Of a stretch of 64,000 nt of DNA, positions 1 through 64,000 are shown in pieces. The DNA lies in contig NZ_JAPDMU010000001.1 in NCBI RefSeq assembly GCF_026319325.1, forward strand, positions 1 to 64,000. The letters run 5' to 3'. A program made the position numbers and the translations under genes. Under the pieces are notes generated by a model. That model had not been told where the DNA came from. It made no database searches and worked only from the letters and a program-made list of their open reading frames with translations. This DNA is from Methylophaga sp. OBS3 (GTDB taxonomy: Bacteria; Pseudomonadota; Gammaproteobacteria; Nitrosococcales; Methylophagaceae). Each line of letters starts with the position of its first letter. Position 1 is the stretch's first letter.

Positions 1-1041
1 GCGGTCATATTGAATATCACCTTTGGCACGCTCCATATGACGTGTGCCGTTATCTACTTCAGTTTCTTCATCAAGCAGCGAAAAAATACTATCCGCAGCA
101 GCAATACCCGCTTGCAGTTTGGCGTTGACCTTGGTCAGACGTTTTAATGGTGTCAGCAACATCATCATGGCAGTAACAAATGAGATAAAGCCACCCACAG
201 AAATTTCTTCAAGTAACTGTGGCATGGTGGCGATATAAATCACCAACGCCAAACCGCAAGCCGTGATCAACGCAATCAAAGGCTGGCTAATCGCATCAGT
301 GGCGATTTTTTTCATTTGCTGGCTACGGTTCTGCTGATTGACCTTGTCAAAACGCTTAGCTTCATATTGTTGACTACCAAAGGTTTTCACCTCTCGGTGT
401 CCGTCAATGATCTCGCTAGATACGTGACTGACGCTACCCATAGAGTTTTGAATATTTTTACTTAAACGGCGGAAACGAATGCTGACCACATACACAAGAA
501 AGGCGACAAATGGCACGGTGATAAGAATGAATAGGGACAAGAAACCGTTGAGATAGAACATCCAAATCAACAGGCCAAGAATAGTCAGACTGTCACGGAT
601 CATGGTCAGTACTGCATCGGTTGCTGCACCAGCAACTTGTTCAACGTCGTAGAGCAATTTGGACATTAGTTGACCAGACGTACTGTGGTCATAGTAGCTG
701 GCTGGTAACATCAGCAGCTTATTAAACATCTCTTCACGTAAGGTTTTAATGACATTACGTGCGATCCAACCTAAACCATAAGTGGTAAAAAAGTCAGCAA
801 AACCACGAACTATAAACAGGCCAATAATGGCAAAAGGAATCAACACGATAACGCTACGATCGCGTTCAACAAAACCACCATCCATTAAGGGTTTCATCAC
901 CATCGCAACGCCAGTTTCAGTCGCGGCGTAGACAATCATGGCGATGATGACAGCAACAAAGGCAGGCCAATAAGGTTTTACATATTTCAGCAGTCGCTTG
1001 TACAACTGCACAGCGCTCATTTCGTCGTTTTTTTCGGTCAT
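1..1041 (-). CDS. msbA: Lipid A export ABC transporter MsbA (partial, C-terminus beyond window)
   Basis: This is the N-terminal 347 codons of an ABC exporter that flips lipid A-core across the inner membrane. The visible part covers the whole six-helix transmembrane domain, from MTEKNDEMSAVQLYKRLL to the sequence ERAKGDIQYD, where MsbA proteins enter their nucleotide-binding domain. Walker A, signature and Walker B motifs therefore lie left of the window. The ATG overlaps the exbD stop as ATGA, so the gene is translationally coupled to exbB-exbD. The same ExbB/ExbD-lipid A neighbourhood is common in gammaproteobacteria. A second in-frame ATG lies seven codons downstream. Confidence 0.9.
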   Translation of the reverse strand, partial: MTEKNDEMSAVQLYKRLLKYVKPYWPAFVAVIIAMIVYAATETGVAMVMKPLMDGGFVERDRSVIVLIPFAIIGLFIVRGFADFFTTYGLGWIARNVIKTLREEMFNKLLMLPASYYDHSTSGQLMSKLLYDVEQVAGAATDAVLTMIRDSLTILGLLIWMFYLNGFLSLFILITVPFVAFLVYVVSIRFRRLSKNIQNSMGSVSHVSSEIIDGHREVKTFGSQQYEAKRFDKVNQQNRSQQMKKIATDAISQPLIALITACGLALVIYIATMPQLLEEISVGGFISFVTAMMMLLTPLKRLTKVNAKLQAGIAAADSIFSLLDEETEVDNGTRHMERAKGDIQYDR

Positions 1042-1463
1042 TTATTTTCGTTCTGTGTTTGTCTGGTCGCCAATGTTAGGCGGCTATAACCAAGTTGTTG
1101 CGCAACATCCATGGCGGTGACAATTTGTTGGTATTCGGCAGCCGAGTCGGCACTGATGATGATATGTGGATCAGCAATATCACCAACGGCCGCACGCAAG
1201 GCATTTTGGAAGTTGTCACGATTATTGACGATAAGCGGTGAGTTATTGATTAATACATCACCATTTGCCTGAATCACGATATCAATAGGATCAACCTGTT
1301 CAGCCAATGGTTCCCCAGTGGCTTGTGGCAAATCGACTTTTAGAGAGGTTTCACGGATGAAGCTCGTCGATATCATGAAAAACAATAACAGCAAAAACAC
1401 AACGTCAATCATCGGTGTTAGATTGACATCTGGCTCCTCTGAATAACGTGGCAGCAGTTTCAT
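1038..1463 (-). CDS. exbD: ExbD/TolR-family biopolymer transport protein
   Basis: A 141-residue ExbD/TolR protein that works with an ExbB/TolQ channel to couple the proton-motive force to envelope processes. One transmembrane helix spans about residues 16-38, in the motif LTPMIDVVFLLLLFF, with the channel aspartate at D20. The rest is a periplasmic domain. The start overlaps the exbB stop as ATGA, and the gene's own stop overlaps msbA in the same way. This copy sits in the lipid A/comEC block with no TonB nearby, so its energised partner is not evident. The family is certain; the exact client is not. Confidence 0.9.
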   Translation of the reverse strand: MKLLPRYSEEPDVNLTPMIDVVFLLLLFFMISTSFIRETSLKVDLPQATGEPLAEQVDPIDIVIQANGDVLINNSPLIVNNRDNFQNALRAAVGDIADPHIIISADSAAEYQQIVTAMDVAQQLGYSRLTLATRQTQNENK

Positions 1464-2095
1464 GAGTTTTTGGCCTCATCGGGATCAAACTCACGGTCAC
1501 CATGCAAAATCTCGATTAATTGCATGGCTTGTTCTTCCATATTCACTACAAGGCGATTAATTTTGCCACGGAAATAACGGTAGAAAATGACACTTGGAAT
1601 TGCGACAACCAAACCTGCTGCGGTAGTGATCAATGCTTCAGAAATACCGCCAGCCAAGGTCTCAGGGTTACCTACACCTTCTGTTGTGATAACTGCAAAA
1701 ACCTTGATCATACCGACCACGGTGCCAAGCAAACCAATCAGTGGCGAAATTGCCGCGATTGTTCCCAAGGTATTGAGATTCTTTTCCATCAATGCGGTGA
1801 CATGACGGCCGGTGTCCTCAATACTTTCTTTTGTGATATCACGTGCAGAGTTACGGTCTAATAAACCCGCCGCCAAGATGCGACCAAGCGGGGAGTTTTT
1901 TTGCAGGTTTTTGATACGTTCTTGATCAACCTGGTTATAACGAAGCCATTGCCAAATTTGGGTGATTAACTCAGGAGGGGCAATGCGTTTGGTCTGAAGA
2001 CTCCAGAAGCGCTCAGCAATAATCGCAATTGCAATTATTGAACAGGCAAATAAGGGAAACATTAGCCAGCCACCGGCTTTAAACAATTCCAGCAT
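1460..2095 (-). CDS. exbB: ExbB/TolQ/MotA-family proton channel protein
   Basis: A 211-residue inner-membrane proton channel subunit of the MotA/TolQ/ExbB family. Three hydrophobic segments are visible, at about residues 10-28, 115-138 and 150-172. The second and third carry the typical GTVVGMIKVF and EALITTAAGLVVAIPS sequences. It forms the channel with the ExbD encoded immediately downstream. First gene of the exbB-exbD-msbA run; an AGGA element lies about 10 nt before the ATG. As in Pseudomonas, comEC is directly upstream on the same strand. Confidence 0.9.
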   Translation of the reverse strand: MLELFKAGGWLMFPLFACSIIAIAIIAERFWSLQTKRIAPPELITQIWQWLRYNQVDQERIKNLQKNSPLGRILAAGLLDRNSARDITKESIEDTGRHVTALMEKNLNTLGTIAAISPLIGLLGTVVGMIKVFAVITTEGVGNPETLAGGISEALITTAAGLVVAIPSVIFYRYFRGKINRLVVNMEEQAMQLIEILHGDREFDPDEAKNS

Positions 2096-2149
2096 GGTTT
2101 CGAGTCCTGCAGTCTTAAAAAATTGACACCATGATACGTGAAAAAGCGT

Positions 2150-4417
2150 TTAGTCAGTAGCGTTGGCGCGCCATAGTCTCCTGTCATAAAGCCGCCACTG
2201 GATTGGAGTAAATGTTTTGGTGTTATCCAGGGTAAAGATTAAGGCGCCACTCTTTGCAGTATTAAACAGCGGAATTGATCGTTGTTGATACCGCTTCACA
2301 ACATCAGGTGCAGGAAAACGATAGCGATTATTATAGCCACTGGCGACAATAGCAACCTTGGGCGAGACGGCATTAATAAACGCCTCAGACGATGAGCTTT
2401 TGCTGCCATGATGCGGCACTAACAAAACATCTGCAGCTAATTCATCAGGCTTATTCTTAACCAAATATTGCTCAGCCTGACGCTCAATATCACCGGTCAA
2501 TAAAACACTGCCAAACTGGTTCGAAATTTTTAACACACAAGAACGCTCGTTGGTTGAGCCTGAGGCATTTTTTTCTGGGTGCAGGAACATAAAGTTGACC
2601 TGATCCCACGACCATTGATAACCAGCGTAACAATCATTTGCCATCGATAATCTTTCAGGCGCACTGGTGAATTGCTGCGTGACAGGGATATTGTCTATAA
2701 GCGAATGGGCACCACCAATATGATCATTATCACCGTGACTGATGATGAGCTTATCGATAGTTTGAGTACCTCGGTATTGCAAATAGGGGATAACCACGGC
2801 ATCACCGGTATTGAATTCACCAAAAGCGGGGCCAGTATCAAAAACCAGTGTTTTAGATTTGGTTTCGACAACGACGGACAAGCCTTGCCCCACATCTAGG
2901 ACTGTCAACCTGACCGTTCCTAGTTCAGGTTTATCTGGCAAAAAGGAAAGGCTAGGCAGTAATAAAACTAGACCAAGCCATCTTGCCGGCCATCCCTTTG
3001 GCGCTAGTAACCAGACAAAACCAATTAGACTCAGCAAAAGTGCTGGCCATGATAATTCGGGAGTTTGCCAAAGAGCGTTTGGCGAGCCAGCGAGGTATTC
3101 CAGTGGCCACCAAAGCCCAGATAGTAAATAGTCAGCTAGCTGCCACAGTGGCTGGCTCCAACTTGGCAGAATAGCCATGACTGCCAAACTTAACAGTAAC
3201 AAGGGCACAACAAGCAAACTAACAAAAGGCACAGCAAAGAAATTCGCAACCGGCGAGAGCAGGGCGGTGCTATTAAAAAAGATAAACAAAAATGGTGTCA
3301 GGCCAATCGCAATCCAAATATGGACAGTTGCCCAATGCCATTTACTGGTTGGGTAACGGTTCTGGCTGACATAAATAATGATGCTGACCGCAGCGAAGGA
3401 AAGCCAAAACCCTGGTGATAAAACTGCTAGCGGATCCCAAATTAATACTGCCAATAAGGCTACCGAAAGCATTTGATAACTTAACACCCGACGGCGAATT
3501 AAGATGGCACTCATTGCTACAATAACCATGATGAGTGCTCTTTGGCTAGGAACCGACATCCCTGCTAATAGGGCGTAAATCAGAGCAAATAAAATCGCAG
3601 TCATCGCACCAAATTGCTGAGCCGGTAATTTGAGACATAGTCTAGGGATGCTTGACCAAAACCAGCGCCCTAAAAAGAACCCAAGTGCGGCAGCAAGTCC
3701 GATATGTAACCCTGAAATTGCTAATAAGTGACTGGTGCCGGTATTACGAAGTACATGCCATTGTTCAGGTGACATATTCTCTCTGTAACCAATGGTGAGT
3801 CCTTCGACTAAAGCCCGTTGAGGCGAGTCAGCCATATTGGCGTGTAACATCGAGAGTATTTTTGCCCGCCAGACATCAATATTGAACCACTTGGCTTCTG
3901 TTAAGCGATGATTATCCTTAGTATCTCGAACATAACCAGTTGCGCCAATTCCTTGTTGGAATAACCAACCTTCATAATCAAAACTGCCGGGATTCACCAT
4001 ACCGTAGGGCGGTTTAAGTCGAACCTTTAACTGCCAAGTTTCGCTTGTTTGCGGAATTTTTTTTGGTGGGTAATACCAATTAAGACGAATCAGATTTGGT
4101 AATTGAGCAGAGTTATTTTCTGGTGAAAAGAGAAATCTGAGACGATTGGATTCTTGTTGAGGTAAATCAACGACTGTGCCAGTGATACTTATATCTTTTC
4201 CAACCAGCGTTGTTGGTAATGTTTGTTGAAGTGTAAACCAAGCAGTAAAACTCGCCCAACACAAAGCAATACAAAAGCTTAATAGCCAGCTCAGTTTCTT
4301 ATGGGTGGCAAAGAGCAATACCAAAGCAACAGCTAACCAGATTGGCCAACTGGGTAGGCTCGCTAGCTGTGAAATAACAACACAGCCCAGTAAAAACGCG
4401 ATGGCAGAGTAAACCAT
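2150..4417 (-). CDS. comEC: DNA internalization competence protein ComEC/Rec2
   Basis: A 755-residue polytopic protein that forms the inner-membrane channel for single-stranded DNA during natural transformation. In order it has N-terminal helices with a DUF4131/OB-like domain (about 1-190), the Competence membrane domain (about 200-480, containing LLAISGLHIGL) and a C-terminal metallo-beta-lactamase-like domain (about 505-740). The metal motif SHGDNDHIGG and the VPHHGSKSS loop are intact, so the nuclease-like domain looks functional. The length is normal for gammaproteobacterial ComEC. It lies between DUF2062 (divergent) and exbB, a conserved order. No other competence genes are in the window. 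Confidence 0.93.
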   Translation of the reverse strand: MVYSAIAFLLGCVVISQLASLPSWPIWLAVALVLLFATHKKLSWLLSFCIALCWASFTAWFTLQQTLPTTLVGKDISITGTVVDLPQQESNRLRFLFSPENNSAQLPNLIRLNWYYPPKKIPQTSETWQLKVRLKPPYGMVNPGSFDYEGWLFQQGIGATGYVRDTKDNHRLTEAKWFNIDVWRAKILSMLHANMADSPQRALVEGLTIGYRENMSPEQWHVLRNTGTSHLLAISGLHIGLAAALGFFLGRWFWSSIPRLCLKLPAQQFGAMTAILFALIYALLAGMSVPSQRALIMVIVAMSAILIRRRVLSYQMLSVALLAVLIWDPLAVLSPGFWLSFAAVSIIIYVSQNRYPTSKWHWATVHIWIAIGLTPFLFIFFNSTALLSPVANFFAVPFVSLLVVPLLLLSLAVMAILPSWSQPLWQLADYLLSGLWWPLEYLAGSPNALWQTPELSWPALLLSLIGFVWLLAPKGWPARWLGLVLLLPSLSFLPDKPELGTVRLTVLDVGQGLSVVVETKSKTLVFDTGPAFGEFNTGDAVVIPYLQYRGTQTIDKLIISHGDNDHIGGAHSLIDNIPVTQQFTSAPERLSMANDCYAGYQWSWDQVNFMFLHPEKNASGSTNERSCVLKISNQFGSVLLTGDIERQAEQYLVKNKPDELAADVLLVPHHGSKSSSSEAFINAVSPKVAIVASGYNNRYRFPAPDVVKRYQQRSIPLFNTAKSGALIFTLDNTKTFTPIQWRLYDRRLWRANATD

Positions 4418-4460
4418 ATATCCCTATAATGGCTGCGTTGTTCAGTTAGACTGAGTCGCA

Positions 4461-4985
4461 ATGCCTCGTAAATTCCTAAAAAGAATCATGCCAGATCACA
4501 ACACGATGCGCGAACATCCGCACTTACAGCGGTTCGGGCAGCGTATTCTTGATCCTAAGCTTTGGCACTTAAATCGCAAACGTGTCGCGCTTGGTGTGGC
4601 AATTGGCTTATTTATTGGCTTGATACCATTGCCATTGCAGATGTTAATTGTGGTGCCCATCGCATTGCTTATCAGAGCGAATCTGCCATTTTCGGTGATG
4701 GGCGTTTGGATCACTAATCCTTTAACCGTCGCGCCAATCTACTACTTTGAATATAAGTTGGGCGCCATGATTTTGGATATGCCGATAGGGCAATATGCCT
4801 TTAGCTTAAGCTGGGAGTGGTTTAGTCGGGAGTTTGCCATGATTTGGCAGCCACTGCTGTTAGGCTCATTTATCTGTGCCACAGTAGCCGCCATTTTAGG
4901 CGTGATTTTTGTGCGTATCGCTTGGCGCTTAGTCGTTATTCGTAACTGGTTACAGCGTAAAAAGAAAGTACTGTCTAAAGACTAA
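4461..4985 (+). CDS. DUF2062 membrane protein
   Basis: A 174-residue protein of the DUF2062 family, whose function is unknown. It has a basic N-terminus ([17 protein letters not shown]) and two strong hydrophobic stretches, at about residues 44-70 and 128-155. Between them is the family's [16 protein letters not shown] signature. It is the only plus-strand gene in this envelope block: divergent from comEC, with its 3' end overlapping the 3' end of lolD by 11 bases. The comEC-DUF2062-lol neighbourhood is conserved in Pseudomonas, which hints at an envelope role, but no activity can be assigned. Confidence 0.85.
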
Positions 4986-5655
4986 GCTTACCGTCAACTA
5001 AGGTATAAACCTTATCCATTCTGGCCGCCAGTTGGCGATCATGTGTGACAATTACCAGCGCTGTATTCATCTGCTGATTTAATTCCATAATCAAATCAAA
5101 AATTCCTTCAGCAGTCCGATGGTCCAGATTACCTGTAGGTTCATCAGCCAATAAACAAGCTGGATTGGTGATTAACGCCCTAGCCAGAGCCGCACGTTGG
5201 CGTTCACCACCAGATAACTCACTTGGCTTGTGCGCTAAACGGTGACTTAACCCGACTTTTTCCAACAATGCTTCGGCCGCTTTTTTGGCTGCCGATGGTT
5301 TCTGACCACCAATTACCAATGGCATCGCCACATTTTCGACTGCACTAAACTCGGGCAGCAAGTGATGAAATTGATAAACAAAACCTAGTGACTGGTTACG
5401 CAATTGGCTCAACTTACCAACAGATAATGCTGCTAAAGATTGGCCTAATACTTCAATATCACCACTAGTAGGGCTATCTAGACCACCTAATAAGTGCAGC
5501 AGCGTACTTTTACCAGAACCAGAACTTCCGACAATCGCAATACGATCGCCGGCGTTAATGGTTAAATTAACATCGCTCAGAACCGGGGTTTCCAACTGGC
5601 CATCTTTATACCGTTTGGCCAATTGCCGGCAAACAAGAACAGGCGTATTAGTCAT
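4975..5655 (-). CDS. lolD: Lipoprotein-releasing ABC transporter ATPase LolD
   Basis: A 226-residue ATPase of the Lol complex, which extracts outer-membrane lipoproteins from the inner membrane and hands them to LolA. Walker A (GSSGSGKST), the signature [15 protein letters not shown] and Walker B ([12 protein letters not shown]) are all intact. I chose the ATG giving [12 protein letters not shown], which overlaps the permease gene by 8 bases. A longer reading frame runs 12 codons further upstream, but those residues do not look like LolD. The 3' end overlaps the convergent DUF2062 gene. Confidence 0.93.
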
Positions 5656-6895
5656 AACGTAAAGCCTCAGCCGGACGTACTTTTGATGCACGCCATGATG
5701 GATAAATTGTAGAAAGCACAGACAAGACGAATGCCGTGATACCGATCACGGTGACATCATGCCATTGCAATTGAGACGGTAAGTCACTGATGTAATAGAC
5801 GTCAGCTGGTAGGAATTGATAGCCCAGAATTTTTTCAATCCAAGCAATGATGTTGGAAACATTCAGCGCTAACGTCACACCACCGATAATGCCGAGCAGG
5901 GTACCAATGAGCCCAATTACTACCCCTTGAACCATAAAGATTCCCATAATGCCGCCGGGAGACATCCCTAGAGTACGAAGAATCGCAATATCAGCGCGTT
6001 TGTCAGTCACCATCATGACTAAGGTTGATACGATGTTAAAAGCGGCCACAGCAACAATCAGCATCAAGATCACAAACATCACGGTTTTTTCGGTTTTTAA
6101 TGCCCGGAAAAAGTTAGCGTGTTGATAAGTCCAATCTGCAGCGCGGTATTCCGGCGGTAAACTCATCAAAACATCACGAGTGATTTTTGGTGCTTGATAA
6201 ACATCATCTAATTGAAGACGTAGACCACTCACACGGCCCGGAATACGGAATAGCGTTGCAGCATCTTCAATGTGCATGATGGCTAAAGCACTGTCGTATT
6301 CATACATGCCGATTTCAAACACACCAATAACATTCAACCGCTTTAGACGTGGAATAACGCCAGCAGGGGTCGGCGTAACATGAGGGGTGATCACGGTGAT
6401 TTTATCGCCCGCCGTCACGCCCATCGCTATCGCTAGGTCTTTACCAAGGACAATGCCAAACTCGCCTGCTTTCAAATCGGTGAGTTCACCAATAACCATC
6501 TTGTCACCGATGGTCGAGACTTTGGGCTCTAAAGCAGGGTCAACACCACGAACCATACTGCCGCGTACTTTACTGCCTTGATTGAGCATTGCCTGACCTT
6601 CAACGAAAGGCGCACTGCTTTCAACGCGAGGGAAACCATCAATTTGTTTTTCGAGGGTTTGCCAGTCACGTAACGTGCCATCAGCACCCGTGACCCAAGC
6701 ATGGGAGGTCATGCCGAGAATACGTTCACGTAACTCTTTTTCAAAACCATTCATCACAGAAAGAACAGTGATTAGGGCGGCGACACCTAAGGCCACACCC
6801 AGCATGGAAGTCAGTGAAATAAAGGAAATAAAGTGGTTACGCCGTTTTGCTTTGGTATAGCGTGCACCGATATAGACACTCAGTGGTCTGAACAT
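5648..6895 (-). CDS. Lipoprotein-releasing ABC transporter permease LolC/LolE
   Basis: A 415-residue permease of the LolC/LolE family. It has an N-terminal helix (about 25-48), a large periplasmic domain (about 50-265) with the [13 protein letters not shown] region, and three C-terminal helices of the FtsX fold (about 270-400). It pairs with the downstream LolD. Only one permease gene is present: upstream lies a terminator and rpiA, and downstream lies DUF2062. The partner LolC/E copy is therefore either elsewhere or absent (a LolF-type system). Which paralogue this is cannot be decided from sequence reading alone. Confidence 0.9.
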
Positions 6896-6909
6896 AATCA
6901 GCTCATGTA

Positions 6910-6938
6910 AAGAAAGGCCGGTGAGTCACCGGCCTTAA
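6910..6938 (-). terminator. Rho-independent terminator of rpiA
   Basis: On the minus strand, 7 to 8 bases after the rpiA stop, the sequence reads AAGGCCGGTGA, a short loop, then TCACCGGCCTT followed by TCTTT. That is a GC-rich stem of about 10 base pairs with a moderately T-rich tail. It separates rpiA from the lol genes on the same strand. Confidence 0.7.
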
Positions 6939-6943
6939 ACTAG

Positions 6944-7609
6944 TTAGGATTTTGCGTGAACAGTCTTGGTACCGTCTTCACTACCCAGAAGCAGTACATC
7001 AGCTGGACGCATGGCAAACAAGCCATTAGTCACTACACCAACGATATCGTTCAGTGTTTTTTCTAATTTAATCGGTTCCATCACTTCCCAACCATGCACG
7101 TCTAAGATGACATTGTGGTTATCAGTGATAAAACCTTCGCGGTAAACAGGTTGACCGCCCAATTTGACGATTTCACGTGCGACGTAGCTGCGCGCCATCG
7201 GAATAACTTCAACTGGTAATGGGAATTTACCCAAAACATCAACCAATTTGCTGGCATCCGCAATACAAACAAATTTGTCAGCAACTGCTGCGATGATTTT
7301 TTCACGGGTTAACGCACCGCCACCACCTTTGACCAGTTGCAGGTTGTGGTTAGACTCATCGGCGCCATCAACATAAACCGCGACTTCACTAACTTCGTTC
7401 ATGTCAAAAACTTGAATGCCGTGCGCTTTTAGACGCTCTGTTGATGCATTTGAGCTAGAGACAGCACCTTCGATGCGGTGTTTGATTGTCGCAAGCGCAT
7501 CAATAAAGTGATTGACCGTTGAGCCAGTGCCAACACCAACTACACCAGATGTAGTGATGTATTCGAGCGCAGCCCAAGCTGCTTGCTTTTTCATTTCATC
7601 AGCAGTCAT
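6944..7609 (-). CDS. rpiA: Ribose-5-phosphate isomerase A
   Basis: A 221-residue isomerase interconverting ribose 5-phosphate and ribulose 5-phosphate in the non-oxidative pentose phosphate pathway. Substrate-site motifs are intact: [13 protein letters not shown] near residue 26, [14 protein letters not shown] near residue 83 and [11 protein letters not shown] near residue 95. The length matches the family (E. coli RpiA has 219). It is transcribed alone, with a terminator downstream and a divergent promoter region shared with ilvA. In a ribulose-monophosphate organism it would help regenerate ribulose 5-phosphate; that context is inferred. Confidence 0.96.
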
Positions 7610-7619
7610 TGCTAATCCT

Positions 7620-7660
7620 TTTACTTTGTTACAGGCAATTTAGCCGGCAATTATAGAGAT
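7620..7660 (-). promoter_or_regulatory. Candidate sigma-70 promoter of rpiA (perfect -10)
   Basis: On the minus strand a perfect TATAAT occupies 7655-7650, about 40 bases before the rpiA ATG. No good -35 hexamer is found at 16 to 18 bp spacing, so the assignment rests on the -10 box and its position in the 85-base divergent gap between rpiA and ilvA. Confidence 0.45.
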
Positions 7661-7694
7661 AAAACCTCGGCAATGGTAACGTACACGCTTTGTA

Positions 7695-9236
7695 ATGTTA
7701 AATGACGCCATGCCCAAGCCAATGCTGACCGAATATGTAGAAAAGATCCTCAAAGCCCGAGTGTACGATGTCGCCATCGAAACGCCACTCGAGCCAATGC
7801 CACGCTTATCAGCAAGGTTAGACAATCAGATTTTGCAAAAGCGTGAAGACTTACAACAGGTGTTTTCGTTCAAATTGCGTGGCGCTTACAACCGGATGAG
7901 TCACCTGACCGCTGAGGAGCGTCAAAAAGGCGTGGTTGCAGCTTCTGCTGGTAATCATGCGCAAGGCGTTGCTTTAGCGGCAAAAAAAATGGGTATCTCG
8001 GCATTAATCGTGATGCCAAAGACCACACCGCCAATTAAGGTTGAAGCGGTAAGAGCTTATGGTGCCGAGATTGCATTACATGGCAACAGTTATGACGATG
8101 CATATGCCTACGCACAAGAGGCCGTAGCAAAACAAGGTCGGGTATTTATCCATCCTTATGATGATCCTGAGGTCATTGCCGGTCAGGGCACGATTGCGAT
8201 GGAAATCATGCGTCAGCATCCGGAACCGGTATATGCCATTTTTATTCCTTGTGGTGGCGGTGGCATCCTCGCCGGCATGGCTGCGTATATCAAAGCTTTT
8301 TGGCCACAGATCAAAATTATTGCGGTTGAGCCAGCCGATGCAGCGAGTTTGAAAGCAGCATTAGATGCAGGTGAGCGTGTCACTTTAGATCAGGTCGGTT
8401 TATTTGCTGATGGCACTGCTGTTCGCCAAGTGGGTGAAGAACCATTTCGTATTGCTCAGCAAACGGTAGACCATGTGGTCACGGTTGATACCGATGAGAT
8501 TTGTGCGGCTATCATGGATATCTTTAATGATACTCGTAGCGTGGCAGAGCCTTCTGGTGCTTTAGCCGTGGCGGGTGCAAAAAAATATCTGACCAAAAAT
8601 GGCCTTAAAGATAAAACCGTTGTCGTCATCAATAGCGGTGCCAACACTAACTTTGATCGTTTGCGATATATCGCTGAACGCTCAGAAATTGGTGAACGCC
8701 GAGAAGTTCTTTTTGCAGCGACCATTGATGAACAGCCTGGTAGCTTTCAACGTTTTTGCAAAACCTTAGCCGACCGCGGCATAACTGAATTTAATTATCG
8801 TTTTGCCGACCAGCAGCAGGCACAAGTATTTGTTGGTGTTCGTATGAGTGGCCGGGATGAAGAGCGTCAAATGCTTTTCGAAAGCCTAGATAAAGCAGGT
8901 TATCAGTGGGTGGATTTTACTGATAATGAAATGGCCAAGCTGCATGTTCGATATATGGTTGGTGGTCATGCTCCACAGGCGGAAAATGAACGACTGATCC
9001 GCTTTGAGTTTCCAGAGCGACCTGGGGCATTGCTGCGCTTTTTAACCCATATCGGCAAACGCTGGAATATCAGCTTATTCCATTATCGTAATCATGGTGC
9101 GGCGTATGGTCGTGTGCTGGTGGGAATTCAGGTAACGCCGGAGTTTGATGCTGAATTCCAGCAGTTCCTTGATACGCTGGGCTATAACTATTGGCATGAA
9201 ACCGATAACCCAGCGTACAACCTGTTTTTAAAATAA
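7695..9236 (+). CDS. ilvA: Threonine ammonia-lyase, biosynthetic (IlvA)
   Basis: A 513-residue PLP enzyme deaminating L-threonine to 2-oxobutyrate, the first step of isoleucine synthesis. The PLP-lysine motif FSFKLRGAYNRM lies near residue 60, followed by SAGNHAQGVA and the phosphate-binding PCGGGGILAG. The C-terminal third (about 330-510) holds two ACT-like regulatory domains, so this is the long, isoleucine-regulated form. The start could be the ATG at 7695 or the one at 7710 (MPKPMLTEYV), which fits the family N-terminus slightly better. It converges with the SIMPL gene, the two stop codons lying 2 bases apart. Confidence 0.95.
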   Translation: MLNDAMPKPMLTEYVEKILKARVYDVAIETPLEPMPRLSARLDNQILQKREDLQQVFSFKLRGAYNRMSHLTAEERQKGVVAASAGNHAQGVALAAKKMGISALIVMPKTTPPIKVEAVRAYGAEIALHGNSYDDAYAYAQEAVAKQGRVFIHPYDDPEVIAGQGTIAMEIMRQHPEPVYAIFIPCGGGGILAGMAAYIKAFWPQIKIIAVEPADAASLKAALDAGERVTLDQVGLFADGTAVRQVGEEPFRIAQQTVDHVVTVDTDEICAAIMDIFNDTRSVAEPSGALAVAGAKKYLTKNGLKDKTVVVINSGANTNFDRLRYIAERSEIGERREVLFAATIDEQPGSFQRFCKTLADRGITEFNYRFADQQQAQVFVGVRMSGRDEERQMLFESLDKAGYQWVDFTDNEMAKLHVRYMVGGHAPQAENERLIRFEFPERPGALLRFLTHIGKRWNISLFHYRNHGAAYGRVLVGIQVTPEFDAEFQQFLDTLGYNYWHETDNPAYNLFLK

Positions 9237-9238
9237 CG

Positions 9239-9940
9239 TTAGTTGAGTTTGCTGCCGTCGGTAATCAATTGGATCTGACCGTTAACATCAACGGTCACTT
9301 CATTGCTACCAGCTTCAATTGCAACAGGGGTTGATTTAACCATGGCGTCCATACGCATACCGGCAGCTTCCATGTAGCGTGGCGCATAGCCACCTTGGTT
9401 GACGGATAAGCTAACGAGTTGGTACCCATTTGCTGCAAATTGTTCTTGAATTGCTTGGGCTTGTGAACGGAATTTTTCGATAGCCTGTTTTGCCAATTCT
9501 TGGCGAGTCGCTTCTAAACGCTCATCAGAAATTGAAAACTGCATCGACTGAATATTGCCATAGGTTTGCAACTCAGCCAGTAACTCGCTCATTTGGGTAA
9601 AGTCACCACTTTCTAAGTGCAAACGCTGACTGACTTGCCAGTTGGTAATACGACCCTCCTTGTAAATTGGCTGAGTGCTGTAACCTTGGGTTTGGATGTC
9701 TACATTTTTATATGCCTTGGCAACCCGAATAGCATCTTGGGCACTTTTGTTGACTGCTTCACCAAGTTTTGCAGTATCCGTTCCGCTGCGGATGATCTGC
9801 AGGTAAGCTGTCACTTCATCATTACTGACTTCTGTTTTTGCATTGGCACTGAGATTAATTAAGTTGTAGTGAATATCTTGGTCAGCTATCGCACTCATGC
9901 TGAATAACATGGTGAAAACAAACAGCAGATTTTTGAACAT
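9239..9940 (-). CDS. SIMPL-domain (DUF541) periplasmic protein
   Basis: A 233-residue protein with a signal peptide (MFKNLLFVFTMLFSMSAIADQ, cleavage likely after the Ala at about 19) followed by one DUF541/SIMPL domain. The SNDEVTAYLQI start, the alternating alpha/beta pattern and the final SNEVTVDVNGQIQL strand are typical. The family forms periplasmic oligomers and has been linked to stress tolerance, but no biochemical role can be assigned. Single gene, convergent with ilvA. The 147-base upstream gap is shared with the divergent pgl operon. Confidence 0.85.
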   Translation of the reverse strand: MFKNLLFVFTMLFSMSAIADQDIHYNLINLSANAKTEVSNDEVTAYLQIIRSGTDTAKLGEAVNKSAQDAIRVAKAYKNVDIQTQGYSTQPIYKEGRITNWQVSQRLHLESGDFTQMSELLAELQTYGNIQSMQFSISDERLEATRQELAKQAIEKFRSQAQAIQEQFAANGYQLVSLSVNQGGYAPRYMEAAGMRMDAMVKSTPVAIEAGSNEVTVDVNGQIQLITDGSKLN

Positions 9941-10086
9941 ATATCGCTCCCTGTGGGGTAATAAAACAATTAAGGCAGTTTTGAAACTTGCCGTAGCGGG
10001 TTGACCACTGCAAAATTAACGTAATCTCTCGGGCATGTCATGTGTCCGGATCGCAAAATTAAGTAAAAAAATAAAAAGGAAGATGG

Positions 10087-10797
10087 ATGAAAGCTCAAGC
10101 CAAAATTCTGCCCGATGCGGCGCAATTAATTACAGCAGCGACAGAACACTTTGTGGCCACAGCACGAAATGCCATTGCTAAACGAGGTGTTTTTTATGTT
10201 GCACTGGCTGGCGGTTCAACCCCTAAAGGCCTGTACGAAAAATTAGCCACAGAACCCTATCGTCAGCAGATTGACTGGTCGCGTGTGCAATTATTTTTTG
10301 GTGATGAGCGTTGTGTTCCTGCTGATCATGATGACAGCAACTATAAAATGGCGCGTTTGGCGATGTTAGATGCGCTGCCAATTCCTGCCGAAAACATCCA
10401 TCGCGTGCCAACAGAAGCAGGTGATGCGACAACAGCTGCTGAGGCTTATGCCACAACGCTTAAGCAGGTTATGGCTGACGCGAACTTTGACTTAGTTTTA
10501 TTAGGTTTAGGCCCAGATGGTCATATCGCATCACTGTTCCCTGAAACACCGGCTTTAACAGTTACCGATACATTAACTACTAGTGTTTATGTTGAGAAGT
10601 TTGATTCATGGCGTGTGACCTTAACGTATCCGGTCATTAATGCGGCGAAACAAGTCATTGTCTTTATTGCCGGTGCTGCGAAAGCCGACATTGTTAAAGA
10701 CATCACCACAGACGCAGTGACAGGTTTGCCTGTTCAACAGTTAGCACCTCAAGGTGAATACTTCTGGTTTATGGACCAAGCGGCAGCTGGTCAATAA
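10087..10797 (+). CDS. pgl: 6-phosphogluconolactonase
   Basis: A 236-residue DevB-type lactonase hydrolysing 6-phosphogluconolactone, the product of Zwf. Family motifs are LAGGSTPKGLYEKLA near residue 40, FFGDERCVP near 75 and LGLGPDGHIASLFP near 140. A strong ribosome-binding site (AAAAGGAAG) precedes the ATG. First gene of a pgl-glk-apaG run, with 3 bases between pgl and glk. zwf is 27 kb away in this window, so the oxidative pentose phosphate genes are split over two loci. Confidence 0.95.
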   Translation: MKAQAKILPDAAQLITAATEHFVATARNAIAKRGVFYVALAGGSTPKGLYEKLATEPYRQQIDWSRVQLFFGDERCVPADHDDSNYKMARLAMLDALPIPAENIHRVPTEAGDATTAAEAYATTLKQVMADANFDLVLLGLGPDGHIASLFPETPALTVTDTLTTSVYVEKFDSWRVTLTYPVINAAKQVIVFIAGAAKADIVKDITTDAVTGLPVQQLAPQGEYFWFMDQAAAGQ

Positions 10798-10800
10798 GCT

Positions 10801-11769
10801 ATGGCAACACTGCTGGCTGCAGATATTGGTGGGACAAAAACCTTAATTCAGTTGCAGACTGTTGAAGGTGAGGTTGTTTTTCATCAAGAGTTTGCCAGCA
10901 GTGATTTTGCAAGTTTTGATGATTTGCTTGGCGATTTTCTAAGGCAGTTAGCGCCTGAGAATCTGCCAATTTCTTCTGCTTGTTTAGCTATTGCCGGGCC
11001 GGTTGCCAATGGACATGCCAATGTGACAAATCTGCCTTGGCAAATCAGTGCTGATGCACTTTGCCGTGATTTCGATTTGCAACAGGTATTGTTAATCAAT
11101 GACTTTGCTGCAGTCGGTGAGGGGATTGCCTGTCTAACCGACGATGACTTATTGGTTTTGCAAGAGGCTGAGCCTGATTCAGCGGCGCCAAGAGCCGTTA
11201 TTGGCGCGGGCACCGGGCTTGGTCAAGCGTTTTTGACACCTCAAGCTGATGGCTGGCAAGTTTGGGCAACAGAAGGTGGGCATTGTGATTTTGCGCCTAA
11301 CAATGCCACACAACAGCAATTACTGACATGGTTATTTAGCCAATATCAGCATGTTTCCTATGAGCGATTAGTCTCGGGTATGGGGCTTGAAGCTATCTAT
11401 CAGTTTATCGCTCAGCAAACAGGTAGTGAGGTCATTCATCTATCGGCCTCAGAGGTGAGTTTACGTGCTCAACAAGGTGAACATCTTGCAGAACAAGCAT
11501 TGCAATTGTTTATTGATATTTATGGCGCTCAGGCCGGTAATTTAGCCTTGACAGTGATGCCGAGAGGCGGGCTATATCTTGCTGGTGGTATCGCTGCCAA
11601 AAATCAGACAGCTTTTGTTGATGGCCGGTTTATGCAGGCCTTTTTGGCTAAGGGGCGTATGCAATCATTACTCACCTCAATTCCCGTTTATTTAATTAAA
11701 GCCACTGATGTTGGTCTAAGAGGGGCGGCATTGCTTGCGCAAAAAGCCCTGTATAATAATTCGCTATGA
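10801..11769 (+). CDS. glk: Glucokinase
   Basis: A 322-residue ROK-unrelated bacterial glucokinase phosphorylating glucose to glucose 6-phosphate with ATP. The phosphate-binding AADIGGTKTLIQLQ opens the protein; VLLINDFAAVGEGI, VIGAGTGLGQAF and ATEGGHCDFAP are the catalytic and substrate-site regions of the Glk family. Follows pgl after 3 bases and overlaps the apaG start by 4 bases (ATGA). The pgl-glk pairing supplies the top of the hexose/Entner-Doudoroff or oxidative pentose phosphate routes. Confidence 0.94.
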   Translation: MATLLAADIGGTKTLIQLQTVEGEVVFHQEFASSDFASFDDLLGDFLRQLAPENLPISSACLAIAGPVANGHANVTNLPWQISADALCRDFDLQQVLLINDFAAVGEGIACLTDDDLLVLQEAEPDSAAPRAVIGAGTGLGQAFLTPQADGWQVWATEGGHCDFAPNNATQQQLLTWLFSQYQHVSYERLVSGMGLEAIYQFIAQQTGSEVIHLSASEVSLRAQQGEHLAEQALQLFIDIYGAQAGNLALTVMPRGGLYLAGGIAAKNQTAFVDGRFMQAFLAKGRMQSLLTSIPVYLIKATDVGLRGAALLAQKALYNNSL

Positions 11770-12146
11770 CAGATCAAATAAACAATATTAATGTTGCCGT
11801 AGAGGCAACCTACCTTGATGATGAATCAGATCCAGCAAAGGCACGTTATTTATTTGCCTATACGATCACTATCAAAAACCAAGGCCAATTAGCAGCGCGT
11901 TTATTGTCACGCTATTGGAAAATTACTGGTGGTGATGGTCATGAACAAGAAGTCGAAGGTGATGGTGTCGTCGGTAAGCATCCCTATTTAGCGCCAACTG
12001 AAAGCTTTACTTATACCAGTGCTGCCATGTTGGATACGCCAGTTGGCATGATGCAAGGCCATTACACAATGCTAAATGATGACGGTGAGCGTTTCGCAGT
12101 TGATATTCCGCCGTTCACTTTGGCAGCACCCCAAAAATTACACTAG
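11766..12146 (+). CDS. apaG: ApaG protein
   Basis: A 126-residue ApaG (DUF525) protein with an immunoglobulin-like fold. The signature regions RYLFAYTITIKNQG, LLSRYWKITGGDGHEQEVEGDGVVGKHPYL and FTYTSAAMLDTPVGMMQGHY are complete. Its function is unresolved, though it is often encoded with ApaH or KsgA; here it is coupled instead to glk through an ATGA overlap. The stop codon directly abuts that of the convergent pentapeptide-repeat gene. Confidence 0.93.
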   Translation: MTDQINNINVAVEATYLDDESDPAKARYLFAYTITIKNQGQLAARLLSRYWKITGGDGHEQEVEGDGVVGKHPYLAPTESFTYTSAAMLDTPVGMMQGHYTMLNDDGERFAVDIPPFTLAAPQKLH

Positions 12147-13055
12147 CTACAAACAGTCGCCGACACTTTGTGGCGCACAGATGCGGCCATCTATCCAAAT
12201 CGTTTGATTGAGAATGGTGTTGTCTAGCACAACACCACCGAGATTAGCACCACGTAAATCTGCAAATGATAAGTCGGCAGCTGTTAAATCACTGTTGCTT
12301 AAATCGCTATTTCGTAAATCTGCGCCTTTAAGTTGAGCTCTTGATAAGTCACTGTAACTTAAATCATTGTGACTTAAGTCGGTATACATCAGGTTGGCAT
12401 TTGAGAAATTGGTATTTAGCAAAATGCTGCGGCGTAACACACCATTGCGGATATTGCTGCCACTGAGATTTTTCGATGTTAAATCCATCGGTGCTAACAC
12501 ACAGTTTTCCCAGTTTACACTGGGTTCAGCTGACGCCTCGCAATCGGCATTTGTTTCTGGAATGGATGTGGGATAAAGAATTGCGGTCATAAAGATAGCA
12601 ATGACAATAAACACCAAAATACAGATTGGCCAAAACCATCGCTCGTGTTGAGCCCGATAGCCGGCGAGTAATAATGTTCTTAATTGCCTCTGGGCAATGA
12701 CTTCATGAGGTTCACGCGCTCGGCGTTGTTGAACCCGCTGCTGAATTTCGGCTTCGGTCGCTTCTTGGTTTTGACGACGATCAAAGCCATCACGCTCATC
12801 AAGGTAGCGTTTTGCTTGTTCATTATCAGCCGGCAATATCGAGGTCGGTTCTGCAACCGTTAATTCCAGAATATCGCCAATGGGACGCCAATGCGCGCCA
12901 TCTTCACTGACTTCGTCTTGCGCCTGTAAGCGACCGAGTAGCCAATTACTTTTTATAAGCGCCAGCGTAAATGGTCCTTTTACTTCACCATTTTGCCGGG
13001 TAAACCATTTTTGTCGGTTTGTTCGCATCTTGCTGACTTTCTTATCAGAATCCAT
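12147..13055 (-). CDS. GYF2-like / transmembrane / pentapeptide-repeat protein
   Basis: A 302-residue protein of unknown function with a clear three-part layout. Residues 15-62 resemble a GYF_2 domain (WFTRQNGEVKGPFTLALIK, then a WRPI strand). A charged linker (about 65-140) rich in E, R and Q follows. A single transmembrane helix lies at about 142-165. The C-terminal part, about 190-290, is a pentapeptide-repeat helix with many A/S-D-L-(S/R)-x units. If the N-terminus is cytoplasmic, the repeat domain is periplasmic; it carries four cysteines, a pair before the repeats and a pair at the extreme C-terminus, that could form disulfides. Monocistronic, divergent from fliK. An alternative start is Met10. 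Confidence 0.75.
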   Translation of the reverse strand: MDSDKKVSKMRTNRQKWFTRQNGEVKGPFTLALIKSNWLLGRLQAQDEVSEDGAHWRPIGDILELTVAEPTSILPADNEQAKRYLDERDGFDRRQNQEATEAEIQQRVQQRRAREPHEVIAQRQLRTLLLAGYRAQHERWFWPICILVFIVIAIFMTAILYPTSIPETNADCEASAEPSVNWENCVLAPMDLTSKNLSGSNIRNGVLRRSILLNTNFSNANLMYTDLSHNDLSYSDLSRAQLKGADLRNSDLSNSDLTAADLSFADLRGANLGGVVLDNTILNQTIWIDGRICAPQSVGDCL

Positions 13056-13094
13056 TGCTATACTAGCATTGAGCTATCAAAAAGGGTGTAAGCC

Positions 13095-14708
13095 ATGCAG
13101 GTGACCATAGCGCCAGCGGCTGACAATAAAATTCAACTTGCAGAGCCTACGCAAATATTGCGTGGCATAGCTGTGGGACAACAAGTTGAAGCCGTTGTTA
13201 CCCAAAATGCTCAAGCCGGGCAGTTGGTCACTTTACAATTGGCAGATAGGCAAATCCAGATTCGTGCGGAAATTGCCCTCAAGCAGGGGCAAACATTGGT
13301 GCTTGAGCGTTTGTCCTCAAACGAAAGTGCTGCACTTAAATTATTATCACTGCTACCTGCCCCCGCTCAAGAAATGCCGCCTGTTGCTTTGAAGCCTGGT
13401 GTGCAAATTCCTGTTGAAGTCATGAAAATATTCGCGCAACAAAATGTACTGGTGAGGCTCTTAACACCATTGCCAAATATGTCTAGCGAAGTTGAAGTAG
13501 ATATTTCTCAGCTTCCTGTAGCGCAGAGAAATATTCGCGCTGGTGATAATTTAGTTATGGAAGTGATTAGACTTCAGCCGTTAAGTATTGCACTGAAAAT
13601 GCCACCACCAGTGGATGTACCAGCATTACAACGCCAGCTTCTCCCTCAAGTTACCACGCCACCTGCGAAGTTATTAGGGTTAATGACGCCTGTTAGTGAG
13701 CCTAACCTTCAACGTTTAGTTCAACCTGCTATGACTCAGTTGCTACAAGCAGTGCCTCCAGTTCAGGTGGTACAAACACCGGAAGGATTACAGCAAGCGG
13801 TCAGACAATCAGGTGTTTTTTTAGAGTCACAAATCGCTGCGCAAACCCCTTTAGTTAGAGACTTAAAAGCAAACTTACTCACCTTAGCTGCAGCTTTAAA
13901 AACAGCTTTACAAACACCTAATGTGGCCAATTTAACCTCGAGCCAAGTAAATCAATTACCAGAGGTGGTTCGCCAAAATTTGGTAGCCATATTGAGTCAG
14001 CCTCAAGGATTACAACAGTTACCCGGGCAAGTACCGAGTTTATTAACCAGTGTCGGTAAAACGCCAACACAATTAATCATGCAACTTTTGGCAGGGCAAA
14101 CAACCTTGTCAGCGTTACCGCAGCAGTCATCATTAACTCAGCCTGCCCAGACGCTGCCCCCGGTTATTACTCCGCCAAACCAAACGGTGCCAACTCAGGT
14201 AGCGGAACTGGCACGGTTGCAATTGTTATTGCGAGAAGTGGAAAGCACATTGGCGCGTGTGCAGCTAAATCAGCTATCAATGCTTAGAGATGTTGATACC
14301 AACCCACCAACAGCGCAGACAAATCAATTATGGCTGACAGATTTGCCGGTGAGAGACAAGCAACAACTCCAATGGTTACAACTGCAGGTTGAGCGTCAGG
14401 CTAACAAAGAAAAATCTCATGCAGAGGGCGAAGATCATTGGCAGGTAACACTTAATCTAGACACATTGACGTTAGGTAAATTGCAGGCGGCAATCAGTTT
14501 GCAAAGTCATTCAGTTCAGGTCATTTTGACTGCCGACTCAGCAGATACAGTGAAATTATTGGAAGAAGACTTGGACTGGCTTTACGCCAAGCTGGCGGCA
14601 TTAGATTTAACTGTTGGGCAATGTCGTTGTCGTTTGGGGGAGGTGGAGTGGTTGACGCCTGTACCTGATGAAGAGCAGAACCAAGCCTTGTTGGATATTT
14701 CCGTATGA
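13095..14708 (+). CDS. fliK: Flagellar hook-length control protein FliK
   Basis: A 537-residue molecular ruler that controls hook length and switches export specificity through FlhB. The first two thirds are Gln/Pro/Leu-rich and low in complexity, as expected for FliK. The C-terminal Flg_hook domain (about 435-520) contains HWQVTLNLDTLTLGKLQAAI and the DWLYAKLAALDLTVGQCRCR segment. The ATG overlaps nothing upstream; the divergent pentapeptide gene is 39 bases away. The last bases overlap the next gene as ATGA. It is separated from the main flagellar cluster and lies on the opposite strand. Confidence 0.88.
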   Translation: MQVTIAPAADNKIQLAEPTQILRGIAVGQQVEAVVTQNAQAGQLVTLQLADRQIQIRAEIALKQGQTLVLERLSSNESAALKLLSLLPAPAQEMPPVALKPGVQIPVEVMKIFAQQNVLVRLLTPLPNMSSEVEVDISQLPVAQRNIRAGDNLVMEVIRLQPLSIALKMPPPVDVPALQRQLLPQVTTPPAKLLGLMTPVSEPNLQRLVQPAMTQLLQAVPPVQVVQTPEGLQQAVRQSGVFLESQIAAQTPLVRDLKANLLTLAAALKTALQTPNVANLTSSQVNQLPEVVRQNLVAILSQPQGLQQLPGQVPSLLTSVGKTPTQLIMQLLAGQTTLSALPQQSSLTQPAQTLPPVITPPNQTVPTQVAELARLQLLLREVESTLARVQLNQLSMLRDVDTNPPTAQTNQLWLTDLPVRDKQQLQWLQLQVERQANKEKSHAEGEDHWQVTLNLDTLTLGKLQAAISLQSHSVQVILTADSADTVKLLEEDLDWLYAKLAALDLTVGQCRCRLGEVEWLTPVPDEEQNQALLDISV

Positions 14709-14998
14709 GTCGCGCTAAACAACCTTTACGTGCCATCGCACTGCAATACGATGGTGAAAATGCACCAACAGTTTCGGCGACGGGAGAAGGTGCGCTTGCC
14801 GAAGAAATTATCAGAATTGCACGCGAAAATAATATTCCACTTCGGCAAGATGCGGATCTCACCGCATTATTAAAAGATTTACAGTTAGGTGAGGAGATCC
14901 CGCCGGTGTTGTATCGCGTGATAGCGGAAGTCATCGCTTATGCCTACTGGGTTTCGGGCAAAGTCCCTGTTACTAAAGGGAAAAATTCAAAAATGTGA
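14705..14998 (+). CDS. FlhB C-terminal-domain homologue (FlhB2/FhlB-like)
   Basis: A 97-residue stand-alone relative of the FlhB cytoplasmic C-terminal domain. The order RAIALQYDGENAPTVSATGEG, then AEEIIRIARENNIPLRQDADL and PPVLYRVIAEVIAYAYWV aligns with the part of FlhB that follows the NPTH autocleavage site, and no membrane helices are present. NPTH itself is absent. It is coupled to fliK by an ATGA overlap, which fits the known functional link between FliK and the FlhB C-terminus in substrate switching. The full-length FlhB is encoded at about 31 kb. Confidence 0.85.
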   Translation: MSRAKQPLRAIALQYDGENAPTVSATGEGALAEEIIRIARENNIPLRQDADLTALLKDLQLGEEIPPVLYRVIAEVIAYAYWVSGKVPVTKGKNSKM

Positions 14999-15009
14999 TG
15001 CGCGTCACA
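14994..15009 (+). promoter_or_regulatory. Exact CRP-consensus palindrome
   Basis: The 16-mer is TGTGA, TGCGCG, TCACA, a perfect match to the TGTGA-N6-TCACA core of CRP-family sites. It overlaps the stop codon of the FlhB2-like gene and lies 110 to 185 bases ahead of the candidate starts of the GGDEF/EAL gene. Regulation of that gene by a CRP/Vfr-type factor is an inference. Confidence 0.5.
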
Positions 15010-15117
15010 TTGTTGCACATGGTTGATTGTAAACACCTTATCGCAAAGAAACTTTATAAACAGCATTACAAAAATGCTATTAAGTGTTGATTTTAAAATA
15101 TAAAACGGCTATTTTCA

Positions 15118-17001
15118 TTGGCAAGTCAATGTCCGGATGCTGATGATAACGCCGTGGATGAAGCGCCAATACTTAAACGGGAAGTGTCGACAGTGAAAGC
15201 TGTAACGACAGATGCGCCGTTAACAACAGCGGATGTTTCACATTTGCTGGATAAAACCATCTTGTTGGCTGGTGATAACGCCGCGGATTTGGTGTTCCTG
15301 CAAACTATGCTGTCATTGAGCGGCTTTCGTCGGGTATTTGTTGCTAATGGTGCTGATGATTTGATGCTGGCTATGCGGCATGCTATCAACCAAGAAAAAT
15401 GTGACATCGATCTCGTTATCCTCGATACCCAGCTAAGTGGTATTACCCCCCAAGATTTACGTTTAACCCTTGATCAATTTGATGAGTGGCGATTAATTCC
15501 CATTATCGCGCTGCGTGCCCAATCACAATGGGACCATGCACAAATCCTGACAGATTTAGGCCATGGTGTGACGAGCCTCTTATATCGTCCATTGACTGCT
15601 GAAAGCTTGCCGCCAACAGTGATGACAGCTTTGGCGGTCAAACAAGAGCGTGATCTGACCTACCAGAAGCAACAACAAATCGAAGATGAAAATGCGCAGT
15701 TAAAAGTGATGGAAGCGCGTTTACAGTTTTCGGTCAATCATGATGATTTAACTGGACTCGCCAACCGACGGCGTTTGGAACATGCACTTGAACTTAGCCT
15801 GACTCAAGTTCGACATTTTCATACATCGAGTGCTTTGTTTTACATTGATCTTGATAGCTTTAAGGTACTCAATGATGCCGAGGGACATGAAGCTGGCGAC
15901 AATTTGTTAGTTCAAGTCGCTAATTCACTGAGGCGTTTCTTTAAAGTGCAAGATACGCTGGTGCGAATTGGCTCAGATGAGTTTGCGGTATTAGTCGATA
16001 ACCTTGATAGACAAACGGCATTAAATCGCGCTGAGGGCTTAAGAAACCTATTTGATGGTTATAGTTTTGAACATCATGGTCATCAATATCATTTGTCAGC
16101 CAGTATCGGGGTTAAATGCATTACTGATAGTGACAAAACTACCGTAGGTGAAGTGTTATCACACGCTAATCAAGCCTGTTATACCGCGAAAAAACGGGGA
16201 AGAAATAGGGTCCATGTTTATAGTCCTGAAGATCGTGAAATGCATACACTGCGGCACAGCGTTGAGTGGGCACCAAGAATTCGCGCTGCTTTAAAGCAAG
16301 GTCACTTTATCCTCGCGTTTCAACCCATTTACGGTTTGTCAGAGGAGCGAGTGAATCATTACGAATGTTTAATTCGTATGCGTGGCGACGATGACACTTT
16401 GTATTACCCGAATGATTTTATTCCTGTCGCTGAAGCAATGGGCTTAATTCATCAAATTGATCTTTGGGTGGTGAATCGAGCGTTTGATTTAATGCGAACC
16501 CTACCAAATGATATTTCTGTTGCAATTAACTTGTCGGGAAATATTTTCCTAGATCAGAACTTATATCCGCTGGTGAAGCGCAAGTTAGCAGAAACGGGCA
16601 TTGATCCATCACGGATAGTCTTTGAGATTACCGAAACATCTGCAATTTCAAATTTTGAACAATCTAAAAAAATGGTGATTCGCCTGCGAGAATTAGGTTG
16701 CCGTTTTGCTTTAGATGACTTTGGCGCTGGTTTTAACTCTTACAGTTACCTAAAACATTTCCCAGTCGATATTTTGAAGATTGATGGTGGTTTTATTATC
16801 GATCTTGATAATGATCCAGTTGATCAGCTACTTGTGAAGTCGATGATTGATATTGCCCATAGTCTGGGCAAAAAAGTTGTTGCTGAATATGTTGAGCGGG
16901 CCAGCACTATGTCGCTGCTTAAAGCCTATGGCGTTGACTTTGTTCAAGGCTACCTCATTGGTAAACCGCAAGCCGGTTTACCCAGTCCTGAAGACGTTTA
17001 A
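15118..17001 (+). CDS. Receiver-GGDEF-EAL cyclic-di-GMP signalling protein
   Basis: Up to 627 residues: a receiver-like domain (about 44-172, with LVILDTQLSG as the phospho-acceptor region but YRPL where the conserved lysine is expected), a short coil, a GGDEF domain (about 205-370) and an EAL domain (about 385-620). The cyclase motif reads GSDEF (285-289) and the inhibitory-site position reads KVQD rather than RxxD. In the EAL domain ECL (416-418), NLSG, EITET, DDFGAG, KIDG, AEYVER and VQGY keep the catalytic acids, Asn, Lys and Gln, so phosphodiesterase activity is likely. The TTG at 15118 has no ribosome-binding site; GTG at 15193 (GGGAAG 8 bases upstream) is a better start. Lies between fliK/flhB2 and the convergent chemotaxis operon. 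Confidence 0.88.
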   Translation: MASQCPDADDNAVDEAPILKREVSTVKAVTTDAPLTTADVSHLLDKTILLAGDNAADLVFLQTMLSLSGFRRVFVANGADDLMLAMRHAINQEKCDIDLVILDTQLSGITPQDLRLTLDQFDEWRLIPIIALRAQSQWDHAQILTDLGHGVTSLLYRPLTAESLPPTVMTALAVKQERDLTYQKQQQIEDENAQLKVMEARLQFSVNHDDLTGLANRRRLEHALELSLTQVRHFHTSSALFYIDLDSFKVLNDAEGHEAGDNLLVQVANSLRRFFKVQDTLVRIGSDEFAVLVDNLDRQTALNRAEGLRNLFDGYSFEHHGHQYHLSASIGVKCITDSDKTTVGEVLSHANQACYTAKKRGRNRVHVYSPEDREMHTLRHSVEWAPRIRAALKQGHFILAFQPIYGLSEERVNHYECLIRMRGDDDTLYYPNDFIPVAEAMGLIHQIDLWVVNRAFDLMRTLPNDISVAINLSGNIFLDQNLYPLVKRKLAETGIDPSRIVFEITETSAISNFEQSKKMVIRLRELGCRFALDDFGAGFNSYSYLKHFPVDILKIDGGFIIDLDNDPVDQLLVKSMIDIAHSLGKKVVAEYVERASTMSLLKAYGVDFVQGYLIGKPQAGLPSPEDV

Positions 17002-17399
17002 TGTAACTCACCGCCGGGCTGTTGTAGACCATGCAGGCGACTGATTAATCTCGCTTCTTCATCACTAAGATTACAGTTATCCACGATTTGATCGACACTC
17101 ACGCCTTTACGTGCAAGGCGAATAGCATGCTCATAACCTTGCTGGCGGCCTGTGCCAACATCCAGTGTATTTTGCTGCTCTTTGAGTTTATTGAGCGTTT
17201 GCTCAAATTTTACGACACGTTCATCAGCGCCTACAGCCGCCGCACATAATCCAGCAAGTTGTTGTTCCAGTGCGATGATCTGTGCACTTTGGGCTTTATG
17301 CAGACGATAAAAACGCATGGCCATTAAGCCGATTAAGACTAAAGTCAAGCCAAGTAAACTGTATATCAACATATCAACGCTCCCATTTGGCGTGATCAC
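16998..17399 (-). CDS. DUF2802 protein of the chemotaxis operon
   Basis: A 133-residue protein with an N-terminal membrane anchor (about 8-28), a coiled-coil region (about 32-85) and a C-terminal helix-turn-helix-like segment (AIRLARKGVSVDQIVDNCNLSDEEARLISRLH) typical of DUF2802. The function is unknown. It begins with GTG, which overlaps the stop of the 59-residue gene as GTGA, and is the last gene of the flagellar/chemotaxis supercluster. Pseudomonas has a DUF2802 gene at the same place after cheW. The 3' end overlaps the end of the convergent GGDEF/EAL gene by 4 bases. Confidence 0.82.
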   Translation of the reverse strand: MITPNGSVDMLIYSLLGLTLVLIGLMAMRFYRLHKAQSAQIIALEQQLAGLCAAAVGADERVVKFEQTLNKLKEQQNTLDVGTGRQQGYEHAIRLARKGVSVDQIVDNCNLSDEEARLISRLHGLQQPGGELH

Positions 17400-17575
17400 A
17401 CATATTCATCAATCAGGTTTTCTGGTGGTCGCCGTTTTGGCGGCGGCTTTTTTTCCTCGGCTGTTGGTTTATCCCGAGGTGGGGTGTCAGGTTTTTGGCG
17501 ATGATCGTCAGCTGAGGGATCAATCGGCAAACCCGGACTTAATGGCTGCGTCGGTCCAATTTCGTCGGCAGCCAT
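17396..17575 (-). CDS. Small 59-residue protein ending in LIDEYV
   Basis: A short gene between cheW and the DUF2802 gene. It runs from the ATG at 17575-17573 to a TGA at 17398-17396 and encodes 59 residues. The product is Pro-, Asp- and Lys-rich and probably disordered (PSADDHRQKPDTPPRDKP, then a basic KKPPPKRRPP), ending in ENLIDEYV. Coding status is supported by the fit: it starts 6 bases after the cheW stop and ends in a GTGA overlap with the next gene, filling the gap completely. No family is recognised. The C-terminal tail resembles that of the protein at 50932-51261. Confidence 0.7.
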   Translation of the reverse strand: MAADEIGPTQPLSPGLPIDPSADDHRQKPDTPPRDKPTAEEKKPPPKRRPPENLIDEYV

Positions 17576-17581
17576 AATGCA

Positions 17582-18058
17582 TTAGTAACTTGCTAAGTCA
17601 GCGATTTCATCATCGCTGAGTAGTTTGTTAACATCGACTAGTATCAGTAATGATTTATCGCGACTACACACACCTTGGATAAACCGCGAACTGTCATCAC
17701 TACTCACATTAGGGGCTGAATCGATTTCTGACTGGTGTAAGTAAACCACTTCAGTGACTTTATCGACCAACATGCCGACAACATTGCCTGCGACTTCAAC
17801 GATAATGATTCTTGAAGCATCATCAGGCTCAATGCTTGGCAAGTTAAAGCGGCGACGTGCGTCAATCACTGTGACTACATTGCCGCGTAAATTAATAATA
17901 CCGAGTACATAATCAGGCGCACCGGGTACCGGTGCAATTTCTGTCAGGCGCAGTACTTCCTGCACTTGAATGACATTAATGCCATAAGTTTCATCTGCCA
18001 GATGATAAGTGACCCACTGTAATACGGGATCGGTTATTGCGTTATCTTGTTCGCTCAT
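17582..18058 (-). CDS. cheW: Chemotaxis coupling protein CheW
   Basis: A 158-residue CheW-domain protein linking chemoreceptors to CheA. Diagnostic segments are WVTYHLADETYGINVIQVQEVLR, PGAPDYVLGIINLRGNVVTVID and GMLVDKVTEVVYL. It follows parP after a 93-base gap, one of the few gaps in the cluster, which contains a sigma-54 promoter candidate. This is the canonical CheW; the neighbouring ParP is a longer CheW relative. Confidence 0.95.
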   Translation of the reverse strand: MSEQDNAITDPVLQWVTYHLADETYGINVIQVQEVLRLTEIAPVPGAPDYVLGIINLRGNVVTVIDARRRFNLPSIEPDDASRIIIVEVAGNVVGMLVDKVTEVVYLHQSEIDSAPNVSSDDSSRFIQGVCSRDKSLLILVDVNKLLSDDEIADLASY

Positions 18059-18117
18059 CAGTTTAGTCCTTAGCCAATCAGTTTCTGACTGTCGCCAATT
18101 TTATGACATTCATAACT

Positions 18118-18148
18118 GAAAATATTAATGCACGCTTTGTGCCAGCTT
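18118..18148 (-). promoter_or_regulatory. Candidate sigma-54 promoter upstream of cheW
   Basis: On the minus strand TGGCAC begins at 18144 and GTGCA covers 18132 onwards. The invariant GG (18143-18142) and GC (18131-18130) are separated by exactly 10 bases, as in -24/-12 promoters. One mismatch occurs in the -12 TTGC. The predicted start is about 60 bases before cheW. Confidence 0.45.
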
Positions 18149-18151
18149 AAA

Positions 18152-18766
18152 TTATAACGCTTTGAGTAGTGCGGGTAAGTCCAGAACATGGGTTAAACCA
18201 GAGAGTAGGGTGCCAGAGAACCATGGTCTTTGACCGGGTTGGCGCCATTTGCAATCTTCTTCTGTGATGGTCATGACTTTTTTGACGCTAGTGACTGCAA
18301 GTCCCCAGCGTTTATCATCAACTAACAAAATATAACGAGCTGGGCGCTGGTCTTGTGATTCTGGCTGTAATACCACCGATGGGTCCACTACTTGGGTATG
18401 TAAGCCGGGCTGGCTTAATAATCCAATGTAATGGGCAGGTTTATCGGCAATTTTATGTAGAGGTGTTTCAGGCCACTTTTCGATGCCATTGAGTTGTTCA
18501 AGTGGCAGCGCAAGTGAGATGCCTTGAACTTCGAAAATCAGTGCCTGAAATGGCGTGCTGATGGTCGGTTCAACAGGCGCTGATTCTTCAGACTGTTGAT
18601 CATTAATGACCTCAGGGGGATCTATAACTACGTCAGTTGTTAAGGGAATACTTGGCGCTGGAGACGTCTCAACTAATTCATTAGTTGTAATGCTTTCGTT
18701 CAGCATATCTTGAAGATACTGCTGTAAGGCATCTTGATGATCTAATAAACGTTTTGGTTCAGACAT
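18152..18766 (-). CDS. parP: ParP-like CheW-domain protein (polar array localisation)
   Basis: A 204-residue protein with a variable, acidic, Pro-rich N-terminus (about 1-85) and a C-terminal CheW-like domain (about 88-204: FQALIFEVQGISLALPLEQLN, YIGLLSQPG, WRQPGQRPWFSGTLLSG). In Vibrio and Pseudomonas, ParP sits next to ParC and retains chemotaxis arrays at the cell pole through CheA and receptors. Here it overlaps the ParA-like gene by 8 bases, which supports the same assignment. It was formerly annotated as a second CheW. Confidence 0.85.
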   Translation of the reverse strand: MSEPKRLLDHQDALQQYLQDMLNESITTNELVETSPAPSIPLTTDVVIDPPEVINDQQSEESAPVEPTISTPFQALIFEVQGISLALPLEQLNGIEKWPETPLHKIADKPAHYIGLLSQPGLHTQVVDPSVVLQPESQDQRPARYILLVDDKRWGLAVTSVKKVMTITEEDCKWRQPGQRPWFSGTLLSGLTHVLDLPALLKAL

Positions 18767-19556
18767 AAGCTTGCGCCACAGTTTGTTCTGTTGTCTTTTG
18801 CAAATATTTTAGCAAGCTTGAATAGGCTTCGCTCCCACGTGACTCCGGCGCGATAATCGGTAATGGAATACCGGCTTTGCTGGCATCACGAAAGCGTGTG
18901 TCTTCCGGAATATTTTGTGGCCATATCGCGTCAGGATATTGCATCTGTAATTGCAGTAAACTCTGGTTGGCTGCACGTGTCCGTTTATCGTACATCGTTG
19001 GCACAATCACATAAGGAATTTTTTGCCGGCGGGAATGATTAATCATTGCCATGGTATGCAGCATCTTCTCTAGGCCTTTAATGGCTAGAAATTCTGTCTG
19101 TACCGGGATTAATAGTTTGTCACAGGCTGCGAGGGCATTAATCATCAAAACCCCGAGCATGGGGGGACAGTCAATCAGCACGTATTCAAAACGATCTTGT
19201 AGATGTTGCAACGTTTGTTTGATGACCAAACCCTTGCCACTTTGTACGCCGAGTTGTCGGTCTAATGTCGCCATTGCGGTTGCCGCTGGCAACAAAAATA
19301 AATTGGGTACCCGTGTTTTCTTGAGTGCTTGCAAAATAGCGCTATTCGGATTGCTGTCTAACTGTTGAAACAGCGTGTAAATACTGCTTTCAAGTTGGTC
19401 TGGGTCGTAGCCAAGATAGGTGGTTAATGAACCATGTGGATCCATATCAAGCACTAAGGTGCTATGACCTTTTTGGGCCAATATGCTGGCCAGGCTAATA
19501 ACGCTTGTTGTTTTACCCACACCACCTTTTTGATTGGCGACAGCCCAGACAATCAT
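18759..19556 (-). CDS. parC: ParA/Soj-family ATPase ParC (chemotaxis array positioning)
   Basis: A 265-residue MinD/ParA ATPase. The deviant Walker A (KGGVGKTTSVISLA) starts near residue 9, followed by the LVLDMDPHGSLTTYLG switch and YVLIDCPPMLG. It lies between motD and parP, the conserved place of ParC, which segregates chemotaxis arrays to the poles instead of plasmids. It overlaps motD by 4 bases (ATGA) and parP by 8. The parC name follows the Vibrio chemotaxis nomenclature and is unrelated to topoisomerase IV. Confidence 0.88.
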   Translation of the reverse strand: MIVWAVANQKGGVGKTTSVISLASILAQKGHSTLVLDMDPHGSLTTYLGYDPDQLESSIYTLFQQLDSNPNSAILQALKKTRVPNLFLLPAATAMATLDRQLGVQSGKGLVIKQTLQHLQDRFEYVLIDCPPMLGVLMINALAACDKLLIPVQTEFLAIKGLEKMLHTMAMINHSRRQKIPYVIVPTMYDKRTRAANQSLLQLQMQYPDAIWPQNIPEDTRFRDASKAGIPLPIIAPESRGSEAYSSLLKYLQKTTEQTVAQAYV

Positions 19557-20464
19557 GGCGTTTCACCATCAATTAGTGTGTCTATCGGCGATTCAATCGG
19601 GTTGATAATATCCGGTAAGGTAATGATGTCATCGTCATTGAATACATCTATGTTGCGGCGGCTTTCTGTGCCACCCAAAATAACAAGAACAACACGGCGA
19701 TTTTTTTGGCGACCTTCTTCAGTACTGTTATCAGCGATGGGTTTGAATTCACCATAACCAATAGCTGCCATGCGCTCCGGATCGATGCCATAGCGGCCTA
19801 ATAAATTAACCACGCTGGCGGCACGAGAAGCTGATAATTCCCAGTTTGAGGGAAAGCGTGGCGTGCTTATCGGAATATTGTCAGTAAAACCTTCAACTTG
19901 AACCGGGTTGGTGCCAGCAACCAAAACATCGGCAATCTGACCAATGACGGGCACGGCTTCATTTGCCAGTCTTGTTTCGCCGCTACCAAATAAAAAGTTG
20001 GATTTGATTTCAACTTCAAGCCAACTTTCGCCTTGTTTTATAATCACATCTTCATTTTCAATCAATATCGAAAGCGCACTGGTCAGTTGTTCATTAAGTT
20101 GATCAAGTGTTTGTGCTTCAGGCCCGGATCCATCGGTACCGGTGTCAATATCAACAGGCTCAGGCTTTTGTGGTATCTCAGGTAATTCGATTTCATAGTA
20201 GGTATTATCGGGGGCACTTGGTTGTGCCAAAACAGGACCTTCACCGCGGCTTAACTCACCCACCTGAATCGGATCTACACTGCGGTTAGGGCTGGTAAAA
20301 ACACTTTCCAGTGTTTCTGACAAAACACGGTATTTGCCTTCATTCACTGAGGAAATGGCGTACATCACCACAAAGAATGCAAAGAGCAGGGTGATGAAGT
20401 CAGCATAAGAAACTAACCAACGTTCGTGATTTTCGTGCTCTTCGTGTTTTTTACGCCGTGCCAT
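19553..20464 (-). CDS. motD: Flagellar stator protein MotD (MotB family)
   Basis: A 303-residue MotB-type stator subunit. A single N-terminal helix contains YADFITLLFAFFVVMYA with the essential proton-binding aspartate; the plug and linker follow, and an OmpA-like peptidoglycan-binding domain lies at about 155-275 (VEGFTDNIPI, NWELSASRAASVVNLL, GYGEFKPIADN). The C-terminal tail (about 277-303) is extra. Pairs with motC 2 bases upstream. The position inside the che operon matches Pseudomonas MotCD, the stator set important for surface motility; a MotAB pair is not in the window. Confidence 0.92.
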   Translation of the reverse strand: MARRKKHEEHENHERWLVSYADFITLLFAFFVVMYAISSVNEGKYRVLSETLESVFTSPNRSVDPIQVGELSRGEGPVLAQPSAPDNTYYEIELPEIPQKPEPVDIDTGTDGSGPEAQTLDQLNEQLTSALSILIENEDVIIKQGESWLEVEIKSNFLFGSGETRLANEAVPVIGQIADVLVAGTNPVQVEGFTDNIPISTPRFPSNWELSASRAASVVNLLGRYGIDPERMAAIGYGEFKPIADNSTEEGRQKNRRVVLVILGGTESRRNIDVFNDDDIITLPDIINPIESPIDTLIDGETP

Positions 20465-20466
20465 AT

Positions 20467-21207
20467 TTAGCCCAAGTAGGCCTGCAAACGGCTCTCAATA
20501 TTTCGTGGATTATCACCATCAGCAACACTGATGAGTCCATCAATCAGCATCATCTGTAGTTCAGAGCGACGTTGAATTAACGTTTTAAGCTTATTACCGA
20601 TGGGTAAAAATAATAAGTTAGCGAAGCCAACACCATAGATGGTTGCCACGAATGCAACCGCAATACCTGAACCGAGGGATGAGGGATCGGCAAGGTTACC
20701 CATTACATGAATCAGACCTAATACCGCACCCAAAATACCAATTGTTGGGGCATAACCACCCATAGCTTCATAAACTTTGGCTGCAGCGAGATCGCGAGTT
20801 TCCATTAAATCGAGATCAGTTTCCAAAATCTCACGAATCAGTTCACCTTCAGCACCATCTGCGATTAATTGCAGACCTTTTTGGGTAAATAAATCGCTTT
20901 CTTCTAAGGCCAAGCTTTCTAGTTTTAGTAGCCCTTCACGACGAGCAACTTGATTCCATTCTAGAATTTTGGCTAATAAAGTGTCAGCCGACTGCACGGG
21001 CGGTTTGAATACCCAACTGGTAATTTTCAATGCCCGCATAAATGTTTTCATCGGGGTTTGTAGCATCACCGCACCAATAGTACCGCCCAGTACAATCAGT
21101 AATGCAACAGCATTGAGGATAGTCTCGAGGTGACCACCTTCAAGATGCTGGCCAACGACGATAGCGCCGAAGCCTAATAAAATGCCGAGAATGCTGAGAA
21201 TATCCAT
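20467..21207 (-). CDS. motC: Flagellar stator protein MotC (MotA family)
   Basis: A 246-residue MotA-type proton channel subunit. Helices 1-2 (about 2-50), the cytoplasmic torque loop with EWNQVARREGLLKLE, and helices 3-4 (about 150-170 and 180-205, APTIGILGAVLGLIHVM) are in the usual order. Forms the stator with MotD, encoded immediately downstream. Preceded by cheB with 7 bases between. Confidence 0.93.
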   Translation of the reverse strand: MDILSILGILLGFGAIVVGQHLEGGHLETILNAVALLIVLGGTIGAVMLQTPMKTFMRALKITSWVFKPPVQSADTLLAKILEWNQVARREGLLKLESLALEESDLFTQKGLQLIADGAEGELIREILETDLDLMETRDLAAAKVYEAMGGYAPTIGILGAVLGLIHVMGNLADPSSLGSGIAVAFVATIYGVGFANLLFLPIGNKLKTLIQRRSELQMMLIDGLISVADGDNPRNIESRLQAYLG

Positions 21208-21214
21208 AATTCGA

Positions 21215-22237
21215 TTACATCGCCGCTAATTGGTGACCAATATCGTTTAAGGCCAGAATTTTATCGGCTACACCGGCCTTGGCTACCGCCATAGGCATGC
21301 CATAGATAGTGCTTGTTTGTTGATCTTGTGCCCATACGCTACCGCCCAAAGCATGCATTTTTTTACTACCTTCACAGCCATCAGAGCCCATACCAGTCAA
21401 AATGATAGTTAACGTGCTGGCAGGACAAATTTTGCTTACAGAAGTTAGTGTCACATCAATGCTAGGTTTATAGGTTTCGGCTTCGTTGCCACGTTCAATT
21501 TGTAAATAAAGTCGCCCAGTGCGACCTTTGAGTTCTAATTGATTACCCCCTGGAGCGAGGTAAGCGACACCTGCCTCCAGCGTATCATTGTTTGCCGCTT
21601 CTTTGACTCTTATCTGGCATTGACTGTTAAGCCTTTCAGCAAATGAGGGTGTAAAGGTGGCAGGCATATGCTGCAATAAAATGATCGGGTAGGGAAAGCT
21701 CGCAGGTAACTGACTTAATACTTTTTGCAGAGCGACTGGCCCCCCAGTAGAGGTACCTATCACGACGAGGTCGAGTTTTTTGTGAGTGCGTGATGCTGTG
21801 TTTGCTCTGGCAGTGCTTTCATTATTGAGATGAGCTGCTTGGCTAGGGCGAGCATTAGTGACCAACTCATAAATACGATCACATAGCTTTTTTTGAGACT
21901 CTGCTAGATTTTCAAATCGTTTAGGCAGAAAGTCCATCGCACCGGCTTCAAGGGCATCGAGAGTGGCTTTTGCTCCTTCTGTTGTCCAAGTAGACAACAT
22001 CAACACTGGCGTTGGCCTGCGGCGCATAATTTGCCTAACCGCAGCAATGCCATCCATCACCGGCATTTCAAGATCCATGGTGATGACATCTGGGCGATGT
22101 GTGCTAGCTAATTCAACGGCTTCCTTACCATCTGAAGCGGTAGCAACAACTTCAAGCCGGGGATCATCATTAATGAAGTCGGTCAGGCGTCGCCGAAAAA
22201 ATGCTGAATCATCAACAATGAGAACTTTTACTGTCAC
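21215..22237 (-). CDS. cheB: Chemotaxis methylesterase CheB
   Basis: A 340-residue response regulator/methylesterase that removes methyl groups from receptor glutamates. The N-terminal receiver (about 1-120) has VDDSAFFRRRL and the phospho-acceptor region DVITMDLEMPVMDG. The catalytic domain (about 150-338) has the serine in IGTSTGGPVAL, the histidine in LLQHMP and the aspartate in LTGMGSDG. No cheR gene occurs in the window. Located between cheA and motC. Confidence 0.95.
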   Translation of the reverse strand: MTVKVLIVDDSAFFRRRLTDFINDDPRLEVVATASDGKEAVELASTHRPDVITMDLEMPVMDGIAAVRQIMRRRPTPVLMLSTWTTEGAKATLDALEAGAMDFLPKRFENLAESQKKLCDRIYELVTNARPSQAAHLNNESTARANTASRTHKKLDLVVIGTSTGGPVALQKVLSQLPASFPYPIILLQHMPATFTPSFAERLNSQCQIRVKEAANNDTLEAGVAYLAPGGNQLELKGRTGRLYLQIERGNEAETYKPSIDVTLTSVSKICPASTLTIILTGMGSDGCEGSKKMHALGGSVWAQDQQTSTIYGMPMAVAKAGVADKILALNDIGHQLAAM

Positions 22238-22246
22238 GCTATTCCT

Positions 22247-24226
22247 TTAGTATCCGCGGTGGGCATAGGCTGCCATGAGTTCTGGAAAGTCCAGAATCAG
22301 CGCTATACGGCCGTCACCGGTAATAGTCGCGCCAGCGAGTCCTTTAGTCCCATGCAGCAATGCACCCAATGGTTTGATAACCACTTCTTCTTGTCCAATC
22401 AACTGGTCAACAACAAAACCAACCTTTTGTGTACCGACATTCACAATAACAACATGTTCGGTTTCTGGTTTTTCAACGTCACCAATGTCACGTGTTAACC
22501 ATTTTCTTAAATAGAATAGCGGTAAGGCTTTATTCCGAACCATGACAGTTTGTTGACCATCAACAGTATTGGTTTTTCGTAGGTCGAGATTAAAGATTTC
22601 ATTAACGCTGACTAATGGGAAAGCGAAAATTTGGTTTCCTAACATCACCATCAGTGTTGGCATGATTGCCAAGGTCAATGGGACTTTAATAGATAGAATT
22701 GTGCCTTTGCCAACCTCAGATTGAATATCAATCACACCATTTAATTTGGCAATACTGGTTTTAACAACATCCATACCGACGCCGCGGCCAGAGATGTCTG
22801 AAATCTCTTGTTTCATCGAGAAGCCGGGGGCAAAAATCAACGCAAAACACTCTGACTCAGTAAGGCGCGATGCGGCATCTTCATCCATCATGCCTTTTTC
22901 AACAGCTTTACGACGCAGTATTTCTGGATTCATACCGGCACCATCATCAGAGATGGTGAGTAAAATATGATCACCTTCCTGAGCGGCCCCTAAGATGATT
23001 TCACCCGTTCTTGGCTTGCCAGCGGCTTCACGAACATCCGGCATTTCAATGCCGTGATCGACTGCATTACGAACTAAATGCACTAATGGGTCAGCAAGTG
23101 CTTCAACCAAGTTTTTGTCTAAATCGGTTTCTTCACCACGCAGTTCGAGATTGATATCTTTTTTCAGGTTACGCGCCAAATCTCGGACAACCCGTGGGAA
23201 ACGACCAAAAACCTTTTTGATCGGCTGCATACGGGTTTTCATAACTGCTGTTTGCAGATCCGCAGTGACGACAGCCAGATTATTGACGGCCTTAGCCATT
23301 TCTTCATCTTCAAAAGCGGCTTCGAGCGTATTAATGCGGTTACGAACTAAAACCAGTTCGCCAACCATATTCATAATTTCATCTAGTCGCGCGGTATCAA
23401 CACGCACACTGGTTTCAGCAGCAGGAGCTGCCGGCTTAGCTGGTGCTGCTTTATCTTTTGCGGCTGGTTCAGCACTTGGCGCAGGAGTAGGGGGTTCCGC
23501 TTTAACTGCCTCGACTTTAGGCTCTGGTTTCGGCGCAGGAGCGGGTTGTGCTGCGGCTTTCTTACCTTGTAATTCATCTAGGAGTGCTTCGAATTCCTCC
23601 TCAGTCATCTCATCATCAGCTGCAGCTGAGCTCGAGCTTGCAGGTGGTTCAGGAGTAGCAGGTTGTGATGCACTGCCGGGAGCATTATTACCGTGTAACT
23701 GGTCAAGTAGTGCTTCAAACTCGTCATCGGTAATATCATCACTCGCGCTTGCTGAGATCTCAGCTGCCGGTGCTTCAATAACTGGCTCTGGTTTTGGCGG
23801 TGGAGGCGGCGCAGGTTGCGCGGCTGGAGCTGGTGCATCACCATCAAGATAAGATGACAAATGACTTAAGATCGCTGGATCAGCTGGGCTTGGAAACTCG
23901 CCACCTTTCACTTCGGCAAACATACCATTCAAGCTATCCAGGACCTTGAGGAAAGTATCCATCATGTCGGCGTCAACTTGACGCTCACCCTGACGCAGCA
24001 GATTAAAAACGTCTTCGCCTTTATGACACAAGGTAACCATGGCTTCTAAACTTAAAAAGCCAGCGCCACCTTTGATGGTGTGAAATCCCCGAAAGATCGC
24101 ATTCAGCAGATCGCTGTCTTGCGGTTGCGACTCTAGGGCAACAAGTTGCTCATTGAGGCCATCGAGGATTTCCTCAGCCTCAACCATAAAGTCCTGGAGA
24201 ATTTCATCATCAGTATCCAGCGCCAT
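22247..24226 (-). CDS. cheA: Chemotaxis histidine kinase CheA
   Basis: A 659-residue kinase. The Hpt domain (about 1-110) has its phosphorylated His in HTIKGGAGF (His49). A long Pro/Ala-rich linker (about 130-272) carries two copies of an acidic EFEALLD motif (163-180 and 205-222). Dimerisation (about 275-340), the HATPase domain (NAVDHG, DDGAGM, GRGVGMDVV) and the CheW-like regulatory domain (about 520-659) follow. All kinase boxes look intact. Encoded between cheZ and cheB. Confidence 0.96.
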   Translation of the reverse strand: MALDTDDEILQDFMVEAEEILDGLNEQLVALESQPQDSDLLNAIFRGFHTIKGGAGFLSLEAMVTLCHKGEDVFNLLRQGERQVDADMMDTFLKVLDSLNGMFAEVKGGEFPSPADPAILSHLSSYLDGDAPAPAAQPAPPPPPKPEPVIEAPAAEISASASDDITDDEFEALLDQLHGNNAPGSASQPATPEPPASSSSAAADDEMTEEEFEALLDELQGKKAAAQPAPAPKPEPKVEAVKAEPPTPAPSAEPAAKDKAAPAKPAAPAAETSVRVDTARLDEIMNMVGELVLVRNRINTLEAAFEDEEMAKAVNNLAVVTADLQTAVMKTRMQPIKKVFGRFPRVVRDLARNLKKDINLELRGEETDLDKNLVEALADPLVHLVRNAVDHGIEMPDVREAAGKPRTGEIILGAAQEGDHILLTISDDGAGMNPEILRRKAVEKGMMDEDAASRLTESECFALIFAPGFSMKQEISDISGRGVGMDVVKTSIAKLNGVIDIQSEVGKGTILSIKVPLTLAIMPTLMVMLGNQIFAFPLVSVNEIFNLDLRKTNTVDGQQTVMVRNKALPLFYLRKWLTRDIGDVEKPETEHVVIVNVGTQKVGFVVDQLIGQEEVVIKPLGALLHGTKGLAGATITGDGRIALILDFPELMAAYAHRGY

Positions 24227-24238
24227 ACTCGCTTTCCT

Positions 24239-24970
24239 TTAGAAGCCGAGACTCGACAATAAGTCGTCGACATCATCCTGGTTGTTAACCACATTTGCCG
24301 GTTTATCTTTTTTGATTTGCGGCCCTTCGGCTTTCAAGGGATCAACTTTTTCTGGGCTGGGGGCAGACTCGGGTTGACCAGCGAGTTTCACCAGTCTAAT
24401 CAAGTTGTGTTCTACCTCTTCTACCAGTCCAATAACTTGCCGTAAAACTTGTCCAGTTAGATCCTGAAAACCCTGTGCCAGCGTTACTTCAGACAGATTG
24501 TGATGGATCTGACTGGCGTTCGTGCTGACCGACGGCAAGTAGGCTTCAATTTCACGACTTAATTTGCGAAATTCTTCAGCAGACATTTCACGATTACGAA
24601 AACGTTGCCAACTTGCATCAAGTTTAGCGGCAGTATTCTGTAATTCATTAGCGAGAGGTAAGGTTTCATCAATGAATCCCAAAGTTTTGTGAGCAGCGGC
24701 TTCCGTCGTTTCAATGACGTAATTAAGCCGATCACGCGTATCGGGCATTTCTTTTTGTGTTAAATCGACCAGACGACGATCGACTTTAAAATTATTCAAT
24801 GCGTCGTGGAGTTCGCGGGTAAGTTTGCCAACTTCTTGAAAAAGTTCGGTTTCACGACTTTCGCTTAGTTTGGCAAGCTGCGTTTTTGCAGCAGCGTCGT
24901 CATCTTGTTCCAGCGCGGTTAACAAGGCGCGGGCGGCTTCTATTTGGGCCGCTTTCATTTCTGATCGCAT
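24239..24970 (-). CDS. cheZ: CheY-P phosphatase CheZ
   Basis: A 243-residue, largely helical protein that dephosphorylates CheY-P. The long hairpin region contains HHNLSEVTLAQGFQDLTGQVLRQV, with the catalytic Gln in AQGFQDLTGQ. The C-terminal peptide DDVDDLLSSLGF is the conserved CheY-binding tail, joined by a flexible Lys/Pro-rich linker. Lies between cheY (18 bases upstream) and cheA. Confidence 0.94.
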   Translation of the reverse strand: MRSEMKAAQIEAARALLTALEQDDDAAAKTQLAKLSESRETELFQEVGKLTRELHDALNNFKVDRRLVDLTQKEMPDTRDRLNYVIETTEAAAHKTLGFIDETLPLANELQNTAAKLDASWQRFRNREMSAEEFRKLSREIEAYLPSVSTNASQIHHNLSEVTLAQGFQDLTGQVLRQVIGLVEEVEHNLIRLVKLAGQPESAPSPEKVDPLKAEGPQIKKDKPANVVNNQDDVDDLLSSLGF

Positions 24971-24988
24971 AAGTCACCTTGTGTTAGC

Positions 24989-25366
24989 TTATTGGGCGTT
25001 AATTCGTTCGAAGATTTTTTCAATTTTTTCTTTCAAGGTTGCAGCGGTGAAAGGTTTGACAATATAGCCATTCACACCAGCTTGCGCTGCTTCAATGATT
25101 TGTTCACGCTTGGTTTCAGCGGTCACCATTAACACAGGTAATGTTGATAACTTTTCGTCTGCACGAACGGCTTTCAGCAAATCAATACCTTGCATGCCAG
25201 GCATGTTCCAGTCTGTTACCAAAAAGTCGATACCACCGGCTTGTAAAATCGGTAGGGCAGTCAAACCATCATCGGCTTCCTGTGTGTTGTGAAAGCCAAG
25301 ATCCCGCAACAGGTTCTTGATAATCCGGCGCATTGTGGAAAAGTCATCCACAATGAGGATCTTCAT
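24989..25366 (-). CDS. cheY: Chemotaxis response regulator CheY
   Basis: A single-domain response regulator of 125 residues that binds FliM when phosphorylated and switches flagellar rotation. Acidic pair VDDF, phospho-Asp in [11 protein letters not shown], Thr in MVTAETKR and Lys in YIVKPF are all present. The start chosen is the ATG giving [15 protein letters not shown], which matches the Pseudomonas CheY start. A TTG 12 bases earlier with a GGGAG ahead of it would add MDKN. Confidence 0.95.
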
Positions 25367-25394
25367 ATTTTTGTCCAAAGTCGTACTCCCAAAA

Positions 25395-26123
25395 TCACTG
25401 TAACCAGTCGCGTAGTTTACCGCGTAGTCTCACCACTGTTTGACTGTGGATCTGACTGACTCGCGATTCGCTGACACCCAGCACTTCGCCAATCTCTTTT
25501 AAATTTAATTCTTCATTATAGTATAGGCTCATCAGCAGGCGCTCACGCTCTGGCAATGTATCGATTGCCTCGGCCAAAGCCTGTTGAAAGCCACTATTTT
25601 CAGTATCGGCCTCTGGTGAGTCTGGGACATCACCTAAACCTTCACTATCTGCTAATTGATTATCTGTCAGTTCATCAAGGCTAAATACCTGGTGGCCTGA
25701 TGAGGCTTGTAATTGTTGATGATATTCCTCAAGGTCCAAACCCAGCGCCTTGGCAATTTCATTATCATGCGCAGGGCGACCTAATTGCTGCTCAAGCTGT
25801 TGCATTACTTCAGCAATTTCACGCGCTTTTCGATGCACTGAGCGTGGCGCCCAATCATTACGACGAATTTCATCAAGCATCGCGCCGCGTATACGAATGC
25901 CCGCATAAGTCTCGAAGCTTGCCCCTTGGCTGGCATTGTATTGGTGAGACGCATCAAGCAAACCGATCATGCCTGCTTGGATCAAGTCATCAATATCAAC
26001 AGTGTGGGGGAGGCGAGCGATTAGGTGATAGGCAATCCGTTTAACCAACGCGCCATGCTGTTTGACCAGTTCAATCTGAGACTGGCCTCCGGCATATTGT
26101 TGATAAATAGATGCATTCATCAT
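25395..26123 (-). CDS. fliA: RNA polymerase sigma factor FliA (sigma-28)
   Basis: A 242-residue flagellar sigma factor. Region 2 contains [19 protein letters not shown] and [18 protein letters not shown]; region 3 follows at about 95-140, and region 4 at about 185-240 with [23 protein letters not shown]. It directs late flagellar and chemotaxis genes in the family. Lies 3 bases after flhG and upstream of cheY. No convincing sigma-28 promoter was found in this window. Confidence 0.96.
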
Positions 26124-26126
26124 TGT

Positions 26127-26999
26127 TTAGGCGGTTTCCATGCTGGCTCGAATTAAGCGTTCAACAAAAAATTCCATGTGTCCACTGGGTGCTTTTTTCA
26201 CTGGCCAGAACTCAATTTTCTTAGCCAAGTGCGTAAAGGCAGCAGCTGATTTACTGCGTGGCACATAATCAACAACACTTCGTTGTTTCTTGATAGCCCG
26301 GCGTAAATCTTCATCAAATGGGACAATGCCCATAAAGTCGAGCGTCACATCGAGAAAACGGTCACAAACTAAGGCAATTTTATCAAATAACTCACGGCCT
26401 TCCTGCACACTGCGCGTCATATTGGCAATGATATGAAAGCGCTCGACACCATGCTCACGGCTAAGTAATTTGATGAGGGCATAAGCATCGGTAATTGAGG
26501 CAGGTTCATCACAGACGACGACAATAACCTCTTGAGCTGCTCGGCTAAAGCTAATCACACTGTCAGCAATACCCGCAGCACTATCAATCAGTAACACATC
26601 AATGTGTTGTTCCAACTCACTAAAGGCCTGAATCATGCCGGCGTGTTCAGCAGGCGTAAGTTCAGCCATTTTTTTCACGCCAGAAGCGGCGGGGATAATC
26701 TGTAATCCAGCAGGCCCTTCAACCAAGATTTCACTCAATGTTTTGCTGCCATCTAACACATGCAGCAAGTTAAATTGCGGGTGGAGGCCAAGCATGACAT
26801 CAATATTGGCAAGACCAAGATCGGCATCGAGCAATACAACTTGTTTACCTTGAGAAGCCAAGGCTACCCCAAGGTTTACGGTTACATTGGTTTTACCGAC
26901 ACCGCCTTTACCACTTGCAACAGCGATCACTTTAACGGGACGTGCCGTTTGTTGCATTTGGCGAAGGCCTGCGGCCTGATCTTGGGGTGCTTCAGCCAT
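26127..26999 (-). CDS. flhG: Flagellar number regulator FlhG (FleN), MinD-like ATPase
   Basis: A 290-residue MinD/ParA ATPase that limits polar flagellar number and, in Pseudomonas, restrains the activator FleQ. Walker A is ASGKGGVGKTNVTVNLG, followed by LLDADLGLANIDVMLGL and LLIDSAAGIADSV. I start at the ATG overlapping the flhF stop by 8 bases (MAEAPQDQ); a TTG three codons upstream is possible but lies too close to the GGAGG. The C-terminal amphipathic region expected for membrane association is present. Confidence 0.93.
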   Translation of the reverse strand: MAEAPQDQAAGLRQMQQTARPVKVIAVASGKGGVGKTNVTVNLGVALASQGKQVVLLDADLGLANIDVMLGLHPQFNLLHVLDGSKTLSEILVEGPAGLQIIPAASGVKKMAELTPAEHAGMIQAFSELEQHIDVLLIDSAAGIADSVISFSRAAQEVIVVVCDEPASITDAYALIKLLSREHGVERFHIIANMTRSVQEGRELFDKIALVCDRFLDVTLDFMGIVPFDEDLRRAIKKQRSVVDYVPRSKSAAAFTHLAKKIEFWPVKKAPSGHMEFFVERLIRASMETA

Positions 27000-28188
27000 A
27001 GGCGGCAAAACCTCCGTAACTAGACACCGTATGAGGGTCTGGATTGTGTTGAGCAGACTGCATCAGTTCACTGGCTTGGTTAACCAAGCTGTTTGGACGA
27101 GCTAATGACAGATCCTCTGGAACTTGTTGGCCGTTGCAAATATAAGCCAATGGCAATTGATAACGAATCATTGCTGAAACGGCACCACCCAAGCTGCCAG
27201 CTTCATCTGTTTTGGTCAAAATACAGCCATCTAAATTTAAATGTGAGAATGCTGAGATCATATCATTGAGCGCACTGTTTTGTGTGGTCGCAGATAGGGT
27301 GAGTAAGGTACGAATTTTTGCAGTCTGCTGATGCAGCATGGCAAATTTTTCAGTGAGTCGCATATCACGTGGATTCATACCTGCAGTATCGATCAGGATA
27401 AACCGGCGATCAAGCAGATCACTCAGTGCTGTTGCTAATTCTTGGTGATTTTTAGCCACTCGAACTGGTACACCTAGGATACGGGCATACGTCCGTAACT
27501 GTTCTTGTCCCCCAATGCGATAACAGTCAGTGGTAATTAAGGCGACGTTTTTAGCACCATGCTTCAATGCACAGCGAGCAGCGATTTTTGCAATCGTAGT
27601 GGTTTTACCCACACCTGTTGGACCGACTAATGCAGTGATACCACCTTGTTCAATCATGTCGTGTTGTTGCAATGGGATTTGGGCGGCAAGGCGGCCTAGC
27701 GATTGACGCCATGCTGTTTCCAAATCATCAATACCTGCTGCTTGTGAAACCAATTGTTTTGCCAGTTCCACATCCGTACCCATATGAAGATGACGTTTTA
27801 ACAACTGCATTTGCGTTGGGCTTTGGCGAGCCATGTCTTTCCACGTCAGATCTGACAGTTGGTTCTGCAACATATCGCGTAAGCCGGCAATTTCTTTACG
27901 CATCTGAACTAGCGTTGGTTCTTGCGACCAGATGTTTTCTTGGCGCGGTGCGCTAACTTGTGGTTGTCTTGGTTCTGGCTCTATCTCAACGCTCGGCGTT
28001 TCCTGACGAGATTGTGACACGGGTGCTTGACGACGAAATTGTGACTCGTCGTAATCAGTTGCTGCGACAATCTCAACACCACCATCGACCCGAGTATTCG
28101 ACAGAATAACGGCATCAGGGCCCAATACATCGCGAACTTCGCGAATAGCCTGACGCACATCTGCAGCCTGGAAACGTTTTATTTTCAT
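26992..28188 (-). CDS. flhF: Polar flagellar placement GTPase FlhF
   Basis: A 398-residue SRP-type GTPase that marks the flagellated pole. It has an N-terminal basic/variable B domain (about 1-130), an N domain of helices and a G domain (about 185-390) with GPTGVGKTTTIAKIAAR, DCYRIGGQEQL, DTAGMNPRD and LTKTDEAGSLGG. Pairing with FlhG immediately downstream predicts a single or few polar flagella. Follows flhA by 12 bases. Confidence 0.95.
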   Translation of the reverse strand: MKIKRFQAADVRQAIREVRDVLGPDAVILSNTRVDGGVEIVAATDYDESQFRRQAPVSQSRQETPSVEIEPEPRQPQVSAPRQENIWSQEPTLVQMRKEIAGLRDMLQNQLSDLTWKDMARQSPTQMQLLKRHLHMGTDVELAKQLVSQAAGIDDLETAWRQSLGRLAAQIPLQQHDMIEQGGITALVGPTGVGKTTTIAKIAARCALKHGAKNVALITTDCYRIGGQEQLRTYARILGVPVRVAKNHQELATALSDLLDRRFILIDTAGMNPRDMRLTEKFAMLHQQTAKIRTLLTLSATTQNSALNDMISAFSHLNLDGCILTKTDEAGSLGGAVSAMIRYQLPLAYICNGQQVPEDLSLARPNSLVNQASELMQSAQHNPDPHTVSSYGGFAAYG

Positions 28189-28200
28189 AGCCTAACCTCT

Positions 28201-30282
28201 CTAGCGGCCAACATTGGCGACAATACGAATCTGTTTGTCATCCGGTATTTCGTTATAGGAAAGGACATGTAGCCCAGGAATGGCGTGACGGATAAAACGA
28301 GAAATCCAACCACGTAAACCTGCCTGTACCACCAAAATCCCAGCTTCACCCGCCATTTCTTGGCGTTGTGCCGCTTCCTGTAAGTTACGGTGCATGTTTT
28401 CAGCAAGGCCAGGTTCGAGACTGGCACCACCTTCACCGGATGCTTGTAATGTTTTTAGCAATATTTGTTCCAGCTCAGGGTCAAGCGTGATGATTGGGAG
28501 GTCAGATTTTGTGCCATTGATGTGTTGGACGATAGAGTGAGCCAACGACATCCGAACGGCAGCGGTAATGGCTTCAGGATCTGGGTTACGCGCTGCTTGC
28601 TCAGAAATCGCTTCAGTAATCGTGCGAATATCACGAATGGGAATATTTTCTTGTAGCAGATTTTGCAGGACTTTTTGCACTGTACCGAGTGGAACTGTAT
28701 CAGGTACCAAGCCCTCAACCAGTTTCGGCGCGATCTTGCCAAGGTTATCCAATAGATGTTGAACCTCTTCACGGCCCAAGAGATCGTGTGCATGGTTTTG
28801 CAAAATTTTACTGAGGTGTGTTGCCACAACGGTGTCAACGTCAACAACCGTATACCCTTGAGCTTGAGCGGTTTCACGTTGCGCAGAATCAATCCAAACC
28901 GCTTCTAAACCAAAAGCAGGATCATGGGTGTGGATACCATCTAACTGACCAAATACCTGACCGGGATTAATGGCAAGCATCCGATCTGGGTAGACTTCAG
29001 CTTCACCAAAAGTCACCCCAAATAAGGTGATGTGATAAGCGGTCGGGGAGAGATCAAGATTATCTCGGATATGAACTGGCGGAATTAAGAACCCCATTTC
29101 CTGAGAAATTTTCTTACGTATCCCTTTGATACGATTCATTAATTGACCCCCTTGGTTTTTATCAACCAATGGAATCAGGCGATAACCCACTTCAAGACCA
29201 ATCGGATCAACAGGGCTAAGATCATCCCAACTAAGTTCACGTTGCTCTTTTGGTTGTTCGGCAGCCTCTGGTTTTTTGACTTCTTCAGCGGTGGCAACTT
29301 TTTGACGTTGTGACATTAACCAAGCACTACCACCACCAGCGCCAGCCAGTAGTAAAAACGGCAGGTTTGGCATACCTGGAATCATACCTAGGCCGCCAAT
29401 AATGCCCGAGGTAATGGCTAAGGTTTTTGGTTCTTTAAATAACTGACCAAAAATCTGTTTGCCCATGTCTTGTTCGCTGGTTGAACGAGTGACCAGCAAG
29501 CCCGCTGCAGCAGCTAATAACAATGAAGGGATTTGGGCAACCAAACCATCACCAATGGTCAGTAAAGTGTAGTTATGCGCTGCTTCACCAAAGCTGAGAC
29601 TGTGCTGTAGGGTACCGATGATAAGACCACCGATAATGTTGATAAACAGAATCAAAATACCGGCGACAGCGTCACCTCGGACAAACTTACTGGCACCATC
29701 CATCGAGCCGTAAAAGTCTGATTCCTGCATGATTTCTTCGCGTCGTTCACGTGCTTCATCTTGGGTAATCAAGCCAGCATTCAAATCGGCGTCAATCGCC
29801 ATTTGTTTACCGGGCATAGAATCTAAGGTGAAACGAGCGCTGACCTCTGCAATACGTGTGGCGCCTTTGGTTACAACAACAAAGTTGATGATGACCAGAA
29901 TGGCAAACACCACCAAACCGACGGCGTAGTTACCACCAATTACGAACGCACCAAAGGCTTCAATGACATCACCGGCTGATGCCGTCCCTGAATGGCCTTC
30001 GAGCAAAATGATTCGAGTAGAAGCCACGTTTAAGGCTAAACGTAGCAGGGTGGCAATTAAAAGAATGCTGGGGAAAGCTGCAAAATGCAGCGGTTTCAAC
30101 ACATAAACACTGGCGAGAACGATGACCAGTGATAATGCGATATTAAAAGTGAACAACATATCCAGCATGAAGGCTGGGAGTGGGATAACCACCATGGCCA
30201 GTAAGGCCACCAGTAACATTGGTGCGGCGACATTGCCGCTGAGCATGGAGCTAAAGCGGCGGCTCATGGTCATATTTTCCAT
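28201..30282 (-). CDS. flhA: Flagellar export gate protein FlhA
   Basis: A 693-residue export gate subunit. The N-terminal half has eight hydrophobic segments with the FHIPEP-type region (MPGKQMAIDADLNAGLI) at about 150-175. A linker at about 325-360 precedes the cytoplasmic FlhA-C domain (about 365-690), which forms the nonameric docking ring for chaperone-substrate complexes. Located 3 bases after flhB. Length is as expected. Confidence 0.96.
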   Translation of the reverse strand: MENMTMSRRFSSMLSGNVAAPMLLVALLAMVVIPLPAFMLDMLFTFNIALSLVIVLASVYVLKPLHFAAFPSILLIATLLRLALNVASTRIILLEGHSGTASAGDVIEAFGAFVIGGNYAVGLVVFAILVIINFVVVTKGATRIAEVSARFTLDSMPGKQMAIDADLNAGLITQDEARERREEIMQESDFYGSMDGASKFVRGDAVAGILILFINIIGGLIIGTLQHSLSFGEAAHNYTLLTIGDGLVAQIPSLLLAAAAGLLVTRSTSEQDMGKQIFGQLFKEPKTLAITSGIIGGLGMIPGMPNLPFLLLAGAGGGSAWLMSQRQKVATAEEVKKPEAAEQPKEQRELSWDDLSPVDPIGLEVGYRLIPLVDKNQGGQLMNRIKGIRKKISQEMGFLIPPVHIRDNLDLSPTAYHITLFGVTFGEAEVYPDRMLAINPGQVFGQLDGIHTHDPAFGLEAVWIDSAQRETAQAQGYTVVDVDTVVATHLSKILQNHAHDLLGREEVQHLLDNLGKIAPKLVEGLVPDTVPLGTVQKVLQNLLQENIPIRDIRTITEAISEQAARNPDPEAITAAVRMSLAHSIVQHINGTKSDLPIITLDPELEQILLKTLQASGEGGASLEPGLAENMHRNLQEAAQRQEMAGEAGILVVQAGLRGWISRFIRHAIPGLHVLSYNEIPDDKQIRIVANVGR

Positions 30283-30285
30283 TTA

Positions 30286-31425
30286 CTACTCGTCTCGTCT
30301 GAGTTCGTCCGGTATCGGTAACTCCTCCGTATTCAAGTGCGGTTTATTTCCACCACGGTTGCGGTATCGACGCAGCTGGAATACAAAGGCCAGTACCTGC
30401 GCTACTGCAATATATAGACCAGATGGGATTTCTTCGCCGATTTCAGTGTTATAAAAAATAGCCCGAGCTAATGGTGGTGCTGACAATTGGGGTACATCAT
30501 GACTCTGACCAACCATACGAATTTGCTGGGCAATCAGATCGGCACCCTTAGCAACTAGTACTGGTGCCCCTGATTTTGTTTGGTCATAACGCAGGGCTAC
30601 AGCATAGTGAGTTGGGTTGGTAATAATCACGTCAGCCTTTGGTACGTCTTGCATCATGCGGGCTTGTGATAATTGAATTTGCATGCGACGGATACGGCCT
30701 TTGACCTCAGGACTACCGTCAGTTTCTTTATGTTCGTCTTTGACTTCTTGTTTTGTCATCTTCAATTGACGCTGATGATTCCATTTTTGGAAGGGAACAT
30801 CGATCAGCACAATTAAAATTAAGCTGGCACAGATCGCCAAAAACCCCCACAACACGATGTAACCTAGCTCGGCCATGGCAGGGACGACTTCCTGACGACC
30901 AAGTGTCAATAATTGGTCACGAAATCCCCAAAGGATCAGCGTGCCGAAGAAACCCACCAATAAAAACTTACCCAGTGCTTTACCAAGTTCGACCAAACCT
31001 TGTGGGCCAAAAATACGTTTAAAGCCTTTTAGAGGGCTGAGCTTTTCCATTTTGACGCCCATGGCTTGGGCCGAAAAATTCCACCCCCCGATAAACGCGG
31101 GTGCCGCCAACGCAGCGATAGCGGTTGCTATCAAAAACAGTCCTAAGTCGAGCGCCATGATTTTTACTGCCTGCCAAAACGTATTGGCCATGGCATGAAC
31201 ATCAAACAACATGCTGCGGTCGAGTGAGAAGCCAAGCACCATGGTGTCGGTAAGGCTTCGTATTAAACCTTCACCAACAAAAAACATGGTCACGGCACTT
31301 ACCATGAGTACCATCAGGGTAGTGAGTTCTTGGGAGCGGGGAACCTGGCCTTTTTCTCGCGCCTCCTGCAGGCGCTTGGCGGAGGGCTCTTCGGTACGTT
31401 CTTGACCGCTATCTTGCTCAGCCAT
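30286..31425 (-). CDS. flhB: Flagellar export switch protein FlhB
   Basis: A 379-residue protein with four membrane segments (about 35-210) and a cytoplasmic domain (about 220-375). The autocleavage site NPTH lies in ADVIITNPTHYAVAL. Cleavage allows FliK to switch export from hook to filament subunits. The start overlaps fliR by 8 bases. A separate paralogue of its C-terminal domain is encoded beside fliK. Confidence 0.96.
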   Translation of the reverse strand: MAEQDSGQERTEEPSAKRLQEAREKGQVPRSQELTTLMVLMVSAVTMFFVGEGLIRSLTDTMVLGFSLDRSMLFDVHAMANTFWQAVKIMALDLGLFLIATAIAALAAPAFIGGWNFSAQAMGVKMEKLSPLKGFKRIFGPQGLVELGKALGKFLLVGFFGTLILWGFRDQLLTLGRQEVVPAMAELGYIVLWGFLAICASLILIVLIDVPFQKWNHQRQLKMTKQEVKDEHKETDGSPEVKGRIRRMQIQLSQARMMQDVPKADVIITNPTHYAVALRYDQTKSGAPVLVAKGADLIAQQIRMVGQSHDVPQLSAPPLARAIFYNTEIGEEIPSGLYIAVAQVLAFVFQLRRYRNRGGNKPHLNTEELPIPDELRRDE

Positions 31426-32200
31426 TGCTTTGCACCAATTGACGGGTCATTTGCAGCATTTCTTCAGATAAATGAATCAGATGCTGACCAACTAGCGGCA
31501 ATGTCACCAACATAATGACAAAGCCAAGAATAATGCTCATCGGGAAACCGATAGAGAACGGGCTAATTTGCGGGGCGGCGCGCGACAAAATACCAAACGC
31601 CAAATTGACCATGGTCAACGAACCAATAGCTGGTAAGGCAATTAACACCGCAGCTGCATACATCCAACTACCGAGTAGCGCGACATCCCGGAAAGAGTCG
31701 ATTGCTAAGCCCCCCGCACCAATCGGCATCGTGATAAAACTCTCTGCCAACACCTGGATCAAAACAAGGTGACCATTAATGCTGACAAAAATCAGGCTGA
31801 CAAAAATAAGGTAAAACTGACTGATAACAGGGACCGTTTGACCGTTTTGTGGGTCAACTAATGAAGCAAAACCAAGCCCCATCTGCATCGCAATAATTTG
31901 CCCGGCAATAATGAAGGCATTAAATAAAAGTTGCAGCATAAAGCCAATGCAAACCCCAATGAGAATTTGCTGAGCTATCAGTAATAAGCCTTCGGCACTG
32001 ATGGCATTTACCTGCGGCATCGGCGTATTAATAGTTGGCACGACAACCATAGTGATAACTAATGCCAATAGCAGGCGAAAACGGGTATTGATGTAATTGG
32101 CACTGAAAATTGGTGCGGCCATTAACATGGCGCCAATACGGATAAACGGCCAGAAAAAGCTGCCGATAATACCGCTGAGTTCTGCCAGCGCGAAGTTCAT
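31418..32200 (-). CDS. fliR: Flagellar export gate protein FliR
   Basis: A 260-residue membrane protein of the FliPQR export gate with about six hydrophobic segments. Typical sequences are FFWPFIRIGAMLMAAPIFS near the N-terminus and GLGFASLVDPQNGQTVPVIS at about 105-125. Follows fliQ by 3 bases and overlaps flhB by 8. The length fits the family. Confidence 0.95.
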   Translation of the reverse strand: MNFALAELSGIIGSFFWPFIRIGAMLMAAPIFSANYINTRFRLLLALVITMVVVPTINTPMPQVNAISAEGLLLIAQQILIGVCIGFMLQLLFNAFIIAGQIIAMQMGLGFASLVDPQNGQTVPVISQFYLIFVSLIFVSINGHLVLIQVLAESFITMPIGAGGLAIDSFRDVALLGSWMYAAAVLIALPAIGSLTMVNLAFGILSRAAPQISPFSIGFPMSIILGFVIMLVTLPLVGQHLIHLSEEMLQMTRQLVQSNG

Positions 32201-32203
32201 AGC

Positions 32204-32473
32204 CTAACCAATAAGGTAGGGGATGTTTTCGAAGATACGCAGCGCATAATTGACGACCATATTCAGCATCCATGGTCCGGCAAACATCAGTACGAGAATG
32301 GTTACCAACAATTTTGGAATAAAGCTCAGCGTCTGTTCGTTAATAGACGTTGCTGCCTGAAACATACTGACTATCAAACCGGCGATGAGCGCTGGCATCA
32401 AAGTGACCAAGATCAACAAAATGATCACTTCCAAGGTTTGATGCATAACGGTGATGACGGTTTCAGGAGTCAT
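32204..32473 (-). CDS. fliQ: Flagellar export gate protein FliQ
   Basis: An 89-residue, two-helix export gate subunit. Hydrophobic helices lie at about 15-38 and 52-75, joined by FQAATSINEQTLSFIPKL, the family signature. Starts one base after the fliP stop. Confidence 0.95.
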   Translation of the reverse strand: MTPETVITVMHQTLEVIILLILVTLMPALIAGLIVSMFQAATSINEQTLSFIPKLLVTILVLMFAGPWMLNMVVNYALRIFENIPYLIG

Positions 32474-32474
32474 A

Positions 32475-33206
32475 TCAGATATAGAAACTTGACGCTAAGG
32501 TACCCATCAATAAAGCCCAGCCGTCGATTAATACAAACAGCATAAGTTTGAAAGGTAACGAAATAATCATCGGTGACAACATCATCATACCCATTGCCAT
32601 TAAGACACTGGCAACCACCAAGTCGATGATGAGAAAGGGCACAAAAATCAAAAAGCCGATTTGGAAAGCGGTTTTTAATTCACTGGTGACAAAGGCTGGT
32701 AACAGCAAACTAAAAGGCACATCTTCCGCAGACTCTAGTGCCTCATAGCCACCAATTTCAGCAAATAACTCAATATCACTTTCTCGTGTCTGGGCGATCA
32801 TAAAATCATGAAAAGGGCCACTGACGGCTTGAATTGCCTCAGTTGCTTCCATATCACCATCAAGATAAGGTCGAACACCATTTTCATAAGCACTGCCAAA
32901 CACCGGGTGCATGATAAAAATCGTCAAAAATAACGCTAGGCCAATCAGAATTTGGTTAGATGGTGTGGATTGCACGCCCATCGCCTGACGCAGAATAGCC
33001 AGTACGATGATAATGCGAGTGAAAGAGGTCATCATCAATAACGCAGCTGGCAACAAGGTCAGCACGGTCATTAAAGCGAGAATTTGTAGCGTCAGTGAAT
33101 AACTTTGGCCGCCATCTTCATTGGTGGTTAGGGTTAATGCCGGAATGCCCGGATCAGCCATGGCAAGCAGCGGGCTAAACAACAATAAAGCCAAAATAAA
33201 ACGCAT
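32475..33206 (-). CDS. fliP: Flagellar export gate protein FliP
   Basis: A 243-residue gate subunit with a cleavable N-terminal signal ([20 protein letters not shown]), as is usual for FliP. Four further helices are visible, and the family motif [20 protein letters not shown] lies near 185-205. The start overlaps the fliO stop by one base (TAATG). Complete length. Confidence 0.96.
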
Positions 33207-33613
33207 TACTTTTCTCGCTGCTGTTGTAAAAAGTGTTTGAGTTTGTCGGCAAATACAGGTGTTTGGTTATTTGCGTTCATATCTAAAGGGGTATCGAGCG
33301 TTTGCAGCAAGTTAACGTTTTGTGGAGTGACGCCCAATAATATTTGTTGATCACCAACTTGTACCAATACTGCTTTTTCTCTTGGGCCAAGGGGCAGGGC
33401 GGCAATCACCTTAAACTGTCTTTGACCCAAACCATGCCATTGTTGACTGCGTTTCATCAGCCACGCCATACCGGCAATTAATAGTAAGACAAGGATGAGG
33501 CCTAATAATGTTTGCAATAAGTTACCAGCATCAACACCGGGTGTCGGTGCCGCAGCCGTCTCAGCAACTGCGAGAACGGGCAAACTTAACAGGAGAGCAA
33601 ACAGTTTTTTCAT
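33206..33613 (-). CDS. fliO: Flagellar biosynthesis protein FliO
   Basis: A 135-residue bitopic protein that assists FliP ring assembly. It has a signal-like N-terminus ([20 protein letters not shown]), one transmembrane helix at about 31-52 and a small cytoplasmic beta domain ([33 protein letters not shown]). Assignment relies on this domain and its place between fliN and fliP. The start overlaps fliN by 4 bases (ATGA). Confidence 0.9.
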
Positions 33614-34080
33614 CGTAGCTTTTTAATACGTTCAGCAGGGCTGATGACATCGGTCAGACGAATACCGAACTTGTCATTAACGACAACCACTTCACCGTGA
33701 GCAATCAGCGTGTCATTAACCAAGACATCCATTGGCTCACCCGCCAGTCTGTCTAACTCAACGACAGAACCTTGGCTCAGTTGCAGTAAGTTGCGGATTG
33801 GAATTCGAGTACGACCGATTTCCATTGAAATCGTGACCGGAATATCCATCACCATATCTAAATTGACGTCACTGCGTGGTTTACCACTGTCATCTAGTTT
33901 GGTCATTGGGGCAGCTTTAGCATCGACTTTAGGCGCTGCATTTTGTGCTTCGCTGTCAGCTTGCTCTTCAAGTGCTGCAGCCCAGTCATCCTCTGCACTG
34001 CTATCAGTGACTTGTTCTTCTAATGCGGCAGCCCATTCGTCGGCCAGATCTTGGTCGGGTTGTTTAGTATCTTCACTCAT
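33610..34080 (-). CDS. fliN: Flagellar C-ring protein FliN
   Basis: A 156-residue switch protein. The SpoA-type C-terminal domain (about 75-152) carries IPVTISMEIGRTRIPIRNLLQ and VVVVNDKFGIRLTDV. The N-terminal extension has two near-identical copies of a DEWAAALEEQ-like peptide (about 14-23 and 31-40), where FliN proteins commonly show one. Starts with an ATGA overlap on fliM. Confidence 0.94.
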   Translation of the reverse strand: MSEDTKQPDQDLADEWAAALEEQVTDSSAEDDWAAALEEQADSEAQNAAPKVDAKAAPMTKLDDSGKPRSDVNLDMVMDIPVTISMEIGRTRIPIRNLLQLSQGSVVELDRLAGEPMDVLVNDTLIAHGEVVVVNDKFGIRLTDVISPAERIKKLR

Positions 34081-35099
34081 TTTTGAGTTACCTTTTTCAT
34101 CTGGTAATTAGGTGTCGGATCTTTAGGGTGTTCAATGATTTTGGTGATTTTTAATGCAGCTTTATCGTTGTGTTCACCGTAATTAGCACGAAACATCGGC
34201 ACATCTTCAACCATGGCAACAAATTCATCAGCCATTTCAATAGGAATGATGTCGCCAGCCTTGAGGTTTCTGAGCTGTTCTAAGGTGAGTTTAGCCTGTG
34301 CTAACGTTGCTGAAAGTTGTACCTCAGCAATCATTAATTCTTCACGCATAGAGCGTCCCCAACGACCATCGTCAGCACTGCGATCACTTTGTAAACCGGT
34401 ATCGAGTAGTTCACGAATTGGCTCTAACATGGAGTAGGGAAGCGTGATGTGTAAATCACCGCCACCACCATCTAACTCAATGTGAAAGGTTGAAATAACC
34501 ACTACTTCACTTGGGCTAACAATATTGGCGAACTGAGGATTAACCTCGTGATTTACAAAGTCGAATTTTACCGGCATGACCGGCGACCAAGCTTCTGTTA
34601 GGTCTTCAAAACACAGATTTAAGACCATGCGAATAACGCGCAATTCGGTTGCGGTAAATTCTCGACCCTCGATACGAGCTGGGAAGCGACCCTCACCACC
34701 AAAATAGTTATCTAGTAGGGTAAATACCAGCTTGGGCTCAAACACGACAAGGCCAGTACCACGTAATGGGTGGAATTGAATGAGGTTCAAACTGGTGGGT
34801 ACGAACAAAGTATGCACGTACTCAGAAAACTTCATCACTTGTACGCCACTTACCGAAATTTCGGCAGAGCGACGCAACATATTGAAGAGGCTGATACGTA
34901 GATAACGGCCAAAACGCTCATTAATCATTTCAAGCGTTGGCATCCGTCCACGAATGATTCGCTCTTCATTACCAAAGTCATAACGGCGCGGCTTACCATG
35001 CTCGTCGAGTTCGACTTTTTCGGTTTCAAGATCACCGTCGCCAAGCCCGTTTAACAGAGCATCGACTTCGTCTTGAGAGAGAATATCGTGAACGGCCAT
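34077..35099 (-). CDS. fliM: Flagellar motor switch protein FliM
   Basis: A 340-residue C-ring protein. The N-terminal CheY-P-binding peptide is ILSQDEVDALLNGL (6-19). The middle CheC-like domain has RRYDFGNEERIIRGRMPTLE and GTGLVVFEPKLVFTLLDNYFGG, and the C-terminal SpoA domain lies at about 250-325. Located 2 bases after fliL. Complete. Confidence 0.96.
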   Translation of the reverse strand: MAVHDILSQDEVDALLNGLGDGDLETEKVELDEHGKPRRYDFGNEERIIRGRMPTLEMINERFGRYLRISLFNMLRRSAEISVSGVQVMKFSEYVHTLFVPTSLNLIQFHPLRGTGLVVFEPKLVFTLLDNYFGGEGRFPARIEGREFTATELRVIRMVLNLCFEDLTEAWSPVMPVKFDFVNHEVNPQFANIVSPSEVVVISTFHIELDGGGGDLHITLPYSMLEPIRELLDTGLQSDRSADDGRWGRSMREELMIAEVQLSATLAQAKLTLEQLRNLKAGDIIPIEMADEFVAMVEDVPMFRANYGEHNDKAALKITKIIEHPKDPTPNYQMKKVTQK

Positions 35100-35101
35100 A
35101 G

Positions 35102-35608
35102 TTATTGCATTACCAGACTAGTGAAATAGACGGCTTCTAATTGTGTGACATTGCCGGTTAGGGTTGTAAGTTGTTGGTTGATGGTCGTTAACGTTGCATC
35201 TTGTAATGCACGTGTACCCTCAGTTGTACTCAATTCGTCATAATTTTGACTGTAAAACAACAATAGCAACTCATGAATAATGGCTGGCTCATGTAAAGCA
35301 AAAGCATCGATGACTTGTTGCTCTCGCGCCATTACTTTCATTTTGACTTGTAGGTAACGAACCGCATTATTGCTTTGCTGAGCAAAATTAATAATAAGTG
35401 GGTCACTGACTTCGTAATAGATAGGTGCAGCCTTTGGTGCTTCAGCGCTTTCAGTTGTTGCATCATCGTTAGCCGTGTCATCACCCATTAAAAAGAATGC
35501 AGCACCAGCGCCAACCAGTACCAGCACGATGACTGCAATAATCAGCACCAGCTTCTTTTTGCTTTTTGCTGGTTTGATTTCGATGTCGTCTTTTTGTTCT
35601 TCTGCCAT
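35102..35608 (-). CDS. fliL: Flagellar basal-body protein FliL
   Basis: A 168-residue stator-associated membrane protein. A basic N-terminal stretch precedes one transmembrane helix (about 21-42), an acidic linker follows (DDTANDDATTESAEAP) and the periplasmic FliL domain occupies about 62-168, ending in LEAVYFTSLVMQ. A ribosome-binding site AAAGGACA precedes the ATG. First gene of the fliLMNOPQR operon, with a strong sigma-54 promoter candidate in the 48-base upstream gap. Confidence 0.93.
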   Translation of the reverse strand: MAEEQKDDIEIKPAKSKKKLVLIIAVIVLVLVGAGAAFFLMGDDTANDDATTESAEAPKAAPIYYEVSDPLIINFAQQSNNAVRYLQVKMKVMAREQQVIDAFALHEPAIIHELLLLFYSQNYDELSTTEGTRALQDATLTTINQQLTTLTGNVTQLEAVYFTSLVMQ

Positions 35609-35625
35609 GTGACTTGTCCTTTCAA

Positions 35626-35656
35626 CTACATTAGTTAAAGCAATTAGCGTGCCTGA
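35626..35656 (-). promoter_or_regulatory. Sigma-54 promoter of the fliL operon
   Basis: The minus-strand sequence AGGCACGCTAATTGC (35654-35640) matches the -24/-12 consensus TGGCACG-N4-TTGC with a single mismatch, in the first base. GG and GC are 10 bases apart. The predicted start near 35628 lies about 20 bases before the fliL ATG. FleQ-type control of this operon is an inference from Pseudomonas and Vibrio. Confidence 0.7.
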
Positions 35657-36055
35657 TTATTGCCAAATGAAACCAGTGAAATAGACTGCTTCCAAATTAC
35701 TGTTATTAATTTCTCGTACAAAAATCTCATTAATAACACTATAGGCTTCGAGTTGAAGTGCGTTTCTTCCCTCAAGGCTGCTAATGGTTTCCATGCTTTG
35801 ATCAGCGAATAAAATCCGCAGGCTATCTTGAATCATCGGTAAATTTGTTTCGGCGTTTTGGATGATTTGTGGGTCGCTAGATTTCAAAGCGACTTTGATT
35901 TGCAGAAAGCGGGCTTTCTGTTCACTTTGCCGTAGAAAATTAATATTGAAGGGCTCTTGAATACGGTAATACTGGCTGGTTGCATCACCTTCGGCTGCCT
36001 GTATCGACAAACTAAACAGGCAAAACATCAGTAACACTATCAGTGGGTGCTTCAT
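35657..36055 (-). CDS. FliL-like paralogue with signal peptide
   Basis: A 132-residue protein of the FliL family. It has a cleavable-looking N-terminus (MKHPLIVLLMFCLFSLSIQAAEG) in place of the FliL membrane anchor and linker, followed directly by a FliL domain: YYRIQEPFNINFLRQ, ARFLQIKVALKSSDPQIIQ and a final LEAVYFTGFIWQ, nearly identical to the FliL end LEAVYFTSLVMQ. Probably periplasmic and able to join or modulate FliL rings; that role is inferred. It ends 48 bases before fliL and is divergent from psd. Confidence 0.8.
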   Translation of the reverse strand: MKHPLIVLLMFCLFSLSIQAAEGDATSQYYRIQEPFNINFLRQSEQKARFLQIKVALKSSDPQIIQNAETNLPMIQDSLRILFADQSMETISSLEGRNALQLEAYSVINEIFVREINNSNLEAVYFTGFIWQ

Positions 36056-36140
36056 GGCTTGCTATACTCCTTGTCTGGCCGGGCTATCTTCAACTAAGCC
36101 CGATTATGACAAGCTTGGATTGCACACGAAAGGGGTTACC

Positions 36141-37025
36141 TTGCAACACGCACCTGATAAGGCTGCATCGACAGCCGACGCCACAGTCAAAGATAAATGG
36201 CTGACATTGCCACAGTACTTGATACCACAGCATGTTTTATCAACATTAATGCATCGTTTATGTCGTTGCCGATGGACGTGGCTAAAAAATATGATGATTC
36301 GTTCAATTATCAAACAATATCAAGTAGATATGTCTATTTCGCAGCAGCAAGATATTACGGCATTTGAGCATTTTAATGCGTTCTTTACGCGTTCATTATT
36401 GCCAGATGCAAGACCTATTGCAGCATCAGAATTGGTTTCCCCTGTCGATGGCCGTATTAGCCAGTTGGGTGATATTGTTGATGGTCGGATTGTGCAGGCA
36501 AAAGGGCAGGACTACAGCGTATTAGAGTTATTAGGTAATGATAATGCGATGGCGGCGCAGTTTAATGGTGGCCAGTTTGCAACGATTTATTTATCGCCAC
36601 GTGACTATCATCGTATTCATATGCCTTGTGCCGGTAAGCTGACACACATGCGTTATATCCCCGGGAAATTATTTTCGGTTAACCCAAGAACCGTTCGAAC
36701 GGTACCCAGAGTATTTGCTCGTAATGAGCGTTTAGTGACAGTTTTTGATACCGCATTTGGTCCTGTTGCCGTCATCTTAGTGGGCGCTATTTTTGTCGGC
36801 AGTATGCAAACTGTTTGGCATGAAGGTGAAATTACGCCGCCATATGGTAAGCAAATTCAAAACTGGCAATATCAGCCTGATGATGTCACTTTGGACAAAG
36901 GTGAAGAAATGGCCCGTTTCAACATGGGCTCAACGGTCGTGTTGTTATTACCTGAAGGGGCGCCAGCTTGGTTATCAACACTAGTGGCTGATAAAGCGAT
37001 GGTGATGGGCGAAGCATTAAGTTAA
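36141..37025 (+). CDS. psd: Phosphatidylserine decarboxylase proenzyme
   Basis: Forms phosphatidylethanolamine at the inner membrane. Family landmarks are LPQYLIPQHVLSTLMHRL, FFTRSLLPDARPI, SPVDGRISQLG and SPRDYHRIHMP. The self-cleavage site is MGS in ARFNMGSTVVLLLP, yielding the pyruvoyl group. The reading frame is open from 36054, but I place the start at TTG 36141, which has AAAGGGG at good distance and gives 294 residues, the usual size; this start is uncertain. Divergent from the fliL paralogue and followed by a strong terminator. Confidence 0.92.
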   Translation: MQHAPDKAASTADATVKDKWLTLPQYLIPQHVLSTLMHRLCRCRWTWLKNMMIRSIIKQYQVDMSISQQQDITAFEHFNAFFTRSLLPDARPIAASELVSPVDGRISQLGDIVDGRIVQAKGQDYSVLELLGNDNAMAAQFNGGQFATIYLSPRDYHRIHMPCAGKLTHMRYIPGKLFSVNPRTVRTVPRVFARNERLVTVFDTAFGPVAVILVGAIFVGSMQTVWHEGEITPPYGKQIQNWQYQPDDVTLDKGEEMARFNMGSTVVLLLPEGAPAWLSTLVADKAMVMGEALS

Positions 37026-37050
37026 GCAAACTTGCTTTAGCCAAAAACAA

Positions 37051-37076
37051 AAAAGCCGGCTTTCGCCGGCTTTTTT
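37051..37076. terminator. Bidirectional rho-independent terminator between psd and zwf
   Basis: AAAAGCCGGC, loop TTTC, GCCGGCTTTTTT. The stem is about 10 base pairs including A/T flanks, with a T run on the plus strand and an equivalent run on the minus strand. It serves the convergent genes psd (+) and zwf (-). Confidence 0.9.
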
Positions 37077-37095
37077 ATTAGTCTTACTTTAATAC

Positions 37096-38565
37096 TTAGA
37101 CGTTATTACGCCATGCATGGCATGGGTTGTCTTGTAATTTAGAGACTTCTTCTGGGCCCCAAGTACCCGCTGGGTAGGTGGCAACGTGTGATTTATCTTG
37201 TGCCCATTTTTCTAAGACAGGATCAACCACTTTCCAAGCGAGGTTAACTTCATCTGAACGCAGGAACAGTGAACGATCGCCTTGAATGGCATCAAGAATC
37301 AACGCTTCATAAGCATCAAGTTTATGTTTGTTGTCTTCGTGTTCAACAGTCTCCAGGCCGACAGTGTGCGAGGTTAACTCCAGACCAGGCTGCTTAGATT
37401 GCAGCTCGATACGTAAAGTATTGTCAGGCTGTAAGCCCATCACAATCCAGTTTGCGTGGCTATCGCCAATGTCAGTGTCTTTGAACAATTCTTGAGGTGG
37501 TTTTTTGAAGCGAATCGCAATCATTGCTTTCGATTCAGGCATACATTTACCAGTACGAAGGTAGAAAGGAACACCTCTCCAACGCCAGTTATCAATGTAG
37601 ATCTTCATCGCAGCATAGGTTTCGGTGACGCTGTCATTAGGTACTTCTTCGTCATCTAGATAACCAGGTACTGATTTACCGTTTACTTCACCGGCTGCGT
37701 ACTGACCACGAAATGCGTGTTGGTCAACAGCATCAGTAGTGATTGGGCGAATGGCTTTGAGTACTTTTACTTTTTCGTCACGCAGTGATTCGTCACCTAA
37801 ATCTGCTGGTGGCTCCATGGCAACTAAAGCCATAACTTGTAACAAGTGACTTTGGATCATGTCGCGTAATGCACCAGAGGTATCGTAATAACCGGCACGA
37901 CCACCGACACCTTGCTGTTCTGCATGGGTGATTTGAACATGATCAATGTAGTTACGGTTCCAAAGTGGTTCCAACAATAGGTTGGCAAAACGGAATACAA
38001 AGATGTTTTGTACGGTACCTTTACCCAGATAGTGGTCAATCCGGTAAGTTTGTTGCTCGGTGAAGTTACGACGTAACGTTTGCTCTAATTCGTTAGCGCT
38101 TTTCTCGTCGTAGCCGAATGGTTTTTCAACAACTAAGTGGCGCCAGCCTTCGTCTTCTTTGTTTAAGCCAACGGTTGACAGTTGATCGCCAACTACGCCG
38201 AACAAAGACGGGCTGATTGATAAGTAGAAAACGATATTTTTCGAGAAGCCGTTTTGTGGATCATTTAGTTGATCCGCTAACACTTGGTAGCTAGCTGTAT
38301 CGTTAATATCGTTTTGGAAGTAACTAACGCGGCTTAAGAATGTATCCAAAATGTTTTGGTCAACACCGCCACGGGCTTTAACTGAAACATATTCTGTTAC
38401 CAGCGCATGCCAATCCTGTTGTGTGCTTTCCTTACGGCCCATACAAATGATTTTTGTTTCTGGGGTAAGGCGATTTTCAGCTTCCAGATGGTACAACGCT
38501 GGTAGCAGTTTCTTCTGTGATAGGTCGCCAGTGGCGCCAAAAATAATGATGGTACAAGGTTGCAT
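37096..38565 (-). CDS. zwf: Glucose-6-phosphate 1-dehydrogenase
   Basis: A 489-residue enzyme oxidising glucose 6-phosphate to 6-phosphogluconolactone with NADP+/NAD+. The Rossmann motif [19 protein letters not shown] opens the protein; VVEKPFGYD and [13 protein letters not shown] form the active site. I start at the ATG giving [10 protein letters not shown], preceded by GGGAGAA. The frame stays open 72 codons upstream, but those residues cross the divergent glgA region and are not Zwf-like. Works with Pgl, encoded at 10 kb. Confidence 0.96.
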
Positions 38566-38599
38566 GTTTTCTCCCGTTGCAGGCTGTGACTGTCGCCGT

Positions 38600-38640
38600 G
38601 AGCGTATATAATTCTCCAATTGTACAATTTTGGAGTTACT
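38600..38640 (+). promoter_or_regulatory. Candidate glgA promoter and palindrome in the zwf-glgA divergent gap
   Basis: A perfect TATAAT lies at 38607-38612, about 30 bases before the glgA GTG, with no clear -35. Just downstream, CTCCAA (38614-38619) and TTGGAG (38630-38635) form an inverted repeat around the smaller palindrome TTGTACAA. The repeat overlaps the likely glgA transcription start and ribosome-binding site and could be an operator for one or both genes. Confidence 0.4.
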
Positions 38641-38641
38641 C

Positions 38642-40102
38642 GTGCGAAAAATTCTGTTTGCCAGTAGTGAAGTTACCCCGTTAATGAAAACCGGCGGACT
38701 GGCAGACGTCTCCGCGAGTTTACCAATAGCACTGCATGAACAGGCACAAGATGTGCGAGTTGTCATGCCCGCATACCGCAAAACCCTTCAACGCGTTGGT
38801 GATTATAAAAAAGTCGCCACGATTAAAGTGAATGCGCACTATGCGCCAGTTCATATTCTTGAAACCGTTTTGCCTGATAGTGATGTTATTTGCTGGTTGA
38901 TTGATTCTCCAGATCATTTTGATCGCGACGCAGGGCCTTATGGTGATGAAAATGGTCATGACTGGGCAGATAATGCGGCGCGTTTTGCTTTATTCTGCCG
39001 CGCGGTAGTGGCGATTGCGCAGGATCAGGCTGGTTTGGATTGGCAACCTGATCTTGTGCATTGTAATGATTGGCAAACCGGCTTAGTGCCAGCACTGTTA
39101 AGTTTCCAGCAGCAACGGCCAGCGACGATATTTACTATCCATAATTTGGCTTACCAAGGCTTATTTAGTCGTGACGTGTTTGATATTTTGGATTTGCCAG
39201 ATGCCTTGTGGCGTATGGAAGGTATCGAGTTTTATGGTCTGATGTCGTTTATGAAAGGTGGTCTGGCTTATGCCGACCATGTCACGACTGTCAGCCCGAC
39301 TTATGCAGAAGAAATCTGTGAGTATGAGTTTGGTTACGGGCTTGAAGGCTTACTTCAGTGGTTAGCTGACGAAGGCAAACTGACGGGAATCGTCAATGGC
39401 ATTGATACCAAGGTTTGGGATCCAGCCACTGATCCTGCTATCGAAAAAAATTACAGCGCAGCGACCATTCGTTTTAAAGCTGCCAATAAACAAGCGCTGC
39501 AACAATATTTCGGTTTACCGGATAGCCCAAAAACATTGATGATGGGCTTGGTCAGTCGTTTGGTTGCCCAAAAAGGTGTGGACTTATCGATTCAAGCTAT
39601 CGACCGTTTGATGTCGGAAAATGCTGATATTCAATTGGTCTGTTTAGGAAGCGGTGAAGCAGGATTAGAGCAAGAACTTCGGGTGTTGCGTGCGCGTTAT
39701 CCTGACCGTGTCGGTTTACAGTTTGGTTATGATGAAAACTTGGCACATCAAATCGAGGCGGGTGTTGATGTCTTTTTGATGCCCTCACGATTTGAACCCT
39801 GCGGTTTAAACCAGTTATACAGTTTGCGATATGGCACGTTACCGGTGGTTCGCAATACAGGTGGTTTAGCTGATACAGTCATTGATGCGACCGAAGACAA
39901 TCGTAAAAACAATACTGCGACAGGCTTTATATTTTCAACAGCGACCAGCGACGCTTTGGTCGAAAAGTTATATGACGTTATCGCGCTTTACGAACATCCA
40001 CGCCTTTGGCGTCGAATGATACTCACTGCAATGCTGCAGGATGTTAGCTGGGCAAAGAGTGCCAGCCGTTATCTGGATTTATATAAACAACTTACAGCAT
40101 AA
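38642..40102 (+). CDS. glgA: Glycogen synthase (ADP-glucose type)
   Basis: A 486-residue GT5 glycosyltransferase extending alpha-1,4-glucan from ADP-glucose. The substrate loop KTGGLADV lies near residue 15; [20 protein letters not shown] and the C-terminal [19 protein letters not shown] are family signatures. The start is GTG 38642 ([10 protein letters not shown]) with GGAG 8 bases ahead; the frame could begin 4 codons earlier at a TTG. No glgB, glgC or glgP occurs nearby. Followed by ppc after 12 bases. Confidence 0.94.
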
Positions 40103-40114
40103 AAGGTTATCAGT

Positions 40115-42949
40115 ATGGAAACGCAATTTTCTCAATTGGAAGCGTTACCCCTTTTAGATGACAAAGACCTGCGCCGGCATGTCCGCTTTTTGGTGGACTT
40201 ACTCGGCGAGGTGATTGCCGAACGTTCAGGCGACACGGTTTATCAGGCGGTAGAACAACTACGTAAAGGTTTTATCCGACTACGTAAAAATGATGATCCG
40301 CTGTTGCGTAATCAGCTGATGGCGCAAATCGGTGATTTAGATGCACACACACTAGGTGAAGTGGTTCGCGCTTTTAATCTCTACTTTAGCTTGGTGAATA
40401 CCGCTGAAGAGGCATACCACTATCATAATCGACAGTTACAACTGCGTAATGGTGGCAATCTCTGGCACGGTTCTTACCTCGATACGCTAACGCAGCTGAA
40501 ACAAGAAGGTGTGACCTTGGCGCAGCTTAAGGGTTTATTGGGAAAACTGGTCTATATGCCCGTTTTCACAGCGCATCCCACCGAGTCTAAACGTCGTACC
40601 GTCATGGAAGTTTTACGACGGGTGTTCTTGTTTGATGAGCAGCTCAATCACAAGCCACTGACAGGATTTGATGAACAGCGAATCCGCCGTGAGTTAAAAC
40701 AACAAATCCAACTGTTGTGGGCGACAGACGAAGTCCGTGCAGTGAAGCCAACAGTTCGTGATGAAGTCAAAAATGGCCTTTATTACTTCAATGTCAGTTT
40801 GTTTAATGCGGTGCCACGCAGCTATCGAAATCTTGAAAATGCCATCCGCCGAGTTTATGCCGATGAGTTAACTGATTCGGAGCCGGTGCGAATTCCACAT
40901 TATTTACAATTCGGTTCATGGATTGGTGGTGATCGTGATGGCAATCCTTATGTCACTGCACAAACCACCGAAATGGCCGTCATGCTGCAAAAGCGTGTGG
41001 TGATTCGTCGTTATCATCAAGACGTCACCGATTTGATGTTTACGCTGACGCAGTCGCAGCCGTTATGTCAGGTTAATACTGCACTAGCCGAGGATTTGGC
41101 CGAGACGGAAGCGCGTTTTAGTAAAGCGTTTGCAACCAATCCAAGTCGTTTTATCAACGAGCCATATCGTCGTAAGTTGTACATGATGCGCTATCGCCTC
41201 GAAGACAATTTACGCCTGCTTCAACAGTATTTTCATCCTGAGCAACGAGTTGATGCCTTAGGCGCAGCGTATGCCGATGAGCGTGAACTGCTGGCAGATT
41301 TATACTGCATTCAAAAATCACTTATTGATAACGGTGATAAAGCCGTTGCCAATGCACAAGTTAGTGATTTGATTCGATTGGTAGAAACCTTTGGTTTTTA
41401 CTTATTGCATCTGGATGTCCGTCAGGAATCTTCACGTCATACTGATGCGGTCGCTGAAGTGTTAGCGCAAACCGGTTTAAACCGTGATTATGCAGATAAG
41501 ACCGAAACAGAGCGTCAGCAAATCATTAGTGAATTACTGCGTCGCCCACATTTACCAGATATCTATGGTGATTTGCAGCCACAAACCGAAGAAGTCTTAG
41601 ACTTGATGCGTTTAATGGCGCGCCTTAGAACAGAAGTTAGTGAGCAGGCATTTGGCCACTATGTGATTTCAATGACACATGAAGCCAGTCATATTCTTGA
41701 AGTCATGTTGTTGGCACGATTTGCGGGGCTAGTAGGGCAGGATGAAGAAGGCTGGTTCTGCCATATTCATATCGCTCCTTTATTTGAAACCATTGAAGAT
41801 TTGGCGCACATTGAACCGGTCATGTCTGCGCTATTTGATAACCCCGCTTATCGGAGTTTGCTCAAAGCATCGGGTAATCGACAGGAGGTTATGCTCGGCT
41901 ACTCCGATTCTTGTAAAGATGGCGGTATTTTGGCCTCGGCTTGGCATTTGTACCAAGCGCAGCAAAAAGTCAGTGAGTTATCAGAAAGATTTGGTATTGC
42001 TTGTCGGATGTTTCATGGTCGAGGTGGTACTGTTGGCCGTGGCGGCGGTCCTACCCATGATGCGATTTTGGCCCAACCGCCAGGTACGGTGCAGGGTCAA
42101 ATCAAGTTCACGGAGCAGGGCGAAGTGTTGTCGTTTAAATACGGTAATACTGAAACCGCAGCTTATGAGCTTGGTATGGGGGTATCAGCGTTAATTAAAG
42201 CGAGCCGCAGTCTCGTCACTGATGCGCGTCGAGAACCTGCTGAATATCACCAGATCATGTCGCAGTTGGCGGCCTACGGTGAACAGCATTACCGACGTCT
42301 GACAGAGCAAACGCCTTACTTCTTGGATTATTTTTACGAAGCTTGCCCAATTACCGAAATTGGTTTGATGAACATTGGTTCAAGACCGTCACATCGTAAA
42401 GCCGGTGATCGTTCTAAATCTTCTGTTAGGGCGATAGGCTGGGTATTTGCTTGGGCGCAATCTCGACATACTTTGCCTGGTTGGTATGGCATTGGTTACG
42501 CGCTCAATACTTGGCTGGCACAAAACCCAGAAGGACTGCCCTTACTAAAACAAATGGTTCAGGATTGGCCATTTTTCAGAGCTTTATTAAGTAATACGCA
42601 AATGTCAGTCGCTAAAGCAGATATGGATATTGCCAAGCAATATGCAACGCTTTGTGGTGATACCGAAAAGTCGCTGGGTGTTTTATCGATTATTCGTGAG
42701 GAACATCAACAAACGACCGATGAAGTGTTGATGGTGGTTGATGCCGAAAAATTATTATCAGAAAACCCGGCATTGGCTTTATCACTGCGTCGCCGAAATC
42801 CGTATCTTGACCCGCTGAATCATATTCAAATCATGCTACTACGTCGTTATCGACAGGCTGAAGCAGATGGTGAAGATACCCAGCAGTGGCGTGATCCACT
42901 GCTGAGAACAATCAGTGCGATTTCACAAGGAATGCGAAATACGGGTTAA
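40115..42949 (+). CDS. ppc: Phosphoenolpyruvate carboxylase
   Basis: A 944-residue enzyme adding bicarbonate to phosphoenolpyruvate to give oxaloacetate. The catalytic histidine is in VFTAHPTESKRRTV (about residue 153), and the glycine loop is FHGRGGTVGRGGGPTHDAI. GSWIGGDRDGNP and the late region LLSNTQMSVAKADMDIA are also typical. It is longer than the E. coli enzyme (883) but within the range for gammaproteobacteria. Probably cotranscribed with glgA; its 3' end overlaps the convergent helicase gene by 4 bases. Confidence 0.97.
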   Translation: METQFSQLEALPLLDDKDLRRHVRFLVDLLGEVIAERSGDTVYQAVEQLRKGFIRLRKNDDPLLRNQLMAQIGDLDAHTLGEVVRAFNLYFSLVNTAEEAYHYHNRQLQLRNGGNLWHGSYLDTLTQLKQEGVTLAQLKGLLGKLVYMPVFTAHPTESKRRTVMEVLRRVFLFDEQLNHKPLTGFDEQRIRRELKQQIQLLWATDEVRAVKPTVRDEVKNGLYYFNVSLFNAVPRSYRNLENAIRRVYADELTDSEPVRIPHYLQFGSWIGGDRDGNPYVTAQTTEMAVMLQKRVVIRRYHQDVTDLMFTLTQSQPLCQVNTALAEDLAETEARFSKAFATNPSRFINEPYRRKLYMMRYRLEDNLRLLQQYFHPEQRVDALGAAYADERELLADLYCIQKSLIDNGDKAVANAQVSDLIRLVETFGFYLLHLDVRQESSRHTDAVAEVLAQTGLNRDYADKTETERQQIISELLRRPHLPDIYGDLQPQTEEVLDLMRLMARLRTEVSEQAFGHYVISMTHEASHILEVMLLARFAGLVGQDEEGWFCHIHIAPLFETIEDLAHIEPVMSALFDNPAYRSLLKASGNRQEVMLGYSDSCKDGGILASAWHLYQAQQKVSELSERFGIACRMFHGRGGTVGRGGGPTHDAILAQPPGTVQGQIKFTEQGEVLSFKYGNTETAAYELGMGVSALIKASRSLVTDARREPAEYHQIMSQLAAYGEQHYRRLTEQTPYFLDYFYEACPITEIGLMNIGSRPSHRKAGDRSKSSVRAIGWVFAWAQSRHTLPGWYGIGYALNTWLAQNPEGLPLLKQMVQDWPFFRALLSNTQMSVAKADMDIAKQYATLCGDTEKSLGVLSIIREEHQQTTDEVLMVVDAEKLLSENPALALSLRRRNPYLDPLNHIQIMLLRRYRQAEADGEDTQQWRDPLLRTISAISQGMRNTG

Positions 42950-44151
42950 CGGTCCGTCTTAGAAACGTAACGGGCTTTGTCTTTCGGTTTAGACAATGCC
43001 TTGTTGCTTTTAGATTTGGGTGCTAAGCCTTTACGTTTACAGACTTTGAGCTTTTTACCAATGTGATGTTCAATACGCTGCAAGTTTTTCTGGTCGTTAG
43101 GTTCAACCAAGTTAACGGCATAACCCGTTTTTTCAGCACGGCCAGTACGACCGATACGGTGAATATATAAATCACCACGAAATGGCACATCAAAGTTAAT
43201 GACGTGACTGATATCGGCAACGTCTAAACCACGGGCAGCAACATCAGTTGCCACCGTCACTTTAATTTGGCCGCTACGGAATTTGCGAATGCGTTCACGA
43301 CGCACTGACTGGTCAAAATCACCATGTAGCAATTGTGAAGACACATTGCGAGATTGCAGCCAATCGTTCACACGCTCAGCACGTTCTTTTTTGTTGCAGA
43401 AAATCAGTGCACGGGTGCAGTCTTCGGACTCAATAAATGACATCAAAAGCGCTTGTTTATGTTCAAGGTTGTCACACAGGTAAACTTCTTGAGTGATGTT
43501 TTGTGCTTGCTGATTGGCCGCTTGTAGCAGGATTTCTTGTGGATCTTTCAGCAGTTCTTCCGCAAAAACTCTGACGCCACTACCCGCTAATGTCGCTGAA
43601 AACAGGCCAGCCTGAAAACGTTGACCAATCTGGGCCAAAATATTCAATACATCAGGGCCTTGCCCCATATCGAGCATACGGTCTGCTTCATCAATGATGA
43701 CAAGCTCGATACCAGTTAAATCAACAGAATCATCCGTGGTTAAACCCAACAGTCGGCCAGGGGTGGCGATAATAATGTCGCAATCTTTATCTTGTGCGTG
43801 TTGCACCTGCGCCCAAGGTGATGCACCACCAGTCAACATCGCAATAGTTGGCTTGAATGATTGCCCCAATTGATGAAAAACATGCTGAATTTGAAAGGCG
43901 AGTTCACGCGTTGGTGCCAAAACAAGAAATTGCGCTTTGCCTGAGCGGTTAGGTTCATCCATCAATTTTTGCAAAATCGGTAGGACAAATGAGGCTGTTT
44001 TACCCGTACCGGTTGCGGCACAGGCAAGGACATCTTGCCCAGACAACAGGGCTGGTATAGCTAATTGTTGCACCTCGGTCGCTTTGGTAAAACCGACGCG
44101 TGCAGCGCTAGCTAAAAGGGCATCATCTAAAAATAAATCTTCAAATTGCAT
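42946..44151 (-). CDS. DEAD-box RNA helicase, SrmB/RhlE-like
   Basis: A 401-residue ATP-dependent RNA helicase. Motifs in order: Q motif (FTKATEVQQLAIP), I (AATGTGKT), Ia (PTRELAFQ), Ib (TPGRL), II (DEAD), III (SAT), V ([11 protein letters not shown]) and VI (HRIGRTGRA). A short basic C-terminal tail (KRKGLAPKSKSNKALSKPKD) could contact RNA. It looks closest to SrmB by layout, a 50S assembly factor, but RhlE is an alternative. Stands alone on the minus strand. Confidence 0.88.
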   Translation of the reverse strand: MQFEDLFLDDALLASAARVGFTKATEVQQLAIPALLSGQDVLACAATGTGKTASFVLPILQKLMDEPNRSGKAQFLVLAPTRELAFQIQHVFHQLGQSFKPTIAMLTGGASPWAQVQHAQDKDCDIIIATPGRLLGLTTDDSVDLTGIELVIIDEADRMLDMGQGPDVLNILAQIGQRFQAGLFSATLAGSGVRVFAEELLKDPQEILLQAANQQAQNITQEVYLCDNLEHKQALLMSFIESEDCTRALIFCNKKERAERVNDWLQSRNVSSQLLHGDFDQSVRRERIRKFRSGQIKVTVATDVAARGLDVADISHVINFDVPFRGDLYIHRIGRTGRAEKTGYAVNLVEPNDQKNLQRIEHHIGKKLKVCKRKGLAPKSKSNKALSKPKDKARYVSKTDR

Positions 44152-44224
44152 GGGAATATCTTAATCAGAAATAACCGGTCTACGGTTTAAGGCTTGCATA
44201 TTATCAGCCCCGCTTGGAAAAATC

Positions 44225-45094
44225 TCAGGCGTTCAACACCAACAGGCAACCCACAATCATGACAGCACAGGCTGCAAGTCTGCGCCACAAGTGTCCTTCA
44301 TGAAAAATGCGATAACCCAAAAATACCTGTAGCACCATGCTCAACTGAAAAAGGGCGAGGGCATATGCGATGAGTAATCCTTCAAAAAGCATCATCGTGC
44401 AATATTGCATAGCGAATATCAGCACGCCGAGCAGGATAAAGTCTTTTAAGTTTTTTTGACTTTGCTGCCAATCGGCTTTGAGAGATTGTTGACTAAAAAC
44501 ACTGTAAATCAAAGCAGCTAAAGGCAGGCCAATCAAACACCAAAATACCGTTGTGGCTAGAGGGCCGCTGGTCATGACTGCATTTTTGAGTGGTAGTGTA
44601 CCCACGGAAAATAACAAGATAGACAAAAATCGTAGTTGCACACCGCGTTGACTGAGCAAACTTAACAAACGGTTATTGCCCGCTGATTTCGGAGGGAATA
44701 GCAGCACACTGCCTGCGACGATAATGGTGATACCGGTAAAGCCTATAACGCTTGGCACTTCGCCTAAAAATAACAATGCTAATAGGGCTGAGAAGACGAC
44801 CTTATACGCGTTGAGTGGACCAAAAACAGACAAATCTGTTTTCGATAATGACATCACCAATAACAATGTGCCGGCCATATCCAGTAATGCGGCTAAGGTA
44901 ATATTGAGCCAAAAGTCAGGCTGGATTTCGGCAAAAGTAATGAGGCTTATCAGAGGCAGGCTGATCGCAGCCAAAATCAAGTAACCACCAAGCGTGATGT
45001 AGAGTGGCGATAAGCCACGATGGCTCATTTTCTTTTGAAAAATATTTCCCGTAACGGACGCAAGCATCCGGCCAATAAGCCAGAAAAACTCCAT
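44225..45094 (-). CDS. EamA/DMT-family membrane transporter
   Basis: A 289-residue integral membrane protein with about ten hydrophobic segments arranged as two EamA-like halves (about 1-135 and 150-289). The substrate cannot be predicted. The first half includes GTLLLVMSLSKTDLSVFGPLNAYKVVFSALLALLFLGE, the usual EamA end. The ATG shares a base with the stop of the DUF411 gene, so it is the last member of the uvrD-SBP-82aa-DUF411 operon. Confidence 0.82.
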   Translation of the reverse strand: MEFFWLIGRMLASVTGNIFQKKMSHRGLSPLYITLGGYLILAAISLPLISLITFAEIQPDFWLNITLAALLDMAGTLLLVMSLSKTDLSVFGPLNAYKVVFSALLALLFLGEVPSVIGFTGITIIVAGSVLLFPPKSAGNNRLLSLLSQRGVQLRFLSILLFSVGTLPLKNAVMTSGPLATTVFWCLIGLPLAALIYSVFSQQSLKADWQQSQKNLKDFILLGVLIFAMQYCTMMLFEGLLIAYALALFQLSMVLQVFLGYRIFHEGHLWRRLAACAVMIVGCLLVLNA

Positions 45095-45609
45095 TACTCG
45101 GCTTGGTCTACAACGACTTGATATTGGTTGTTAGCGTCAGTTTGATAGCGCTGATAGATTGAAAAATTGTCGGCTTTATCAAAAGCAAAAACCGCAAAGC
45201 GGTCTTTACGAGCACCCATTTCCATACCAGGCGTACCAACAGGCATCTGTGGTACCGATAAGCCAGCAATATCTGTTGGTTTATCAATCAGTAATTGTTT
45301 GATGTCATCAGCTGGGACATGGCCTTCGATAACATAACCATCAATGACTGCGGTATGACAAGAGGCCATACGAACAGGCAGACCAAGTTGTTGTTTAACG
45401 GTCGTCATATCACTACGAATTTGATCGTCAACGGCAAAGTTGTGTGCTTGAAGATGTTCTATCCACTTATGACAGCACTGACAGTTGGCATCACGATAAA
45501 CCGTGATTTCTTTAGCGGCAGAAAGTGATAAACGTGCTTCATCCCACTCACTACTGAACGCGGTTAATGGCAGTAGCAGTAATGCGGATAAAATTAACCG
45601 TGCAAACAT
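45094..45609 (-). CDS. DUF411 secreted metal-site protein
   Basis: A 171-residue DUF411 protein. A signal peptide (MFARLILSALLLLPLTAFSS) is followed by a thioredoxin-like domain with the cysteine motif NCQCCHKW, a further MASCHTAVIDGYVIEGHVPAD segment and the methionine-rich PQMPVGTPGMEMG. These Cys, His and Met residues suggest copper or another soft metal, and the family is often near copper genes, but no activity is proven. A C-terminal strand of about 40 residues follows. The frame is open 37 codons upstream, over the 82-residue gene, but the signal peptide fixes the start at 45609. Confidence 0.85.
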   Translation of the reverse strand: MFARLILSALLLLPLTAFSSEWDEARLSLSAAKEITVYRDANCQCCHKWIEHLQAHNFAVDDQIRSDMTTVKQQLGLPVRMASCHTAVIDGYVIEGHVPADDIKQLLIDKPTDIAGLSVPQMPVGTPGMEMGARKDRFAVFAFDKADNFSIYQRYQTDANNQYQVVVDQAE

Positions 45610-45610
45610 A

Positions 45611-45859
45611 TTATGGATACTCAATGAAAATGTCGGGGTCTTTACTTTGTTTTTCCACAAAGTCGAGTGCGGCAACCACAGCTCTTTCCTTATTGGCATC
45701 GAACTCTTGTGGCAACACATTTACATGCAGTGATTTTGCCTGCCAGTTTGGCTGTTCAGCTTGAGCTGTAAGTGATGGATTAAGCCAGACTTGAGCACCC
45801 GGCTCAATGTTATCTAACATCTCGGTTAACCCTTGGGCTGTAAGAATAATAACGACCAT
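45611..45859 (-). CDS. Unrecognised 82-residue protein
   Basis: A small acidic protein, MVVIILTAQGLTEMLDNI to DPDIFIEYP, that I do not recognise. The N-terminus is a short hydrophobic strand rather than a signal peptide, and the segment WQAKSLHVNVLPQEFDANKERAVVAALDFVEKQS suggests a mixed alpha/beta cytoplasmic fold. It begins immediately after the TRAP protein stop (TAAATG) and ends one base before the DUF411 start, so translation is coupled on both sides. Coding status rests on this context and its clean full-length frame. Confidence 0.65.
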   Translation of the reverse strand: MVVIILTAQGLTEMLDNIEPGAQVWLNPSLTAQAEQPNWQAKSLHVNVLPQEFDANKERAVVAALDFVEKQSKDPDIFIEYP

Positions 45860-46951
45860 TTATTTTACGTCGAGATAGGCTTCTTCAGAAATTTCGGTCC
45901 AGGTTGCATCCTGTTCACGAAATGCCTGATAGGCGTCATACACTTCTTTAAACTTGGGATTATTTGCCGCTTCTTCGACCAAGGTTTCTTCGGTCAAAGA
46001 CTTTAAGCGCTGCATCACATCATCTGGAAATGGACGAATATCAACACCGCGGTCACGTAATTCACCTAATGCGACCGCATTGAGATATTCCATCTCAGAG
46101 GCCATTCGTAGGTTTTCAGCCATAGCAGCATTTTCAATCATGGCTTGTAAGTCAGGTGGCAACAATGCCCAAGCGCGACTATTAATACTTAACTCAAGAA
46201 CGGCTCCAGGTTCATGCCAACCAGGGTAGTAGTAGTGATCGGCGGCACGATATAAACCTAAACGCTGATCATGATAGGGGCTTATCCATTCGGTCGCATC
46301 AATGGTTTTGCGTTCAAGTGCCGTATACACCTCGCTCCCGGCAAGTAGCACAGGGTTACCACCGGCTTTGGCAAAAACTTTACTGCCAAGACCTGGGATA
46401 CGCATTTTCAAACCATCGAGATCGGCAACAGAGTTAATTTCCTTGTTAAACCAACCCCCCATTTGGATGCCAGTATTTCCGAGTGGAAATGCCTTAACAT
46501 TGTATGGCGCATAGACTTTGTCCCATAACGCCTGACCGCCACCAAAATAAATCCAAGCGTTCATGCCGCGAGGGTTCATACCAAAAGGTACTGTTGAAAA
46601 GAATTGCGCTTCAGGGACTTTGCCTGCCCAATAATAAGCGCTGCCATGGCCCATTTCGACGGTGCCTTGAGATACTGCATCAAACGTTTGCAGCGCTGGG
46701 ATAAGTTCACCACCGGCGTAAACATTGATTTGTAAACGGCCATTGGACATTTCTTCCAATTTCTCGGCAAAACGCTCAGCACCTTCCTGAAGCACAGGAA
46801 AGCCCGGCGGCCAAGTCGTGACCATTTTCCAGCGATAAACTTTGCTGGTATCTATGGTGCCATCTTCGTTGGTGGCATCAGGTGGACTACAAGCTGTAAT
46901 ACTGAGTCCTGCGATGAAAAGACAAAACAGTTTCAGACGTTTGCTGAGCAT
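45860..46951 (-). CDS. TRAP-type (DctP family) lipoprotein binding protein, orphan
   Basis: A 363-residue substrate-binding protein of TRAP transporters for carboxylates. The N-terminus (MLSKRLKLFCLFIAGLSITACS) is a lipoprotein signal with the lipidated Cys at about 21. The mature part follows the DctP fold: YRWKMVTTWPPGFPVLQEGAERFAEKL, EMGHGSAYYWAGK, and LDGLKMRIPGLGSKVFAKAGG with the ligand-carboxylate arginine in MRIPG. The start is set by GGGGAAATC before the ATG; 17 earlier codons are open but overlap uvrD. No DctQ or DctM gene is adjacent. Resembles the TakP-type 2-oxoacid or mannitol/chloroaromatic subgroup; the ligand is unknown. Confidence 0.85.
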   Translation of the reverse strand: MLSKRLKLFCLFIAGLSITACSPPDATNEDGTIDTSKVYRWKMVTTWPPGFPVLQEGAERFAEKLEEMSNGRLQINVYAGGELIPALQTFDAVSQGTVEMGHGSAYYWAGKVPEAQFFSTVPFGMNPRGMNAWIYFGGGQALWDKVYAPYNVKAFPLGNTGIQMGGWFNKEINSVADLDGLKMRIPGLGSKVFAKAGGNPVLLAGSEVYTALERKTIDATEWISPYHDQRLGLYRAADHYYYPGWHEPGAVLELSINSRAWALLPPDLQAMIENAAMAENLRMASEMEYLNAVALGELRDRGVDIRPFPDDVMQRLKSLTEETLVEEAANNPKFKEVYDAYQAFREQDATWTEISEEAYLDVK

Positions 46952-46967
46952 ACTGATTTCCCCGAGT

Positions 46968-49130
46968 TTAGAGCGTTTCCAGTTTGGCATAAGCCAGAAC
47001 AAGCCACTTACTGCCGGCCTGCTTGAAGTTTACTTGGACTCTGGCATGGCTGCCCGAGCCTTCGGTATCGACAATGACACCGGGACCAAACTTCTGGTGG
47101 TGTACCTGTTGTCCAGGATGAAAGCCGCTATCATCAGCTGATTTAGTGTGGCTGGCAAGTCTACCACCTGATAATGCACCGACTTGTTGACGTTTTCGAA
47201 CCTCATGAACGCGATCAGCTGGTATTTCTGCTAAGAAACGTGATGGACGAGGATGCATTTCCTGACCATATAAATAACGCGACTCGGTGTGCAGTAAATA
47301 CAGCGTTTTACGGGCACGAGTCATGCCGACATAACAAAGACGACGTTCTTCAGCGAGGCGAAGTGGATCTTCTGCCGATTTTTGGCCGGGGAATAAACCT
47401 TCTTCCATACCGACCATAAAGACCAGTGGAAACTCCAGACCTTTGGCTGAGTGTAATGTCATTAACTGCACGCAGTCTTGCCATTGGTCAGCTTGATTGT
47501 CACCCGCTTCTAATGCAGCGTGCGCTAAAAAAGCATCCAGCAAAGGCATCTCTTCTTCAGCATCGGCGCGCATAAACTCACGGGTAGCGTTTATCAGCTC
47601 GTCCATGTTTTCAATGCGACCTTGGCCTTTTTCGGTTTTATCTTTACCAAAAAATGCCCGTAATCCACTTTCATCAATCACCAGTTGCGTAAGTTCATGC
47701 AACGGCATGTCACTATCAATAGGTGTTAATGAGTCAATTAATGTCAGGAAACCGCCCAGCGCATTCGCTGCTCGTGCCGGCAGTAATTTTTGTTCGAGCA
47801 CGGAGATCGCGGTATGCCAAAGTGGTTGATCAGTTTCTCGGGCAATTTGTCTTAATTGCGTTAAGGTGGCAGCACCGATGCCGCGAGTTGGCGTATTTAC
47901 AACGCGTTCAAAAGCGGCATCATCACGACGATTAGCAACCAGTCGTAAATACGACAGTACATCTTTAATTTCAGCACGCTCGAAGAAGCGCAGACCACCA
48001 TATACGCGATAGGGGACAGCAGATTGCATCAAGGCTTCTTCAATTACCCGTGACTGGGCATTGGAACGATATAGCACCGCACAATCTTGACGCTGACCAC
48101 CCTGTGCCCCCCAGTTTCTGACTTCCTGAACGAGATATTGCGCTTCATCACGTTCGTTATAGGCTTGAAACAGCTGTACCGGCTCACCGTCACTGTCCTC
48201 TGTCCAAAGTTGTTTTCCTAGGCGTTCGCTATTATTGGCAATGACCGCATTGGCAGCCGCCAGAATATTGCCTGTCGATCGATAATTTTGTTCTAAACGA
48301 ACGGTATTAGCATCAGGATAATCTTGGTGAAATTTCTGGATATTTTCGATTTTGGCACCACGCCAGCCATAGATAGACTGATCATCATCACCGACGATAA
48401 ATAGATGACCACGCTCACCAGCTAATAATCTTAACCAAGCATATTGAATGGTGTTGGTGTCTTGAAACTCATCCACCAGAATCTGCGAAAAGCGCTGCTG
48501 GTAATGACTCAGAATATCTGGTCGTTTAAGCCAAAGTTCATGACATCGCAGTAGCAATTCACCAAAATCAACAACACCGGCTCGTTCACAAGCTTGTTCA
48601 TAGGCTTGATAGATGCTGTGCATGGTTTTGCTATAAGGATCGTCACCAACATGAATATTGGCGGCTCTTAGGCCTTCATCTTTTTGCGCATTGATGAACC
48701 ATTGCGCTTGTTTAGGCGGCCACTGGGCTTCATCAAGTTCTAATGTGCGGACGATTCGCTTCAGCATTCGCAACTGATCATCGCTGTCTAGAATTTGGAA
48801 ACCTTGCGGTAAATTGGCGTCTTGCCAATGTGATCTGAGTAAACGGTGGGCGAGGCCATGAAAGGTACCAACCCACATGCCACCAGTTGGATAGCCCAAC
48901 ATTTCTTCAATTCGGCCACGCATTTCGGCAGCAGCTTTATTAGTAAAAGTAACGGCTAAGATATTGGCTGGCGACAAACCCTCAGCCTGAATCAACCAAG
49001 CAATTCGGTGAACCAGGACGCGGGTTTTGCCACTACCAGCACCAGCAAGAATTCTGGCGTGACTTAAGGGCGCGGCGACAGCTTCACGCTGTGGCTTATT
49101 CAGATCGTTTAAGAGTTCGGATACATCCAT
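46968..49130 (-). CDS. uvrD: DNA helicase II (UvrD)
   Basis: A 720-residue SF1A helicase of nucleotide excision and mismatch repair. Motifs: I (AGAGSGKTRVLVHR), Ia (AVTFTNKAAAEM), II (VDEFQDTN), III (IVGDDDQSIYGWRGA), IV (LEQNYRS), V (LMTLHSAKGLEFP) and VI (RRLCYVGMTRA). The C-terminal Tudor-like domain (about 655-718; VHHQKFGPGVIVDTEG) is complete. It is followed by the TRAP protein gene after 16 bases on the same strand. Confidence 0.96.
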   Translation of the reverse strand: MDVSELLNDLNKPQREAVAAPLSHARILAGAGSGKTRVLVHRIAWLIQAEGLSPANILAVTFTNKAAAEMRGRIEEMLGYPTGGMWVGTFHGLAHRLLRSHWQDANLPQGFQILDSDDQLRMLKRIVRTLELDEAQWPPKQAQWFINAQKDEGLRAANIHVGDDPYSKTMHSIYQAYEQACERAGVVDFGELLLRCHELWLKRPDILSHYQQRFSQILVDEFQDTNTIQYAWLRLLAGERGHLFIVGDDDQSIYGWRGAKIENIQKFHQDYPDANTVRLEQNYRSTGNILAAANAVIANNSERLGKQLWTEDSDGEPVQLFQAYNERDEAQYLVQEVRNWGAQGGQRQDCAVLYRSNAQSRVIEEALMQSAVPYRVYGGLRFFERAEIKDVLSYLRLVANRRDDAAFERVVNTPTRGIGAATLTQLRQIARETDQPLWHTAISVLEQKLLPARAANALGGFLTLIDSLTPIDSDMPLHELTQLVIDESGLRAFFGKDKTEKGQGRIENMDELINATREFMRADAEEEMPLLDAFLAHAALEAGDNQADQWQDCVQLMTLHSAKGLEFPLVFMVGMEEGLFPGQKSAEDPLRLAEERRLCYVGMTRARKTLYLLHTESRYLYGQEMHPRPSRFLAEIPADRVHEVRKRQQVGALSGGRLASHTKSADDSGFHPGQQVHHQKFGPGVIVDTEGSGSHARVQVNFKQAGSKWLVLAYAKLETL

Positions 49131-49183
49131 CAGAATACGTATAACGCTAACGTGAGGACGCCAGCTTTAGATGTGATAGACAC

Positions 49184-49212
49184 ATTTATCCCCGCGGTGA
49201 GCGGGGATAAGT
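49184..49212 (-). terminator. Strong hairpin downstream of trxA
   Basis: TTATCCCCGC, loop GGTGA, GCGGGGATAA: a perfect 10 base pair stem just past the trxA stop and before uvrD on the same strand. The U tract is absent (the stem is followed by ATGTGTC), so it may be a weak or rho-assisted terminator or a 3' RNA-protective stem. Confidence 0.45.
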
Positions 49213-49222
49213 GCGTAAAGAA

Positions 49223-49549
49223 TTAAATGTTGCTGTCGAGGAAAGCAGCCAGCTGCGACTTTGTCAGTGCGCCGACTTTAGTGGCTTCGACTTCACCATC
49301 TTTGAACAACATCAAAGTTGGGATACCACGGATACCGTAACGAGGTGGGGTATCTGGATTTTCATCGATATTCAGTTTGCAGACACGGAGTTTGCCAGCG
49401 TATTCGTCGCTGATTTCTTCCAGTACAGGTGCAATCATTTTGCATGGACCACACCATTCAGCCCAGTAATCAACAAGTACCGGTAAATCTGACTGCAACA
49501 CTTGGCTGTCAAAATCGCTATCGGTCACATTCGTGACGTTTTTGCTCAT
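49223..49549 (-). CDS. trxA: Thioredoxin 1
   Basis: A 108-residue cytoplasmic disulfide reductant. The active site is WCGPCK (near residue 31-36), in [20 protein letters not shown]. The cis-proline segment [13 protein letters not shown] is present. Divergent from the RhlB gene, with 100 bases between the start codons. Normal length. Confidence 0.97.
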
Positions 49550-49649
49550 GTTTTATCTCCAGTGGTAACTAAAGTATCGGACCGCTATACTCGCAGACCA
49601 ACAGTAAGCAACATTTTTTCTTATCAGTACAGGTATTGCAAGTATTTAT

Positions 49650-50945
49650 ATGACCGCTCATCTCAGCGACACACGATTTTCATCACTGCCATTGCACACG
49701 CATCTGCAACAGGGACTGAGTGACGCCGGCTTTGAATTTTGCACACCTATTCAAGCCCAATCCCTACCTTTATTACTGGCAGGTAAAGATGTCGCGGGTC
49801 AGGCCCAGACCGGTACCGGTAAAACCATTGCTTTTTTATTGGCCACTTTACAGCGGCTTTTAGAAGATGGGGATAACGAAAATCAAAAACAACCCCGTGC
49901 ATTAATTTTGGCACCAACACGCGAATTAGCGATTCAAATTGCCAAAGATGCGACTTTACTGAGCAAATATGCAGGTTTGCGGATCGCACTGGCTCATGGT
50001 GGTAAGGATTATCAAAAGCAACGTGACGCTATTAGTGATGGTTGTGATGTGTTGATCGGCACGCCGGGCCGGTTGTTGGATTATCATAAACAACGTGTAT
50101 TTGGTTTGAAGCAAATCCGTGCCATGGTATTGGATGAAGCGGATCGTATGTTTGATCTGGGCTTTATTAAAGATGTGCGTTATTTCTTAAGACGCATTCC
50201 CGCACCAGGGCAACGACTCGGTATGTTGTTCTCGGCAACACTCAGCTACAAAGTACTTGAGCTTGCTTACGAGCATATGAATAACCCAGAAAAGGTGCAG
50301 GTTGCCCCTGAAAAAGTGATGGGTGACCGAATTGAAGAATCGGTTTTCTATCCCGCGAATGATGAAAAAATTCCGTTGTTGTTGGCATTAATTAAACGCA
50401 TTGAGCCAGCCCGCGCCATCGTGTTTGTGAATACCAAACATACTGCAGATTCCGTTTGGGGATACCTTGAGGGAAATGGCTATAAAGCAGCGTTATTGTC
50501 AGGGGATGTACCGCAGAAAAAACGTGAGCGGCTGTTAACCCATTTCCAAGATGGCGAGTTTCCATTTTTGGTGGCAACTGATGTAGCGGCACGTGGCTTA
50601 CATATTCCAGAAGTGAGTCATGTTTTTAACTTCGATTTGCCTCAAGATAGTGAAGACTATGTCCATCGTATAGGCCGAACTGCCCGAGCAGGCGCGAGTG
50701 GTACGGCGATAAGCTTTGCTTGTGAGGAGTATGTGTTTTCCTTACCTGATATCGAGGAATACATTAAACACAAGCTTCCTGTCGCCTCGACAGCGGATGA
50801 AACGCTAACAACACCGCAACCTGCGATTAAACCTGAGCGAAATCCATCAAGACATCACCATGCTGGTAAAAATCAATCAGGCGATGGCAAAAAACGTCCA
50901 CGTCGTCGGCCTAAAAAGACAGTAAATTCGGATGCAAATCAGTAA
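49650..50945 (+). CDS. rhlB: ATP-dependent RNA helicase RhlB
   Basis: A 431-residue DEAD-box helicase, the RNA-unwinding partner of RNase E in the degradosome. It has [75 protein letters not shown] and [19 protein letters not shown], which are RhlB-specific rather than RhlE-like. A basic tail (about 390-431, [14 protein letters not shown]) ends it. Divergent from trxA, as in many gammaproteobacteria. Its last 14 bases overlap the next gene. Confidence 0.93.
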
Positions 50946-51261
50946 TCAGCCGTTAGGGATTTTTAGCCCCAAACCGGTTGATAACAACAACCGTCTACCC
51001 GTTGTTGTAACCCCAGAAAATCGCTTTACGCCAACGACGGCTAATGAAGCGCCAAACCCTCGTCAACAGGTGATACCTGTTAACACGACACAGGATAGTC
51101 AACAAGCACGGTTCATCCGCACTTTAGCTCAGTTAGATAATGCTGAGTTTTTACCGACGTCAACACCCCGAGCTTTACCTGCGCCGGTATTAAGTTATCT
51201 ACAAATTGCCAATTTGCCTGACCGTGATTCATACAGTGGATTGATCGATGAAATGGTTTAG
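50932..51261 (+). CDS. Uncharacterised 109-residue protein ending in LIDEMV
   Basis: A protein I cannot assign. The N-terminal two thirds are Pro/Asn/Gln/Thr-rich and look disordered ([20 protein letters not shown]). The C-terminal third holds a helical stretch ([16 protein letters not shown]) and a conserved-looking end, [23 protein letters not shown]. No signal peptide is present. It overlaps rhlB by 14 bases and the following lipoprotein gene by another 14, pointing to one transcript. The final residues resemble those of the 59-residue protein in the chemotaxis operon. Confidence 0.65.
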
Positions 51262-51922
51262 CTTGCTGCTGGTTAGTTTGTCATTAATGGCTTGTACACA
51301 GGTCCCCGTTAACCCGGTAAAACAATTTGGTAAAAGCACGGTTGATGAAATTATTGAGCAACATCAGCAGCGGGTTATGCAGGATTTGAAAACGTTAACT
51401 CTAAAACTGTATCGTCGTAACCCAAGTGAACGTCATGATCGTGGTAAACGTACTCTCGAAGATAGTGTGGCGAGATTGTTTAACTACCCAGCCGATGTCG
51501 GTTTTGCTAAATGGAAAGACACCAAACCGACAGATATTTTGCGAGATGCATTAAGCCCTGATTACCAAGGTGATAGGGTGCTGGCATTTACCGTAGGGAT
51601 GCGTCGAATGTTAATGGCCTCATATAACAATCAAACTGAGTTTTATTACCTCACTGAGATCGATGCTCAAAAGCTGTACAACAGTGCCCGTAATATTGAA
51701 ATTGCGGCATGGTTGTTAGCAACGAAACGCAAAGAAAATGGCGATAGAGTATTACTGAGTGACAGTGTACAAAGCCTTGAGCGGAACCTTAGCTTTCAGC
51801 GTTTAATTGGCGGAATGATTGCCACGCAAGAAAATCTCGCTGAAATCATTGCCAAGAAAGAAGGCCGCGTGGTGAAAAGTATTGTGGTGCAGGCAGCCTC
51901 AATGGCGTTTTTGCCGATTTAG
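51248..51922 (+). CDS. Uncharacterised lipoprotein, 224 residues
   Basis: A lipoprotein with signal [17 protein letters not shown], lipobox LMAC and the Cys at residue 16. The mature part is helical: TVDEIIEQHQQRVMQDLKTLTLKLYRRNPSERHDRGKRTLEDSVARLF, followed by LAFTVGMRRMLMASYNNQTEFYYLTEIDAQKLYNSARNIEIAAWLLATK. I do not recognise a named family. The gene overlaps the 109-residue protein gene by 14 bases and converges on ubiI with a 4-base 3' overlap. A role in the envelope is all that can be inferred. Confidence 0.75.
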   Translation: MKWFSLLLVSLSLMACTQVPVNPVKQFGKSTVDEIIEQHQQRVMQDLKTLTLKLYRRNPSERHDRGKRTLEDSVARLFNYPADVGFAKWKDTKPTDILRDALSPDYQGDRVLAFTVGMRRMLMASYNNQTEFYYLTEIDAQKLYNSARNIEIAAWLLATKRKENGDRVLLSDSVQSLERNLSFQRLIGGMIATQENLAEIIAKKEGRVVKSIVVQAASMAFLPI

Positions 51923-53085
51923 TTGCCCGTCGCGTGCTTGGCCAGCCGGTTTTTCAAGAAATCAAACTGATTTACTTGGTTGAGACCAAATTGTCGAAGC
52001 GAAGCAATGCCTGGCAACTGACTGGTAAAAAGACGATTAAAACCATCTAAGCCTAATTGCATCAGCGTGTTTTCCGCCAATCTCGCCCGTTGGTATTTTT
52101 TTAAGGTATGCAAGCTATCAATAGCGCGATGATGTTTTCTGGCCTCAGAAATGACTTCGGCTAGTTTTACCGCATCTTGAAAGCCTAAATTCACCCCTTG
52201 ACCGGCGAGTGGATGGACACTATGCGCCGCATCCCCAACGAGTGCGAGACCTTGCTGCACGTAAGTCTCAGCATGTTGCAGTATTAATGGAAAAGCAGTA
52301 CGTTTAGATATCAGTTTTACTGCACCTAGTTTGAAGTCAAAAGCTTCTGCTAATTGCTTACAAAACGCTGCTTCATCAAGCTCAAGCATCGCGTCAGCTT
52401 CTTGATCAGGCAGACTCCAGACAATCGATGATTGATGAGCTTGGGATAGCGGAAGAAAAGCGAGTGGTCCACCAGATAAAAAGCGTTGTCGGGCACATTG
52501 TTGGTGTGGATATTCCGTTTCAACAACGGCAACCAAGCCTTGTTGGTGATATTTCCAGCCTCGGGTATTGATGCCTGCCCAGCTGCGGATTTGTGATTGG
52601 CTGCCATCTGCCGCAATGACTAATGGCGCAGTGACGGAATCACCATTTTCCAATGTAACAGTTTGCTCCGAGAAGCCTACTGCGCTAACCGGTGCAATTA
52701 ATGTTATCGATTTTTCAGCTTGTAATTGACGGTAAATGGCTTGTTCGAGATGACCATTTTCAATGATATGACCAAGCCAAGGCTCACCTATTTCCGCTGC
52801 AGAAAAATCTAATTTGCTCGTTTTTTCCCATACCTGCATGGTTTCAAAAGGGCCTAAACGCTCAGGTATGAGCTGCTCCCAAACACCGATTTCAGTCAAA
52901 AATGCCTGACTTGCAGCATTGATTGCGCTGACACGTAGCTGCCATGGATCGTTAGCTTGTAACAATGCAGGAGGTCTGCTTTCTAACAAGCTAATGTGGA
53001 AATCGGTTTGTTGGGCCAGTGCTAAAGCGAGCGAACCACCCACCATACCACCACCAACAATGACGATATCGGATTGGGTTTTCAT
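51919..53085 (-). CDS. UbiI/VisC-family ubiquinone-biosynthesis FAD hydroxylase
   Basis: A 388-residue flavoprotein monooxygenase of the UbiH/UbiI/UbiF group, adding a ring hydroxyl during ubiquinone synthesis. The FAD motif IVIVGGGMVGGSLALAL starts near residue 7; VIAADGSQSQIRSWAGI and LVGDAAHSVHPLAGQGVNLGFQD follow. Overlaps ubiH by 4 bases (ATGA). The ubiH-visC pairing favours UbiI (C5 hydroxylase), but UbiF cannot be excluded without alignment. Confidence 0.87.
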   Translation of the reverse strand: MKTQSDIVIVGGGMVGGSLALALAQQTDFHISLLESRPPALLQANDPWQLRVSAINAASQAFLTEIGVWEQLIPERLGPFETMQVWEKTSKLDFSAAEIGEPWLGHIIENGHLEQAIYRQLQAEKSITLIAPVSAVGFSEQTVTLENGDSVTAPLVIAADGSQSQIRSWAGINTRGWKYHQQGLVAVVETEYPHQQCARQRFLSGGPLAFLPLSQAHQSSIVWSLPDQEADAMLELDEAAFCKQLAEAFDFKLGAVKLISKRTAFPLILQHAETYVQQGLALVGDAAHSVHPLAGQGVNLGFQDAVKLAEVISEARKHHRAIDSLHTLKKYQRARLAENTLMQLGLDGFNRLFTSQLPGIASLRQFGLNQVNQFDFLKNRLAKHATGN

Positions 53086-54293
53086 AACGATAACCCTCTC
53101 GATAAACGACTTTGTTTTTCACTAAGCCCCATACTGCTGTGGCTTAACGTTTGTTTGATGGGCGGCAAAATATCTAATAATGCTAAGGCAGCAGAGCGAC
53201 CATGGCCGAGTAGGGGATTGGCATTACTAAAGAGCTTGACCAGTCTATCTGTGGCTTTGACGACTTTGTCTTGTGTCGGTAATTGCCATTGTTGGTAATC
53301 CAATAGGCATTTGGGATGACCACAGTCATGAGCATGATTTTTAATAGCTTCTGCTAACACTGCGGCATCTCTGAGACCGAGGTTAAAACCTTGGCCTGCA
53401 ATCGGGTGCAAACTATGCGCGGCGTTACCTATCAGCAATACTCTCGGTTGAATAGTATTGTCAGTTTGCATCAAACCTAATGGATAACTGCTGCGTTTAC
53501 CTACTTTAGTGAAATGGCCTAAACGAAAGCCAAAGCGCTGTTGCAGTGCTTGCATGAAGTTTTTTTCAGTGAGATTAAGAAGCTCTTCTTCCTGGCCACG
53601 TGTCACCGTCCACACTAAACTGCAGCGATTGTCTGACATCGGCAATAACGCTAGCGGACCGGTATCAGTAAACCGCTCAAAAGCGCGATTTTGATGAGGC
53701 CGCTCGGTGCTGACATTTGCTGTTATTGCGGTTTGCTGATAATCACGTTGCCAAGTGCCCAAGCTAAGTAGATTTCGAATAGTGGAGTGTTGGCCATCCG
53801 CCGCTACTAGCAAACGACTACGAAGTTTTTGTTGGTTCGACAGTGTTACCGTCACATAATCTGTTTCGGTCTCGACTTGGGTTACCGAGACAGGCGACAT
53901 TAAGGTGATTTTGTCGTTTTGCTGCAAAGCGACATTTAATTGTTGACCAAGTTGTTTGGCGGTAAGCACTTGCCCTAATGCCGGTACTTTTGAGGTTTGT
54001 GCTGACAAACGTGTCACACCAAAATGGCCTCGGTCAGAAATATGAATATCCAAAATTGGTGTGGCGTGGGATTTCAGATCTGCCCAAAGGCCAAGTGACT
54101 GAAATATTTGTTGGGAGCCATATGAGAGCGCGATACCCCGGTCGTCATAGCTTGGCTGCGAGGTCTCGGCAATGCTATGGGTTTCAATAATGCCGACTTT
54201 GAGTGAGGTGTTTTTTAACGCCAATGCCAAGCTGGTACCTACCATTCCGGCACCGACAATTACGACATCAAATTCAGCTTCAACACTACTCAT
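53082..54293 (-). CDS. ubiH: 2-polyprenyl-6-methoxyphenol hydroxylase UbiH
   Basis: A 403-residue FAD hydroxylase of ubiquinone synthesis. The dinucleotide motif is VVIVGAGMVGTSLALAL, followed by LVAADGQHSTIRNLLSLGTWQRDY and LIGNAAHSLHPIAGQGFNLGLRD. Note GNAAHS where many paralogues have GDAAHS, a usual UbiH feature. Lies 7 bases after pepP in the conserved ygfB-pepP-ubiH-ubiI operon. Confidence 0.9.
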   Translation of the reverse strand: MSSVEAEFDVVIVGAGMVGTSLALALKNTSLKVGIIETHSIAETSQPSYDDRGIALSYGSQQIFQSLGLWADLKSHATPILDIHISDRGHFGVTRLSAQTSKVPALGQVLTAKQLGQQLNVALQQNDKITLMSPVSVTQVETETDYVTVTLSNQQKLRSRLLVAADGQHSTIRNLLSLGTWQRDYQQTAITANVSTERPHQNRAFERFTDTGPLALLPMSDNRCSLVWTVTRGQEEELLNLTEKNFMQALQQRFGFRLGHFTKVGKRSSYPLGLMQTDNTIQPRVLLIGNAAHSLHPIAGQGFNLGLRDAAVLAEAIKNHAHDCGHPKCLLDYQQWQLPTQDKVVKATDRLVKLFSNANPLLGHGRSAALALLDILPPIKQTLSHSSMGLSEKQSRLSRGLSL

Positions 54294-54300
54294 GTCGGTT

Positions 54301-55608
54301 TTATGCGTTCGCCATCAGTGCTTCTATATCAGCAATTTCTTTTGGTGCGGCGTCAGTTAACACGTCATGACCATCTTTGGTCACCAAAACATCATCTTCA
54401 ATGCGAATACCAATAAAGTGATATTGGCTATCGACATGCTCTGGATCACGAATGTATAACCCTGGCTCAATGGTCAATACCATCCCGGGTTCTAATAATC
54501 GCCAAGCACCGCCGACTTTATAGTCACCGACATCGTGAACATCCATGCCTAACCAGTGTCCGGTGCGGTGCATGTAAAACTCACGATAGGCGGCTTCTTC
54601 GATAAGCGTTTCCAGATCACCTTTTAGAATGCCAAGCGATAACAAACCTTCTGTTAAGACGCGAACTGCGGCTTCGTGCGGTTGATTCCAATGATTACCG
54701 GGACGCACAGCATCAATGGCTGCATATTGTGCATCCAAGACTATTTGGTACAACGCTTTTTGTGCTGGCGTGAACTTGCCATTAACTGGAAAGGTGCGTG
54801 TGATATCGGCGGCGTAGCAATCATATTCCGCGCCAGCATCAATCAGCAGTAAGTCATTATTTTTTAGCTTCTGGTTATTTTCGATGTAATGCAAAATGCA
54901 GCCGTTTTCACCACCACCGACAATGGATGGGTAAGCAGGGCTACGACAGCCGTGGCGCATAAACTCATGCAGTAACTCCGCTTCGACTTCATATTCCCAT
55001 TTGCCCGGAGCGGTGAACTCCATGGCGCGAATATGGGCTGCGACTGAGGCGTTTGCAGCGTGACGCATCGCTTTAATTTCTTGGCTGCTTTTGAATAAAC
55101 GTAGTTCACTGAGGCTGTGTTCCAGCTCAATAATTTCCGTTGGTGAATGTTTGCCACTACGTGATGCTTGGCGTAAATGGTTTAGCCAACTGACCATACG
55201 TTGATCAAATGCTGGTTGGTTGCCCATGGTGTAGTAAACCTTTTCTTTACCTTCCATGAGACCGGGCAGAATTTCATCCAGATCGGTGATGGGATAGGCA
55301 TCATCAGCAGCAAAATTAGCGACTGCGCCTTCCAGACCCTGGCGGTAGCCATCCCAAATTTCTTTTTCGAGATTACGCTCGCGACAAAACAATAAGAACT
55401 CACCATGTTCGCGGCCGGGTATCAATACCATGACTGACTCTGGTTCCTCAAAACCAGTCAGATATTGAAAGTGACTATCACTGCGGAAAGGATAGTGCAC
55501 ATCGCGATTGCGGATTAACTCTAATGCATTGGGCAAAACAGCAATACTGTCTCCCCCCATCAGATCCATCAAATTGCGACGGCGGCGGGCAAATTCTTGT
55601 TTGGTCAT
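54301..55608 (-). CDS. pepP: Xaa-Pro aminopeptidase (aminopeptidase P II)
   Basis: A 435-residue M24B metallopeptidase that releases N-terminal residues preceding proline. The N-terminal creatinase-like domain (about 1-170) contains PFRSDSHFQYLTGFEEPE. The metal ligands fall in LLIDAGAEYDCYAADITRTFPVNG, MHRTGHWLGMDVHD, LTIEPGLYI and GIRIEDDVLV. Complete. Starts directly after the ygfB stop. Confidence 0.96.
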   Translation of the reverse strand: MTKQEFARRRRNLMDLMGGDSIAVLPNALELIRNRDVHYPFRSDSHFQYLTGFEEPESVMVLIPGREHGEFLLFCRERNLEKEIWDGYRQGLEGAVANFAADDAYPITDLDEILPGLMEGKEKVYYTMGNQPAFDQRMVSWLNHLRQASRSGKHSPTEIIELEHSLSELRLFKSSQEIKAMRHAANASVAAHIRAMEFTAPGKWEYEVEAELLHEFMRHGCRSPAYPSIVGGGENGCILHYIENNQKLKNNDLLLIDAGAEYDCYAADITRTFPVNGKFTPAQKALYQIVLDAQYAAIDAVRPGNHWNQPHEAAVRVLTEGLLSLGILKGDLETLIEEAAYREFYMHRTGHWLGMDVHDVGDYKVGGAWRLLEPGMVLTIEPGLYIRDPEHVDSQYHFIGIRIEDDVLVTKDGHDVLTDAAPKEIADIEALMANA

Positions 55609-56157
55609 TTAGTGTTCAGTTGAGTTGTCGTTATTTTCGATAGGTTGTAATTCACCGTACAGCAAAAACAATCCCATACGGAGGTACTCTACCAATTCGG
55701 CAAAATTATTTTCGTCTTGTTCCGCTTCTACTAAATCAATATCGTCAATCTGGCTGATTTGAATAACGTCAGTAATGTATTCCTGACAGTCTTTAGACAA
55801 TTTACCTTCATCTTTTAGACCAGAAGCGCCAAGACCGTATAAAAGTCCTTGGCACCAATCAGCCATTGCAGCCACACGCGAACCGAGCGGCGCATCGTCG
55901 TCTGGTAATTCCAACTGTAATTCAAAATCAAGGCTATTTAAGGCTTGAAAAGTTTCATCAAATAACGCGATCAGACTTTGTTGTTCTTCGGGGCCTGGCT
56001 TGTAATCCTCAAAAAGAGCGGTATACCAAGTGTTTCGGTTGGCTTGGCTATTGAGACAGAGGAGTCCACAAAGACTGCCTTGCAGTTCGGCAGTGGTGGT
56101 GGGGCCTTCGCTGGTCATGTTTTCGGGGGACAGCGATGGAAAATATAATTGAGACAT
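55609..56157 (-). CDS. YgfB/UPF0149 family protein
   Basis: A 182-residue acidic helical protein of the UPF0149/YecA group. LQGSLCGLLCLNSQA near residue 25, MADWCQGLLYGLGASG near 95 and EDENNFAELVEYLRMGLFLLYGEL-like terminal sequence are typical of YgfB. In Pseudomonas YgfB modulates a beta-lactamase regulator; its general role is unclear. First gene of the ygfB-pepP-ubiH-ubiI operon, divergent from zapB-like/zapA. Confidence 0.88.
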   Translation of the reverse strand: MSQLYFPSLSPENMTSEGPTTTAELQGSLCGLLCLNSQANRNTWYTALFEDYKPGPEEQQSLIALFDETFQALNSLDFELQLELPDDDAPLGSRVAAMADWCQGLLYGLGASGLKDEGKLSKDCQEYITDVIQISQIDDIDLVEAEQDENNFAELVEYLRMGLFLLYGELQPIENNDNSTEH

Positions 56158-56262
56158 AAAGATACGGCCTGAATTTAAAAATGTTCTTATGCACTTATTG
56201 ACCGGGTCAACGGCGCACGTCTATAGTTAGGCATTATTCTCGCACAGCCAAGACGCATATTA

Positions 56263-56472
56263 ATGGATAAAACCCCGATTCAACAATTAGAGCAGCAAGT
56301 AGATGAGCTGCTACGAGCCGGTAGACGGTTACGTGAGGAGAATCTATTACTACGTTCTCAACAGGCTGCATGGCTAAGTGAGCGGGCGCAATTGATTGAA
56401 AAAACTGATGTTGCTCGTAGCCGAATCGAAAAAATGGTGACCCGCCTGAAACAACTGGATGAAGAATTATGA
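56263..56472 (+). CDS. TIGR02449/ZapB-like coiled-coil cell-division protein
   Basis: A 69-residue protein that is one continuous coiled coil (TPIQQLEQQVDELLRAGRRL to RIEKMVTRLKQLDEEL). Small proteins of this kind next to zapA belong to the TIGR02449 family and are thought to act with ZapA at the division ring. The final ATGA overlaps the zapA start, indicating coupled translation. Confidence 0.85.
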   Translation: MDKTPIQQLEQQVDELLRAGRRLREENLLLRSQQAAWLSERAQLIEKTDVARSRIEKMVTRLKQLDEEL

Positions 56473-56774
56473 GCACACCTGTGCATGTATCTATTCTCGG
56501 AAAGGAATATCAGGTTGCCTGCCCTGAAGAAGAGAAAGATGCGCTGCTGGCATCAGCACGCATGGTTCACAACAACATGGAAAAAATCCGTGGTAGCGGC
56601 AAAGTTGTTGGCTTAGACCGAATTGCCGTGATGGCAGCTTTGAATATTGCGCATGAATTATTAGTGTTACAACAGGATGAGTCGCAAGATGTCACCAAAG
56701 TAAACGAAAAAATTCATCAGCTGACAGAGCGCGTCGCAGCGTTTATTAGCGAAGATCGTCAGCTAGAACTTTAA
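56469..56774 (+). CDS. zapA: Cell division protein ZapA
   Basis: A 101-residue FtsZ-bundling protein. The N-terminal globular part (VHVSILGKEYQVACPEEEKDALLASARMVHNNMEKIR) and the C-terminal coiled coil are complete; IAVMAALNIAHELL is the conserved hinge helix. It is followed by 6S RNA, the conserved zapA-ssrS order of gammaproteobacteria. Confidence 0.95.
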   Translation: MSTPVHVSILGKEYQVACPEEEKDALLASARMVHNNMEKIRGSGKVVGLDRIAVMAALNIAHELLVLQQDESQDVTKVNEKIHQLTERVAAFISEDRQLEL

Positions 56775-56815
56775 AAATCCTCACCACAAAATCGGTTTAA
56801 CCGCGTATCATATCT

Positions 56816-57000
56816 TCTACCCTGCGGTGTTCGACAGCGACATGTGTTGTCTTGAGCCGATAAGCAATTGCTTACCGAAACCAAAATTTCGAGGTTGAAA
56901 AACAAGCCCGCTCTGACGGGAAGTTTGCCGGCCTCATGCGGTTTCACTCTTGGACCATTAGGTTCAAGAACCCCGTTCGCATCGGCACTGTGGGGGCTTT
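56816..57000 (+). ncRNA. ssrS: 6S RNA (SsrS)
   Basis: The segment downstream of zapA has the 6S RNA form. Its terminal stem pairs CCCTGCGGTG (56820-56829) with CACTGTGGGG (56986-56995) over ten pairs including G-U wobbles. Conserved 6S blocks include TTGAGCCGATAAGCA on the 5' side and TTGGACC followed by GGTTCAAGAACCCCG on the 3' side. A TATCAT -10 box lies at 56806-56811, a few bases before the proposed 5' end. The RNA would be about 185 nt, bind sigma-70 RNA polymerase and down-tune it in stationary phase. Exact ends are estimates. Confidence 0.88.
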
Positions 57001-57005
57001 ATATC

Positions 57006-57494
57006 TCAGCCGTTCAATTTCAGCAGCAACTTATCTAGCTGCGCTCTCTCTTCAGACGTTAAGTTATTTGCCAGTAAGGTCTCATATTCCCTGAAAGCTT
57101 CAGCAAGAGCAGATTCAATTAATTTTTTACCCGCATTAGTTAGTCTGACTTTACGACTTCTTTGATCTTCATTGCAGGCGTGACGAGAGATTAATCCACG
57201 TTTTTCAAGATTGTTTAATACCTTGGTTAACCCACCGGAGCTAAGCATATTACTTTGACAAATATCAGAGGGTGTTAACTCAAATGGTTCGCCTTGAACT
57301 CGTAATGATGCAAGCGCATCATATTCTCCAGCGCTCAATGCATTCTTTTCCATCACCGCGCGACTTTTGCCAAATAACTGTTCACGAGCCCAGTAAATTC
57401 TTTTGGTAGTTGCCGCCGCAGGTAGATGCACACTTGGTAGTGTCGTCTGCATGCGCTCAATAATGACTTCAATAGGGTTAAGTTTGTTGGTCAC
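57006..57494 (-). CDS. MarR-family transcriptional regulator
   Basis: A 162-residue winged-helix regulator. The DNA-binding core is LTPSDICQSNMLSSGGLTKVLNNLEKRGLISRHACNEDQRSRKVRLTNAGK-type sequence at about 75-130, with dimerisation helices at both ends. Starts with GTG, preceded by GAGGAA. Divergent from the RND pump operon, which it probably represses together with itself. The inducer is unknown. Its 3' end faces the 6S RNA. Confidence 0.9.
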   Translation of the reverse strand: MTNKLNPIEVIIERMQTTLPSVHLPAAATTKRIYWAREQLFGKSRAVMEKNALSAGEYDALASLRVQGEPFELTPSDICQSNMLSSGGLTKVLNNLEKRGLISRHACNEDQRSRKVRLTNAGKKLIESALAEAFREYETLLANNLTSEERAQLDKLLLKLNG

Positions 57495-57539
57495 TTCATT
57501 TCCTCTTCGTTGAGTGCATTATGACAAAAAAATTAACTT

Positions 57540-57580
57540 GCTAGAAAGATAATTTGTCGTTAAGGTTTTATCTTTCTGGA
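57540..57580. promoter_or_regulatory. Inverted repeat, candidate MarR operator
   Basis: AGAAAGATAA (57543-57552) and TTATCTTTCT (57568-57577) are perfect 10-base inverted copies with 15 bases between, in the 128-base gap between the MarR gene and the RND pump. A further small inverted pair GGAAA/TTTCC follows at 57578-57593. The position suits an operator controlling both directions. Confidence 0.55.
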
Positions 57581-57622
57581 AAGGAATTTTTCCAAATCAT
57601 CTCCATTGTCTAGGGAATCGCT

Positions 57623-58762
57623 ATGCTATCCGCCTTTAACAAATCCATTCTTCTCGGCGCAATCTTGGGTCAAATGTTGTTATCGCCTGCTTGGGCTGAA
57701 GGACAAGATAATCGTCCTGTGGTGAAAGTAATGACACCAGAGTCTCGCGAAGTAACCGAACATCAAGAGTTCACCGGTCGGTTTGAAGCGGTTGAAGAAG
57801 TCGCCATCCGTGCTCGTGTAACAGGTTATTTAGATGCGGTGCATTTCCAAGACGGTCAAATGGTGACAAAAGGTGATTTGTTATTTGAAATCGATCCTAG
57901 ACCATTCCAAGCAGCTTTAGCGCGTGCTGAAGCCGACTTAGCCCGTGTTCAGAGCCAATTAAAACTTTCTGAACTGGAATTAAATCGTGGTGAGCGTTTG
58001 TTAAAACAACAAGCCATTGCTGCTGAAGAAGTTGATAGTCGTCGCGCACGTTTCCAAGAAGCCAATGCGAATGTTGCTGCTGCTCGTGCCGCCGTACAAA
58101 CCTCTTCGTTAGATCTGCAATACAGCAAAATTGTTGCGCCTGTATCTGGTCGCATTTCAAGCCGTAATATCGATATTGGTAACTTAGTGACTAATGATGG
58201 CAGTGCAACGCCATTAACCACTATCGTGATGACAGATCCATTGCATTTCGTGTTTGACGTATCTGAAAGTGAGTATCTGCAGTTTGCTCGCGTCGCCAGT
58301 GATGCTTCTTCGTTAAATGGTGATAGTGAAATCAAAGCGCAAATTCGTTTATCGGATGAGCAAGAGTGGAATCGTGAAGGTGTTGTCGATTTCGTTGATA
58401 ACCGCATTGATCAAAATACCGGTACGTTGCGTATGCGTGTTTTAGTTGAAAACCCTAATGATTTATTGCGTCCGGGTTTATTTGGTCGTTTACGTATGGC
58501 CATTACTGCACCATATGAAGCGCTGTTAGTGCCTGATCGTGCATTGGTTTCTGACCAAGCCGCAAAAATCGTGATGGTCGTTAATGGTGAAGGCAAAGTG
58601 GAGCCAAGACCAATTGTTGCTGGCACTTTGCTGGATAACGAAATGCGCGTGATTCGCGAAGGCCTGAAAAGTGACGACCAAGTCATTATTGAAGGTCTGT
58701 TAAAAGCTCGTCCTGGCAGTGATGTCAGAACTGAAGAATACTCTGCTGGTACAGGTGAATAA
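57623..58762 (+). CDS. RND efflux periplasmic adaptor (AcrA/MexA type)
   Basis: A 379-residue membrane-fusion protein. The signal peptide (SILLGAILGQMLLSPAWAEG) lacks a lipobox, so unlike AcrA it is not lipidated. In order: barrel/lipoyl half (FEAVEEVAIRARVTGYL and FEIDPRPFQAAL), a helical hairpin (about 95-160), the lipoyl second half (IVAPVSGRISSRNIDIGNLV) and a beta-barrel and membrane-proximal domain. Two bases separate it from the pump gene. No outer-membrane channel gene follows. Confidence 0.93.
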   Translation: MLSAFNKSILLGAILGQMLLSPAWAEGQDNRPVVKVMTPESREVTEHQEFTGRFEAVEEVAIRARVTGYLDAVHFQDGQMVTKGDLLFEIDPRPFQAALARAEADLARVQSQLKLSELELNRGERLLKQQAIAAEEVDSRRARFQEANANVAAARAAVQTSSLDLQYSKIVAPVSGRISSRNIDIGNLVTNDGSATPLTTIVMTDPLHFVFDVSESEYLQFARVASDASSLNGDSEIKAQIRLSDEQEWNREGVVDFVDNRIDQNTGTLRMRVLVENPNDLLRPGLFGRLRMAITAPYEALLVPDRALVSDQAAKIVMVVNGEGKVEPRPIVAGTLLDNEMRVIREGLKSDDQVIIEGLLKARPGSDVRTEEYSAGTGE

Positions 58763-58764
58763 TC

Positions 58765-61700
58765 ATGCGCTTTACGCACTTTTTTGTTGATCGACCGATT
58801 TTCGCCACGGTACTGTCGGTACTGATCGTCCTTGTAGGTAGTATTGCCTATGTATCTTTGCCTGTAGCGCAATATCCCGAAATTGCGCCGCCGAGTATTT
58901 CGGTCACAGCAAACTACCCGGGTGCAACCGCTGAAACTGCGGCTGATACTGTTGCAACGGTATTAGAGCAGCAGATCAACGGTGTTGAAGACATGCTTTA
59001 TATGAAGTCTGAAAATACCGCTGATGGCCGTACATCTCTGAACATTACCTTTAAGCAAGGTACAGATTTAGATATCGCCCAAGTCTTGGTGCAAAACCGT
59101 ATTTCGATTGCCGAGCCATTGTTACCTGAAGAGGTCACACGTCAAGGTATCAACGTACGTAAAAACTCACCTGACTTAATGATGGTTATTCACTTACTGT
59201 CACCTGATGGCACGCGTGACAATCTGTATGTTTCTAACTTCGCTAAAACCCAAGTTGTCGATCGTTTAGCTCGTATCGAAGGTGTGGGTGAGGCACGTAT
59301 TGTTGCTGAACGTGCTTATGCAATGCGGATCTGGATTGATCCTGAGCGTGCTCAGTCATTTGAAATGACTGCTAATGAGGTCTTGGCAGCAGTACGTTCT
59401 AACAATGCCCAGATTGCTGCGGGTGTTATCAATAAACAACCACTGCAAGATACCAAAGGTGCGTTTGAGCTGAGTGTTGAAACTCAAGGCCGTTTACTGA
59501 CGGCAGATGAATTCTCAGACATTATCGTTAAGCGTGGTGATAATGGCCGTGTAGTACGTCTGCGTGATTTAGCGCGTGTTGAACTGGCTGCACAAGACTA
59601 TGACAACATCGGTTATTTAGATGATAGTTTGGCGTTGCCAGTGGTCATTTTCCAACGTCCTGGTTCTAATGCCCTTGATACTGCTGATGCACTGCGTGCA
59701 GAAATGCGTGAAATTGCTAAAGACATGCCAGCAGGCGTGGAATATCAAATCATTTACGATCCGACGCAATTTATCGCGCGGTCTATCGAAAAGATTTACC
59801 ACACCATTATTGAAGCCATCTTATTAGTTATTTTGGTTGTGATGCTGTTCCTGCAAAGCTGGAGAGCATCGGTGATTCCTATCGTTGCCATTCCGGTGTC
59901 TTTGGTTGGTACGTTTGCGGTCATGTCAGCTTTAGGTGTGTCGCTTAATAACCTTTCCTTATTTGGTTTAGTGCTCGCCATCGGTATCGTGGTCGATGAT
60001 GCTATCGTCGTTGTTGAAAACGTCGAACGTTACATTCGAGAAGGTTTTACGCCAAATGAAGCGGCCCATAAAACCATGGATGAAGTAGGCATGGCGCTGG
60101 TTGCGATCGCAGTTGTATTGTCTGCGGTATTTATTCCAGCAGCATTCATTACTGGTATTTCGGGTGCTTTCTATCAACAGTTTGCGTTAACGATTGCGAC
60201 AGCTACGATTATTTCGATGATCGTGTCGTTAACATTGTCACCAGCGATGGCGGCATTGTTGTTGAAACCGCATGAGCACGATAAACCCAAGCCAACCGGT
60301 TTTATGGCTAAGGTAACGTATCCGTTTAAAGCTTTTGGTGATGCTTTCAACCGTAGCTTTGAGTGGTTAGGTGACCGTTATTCAGCGATGACACGTCGTT
60401 TGCTGCGAATCATGGCGGTGATGTTGATCATTTATGCTGGTTTGATTTTCCTAACAGGCTTTAGCTTTAAGCAAGTTGCTACTGGCTTTATTCCTGAGCA
60501 GGACCAAGGTTATCTGATTAACGTCATCCAGTTGCCACCAGGTGCGTCATTAGATCGTACTGATGCGGTGGTGCGTGAGGCTTCACAACGTTTACGTGAA
60601 GTACCTGGTGTTGCCCATGCCGTACAGTTTGTTGGTTTGGATGGTCCTACGTTTACCAATGCGTCAAACTCGGCGGTTATCTTTACGCCATTTGAACCGT
60701 TTGAGGATCGTATTGCAGCTGGCTTAACCATTGATGACATTCAAGGTGGGGCGCAACAAGCCTTGTCACAATTGGATGGCGCAATGGCATTTGCGATTAA
60801 ACCGCCACCAGTTCGTGGTATGGGTAATGCCGGTGGTTGGAAGTTGTATATTCAAGATCGCGGTGGTGTTGGTAAAGAGCGTCTTGAAGAAGTTACGCAG
60901 CAGGTTATTGCAGCAGCAAACCAAGCTGAGGGCGTCTCTGCGGTGTTTACTTTCTATAACTCGGGTACGCCGCGGATTTATGCCGATATCGATCGTACAA
61001 AAGCAGAGATGCTAGAAGTACCGGTGCAGAACGTTATTGATACCTTAGAGATTTATCTTGGTTCGCGTTATATCAATGACTTTAACTTTTTGAACCGGAC
61101 TTACCGAGTGGTTGCTCAAGCCGACGGGCAATACCGTAATCAAGAACAGGATATTGCGAAATTGCGTACCCGCTCTGAAAACGGTGCGATGGTACCTTTA
61201 GGTTCGATTGCGACATTGGAGCAAAAAACGGGGCCAATTCGTGTGCCGCATTACAACTTGTATCCAGCAATTGAAGTGCAAGGTAATACGCCGCCTGGTT
61301 ACTCTAGTGGTGAGTCTATTGCCATCATGGAACGTATTCTGGAAGAAACACTGCCAGATGGTGTGAGTTATGAATGGACAGAGCTAGCGCTCCAAGAGAA
61401 GTTGGCTGGTAATACTGCGTTCGTCGCCTTTGGTTTGGCGGTCGTTTTTGTATTCTTATTGCTGGCGGCCTTGTATGAAAGCTGGTTGCTACCGTTAGCC
61501 GTTATCTTGATCGTACCGATGTGTTTGTTAGCGGCGATTAGTGGTGTTGCTTTCCGTGGTATGGATAACAACATTTTGGTTCAGATCGGCTTTATCGTAT
61601 TGATAGGTCTGGCATGTAAAAATGCGATTCTTATTGTTGAGTTTGCCAAACAGGCCGAAGAGCGTGGTTTAAGCCGTATCGATGCTGCCGTTGAAGCTGC

Positions 61701-61935
61701 TCGCACACGTTTACGCCCGATCCTGATGACGTCAATGGCGTTTATTTTGGGTGTTGTACCATTAGTTATCGCTAGCGGGGCAGGTGCCGAAATGCGTCAA
61801 GCCTTGGGTACTGCAGTATTTTCGGGTATGTTGGGCGTAACGTTATTCGGTTTGGTGTTTACACCTATCTTCTACGTGGTTTGTCGTTGGTTGGCGAGCC
61901 GTAGAGAGCAAAAGCAAACTGGTGTAGCCCATTAA
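58765..61935 (+). CDS. RND multidrug efflux transporter (HAE1, AcrB type)
   Basis: A 1056-residue proton-driven trimeric pump. The start (MRFTHFFVDRPIFATVLSVLIVLVG) and twelve-helix layout with two large periplasmic loops are typical. The proton-relay aspartate pair lies in LAIGIVVDDAIVVVENVERYI, with the relay lysine region IGLACKNAILIVEFAKQ in the second half. Drug specificity cannot be read from sequence. Encoded with its adaptor under a MarR-type regulator. Confidence 0.95.
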   Translation: MRFTHFFVDRPIFATVLSVLIVLVGSIAYVSLPVAQYPEIAPPSISVTANYPGATAETAADTVATVLEQQINGVEDMLYMKSENTADGRTSLNITFKQGTDLDIAQVLVQNRISIAEPLLPEEVTRQGINVRKNSPDLMMVIHLLSPDGTRDNLYVSNFAKTQVVDRLARIEGVGEARIVAERAYAMRIWIDPERAQSFEMTANEVLAAVRSNNAQIAAGVINKQPLQDTKGAFELSVETQGRLLTADEFSDIIVKRGDNGRVVRLRDLARVELAAQDYDNIGYLDDSLALPVVIFQRPGSNALDTADALRAEMREIAKDMPAGVEYQIIYDPTQFIARSIEKIYHTIIEAILLVILVVMLFLQSWRASVIPIVAIPVSLVGTFAVMSALGVSLNNLSLFGLVLAIGIVVDDAIVVVENVERYIREGFTPNEAAHKTMDEVGMALVAIAVVLSAVFIPAAFITGISGAFYQQFALTIATATIISMIVSLTLSPAMAALLLKPHEHDKPKPTGFMAKVTYPFKAFGDAFNRSFEWLGDRYSAMTRRLLRIMAVMLIIYAGLIFLTGFSFKQVATGFIPEQDQGYLINVIQLPPGASLDRTDAVVREASQRLREVPGVAHAVQFVGLDGPTFTNASNSAVIFTPFEPFEDRIAAGLTIDDIQGGAQQALSQLDGAMAFAIKPPPVRGMGNAGGWKLYIQDRGGVGKERLEEVTQQVIAAANQAEGVSAVFTFYNSGTPRIYADIDRTKAEMLEVPVQNVIDTLEIYLGSRYINDFNFLNRTYRVVAQADGQYRNQEQDIAKLRTRSENGAMVPLGSIATLEQKTGPIRVPHYNLYPAIEVQGNTPPGYSSGESIAIMERILEETLPDGVSYEWTELALQEKLAGNTAFVAFGLAVVFVFLLLAALYESWLLPLAVILIVPMCLLAAISGVAFRGMDNNILVQIGFIVLIGLACKNAILIVEFAKQAEERGLSRIDAAVEAARTRLRPILMTSMAFILGVVPLVIASGAGAEMRQALGTAVFSGMLGVTLFGLVFTPIFYVVCRWLASRREQKQTGVAH

Positions 61936-61958
61936 TTAGGTAAAATAAAGGTTGTGTT

Positions 61959-62348
61959 ATGGCGCAGCAAAGACCGCAATCAGGTAAGCCCATCGATCGG
62001 CAAAAACTTGATAAGGTCGTTGCTGACGCCAGGAACGCCGCCAAAGATCGACTCGCTGGCTATCGCGAGCAATCACTGAGACTTCACCCATGGATTTGCG
62101 GCCGTTGTGGCCGCGAGTTCACCCGCAGTAATCTTCACGAACTAACTGTTCATCATATCGACCACAATCATGACAACAACCCTGCTGATGGTAGTAATTG
62201 GGAAAATCTGTGTCTGTATTGTCACGACCATGAGCATCAAAAAAATATAGATAGCGTTCGTGGTTATACCGGCCTTGTTGAGGTTGAGGCTAAACAAACC
62301 ACCTTCAATCCCTTTGCTGATTTAAAGCAACTTTTAGATAAATCATAG
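61959..62348 (+). CDS. yajD: HNH nuclease-family protein, YajD-like
   Basis: A 129-residue protein with one HNH fold. A zinc site is formed by ICGRCGREF and LCLYCHDHEH (two CxxC pairs), and the catalytic-type histidines are in LTVHHIDHNHDNNPADGSNWENL. The DNA target and biological role of YajD proteins are unknown. It follows the RND pump by 23 bases and may be cotranscribed, though the functional link is not obvious. Confidence 0.88.
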   Translation: MAQQRPQSGKPIDRQKLDKVVADARNAAKDRLAGYREQSLRLHPWICGRCGREFTRSNLHELTVHHIDHNHDNNPADGSNWENLCLYCHDHEHQKNIDSVRGYTGLVEVEAKQTTFNPFADLKQLLDKS

Positions 62349-62424
62349 GTGGCATTGGTTTGCGTGAACCTCTTACGATCATGCATAGTCACACTCACAA
62401 GGTTTAAATCCAAAGGAGATCAAA

Positions 62425-62937
62425 ATGAAGAAGTCTGCTGCGCTGTTATTGGCGATGATTTCTGCGCCGGTAATGGCGGTAGAAGTCGCCATGGACAAAG
62501 TTGATGCTGATGGCTCAACCCAAAATGTTGGTACAGTCACAGTCAGTGAAACAGCTTATGGCCTTGTTTTTACGCCAGCTTTATCTGGCTTAGAACCAGG
62601 TATGCATGGTTTTCATTTGCATCAAAACGCAAGTTGTGCGCCTGCTGAAAAAGAAGGCCAAATGGTTGCTGCATTATCTGCAGGTGGTCATTACGATCCT
62701 AAAAATACTGGCGAACATGGAACACCTTGGGGAAAAGGTCACGCGGGTGACTTACCTGCAATGTATGTTGATGCTAATGGTAAAGCAGAACGTGCTGTAT
62801 TAGCGCCACGTTTAACAATGGCAGATTTACCTGGTCGTGCCATTATGATTCATGCCGGTGGAGATAATCATAGTGATCATCCCACTGCATTAGGCGGTGG
62901 TGGTGCTCGTGTTGCCTGTGGTGTAATTGCTGAATAA
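62425..62937 (+). CDS. sodC: Superoxide dismutase [Cu-Zn], periplasmic
   Basis: A 170-residue enzyme with a signal peptide (MKKSAALLLAMISAPVMA). Copper and zinc ligands are in GMHGFHLHQNASC, GGHYDPKN, GKGHAGDLPAMYVDANG and the C-terminal IMIHAGGDNHSDHP. The two disulfide cysteines (NASC and VACGV) are present. A strong AAAGGAGA ribosome-binding site precedes the ATG. Monocistronic, ended by a strong hairpin. Confidence 0.95.
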   Translation: MKKSAALLLAMISAPVMAVEVAMDKVDADGSTQNVGTVTVSETAYGLVFTPALSGLEPGMHGFHLHQNASCAPAEKEGQMVAALSAGGHYDPKNTGEHGTPWGKGHAGDLPAMYVDANGKAERAVLAPRLTMADLPGRAIMIHAGGDNHSDHPTALGGGGARVACGVIAE

Positions 62938-62960
62938 GTAATGCGCTGATTCGAATAAGA

Positions 62961-62999
62961 AATGCCGTATCGGTTTAAAACGATGCGGCATTTTTTTTG
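62961..62999. terminator. Bidirectional terminator between sodC and the sensor kinase
   Basis: AATGCCGTATCG (62961-62972) pairs with CGATGCGGCATT (62981-62992) over 12 positions with one G-U, followed by a run of eight Ts on the plus strand. The stop codon of the convergent kinase gene lies in the loop, and the minus-strand reading also has a T-rich tail. Confidence 0.85.
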
Positions 63000-64000
63000 G
63001 TCGGAAAGTGCATCGCGAATTGTAGACCGCCAAGTTCATTAATTGCAGCATAAATACTGCCATTATGGGCTTTTACTGCACGCTCAGCGATAGTTAGACC
63101 TAAACCACTACTGTTTTGTTTTCTGGCTTGCATACCTTTAAAGAATGGTTGAAACAATTTTGTTAACTCTTCTTCACTGACGCCCGGTCCATTATCGCTG
63201 ATGGTAATTTCAATTGAACGTCTTAGCAGTTTAGCTGTTAATCGAATATGCCCTTGCTCAGGGGTAAATTTGATGGCATTTCTTAACACATTTTCTACAG
63301 CACGTAAGACTAATTCTGGTTTACCTTCCATGGGTAATTCGGGATCAATATCGGCATGAATAGCGATACTTTTTTCAGTCGCTTCGTAACGGCCATCGTC
63401 GACTAAATCCTCTAATAAAGGGGATAAATCGAAATATTGCTGGGCATCATTCTCTGCTGCCAAAGTATCCAAGCGAGATAGATTTAATAAATCGCCAATG
63501 AGCATATCGATACGTTGTGATTCGCGTTCGATTCGTGCCAACACATCAGTCGTTTTATCGGGTTGCTGCTGGCATATACCGATCGCTGCTTGCATACGGG
63601 CTAATGGTGAGCGAAGTTCATGAGAGACATCATGTAATAAGTTACGTTGTGCGCTGACCAGCTTTTCTAACTTAATGGTCATCACATCAAAGTTAAAACC
63701 AAGCTCAGCTAGCTCATCTTTTCGATTACCCATTTCGGGACTGACACGTGTTGATAAATCACCTGTCGCTACTTTGTTAAAGCCTCGACGTAAATGTCTT
63801 ATCGGTTGGGTAAACCACCATGCGAGCACAGCACTGAATAACAGGCCACCTAGAATCCCGGTCCATAAAATCAAGACAAGTGGTTGCGGTTTTGGTGGTT
63901 TGAGCGGTGCTTGCTCTTTAGGCTGTAAAGAATTCTGTGGAATAAACAGTAAGACTTCTTCTCCATCTTCAAGCGTGATTGGACGAATAGATCGTAGTTG
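62975..64000 (-). CDS. Two-component sensor histidine kinase (partial, N-terminus beyond window)
   Basis: The frame is open to the right edge, so these are the last 341 residues of a larger kinase. The visible part begins in a periplasmic segment (QLRSIRPITLEDGEEVLLFI and a Pro/Lys-rich stretch), then a transmembrane helix (LVLILWTGILGGLLFSAVLAWWF), a HAMP domain, the phospho-His in LLHDVSHELRSPLARM, and a complete HATPase domain (N box ENVLRNAIKF, DNGPG and GLGLTIAERAV). The layout resembles CpxA-type kinases. Its response regulator would be upstream, outside the window. Confidence 0.88.
   Translation of the reverse strand, partial: QLRSIRPITLEDGEEVLLFIPQNSLQPKEQAPLKPPKPQPLVLILWTGILGGLLFSAVLAWWFTQPIRHLRRGFNKVATGDLSTRVSPEMGNRKDELAELGFNFDVMTIKLEKLVSAQRNLLHDVSHELRSPLARMQAAIGICQQQPDKTTDVLARIERESQRIDMLIGDLLNLSRLDTLAAENDAQQYFDLSPLLEDLVDDGRYEATEKSIAIHADIDPELPMEGKPELVLRAVENVLRNAIKFTPEQGHIRLTAKLLRRSIEITISDNGPGVSEEELTKLFQPFFKGMQARKQNSSGLGLTIAERAVKAHNGSIYAAINELGGLQFAMHFPTKKNAASF

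Follow-up and report, generated by a model that had tools for sequence, protein, structure and literature searches.

The cheA locus of Methylophaga sp. OBS3 bears on how a CheA kinase lacking a recognizable P2 domain recruits CheY, or whether it needs to do so. It lies in a stretch of 64,000 nucleotides (the window), where the linker between Hpt and P3 of CheA carries two acidic EFEALLD repeats. The first-pass annotation of this DNA had proposed that they act as a short linear substitute for P2, docking CheY or CheB in the manner of the CheY-binding peptides of FliM and CheZ. The features concerned are:

22247-24226, minus strand: cheA, 659 amino acids, with Hpt (P1) at residues 8-99, P3 at 272-331, P4 at 379-518 and P5 at 525-652 (Pfam)
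23690-23740, minus strand: repeat 1, CheA residues 163-179, DDITDDEFEALLDQLHG
23564-23614, minus strand: repeat 2, CheA residues 205-221, DEMTEEEFEALLDELQG
24239-24970, minus strand: cheZ, whose product ends in DDVDDLLSSLGF
24989-25378, minus strand: cheY, candidate partner of the repeats, with the FliM-contact residues K90, R91, I94, A98, Y105, V107, K118 and K121 present
18759-19556, minus strand: parC-like gene for a ParA-family ATPase
18152-18766, minus strand: parP-like gene, coding for an N-terminal extension and a CheW-fold domain
35043-35084, minus strand: FliM N-terminal peptide, residues 6-19, ILSQDEVDALLNGL, within fliM (34077-35099)

The operon is ordered flhF-flhG-fliA-cheY-cheZ-cheA-cheB-motA-motB-parC-parP-cheW, where the names flhF, flhG, fliA, motA and motB are presumed from the sequences. 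Among the best 80 of 585 related loci, the closest relatives of the window locus were those of Methylophaga.

Both repeats proved to be real features of the CheA linker, and the peptides with which they had been compared also read as first described, FliM residues 8-19 being SQDEVDALLNGL and the end of CheZ being as listed above. A 19-column repeat model was built from 55 rows (54 of 186 distinct repeats remaining after thinning, plus the first repeat of the window; both window copies were among the rows) and run against the whole genome. The two CheA copies were recovered at E 5.7e-10 and 5.5e-8, and neither FliM nor CheZ of the same genome was found by this model, even at E 10. The third match, at E 0.5 in the reading frame of a sensor kinase, was taken as chance. 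A loose six-frame pattern for the FliM/CheA form, composed after the repeats and FliM had been seen, gave three matches in the 64 kb window, namely both repeats and FliM. At the 11 positions with shared residues (Met and Trp excluded) the two repeats differ in six codons, so that they do not represent a fresh duplication of DNA. In an AlphaFold2 model of CheA (46 sequences), pLDDT was below 50 at linker residues 132-163, 179-206 and 221-278, and a short helix was predicted within each repeat:

23696-23728, minus strand: predicted helix, CheA residues 167-177, in the disordered linker (10-residue blocks with pLDDT 62 and 67)
23570-23602, minus strand: predicted helix, CheA residues 209-219, in the disordered linker (10-residue blocks with pLDDT 51 and 71)

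These two helices were the only structure in the linker of the model, which contained no folded alpha/beta domain, and no P2 or CheY-binding Pfam family matched the window CheA at E≤1. The earlier claim that no obvious P2 lies between Hpt and P3 was thereby upheld, within the reach of Pfam, which is reported to miss P2 in many CheA (PMC10782961) and which also left two P2-like linkers uncalled in this analysis. P2 was likewise absent among the 25 commonest of the 33 Pfam families matched in 46 of the 81 CheA proteins described below (a Pseudomonas protein, L022, included), and eight relatives without ParC gave no P2 Pfam match at E≤0.1, the CheY-binding family being found in the control L181. 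More than half of surveyed CheA are reported to be without P2, with a linker described as an extended unstructured region, and the P2 of E. coli is described as not essential for phosphotransfer (PMC10782961); since P2 is dispensable there, P2-less kinases may need no substitute at all. For the CheA of P. putida a Pfam CheY-binding (P2) domain is listed by the authors (PMC11978298), at odds with a reading of this CheA class as P2-less. The repeats share with P2 (PF07194, PF09078) the position between Hpt and P3 and, as proposed, the same job, and differ from it in having neither a profile match nor a folded domain in the model. The same genome encodes a second CheA (L185, G000:C3:194000-206000) with a folded-looking P1-P3 segment and, by eye, no repeats. 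Its likeness to a P2-bearing CheA is by eye only, with no P2 called by Pfam and a weak profile comparison (probability 28 percent), so that it carries no weight here.

Conservation was assessed in 81 proteins, consisting of the window CheA and those of the best 80 of 585 confirmed CheA loci, which had been sought with six patterns, one of them inside repeat 2 (a mild bias). All 81 linkers carried two to four copies (two in 16, three in 43 and four in 22), amounting to 249 repeats. The counting pattern, [DE][FY][DE]x[LMF][LM]..., itself restricts several columns, where counts are partly by construction; in these, the Phe and one Leu were present in 249 of 249 repeats with no other residue. In unrestricted columns, Ile was found in 239 and the last Leu in 233 of the 249 repeats from this same set (window plus best 80 of 585). 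A better measure comes from aligning 46 of the 81 proteins without recourse to a pattern: from residue 129 to 272, no column was invariant except E169, F170, L174, E211, F212, L216 and D217. Between the window CheA and those of L009, L018, L016 and L017, 26-32 of the 34 repeat residues were identical, versus 36-53 of 112 in the remaining linker. Repeat identity was lower in more distant relatives, down to 12 of 34 in L161 because its CheA has one copy.

These figures bear on whether the repeats merely keep a flexible acidic Pro/Ala linker soluble or extended. The low complexity and variable length of the linker would suit such a role, as would the roughly eight copies in G039, whereas the excess of identity within the repeats and the invariance of specific hydrophobic residues speak against it, and we consider it highly improbable. 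The CheA of G039 (L169, G039:C33:7000-15000; 1068 amino acids) is an extreme expansion in copy number, with seven of its approximately eight copies recognized by the strict pattern and a long Ala/Pro/Lys tandem tract following them. In L155 (G178), CheA is present as two overlapping reading frames in the assembly. Pfam matches of SHOCT and GemA on the repeats fell short of the cut-off in the window CheA and were dismissed as fortuitous; SHOCT nevertheless matched 42 of the 46 CheA at E≤0.1, and in L160 and L169 it exceeded its bit threshold.

Likeness to the FliM and CheZ peptides was measured by sliding each peptide without gaps along the genes surrounding cheA, CheZ excluded, and scoring it at each position. 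Using the FliM 14-mer ILSQDEVDALLNGL, a CheA repeat ranked first in 40 of 81 loci (window plus best 80 of 585), with a median rank of 2, and none of 100 shuffled FliM peptides reached 40 loci (mean 1.07, maximum 19). The proposed likeness to FliM therefore goes beyond composition. With the CheZ tail, a CheA repeat came first in only 10 of the same 81 loci (window plus best 80 of 585), a number that 11 of 100 shuffled peptides equalled, so that this half of the original comparison did no better than shuffled peptides. A profile of the CheZ C-terminus (16 distinct sequences) also missed the repeats and was set aside, its top non-CheZ site falling in CheA in only 14 of these loci (again the window and best 80 of 585). 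Repeats and CheZ C-terminus have in common the form of a short acidic xxLLxxLG helix. A PDB search with the FliM N-terminus gave no match at E≤1. In the window, a segment of FlhA (28201-30282), LLGREEVQHLLDNL, scores higher than the CheA repeats for likeness to the FliM peptide.

The FliM residues that touch CheY are given as L6, I11, D12 and L14 in E. coli, with L15 added in a docking model of V. cholerae (PMC3774744, Table 3). Aligned with the first repeat, these five contacts correspond to CheA I165, F170, E171, L173 and L174, whose columns hold I in 239, F in 249, E/D in 249, L in 241 and L in 249 of the 249 repeats (window plus best 80 of 585), the last four columns having been constrained by the search pattern. 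Repeats and FliM peptide thus have in common the succession of S/T-cap, E, hydrophobic residue, D/E, LL and D/N, and conserved columns of the repeats correspond to most of the residues in contact with CheY. The repeats differ in lying inside a kinase linker, mostly in two to four copies, and in having Phe for Ile/Val, D/E in place of the unmatched contact Q8, and an LHG tail. On the CheY side, I95, A99, Y106 and K119 (E. coli numbering) never varied among 89 proteins, V108 was kept in 87, K91 in 85 and K122 in 84, and position 92 was R or K. The contact face is therefore retained, relatives without ParC included; this is expected from FliM alone, so it does not discriminate between explanations.

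One explanation was absent from the first-pass annotation although parC and parP stand in the same operon. A Localization and Inheritance Domain (CheA-LID) of Vibrio was reportedly described by Ringgaard in 2014. The CheA-LID of Vibrio also figures in Alvarado 2017. The LID is defined as the CheA segment bound by the AIF domain of ParP (PMC5706961), is placed between P2 and P3 (PMC7534058), and is reported to occur only together with ParC/ParP (PMC5706961; PMC7534058). The repeats could then be this known LID and nothing else, binding the AIF domain so that ParC holds the chemosensory array at the pole. The window repeats fit the location, being situated ahead of P3 in the linker of a CheA whose operon also contains parC and parP, and the ParP of this operon has the conserved Trp (W182, invariant among 29 aligned ParP). 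One Vibrio-like genome encodes a CheY almost identical to that of PDB 3to5; its CheA linker contains three repeats, Pfam calls no P2 in it, and the operon also encodes ParC/ParP. There, the LID must contain, overlap or adjoin the repeats, and we infer that the two are the same residues.

The motif model matched 143 of 369 genomes of the class at E≤0.001, and ParC was found in 135 (E≤1e-45). Both were present in 131 genomes, the motif only in 12, ParC only in four and neither in 222, a strong co-occurrence that also favours a LID-only role and that is largely due to the shared operon. The four genomes with ParC only (G197, G220, G239 and G364) were rejected as informative because of contig ends or a ParC split in two frames. 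The CheA type of the window, separated by a score gap (at least 453 versus at most 409 bits), occurs in 141 genomes; we call it F6-type, a label borrowed from the name of the V. cholerae cluster II system (PMC7534058). The motif was matched in 139 of these 141, counted per genome rather than per CheA protein. The exceptions were G220, in which a contig end truncates CheA, and G031, with two degenerate copies. Motif genomes outside the 141 were G058, G157 (a different CheA with one variant repeat copy), G234 and G361. Among the genomes with an F6-type CheA, 128 of the 129 that have ParC carried the motif, as did 11 of the 12 that do not (Fisher p 0.16), a non-significant association with low power, only 12 genomes lacking ParC. 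In a sample of the phylum the motif was matched in 62 of 398 genomes, all 62 of the same class, the share of the 398 lying outside that class not being given.

Thirteen genomes weigh against the LID as the whole explanation: G001, G002, G003, G007, G016, G028, G031, G032, G160, G176, G178, G198 and G303. Within what the assemblies cover, they have no ParC ortholog, and the ParP model scored at most 42.5 bits in them (with no match at all in G198 and G303), the weak matches being cheW genes where the loci were read. Repeats were nevertheless retained in all 13, in the strict form in 11, as EFExVLD in G016 and degenerate in G031. The reported rule that the LID occurs only with ParC/ParP fails for these repeats. 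Completeness of the 13 genomes was 91-100 percent where given (G001-G003 have no figure); L154 and L156 (G094 and G361), incomplete at the locus, and G185, with a ParP-like gene, were kept outside this set. The ParP model gave clear matches in G004 (117 bits), G185 (90 bits) and G013 (81 bits). In a control it found a clear ParP in only two of six ParC-bearing genomes (G004 and G013), scoring 37.8 bits beside parC in G144 and about 35 bits elsewhere in G062 and G199, with no match in G154. A divergent ParP could therefore be missed, to the advantage of the LID-only explanation.

Gene order points the other way. In the ParC-less loci that were read there was no gene-sized gap for parP between motB or cheA and cheW, the exception being L159 (G032), where the contig stops. 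The gene after motB is cheW in L016, L017 and L018, which are closely related to the window, and the ParC search there topped out at ParA paralogs with 30-34 percent identity. G062 and G199, which have ParC and no clear ParP, keep one repeat; in these loci (L174 and L177) parC lies directly between cheA and cheW, no parP is recognizable, and the repeat is of the strict form. When the absence of ParC (14 rows, including the ParP-bearing L158) was mapped on a tree of the CheA core, at least 10 changes were required, five of them forced by starred branches. This was a quick tree with long branches, in which gains are indistinguishable from losses; it held 102 of 104 rows, as no core match was obtained for L027 and for one protein of L176, and three of its seven rows labelled unknown (G039, G076 and G233) do have ParC. 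Taking both sides together, we judge it unlikely that the repeats serve as ParP-binding LID only. L158 (G185) presents ParP without ParC, with the parP-like gene in the operon and no ParC found.

CheB and CheZ were also weighed as partners in place of CheY. In the scheme given for E. coli, P2 docks both CheY and CheB, and in a pull-down with P. putida CheA both CheY and CheZ were highly enriched (PMC11978298). The latter result indicates that the CheA of that species holds CheY, and it would also accommodate CheZ. However, G160 and G303 gave no match to the CheB methylesterase and G028 and G176 none to CheZ, and all four keep the repeats. CheB, one of the partners first put forward, thus cannot be the only one; docking of CheB or CheZ as the sole function of the repeats is disfavoured, and we give docking of either rather than CheY very little credence. 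In G028 and G176 cheY adjoins cheA, and in 12 of the 13 genomes it has cheA or cheZ as a neighbour, the contig ending first in G160. With the repeats kept without ParC, clear ParP, CheB or CheZ, CheY is the simplest common partner. Both CheZ-less genomes contain an unusually long motB-like frame of 573 amino acids (L161, 13072-14793; L162, 13092-14813).

This elimination still leaves CheW, the receptors, FlhF/FlhG and CheA itself. The repeats might dock CheW or P5, which have the fold of ParP-AIF, or one of these other partners, and so act in kinase regulation or array stapling. The genes cheW, flhF and flhG stand beside cheA in most of the ParC-less loci that were read, and ParP-AIF is described as CheW-like (PMC5706961), so that a peptide binding AIF could bind CheW. 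Conversely, the Trp that V. cholerae ParP needs for CheA binding corresponds to Ser in T. maritima CheW (PMC5706961), and the AlphaFold2 model gave the repeats no confident position on CheA. We regard such a partner as improbable. We know of no FliM-like helix bound by CheW, P5, the receptors, FlhF/FlhG or CheA.

Our preferred reading, held with somewhat less than even confidence, is that the repeats serve as a tandem set of CheY-docking motifs in place of P2, and that ParP is an additional partner. Each repeat, of consensus [D/E][D/E]I[T/S]-[D/E]xEF[E/D]xLLDxLHG, would be a disordered segment able to form an acidic amphipathic helix, which may bind the alpha4-beta5-alpha5 face of CheY as the FliM N-terminus does. 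In the F6-type CheA of Gammaproteobacteria, seemingly without P2, the repeats could in this way keep CheY near the phosphorylated Hpt, and several copies would raise its local concentration; where ParC and ParP exist, this linker, the LID of the literature, would also be used by ParP. On the present data docking of CheY stands ahead of a role in ParP binding only, and it is plausible, with the likeness to FliM rather than to CheZ in its favour. What sets the repeats apart from the LID as described is their retention without ParC and clear ParP; the linker before P3 and the type of operon with ParC and ParP are common to both. Of the original interpretation, the missing P2 and the likeness to FliM thus remain, and the likeness to CheZ and CheB as sole partner do not.

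A wider version of this idea is more doubtful. In the flagellar CheA class of Gammaproteobacteria, a folded P2 might have been replaced by a tunable set of one to eight FliM-mimicking helices that capture CheY; the LID might be this array with ParP added, so that anchoring at the pole and phosphorylation of CheY would compete for the linker or share it. In a literature search in which most subscription papers were beyond reach, we recognized no description of the repeats as CheY-docking motifs. If docking of CheY is correct, the kinases without P2 in Pseudomonas, Shewanella, Marinobacter and many others would gain a defined, mutable CheY-docking element, and the ParP-binding role assigned to the CheA linker in the literature would need to be read again.

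A weak point of the CheY-docking reading is the form of CheY that would be bound. FliM-N binds activated CheY in a BeF3-dependent manner (PMC3774744), whereas docking of a substrate needs the unphosphorylated form. One may speculate that the Phe and the LHG tail of the repeats change this preference. The idea that the HG tail alone depends on ParP was dropped, as the tail is kept in most ParP-less relatives. A variant-tail lineage without ParC and clear ParP (L160 and L164, from G198 and G303, the latter also without a CheB match) reads EFEALLNQRD... and EFEQLLQMRE... in place of LHG.
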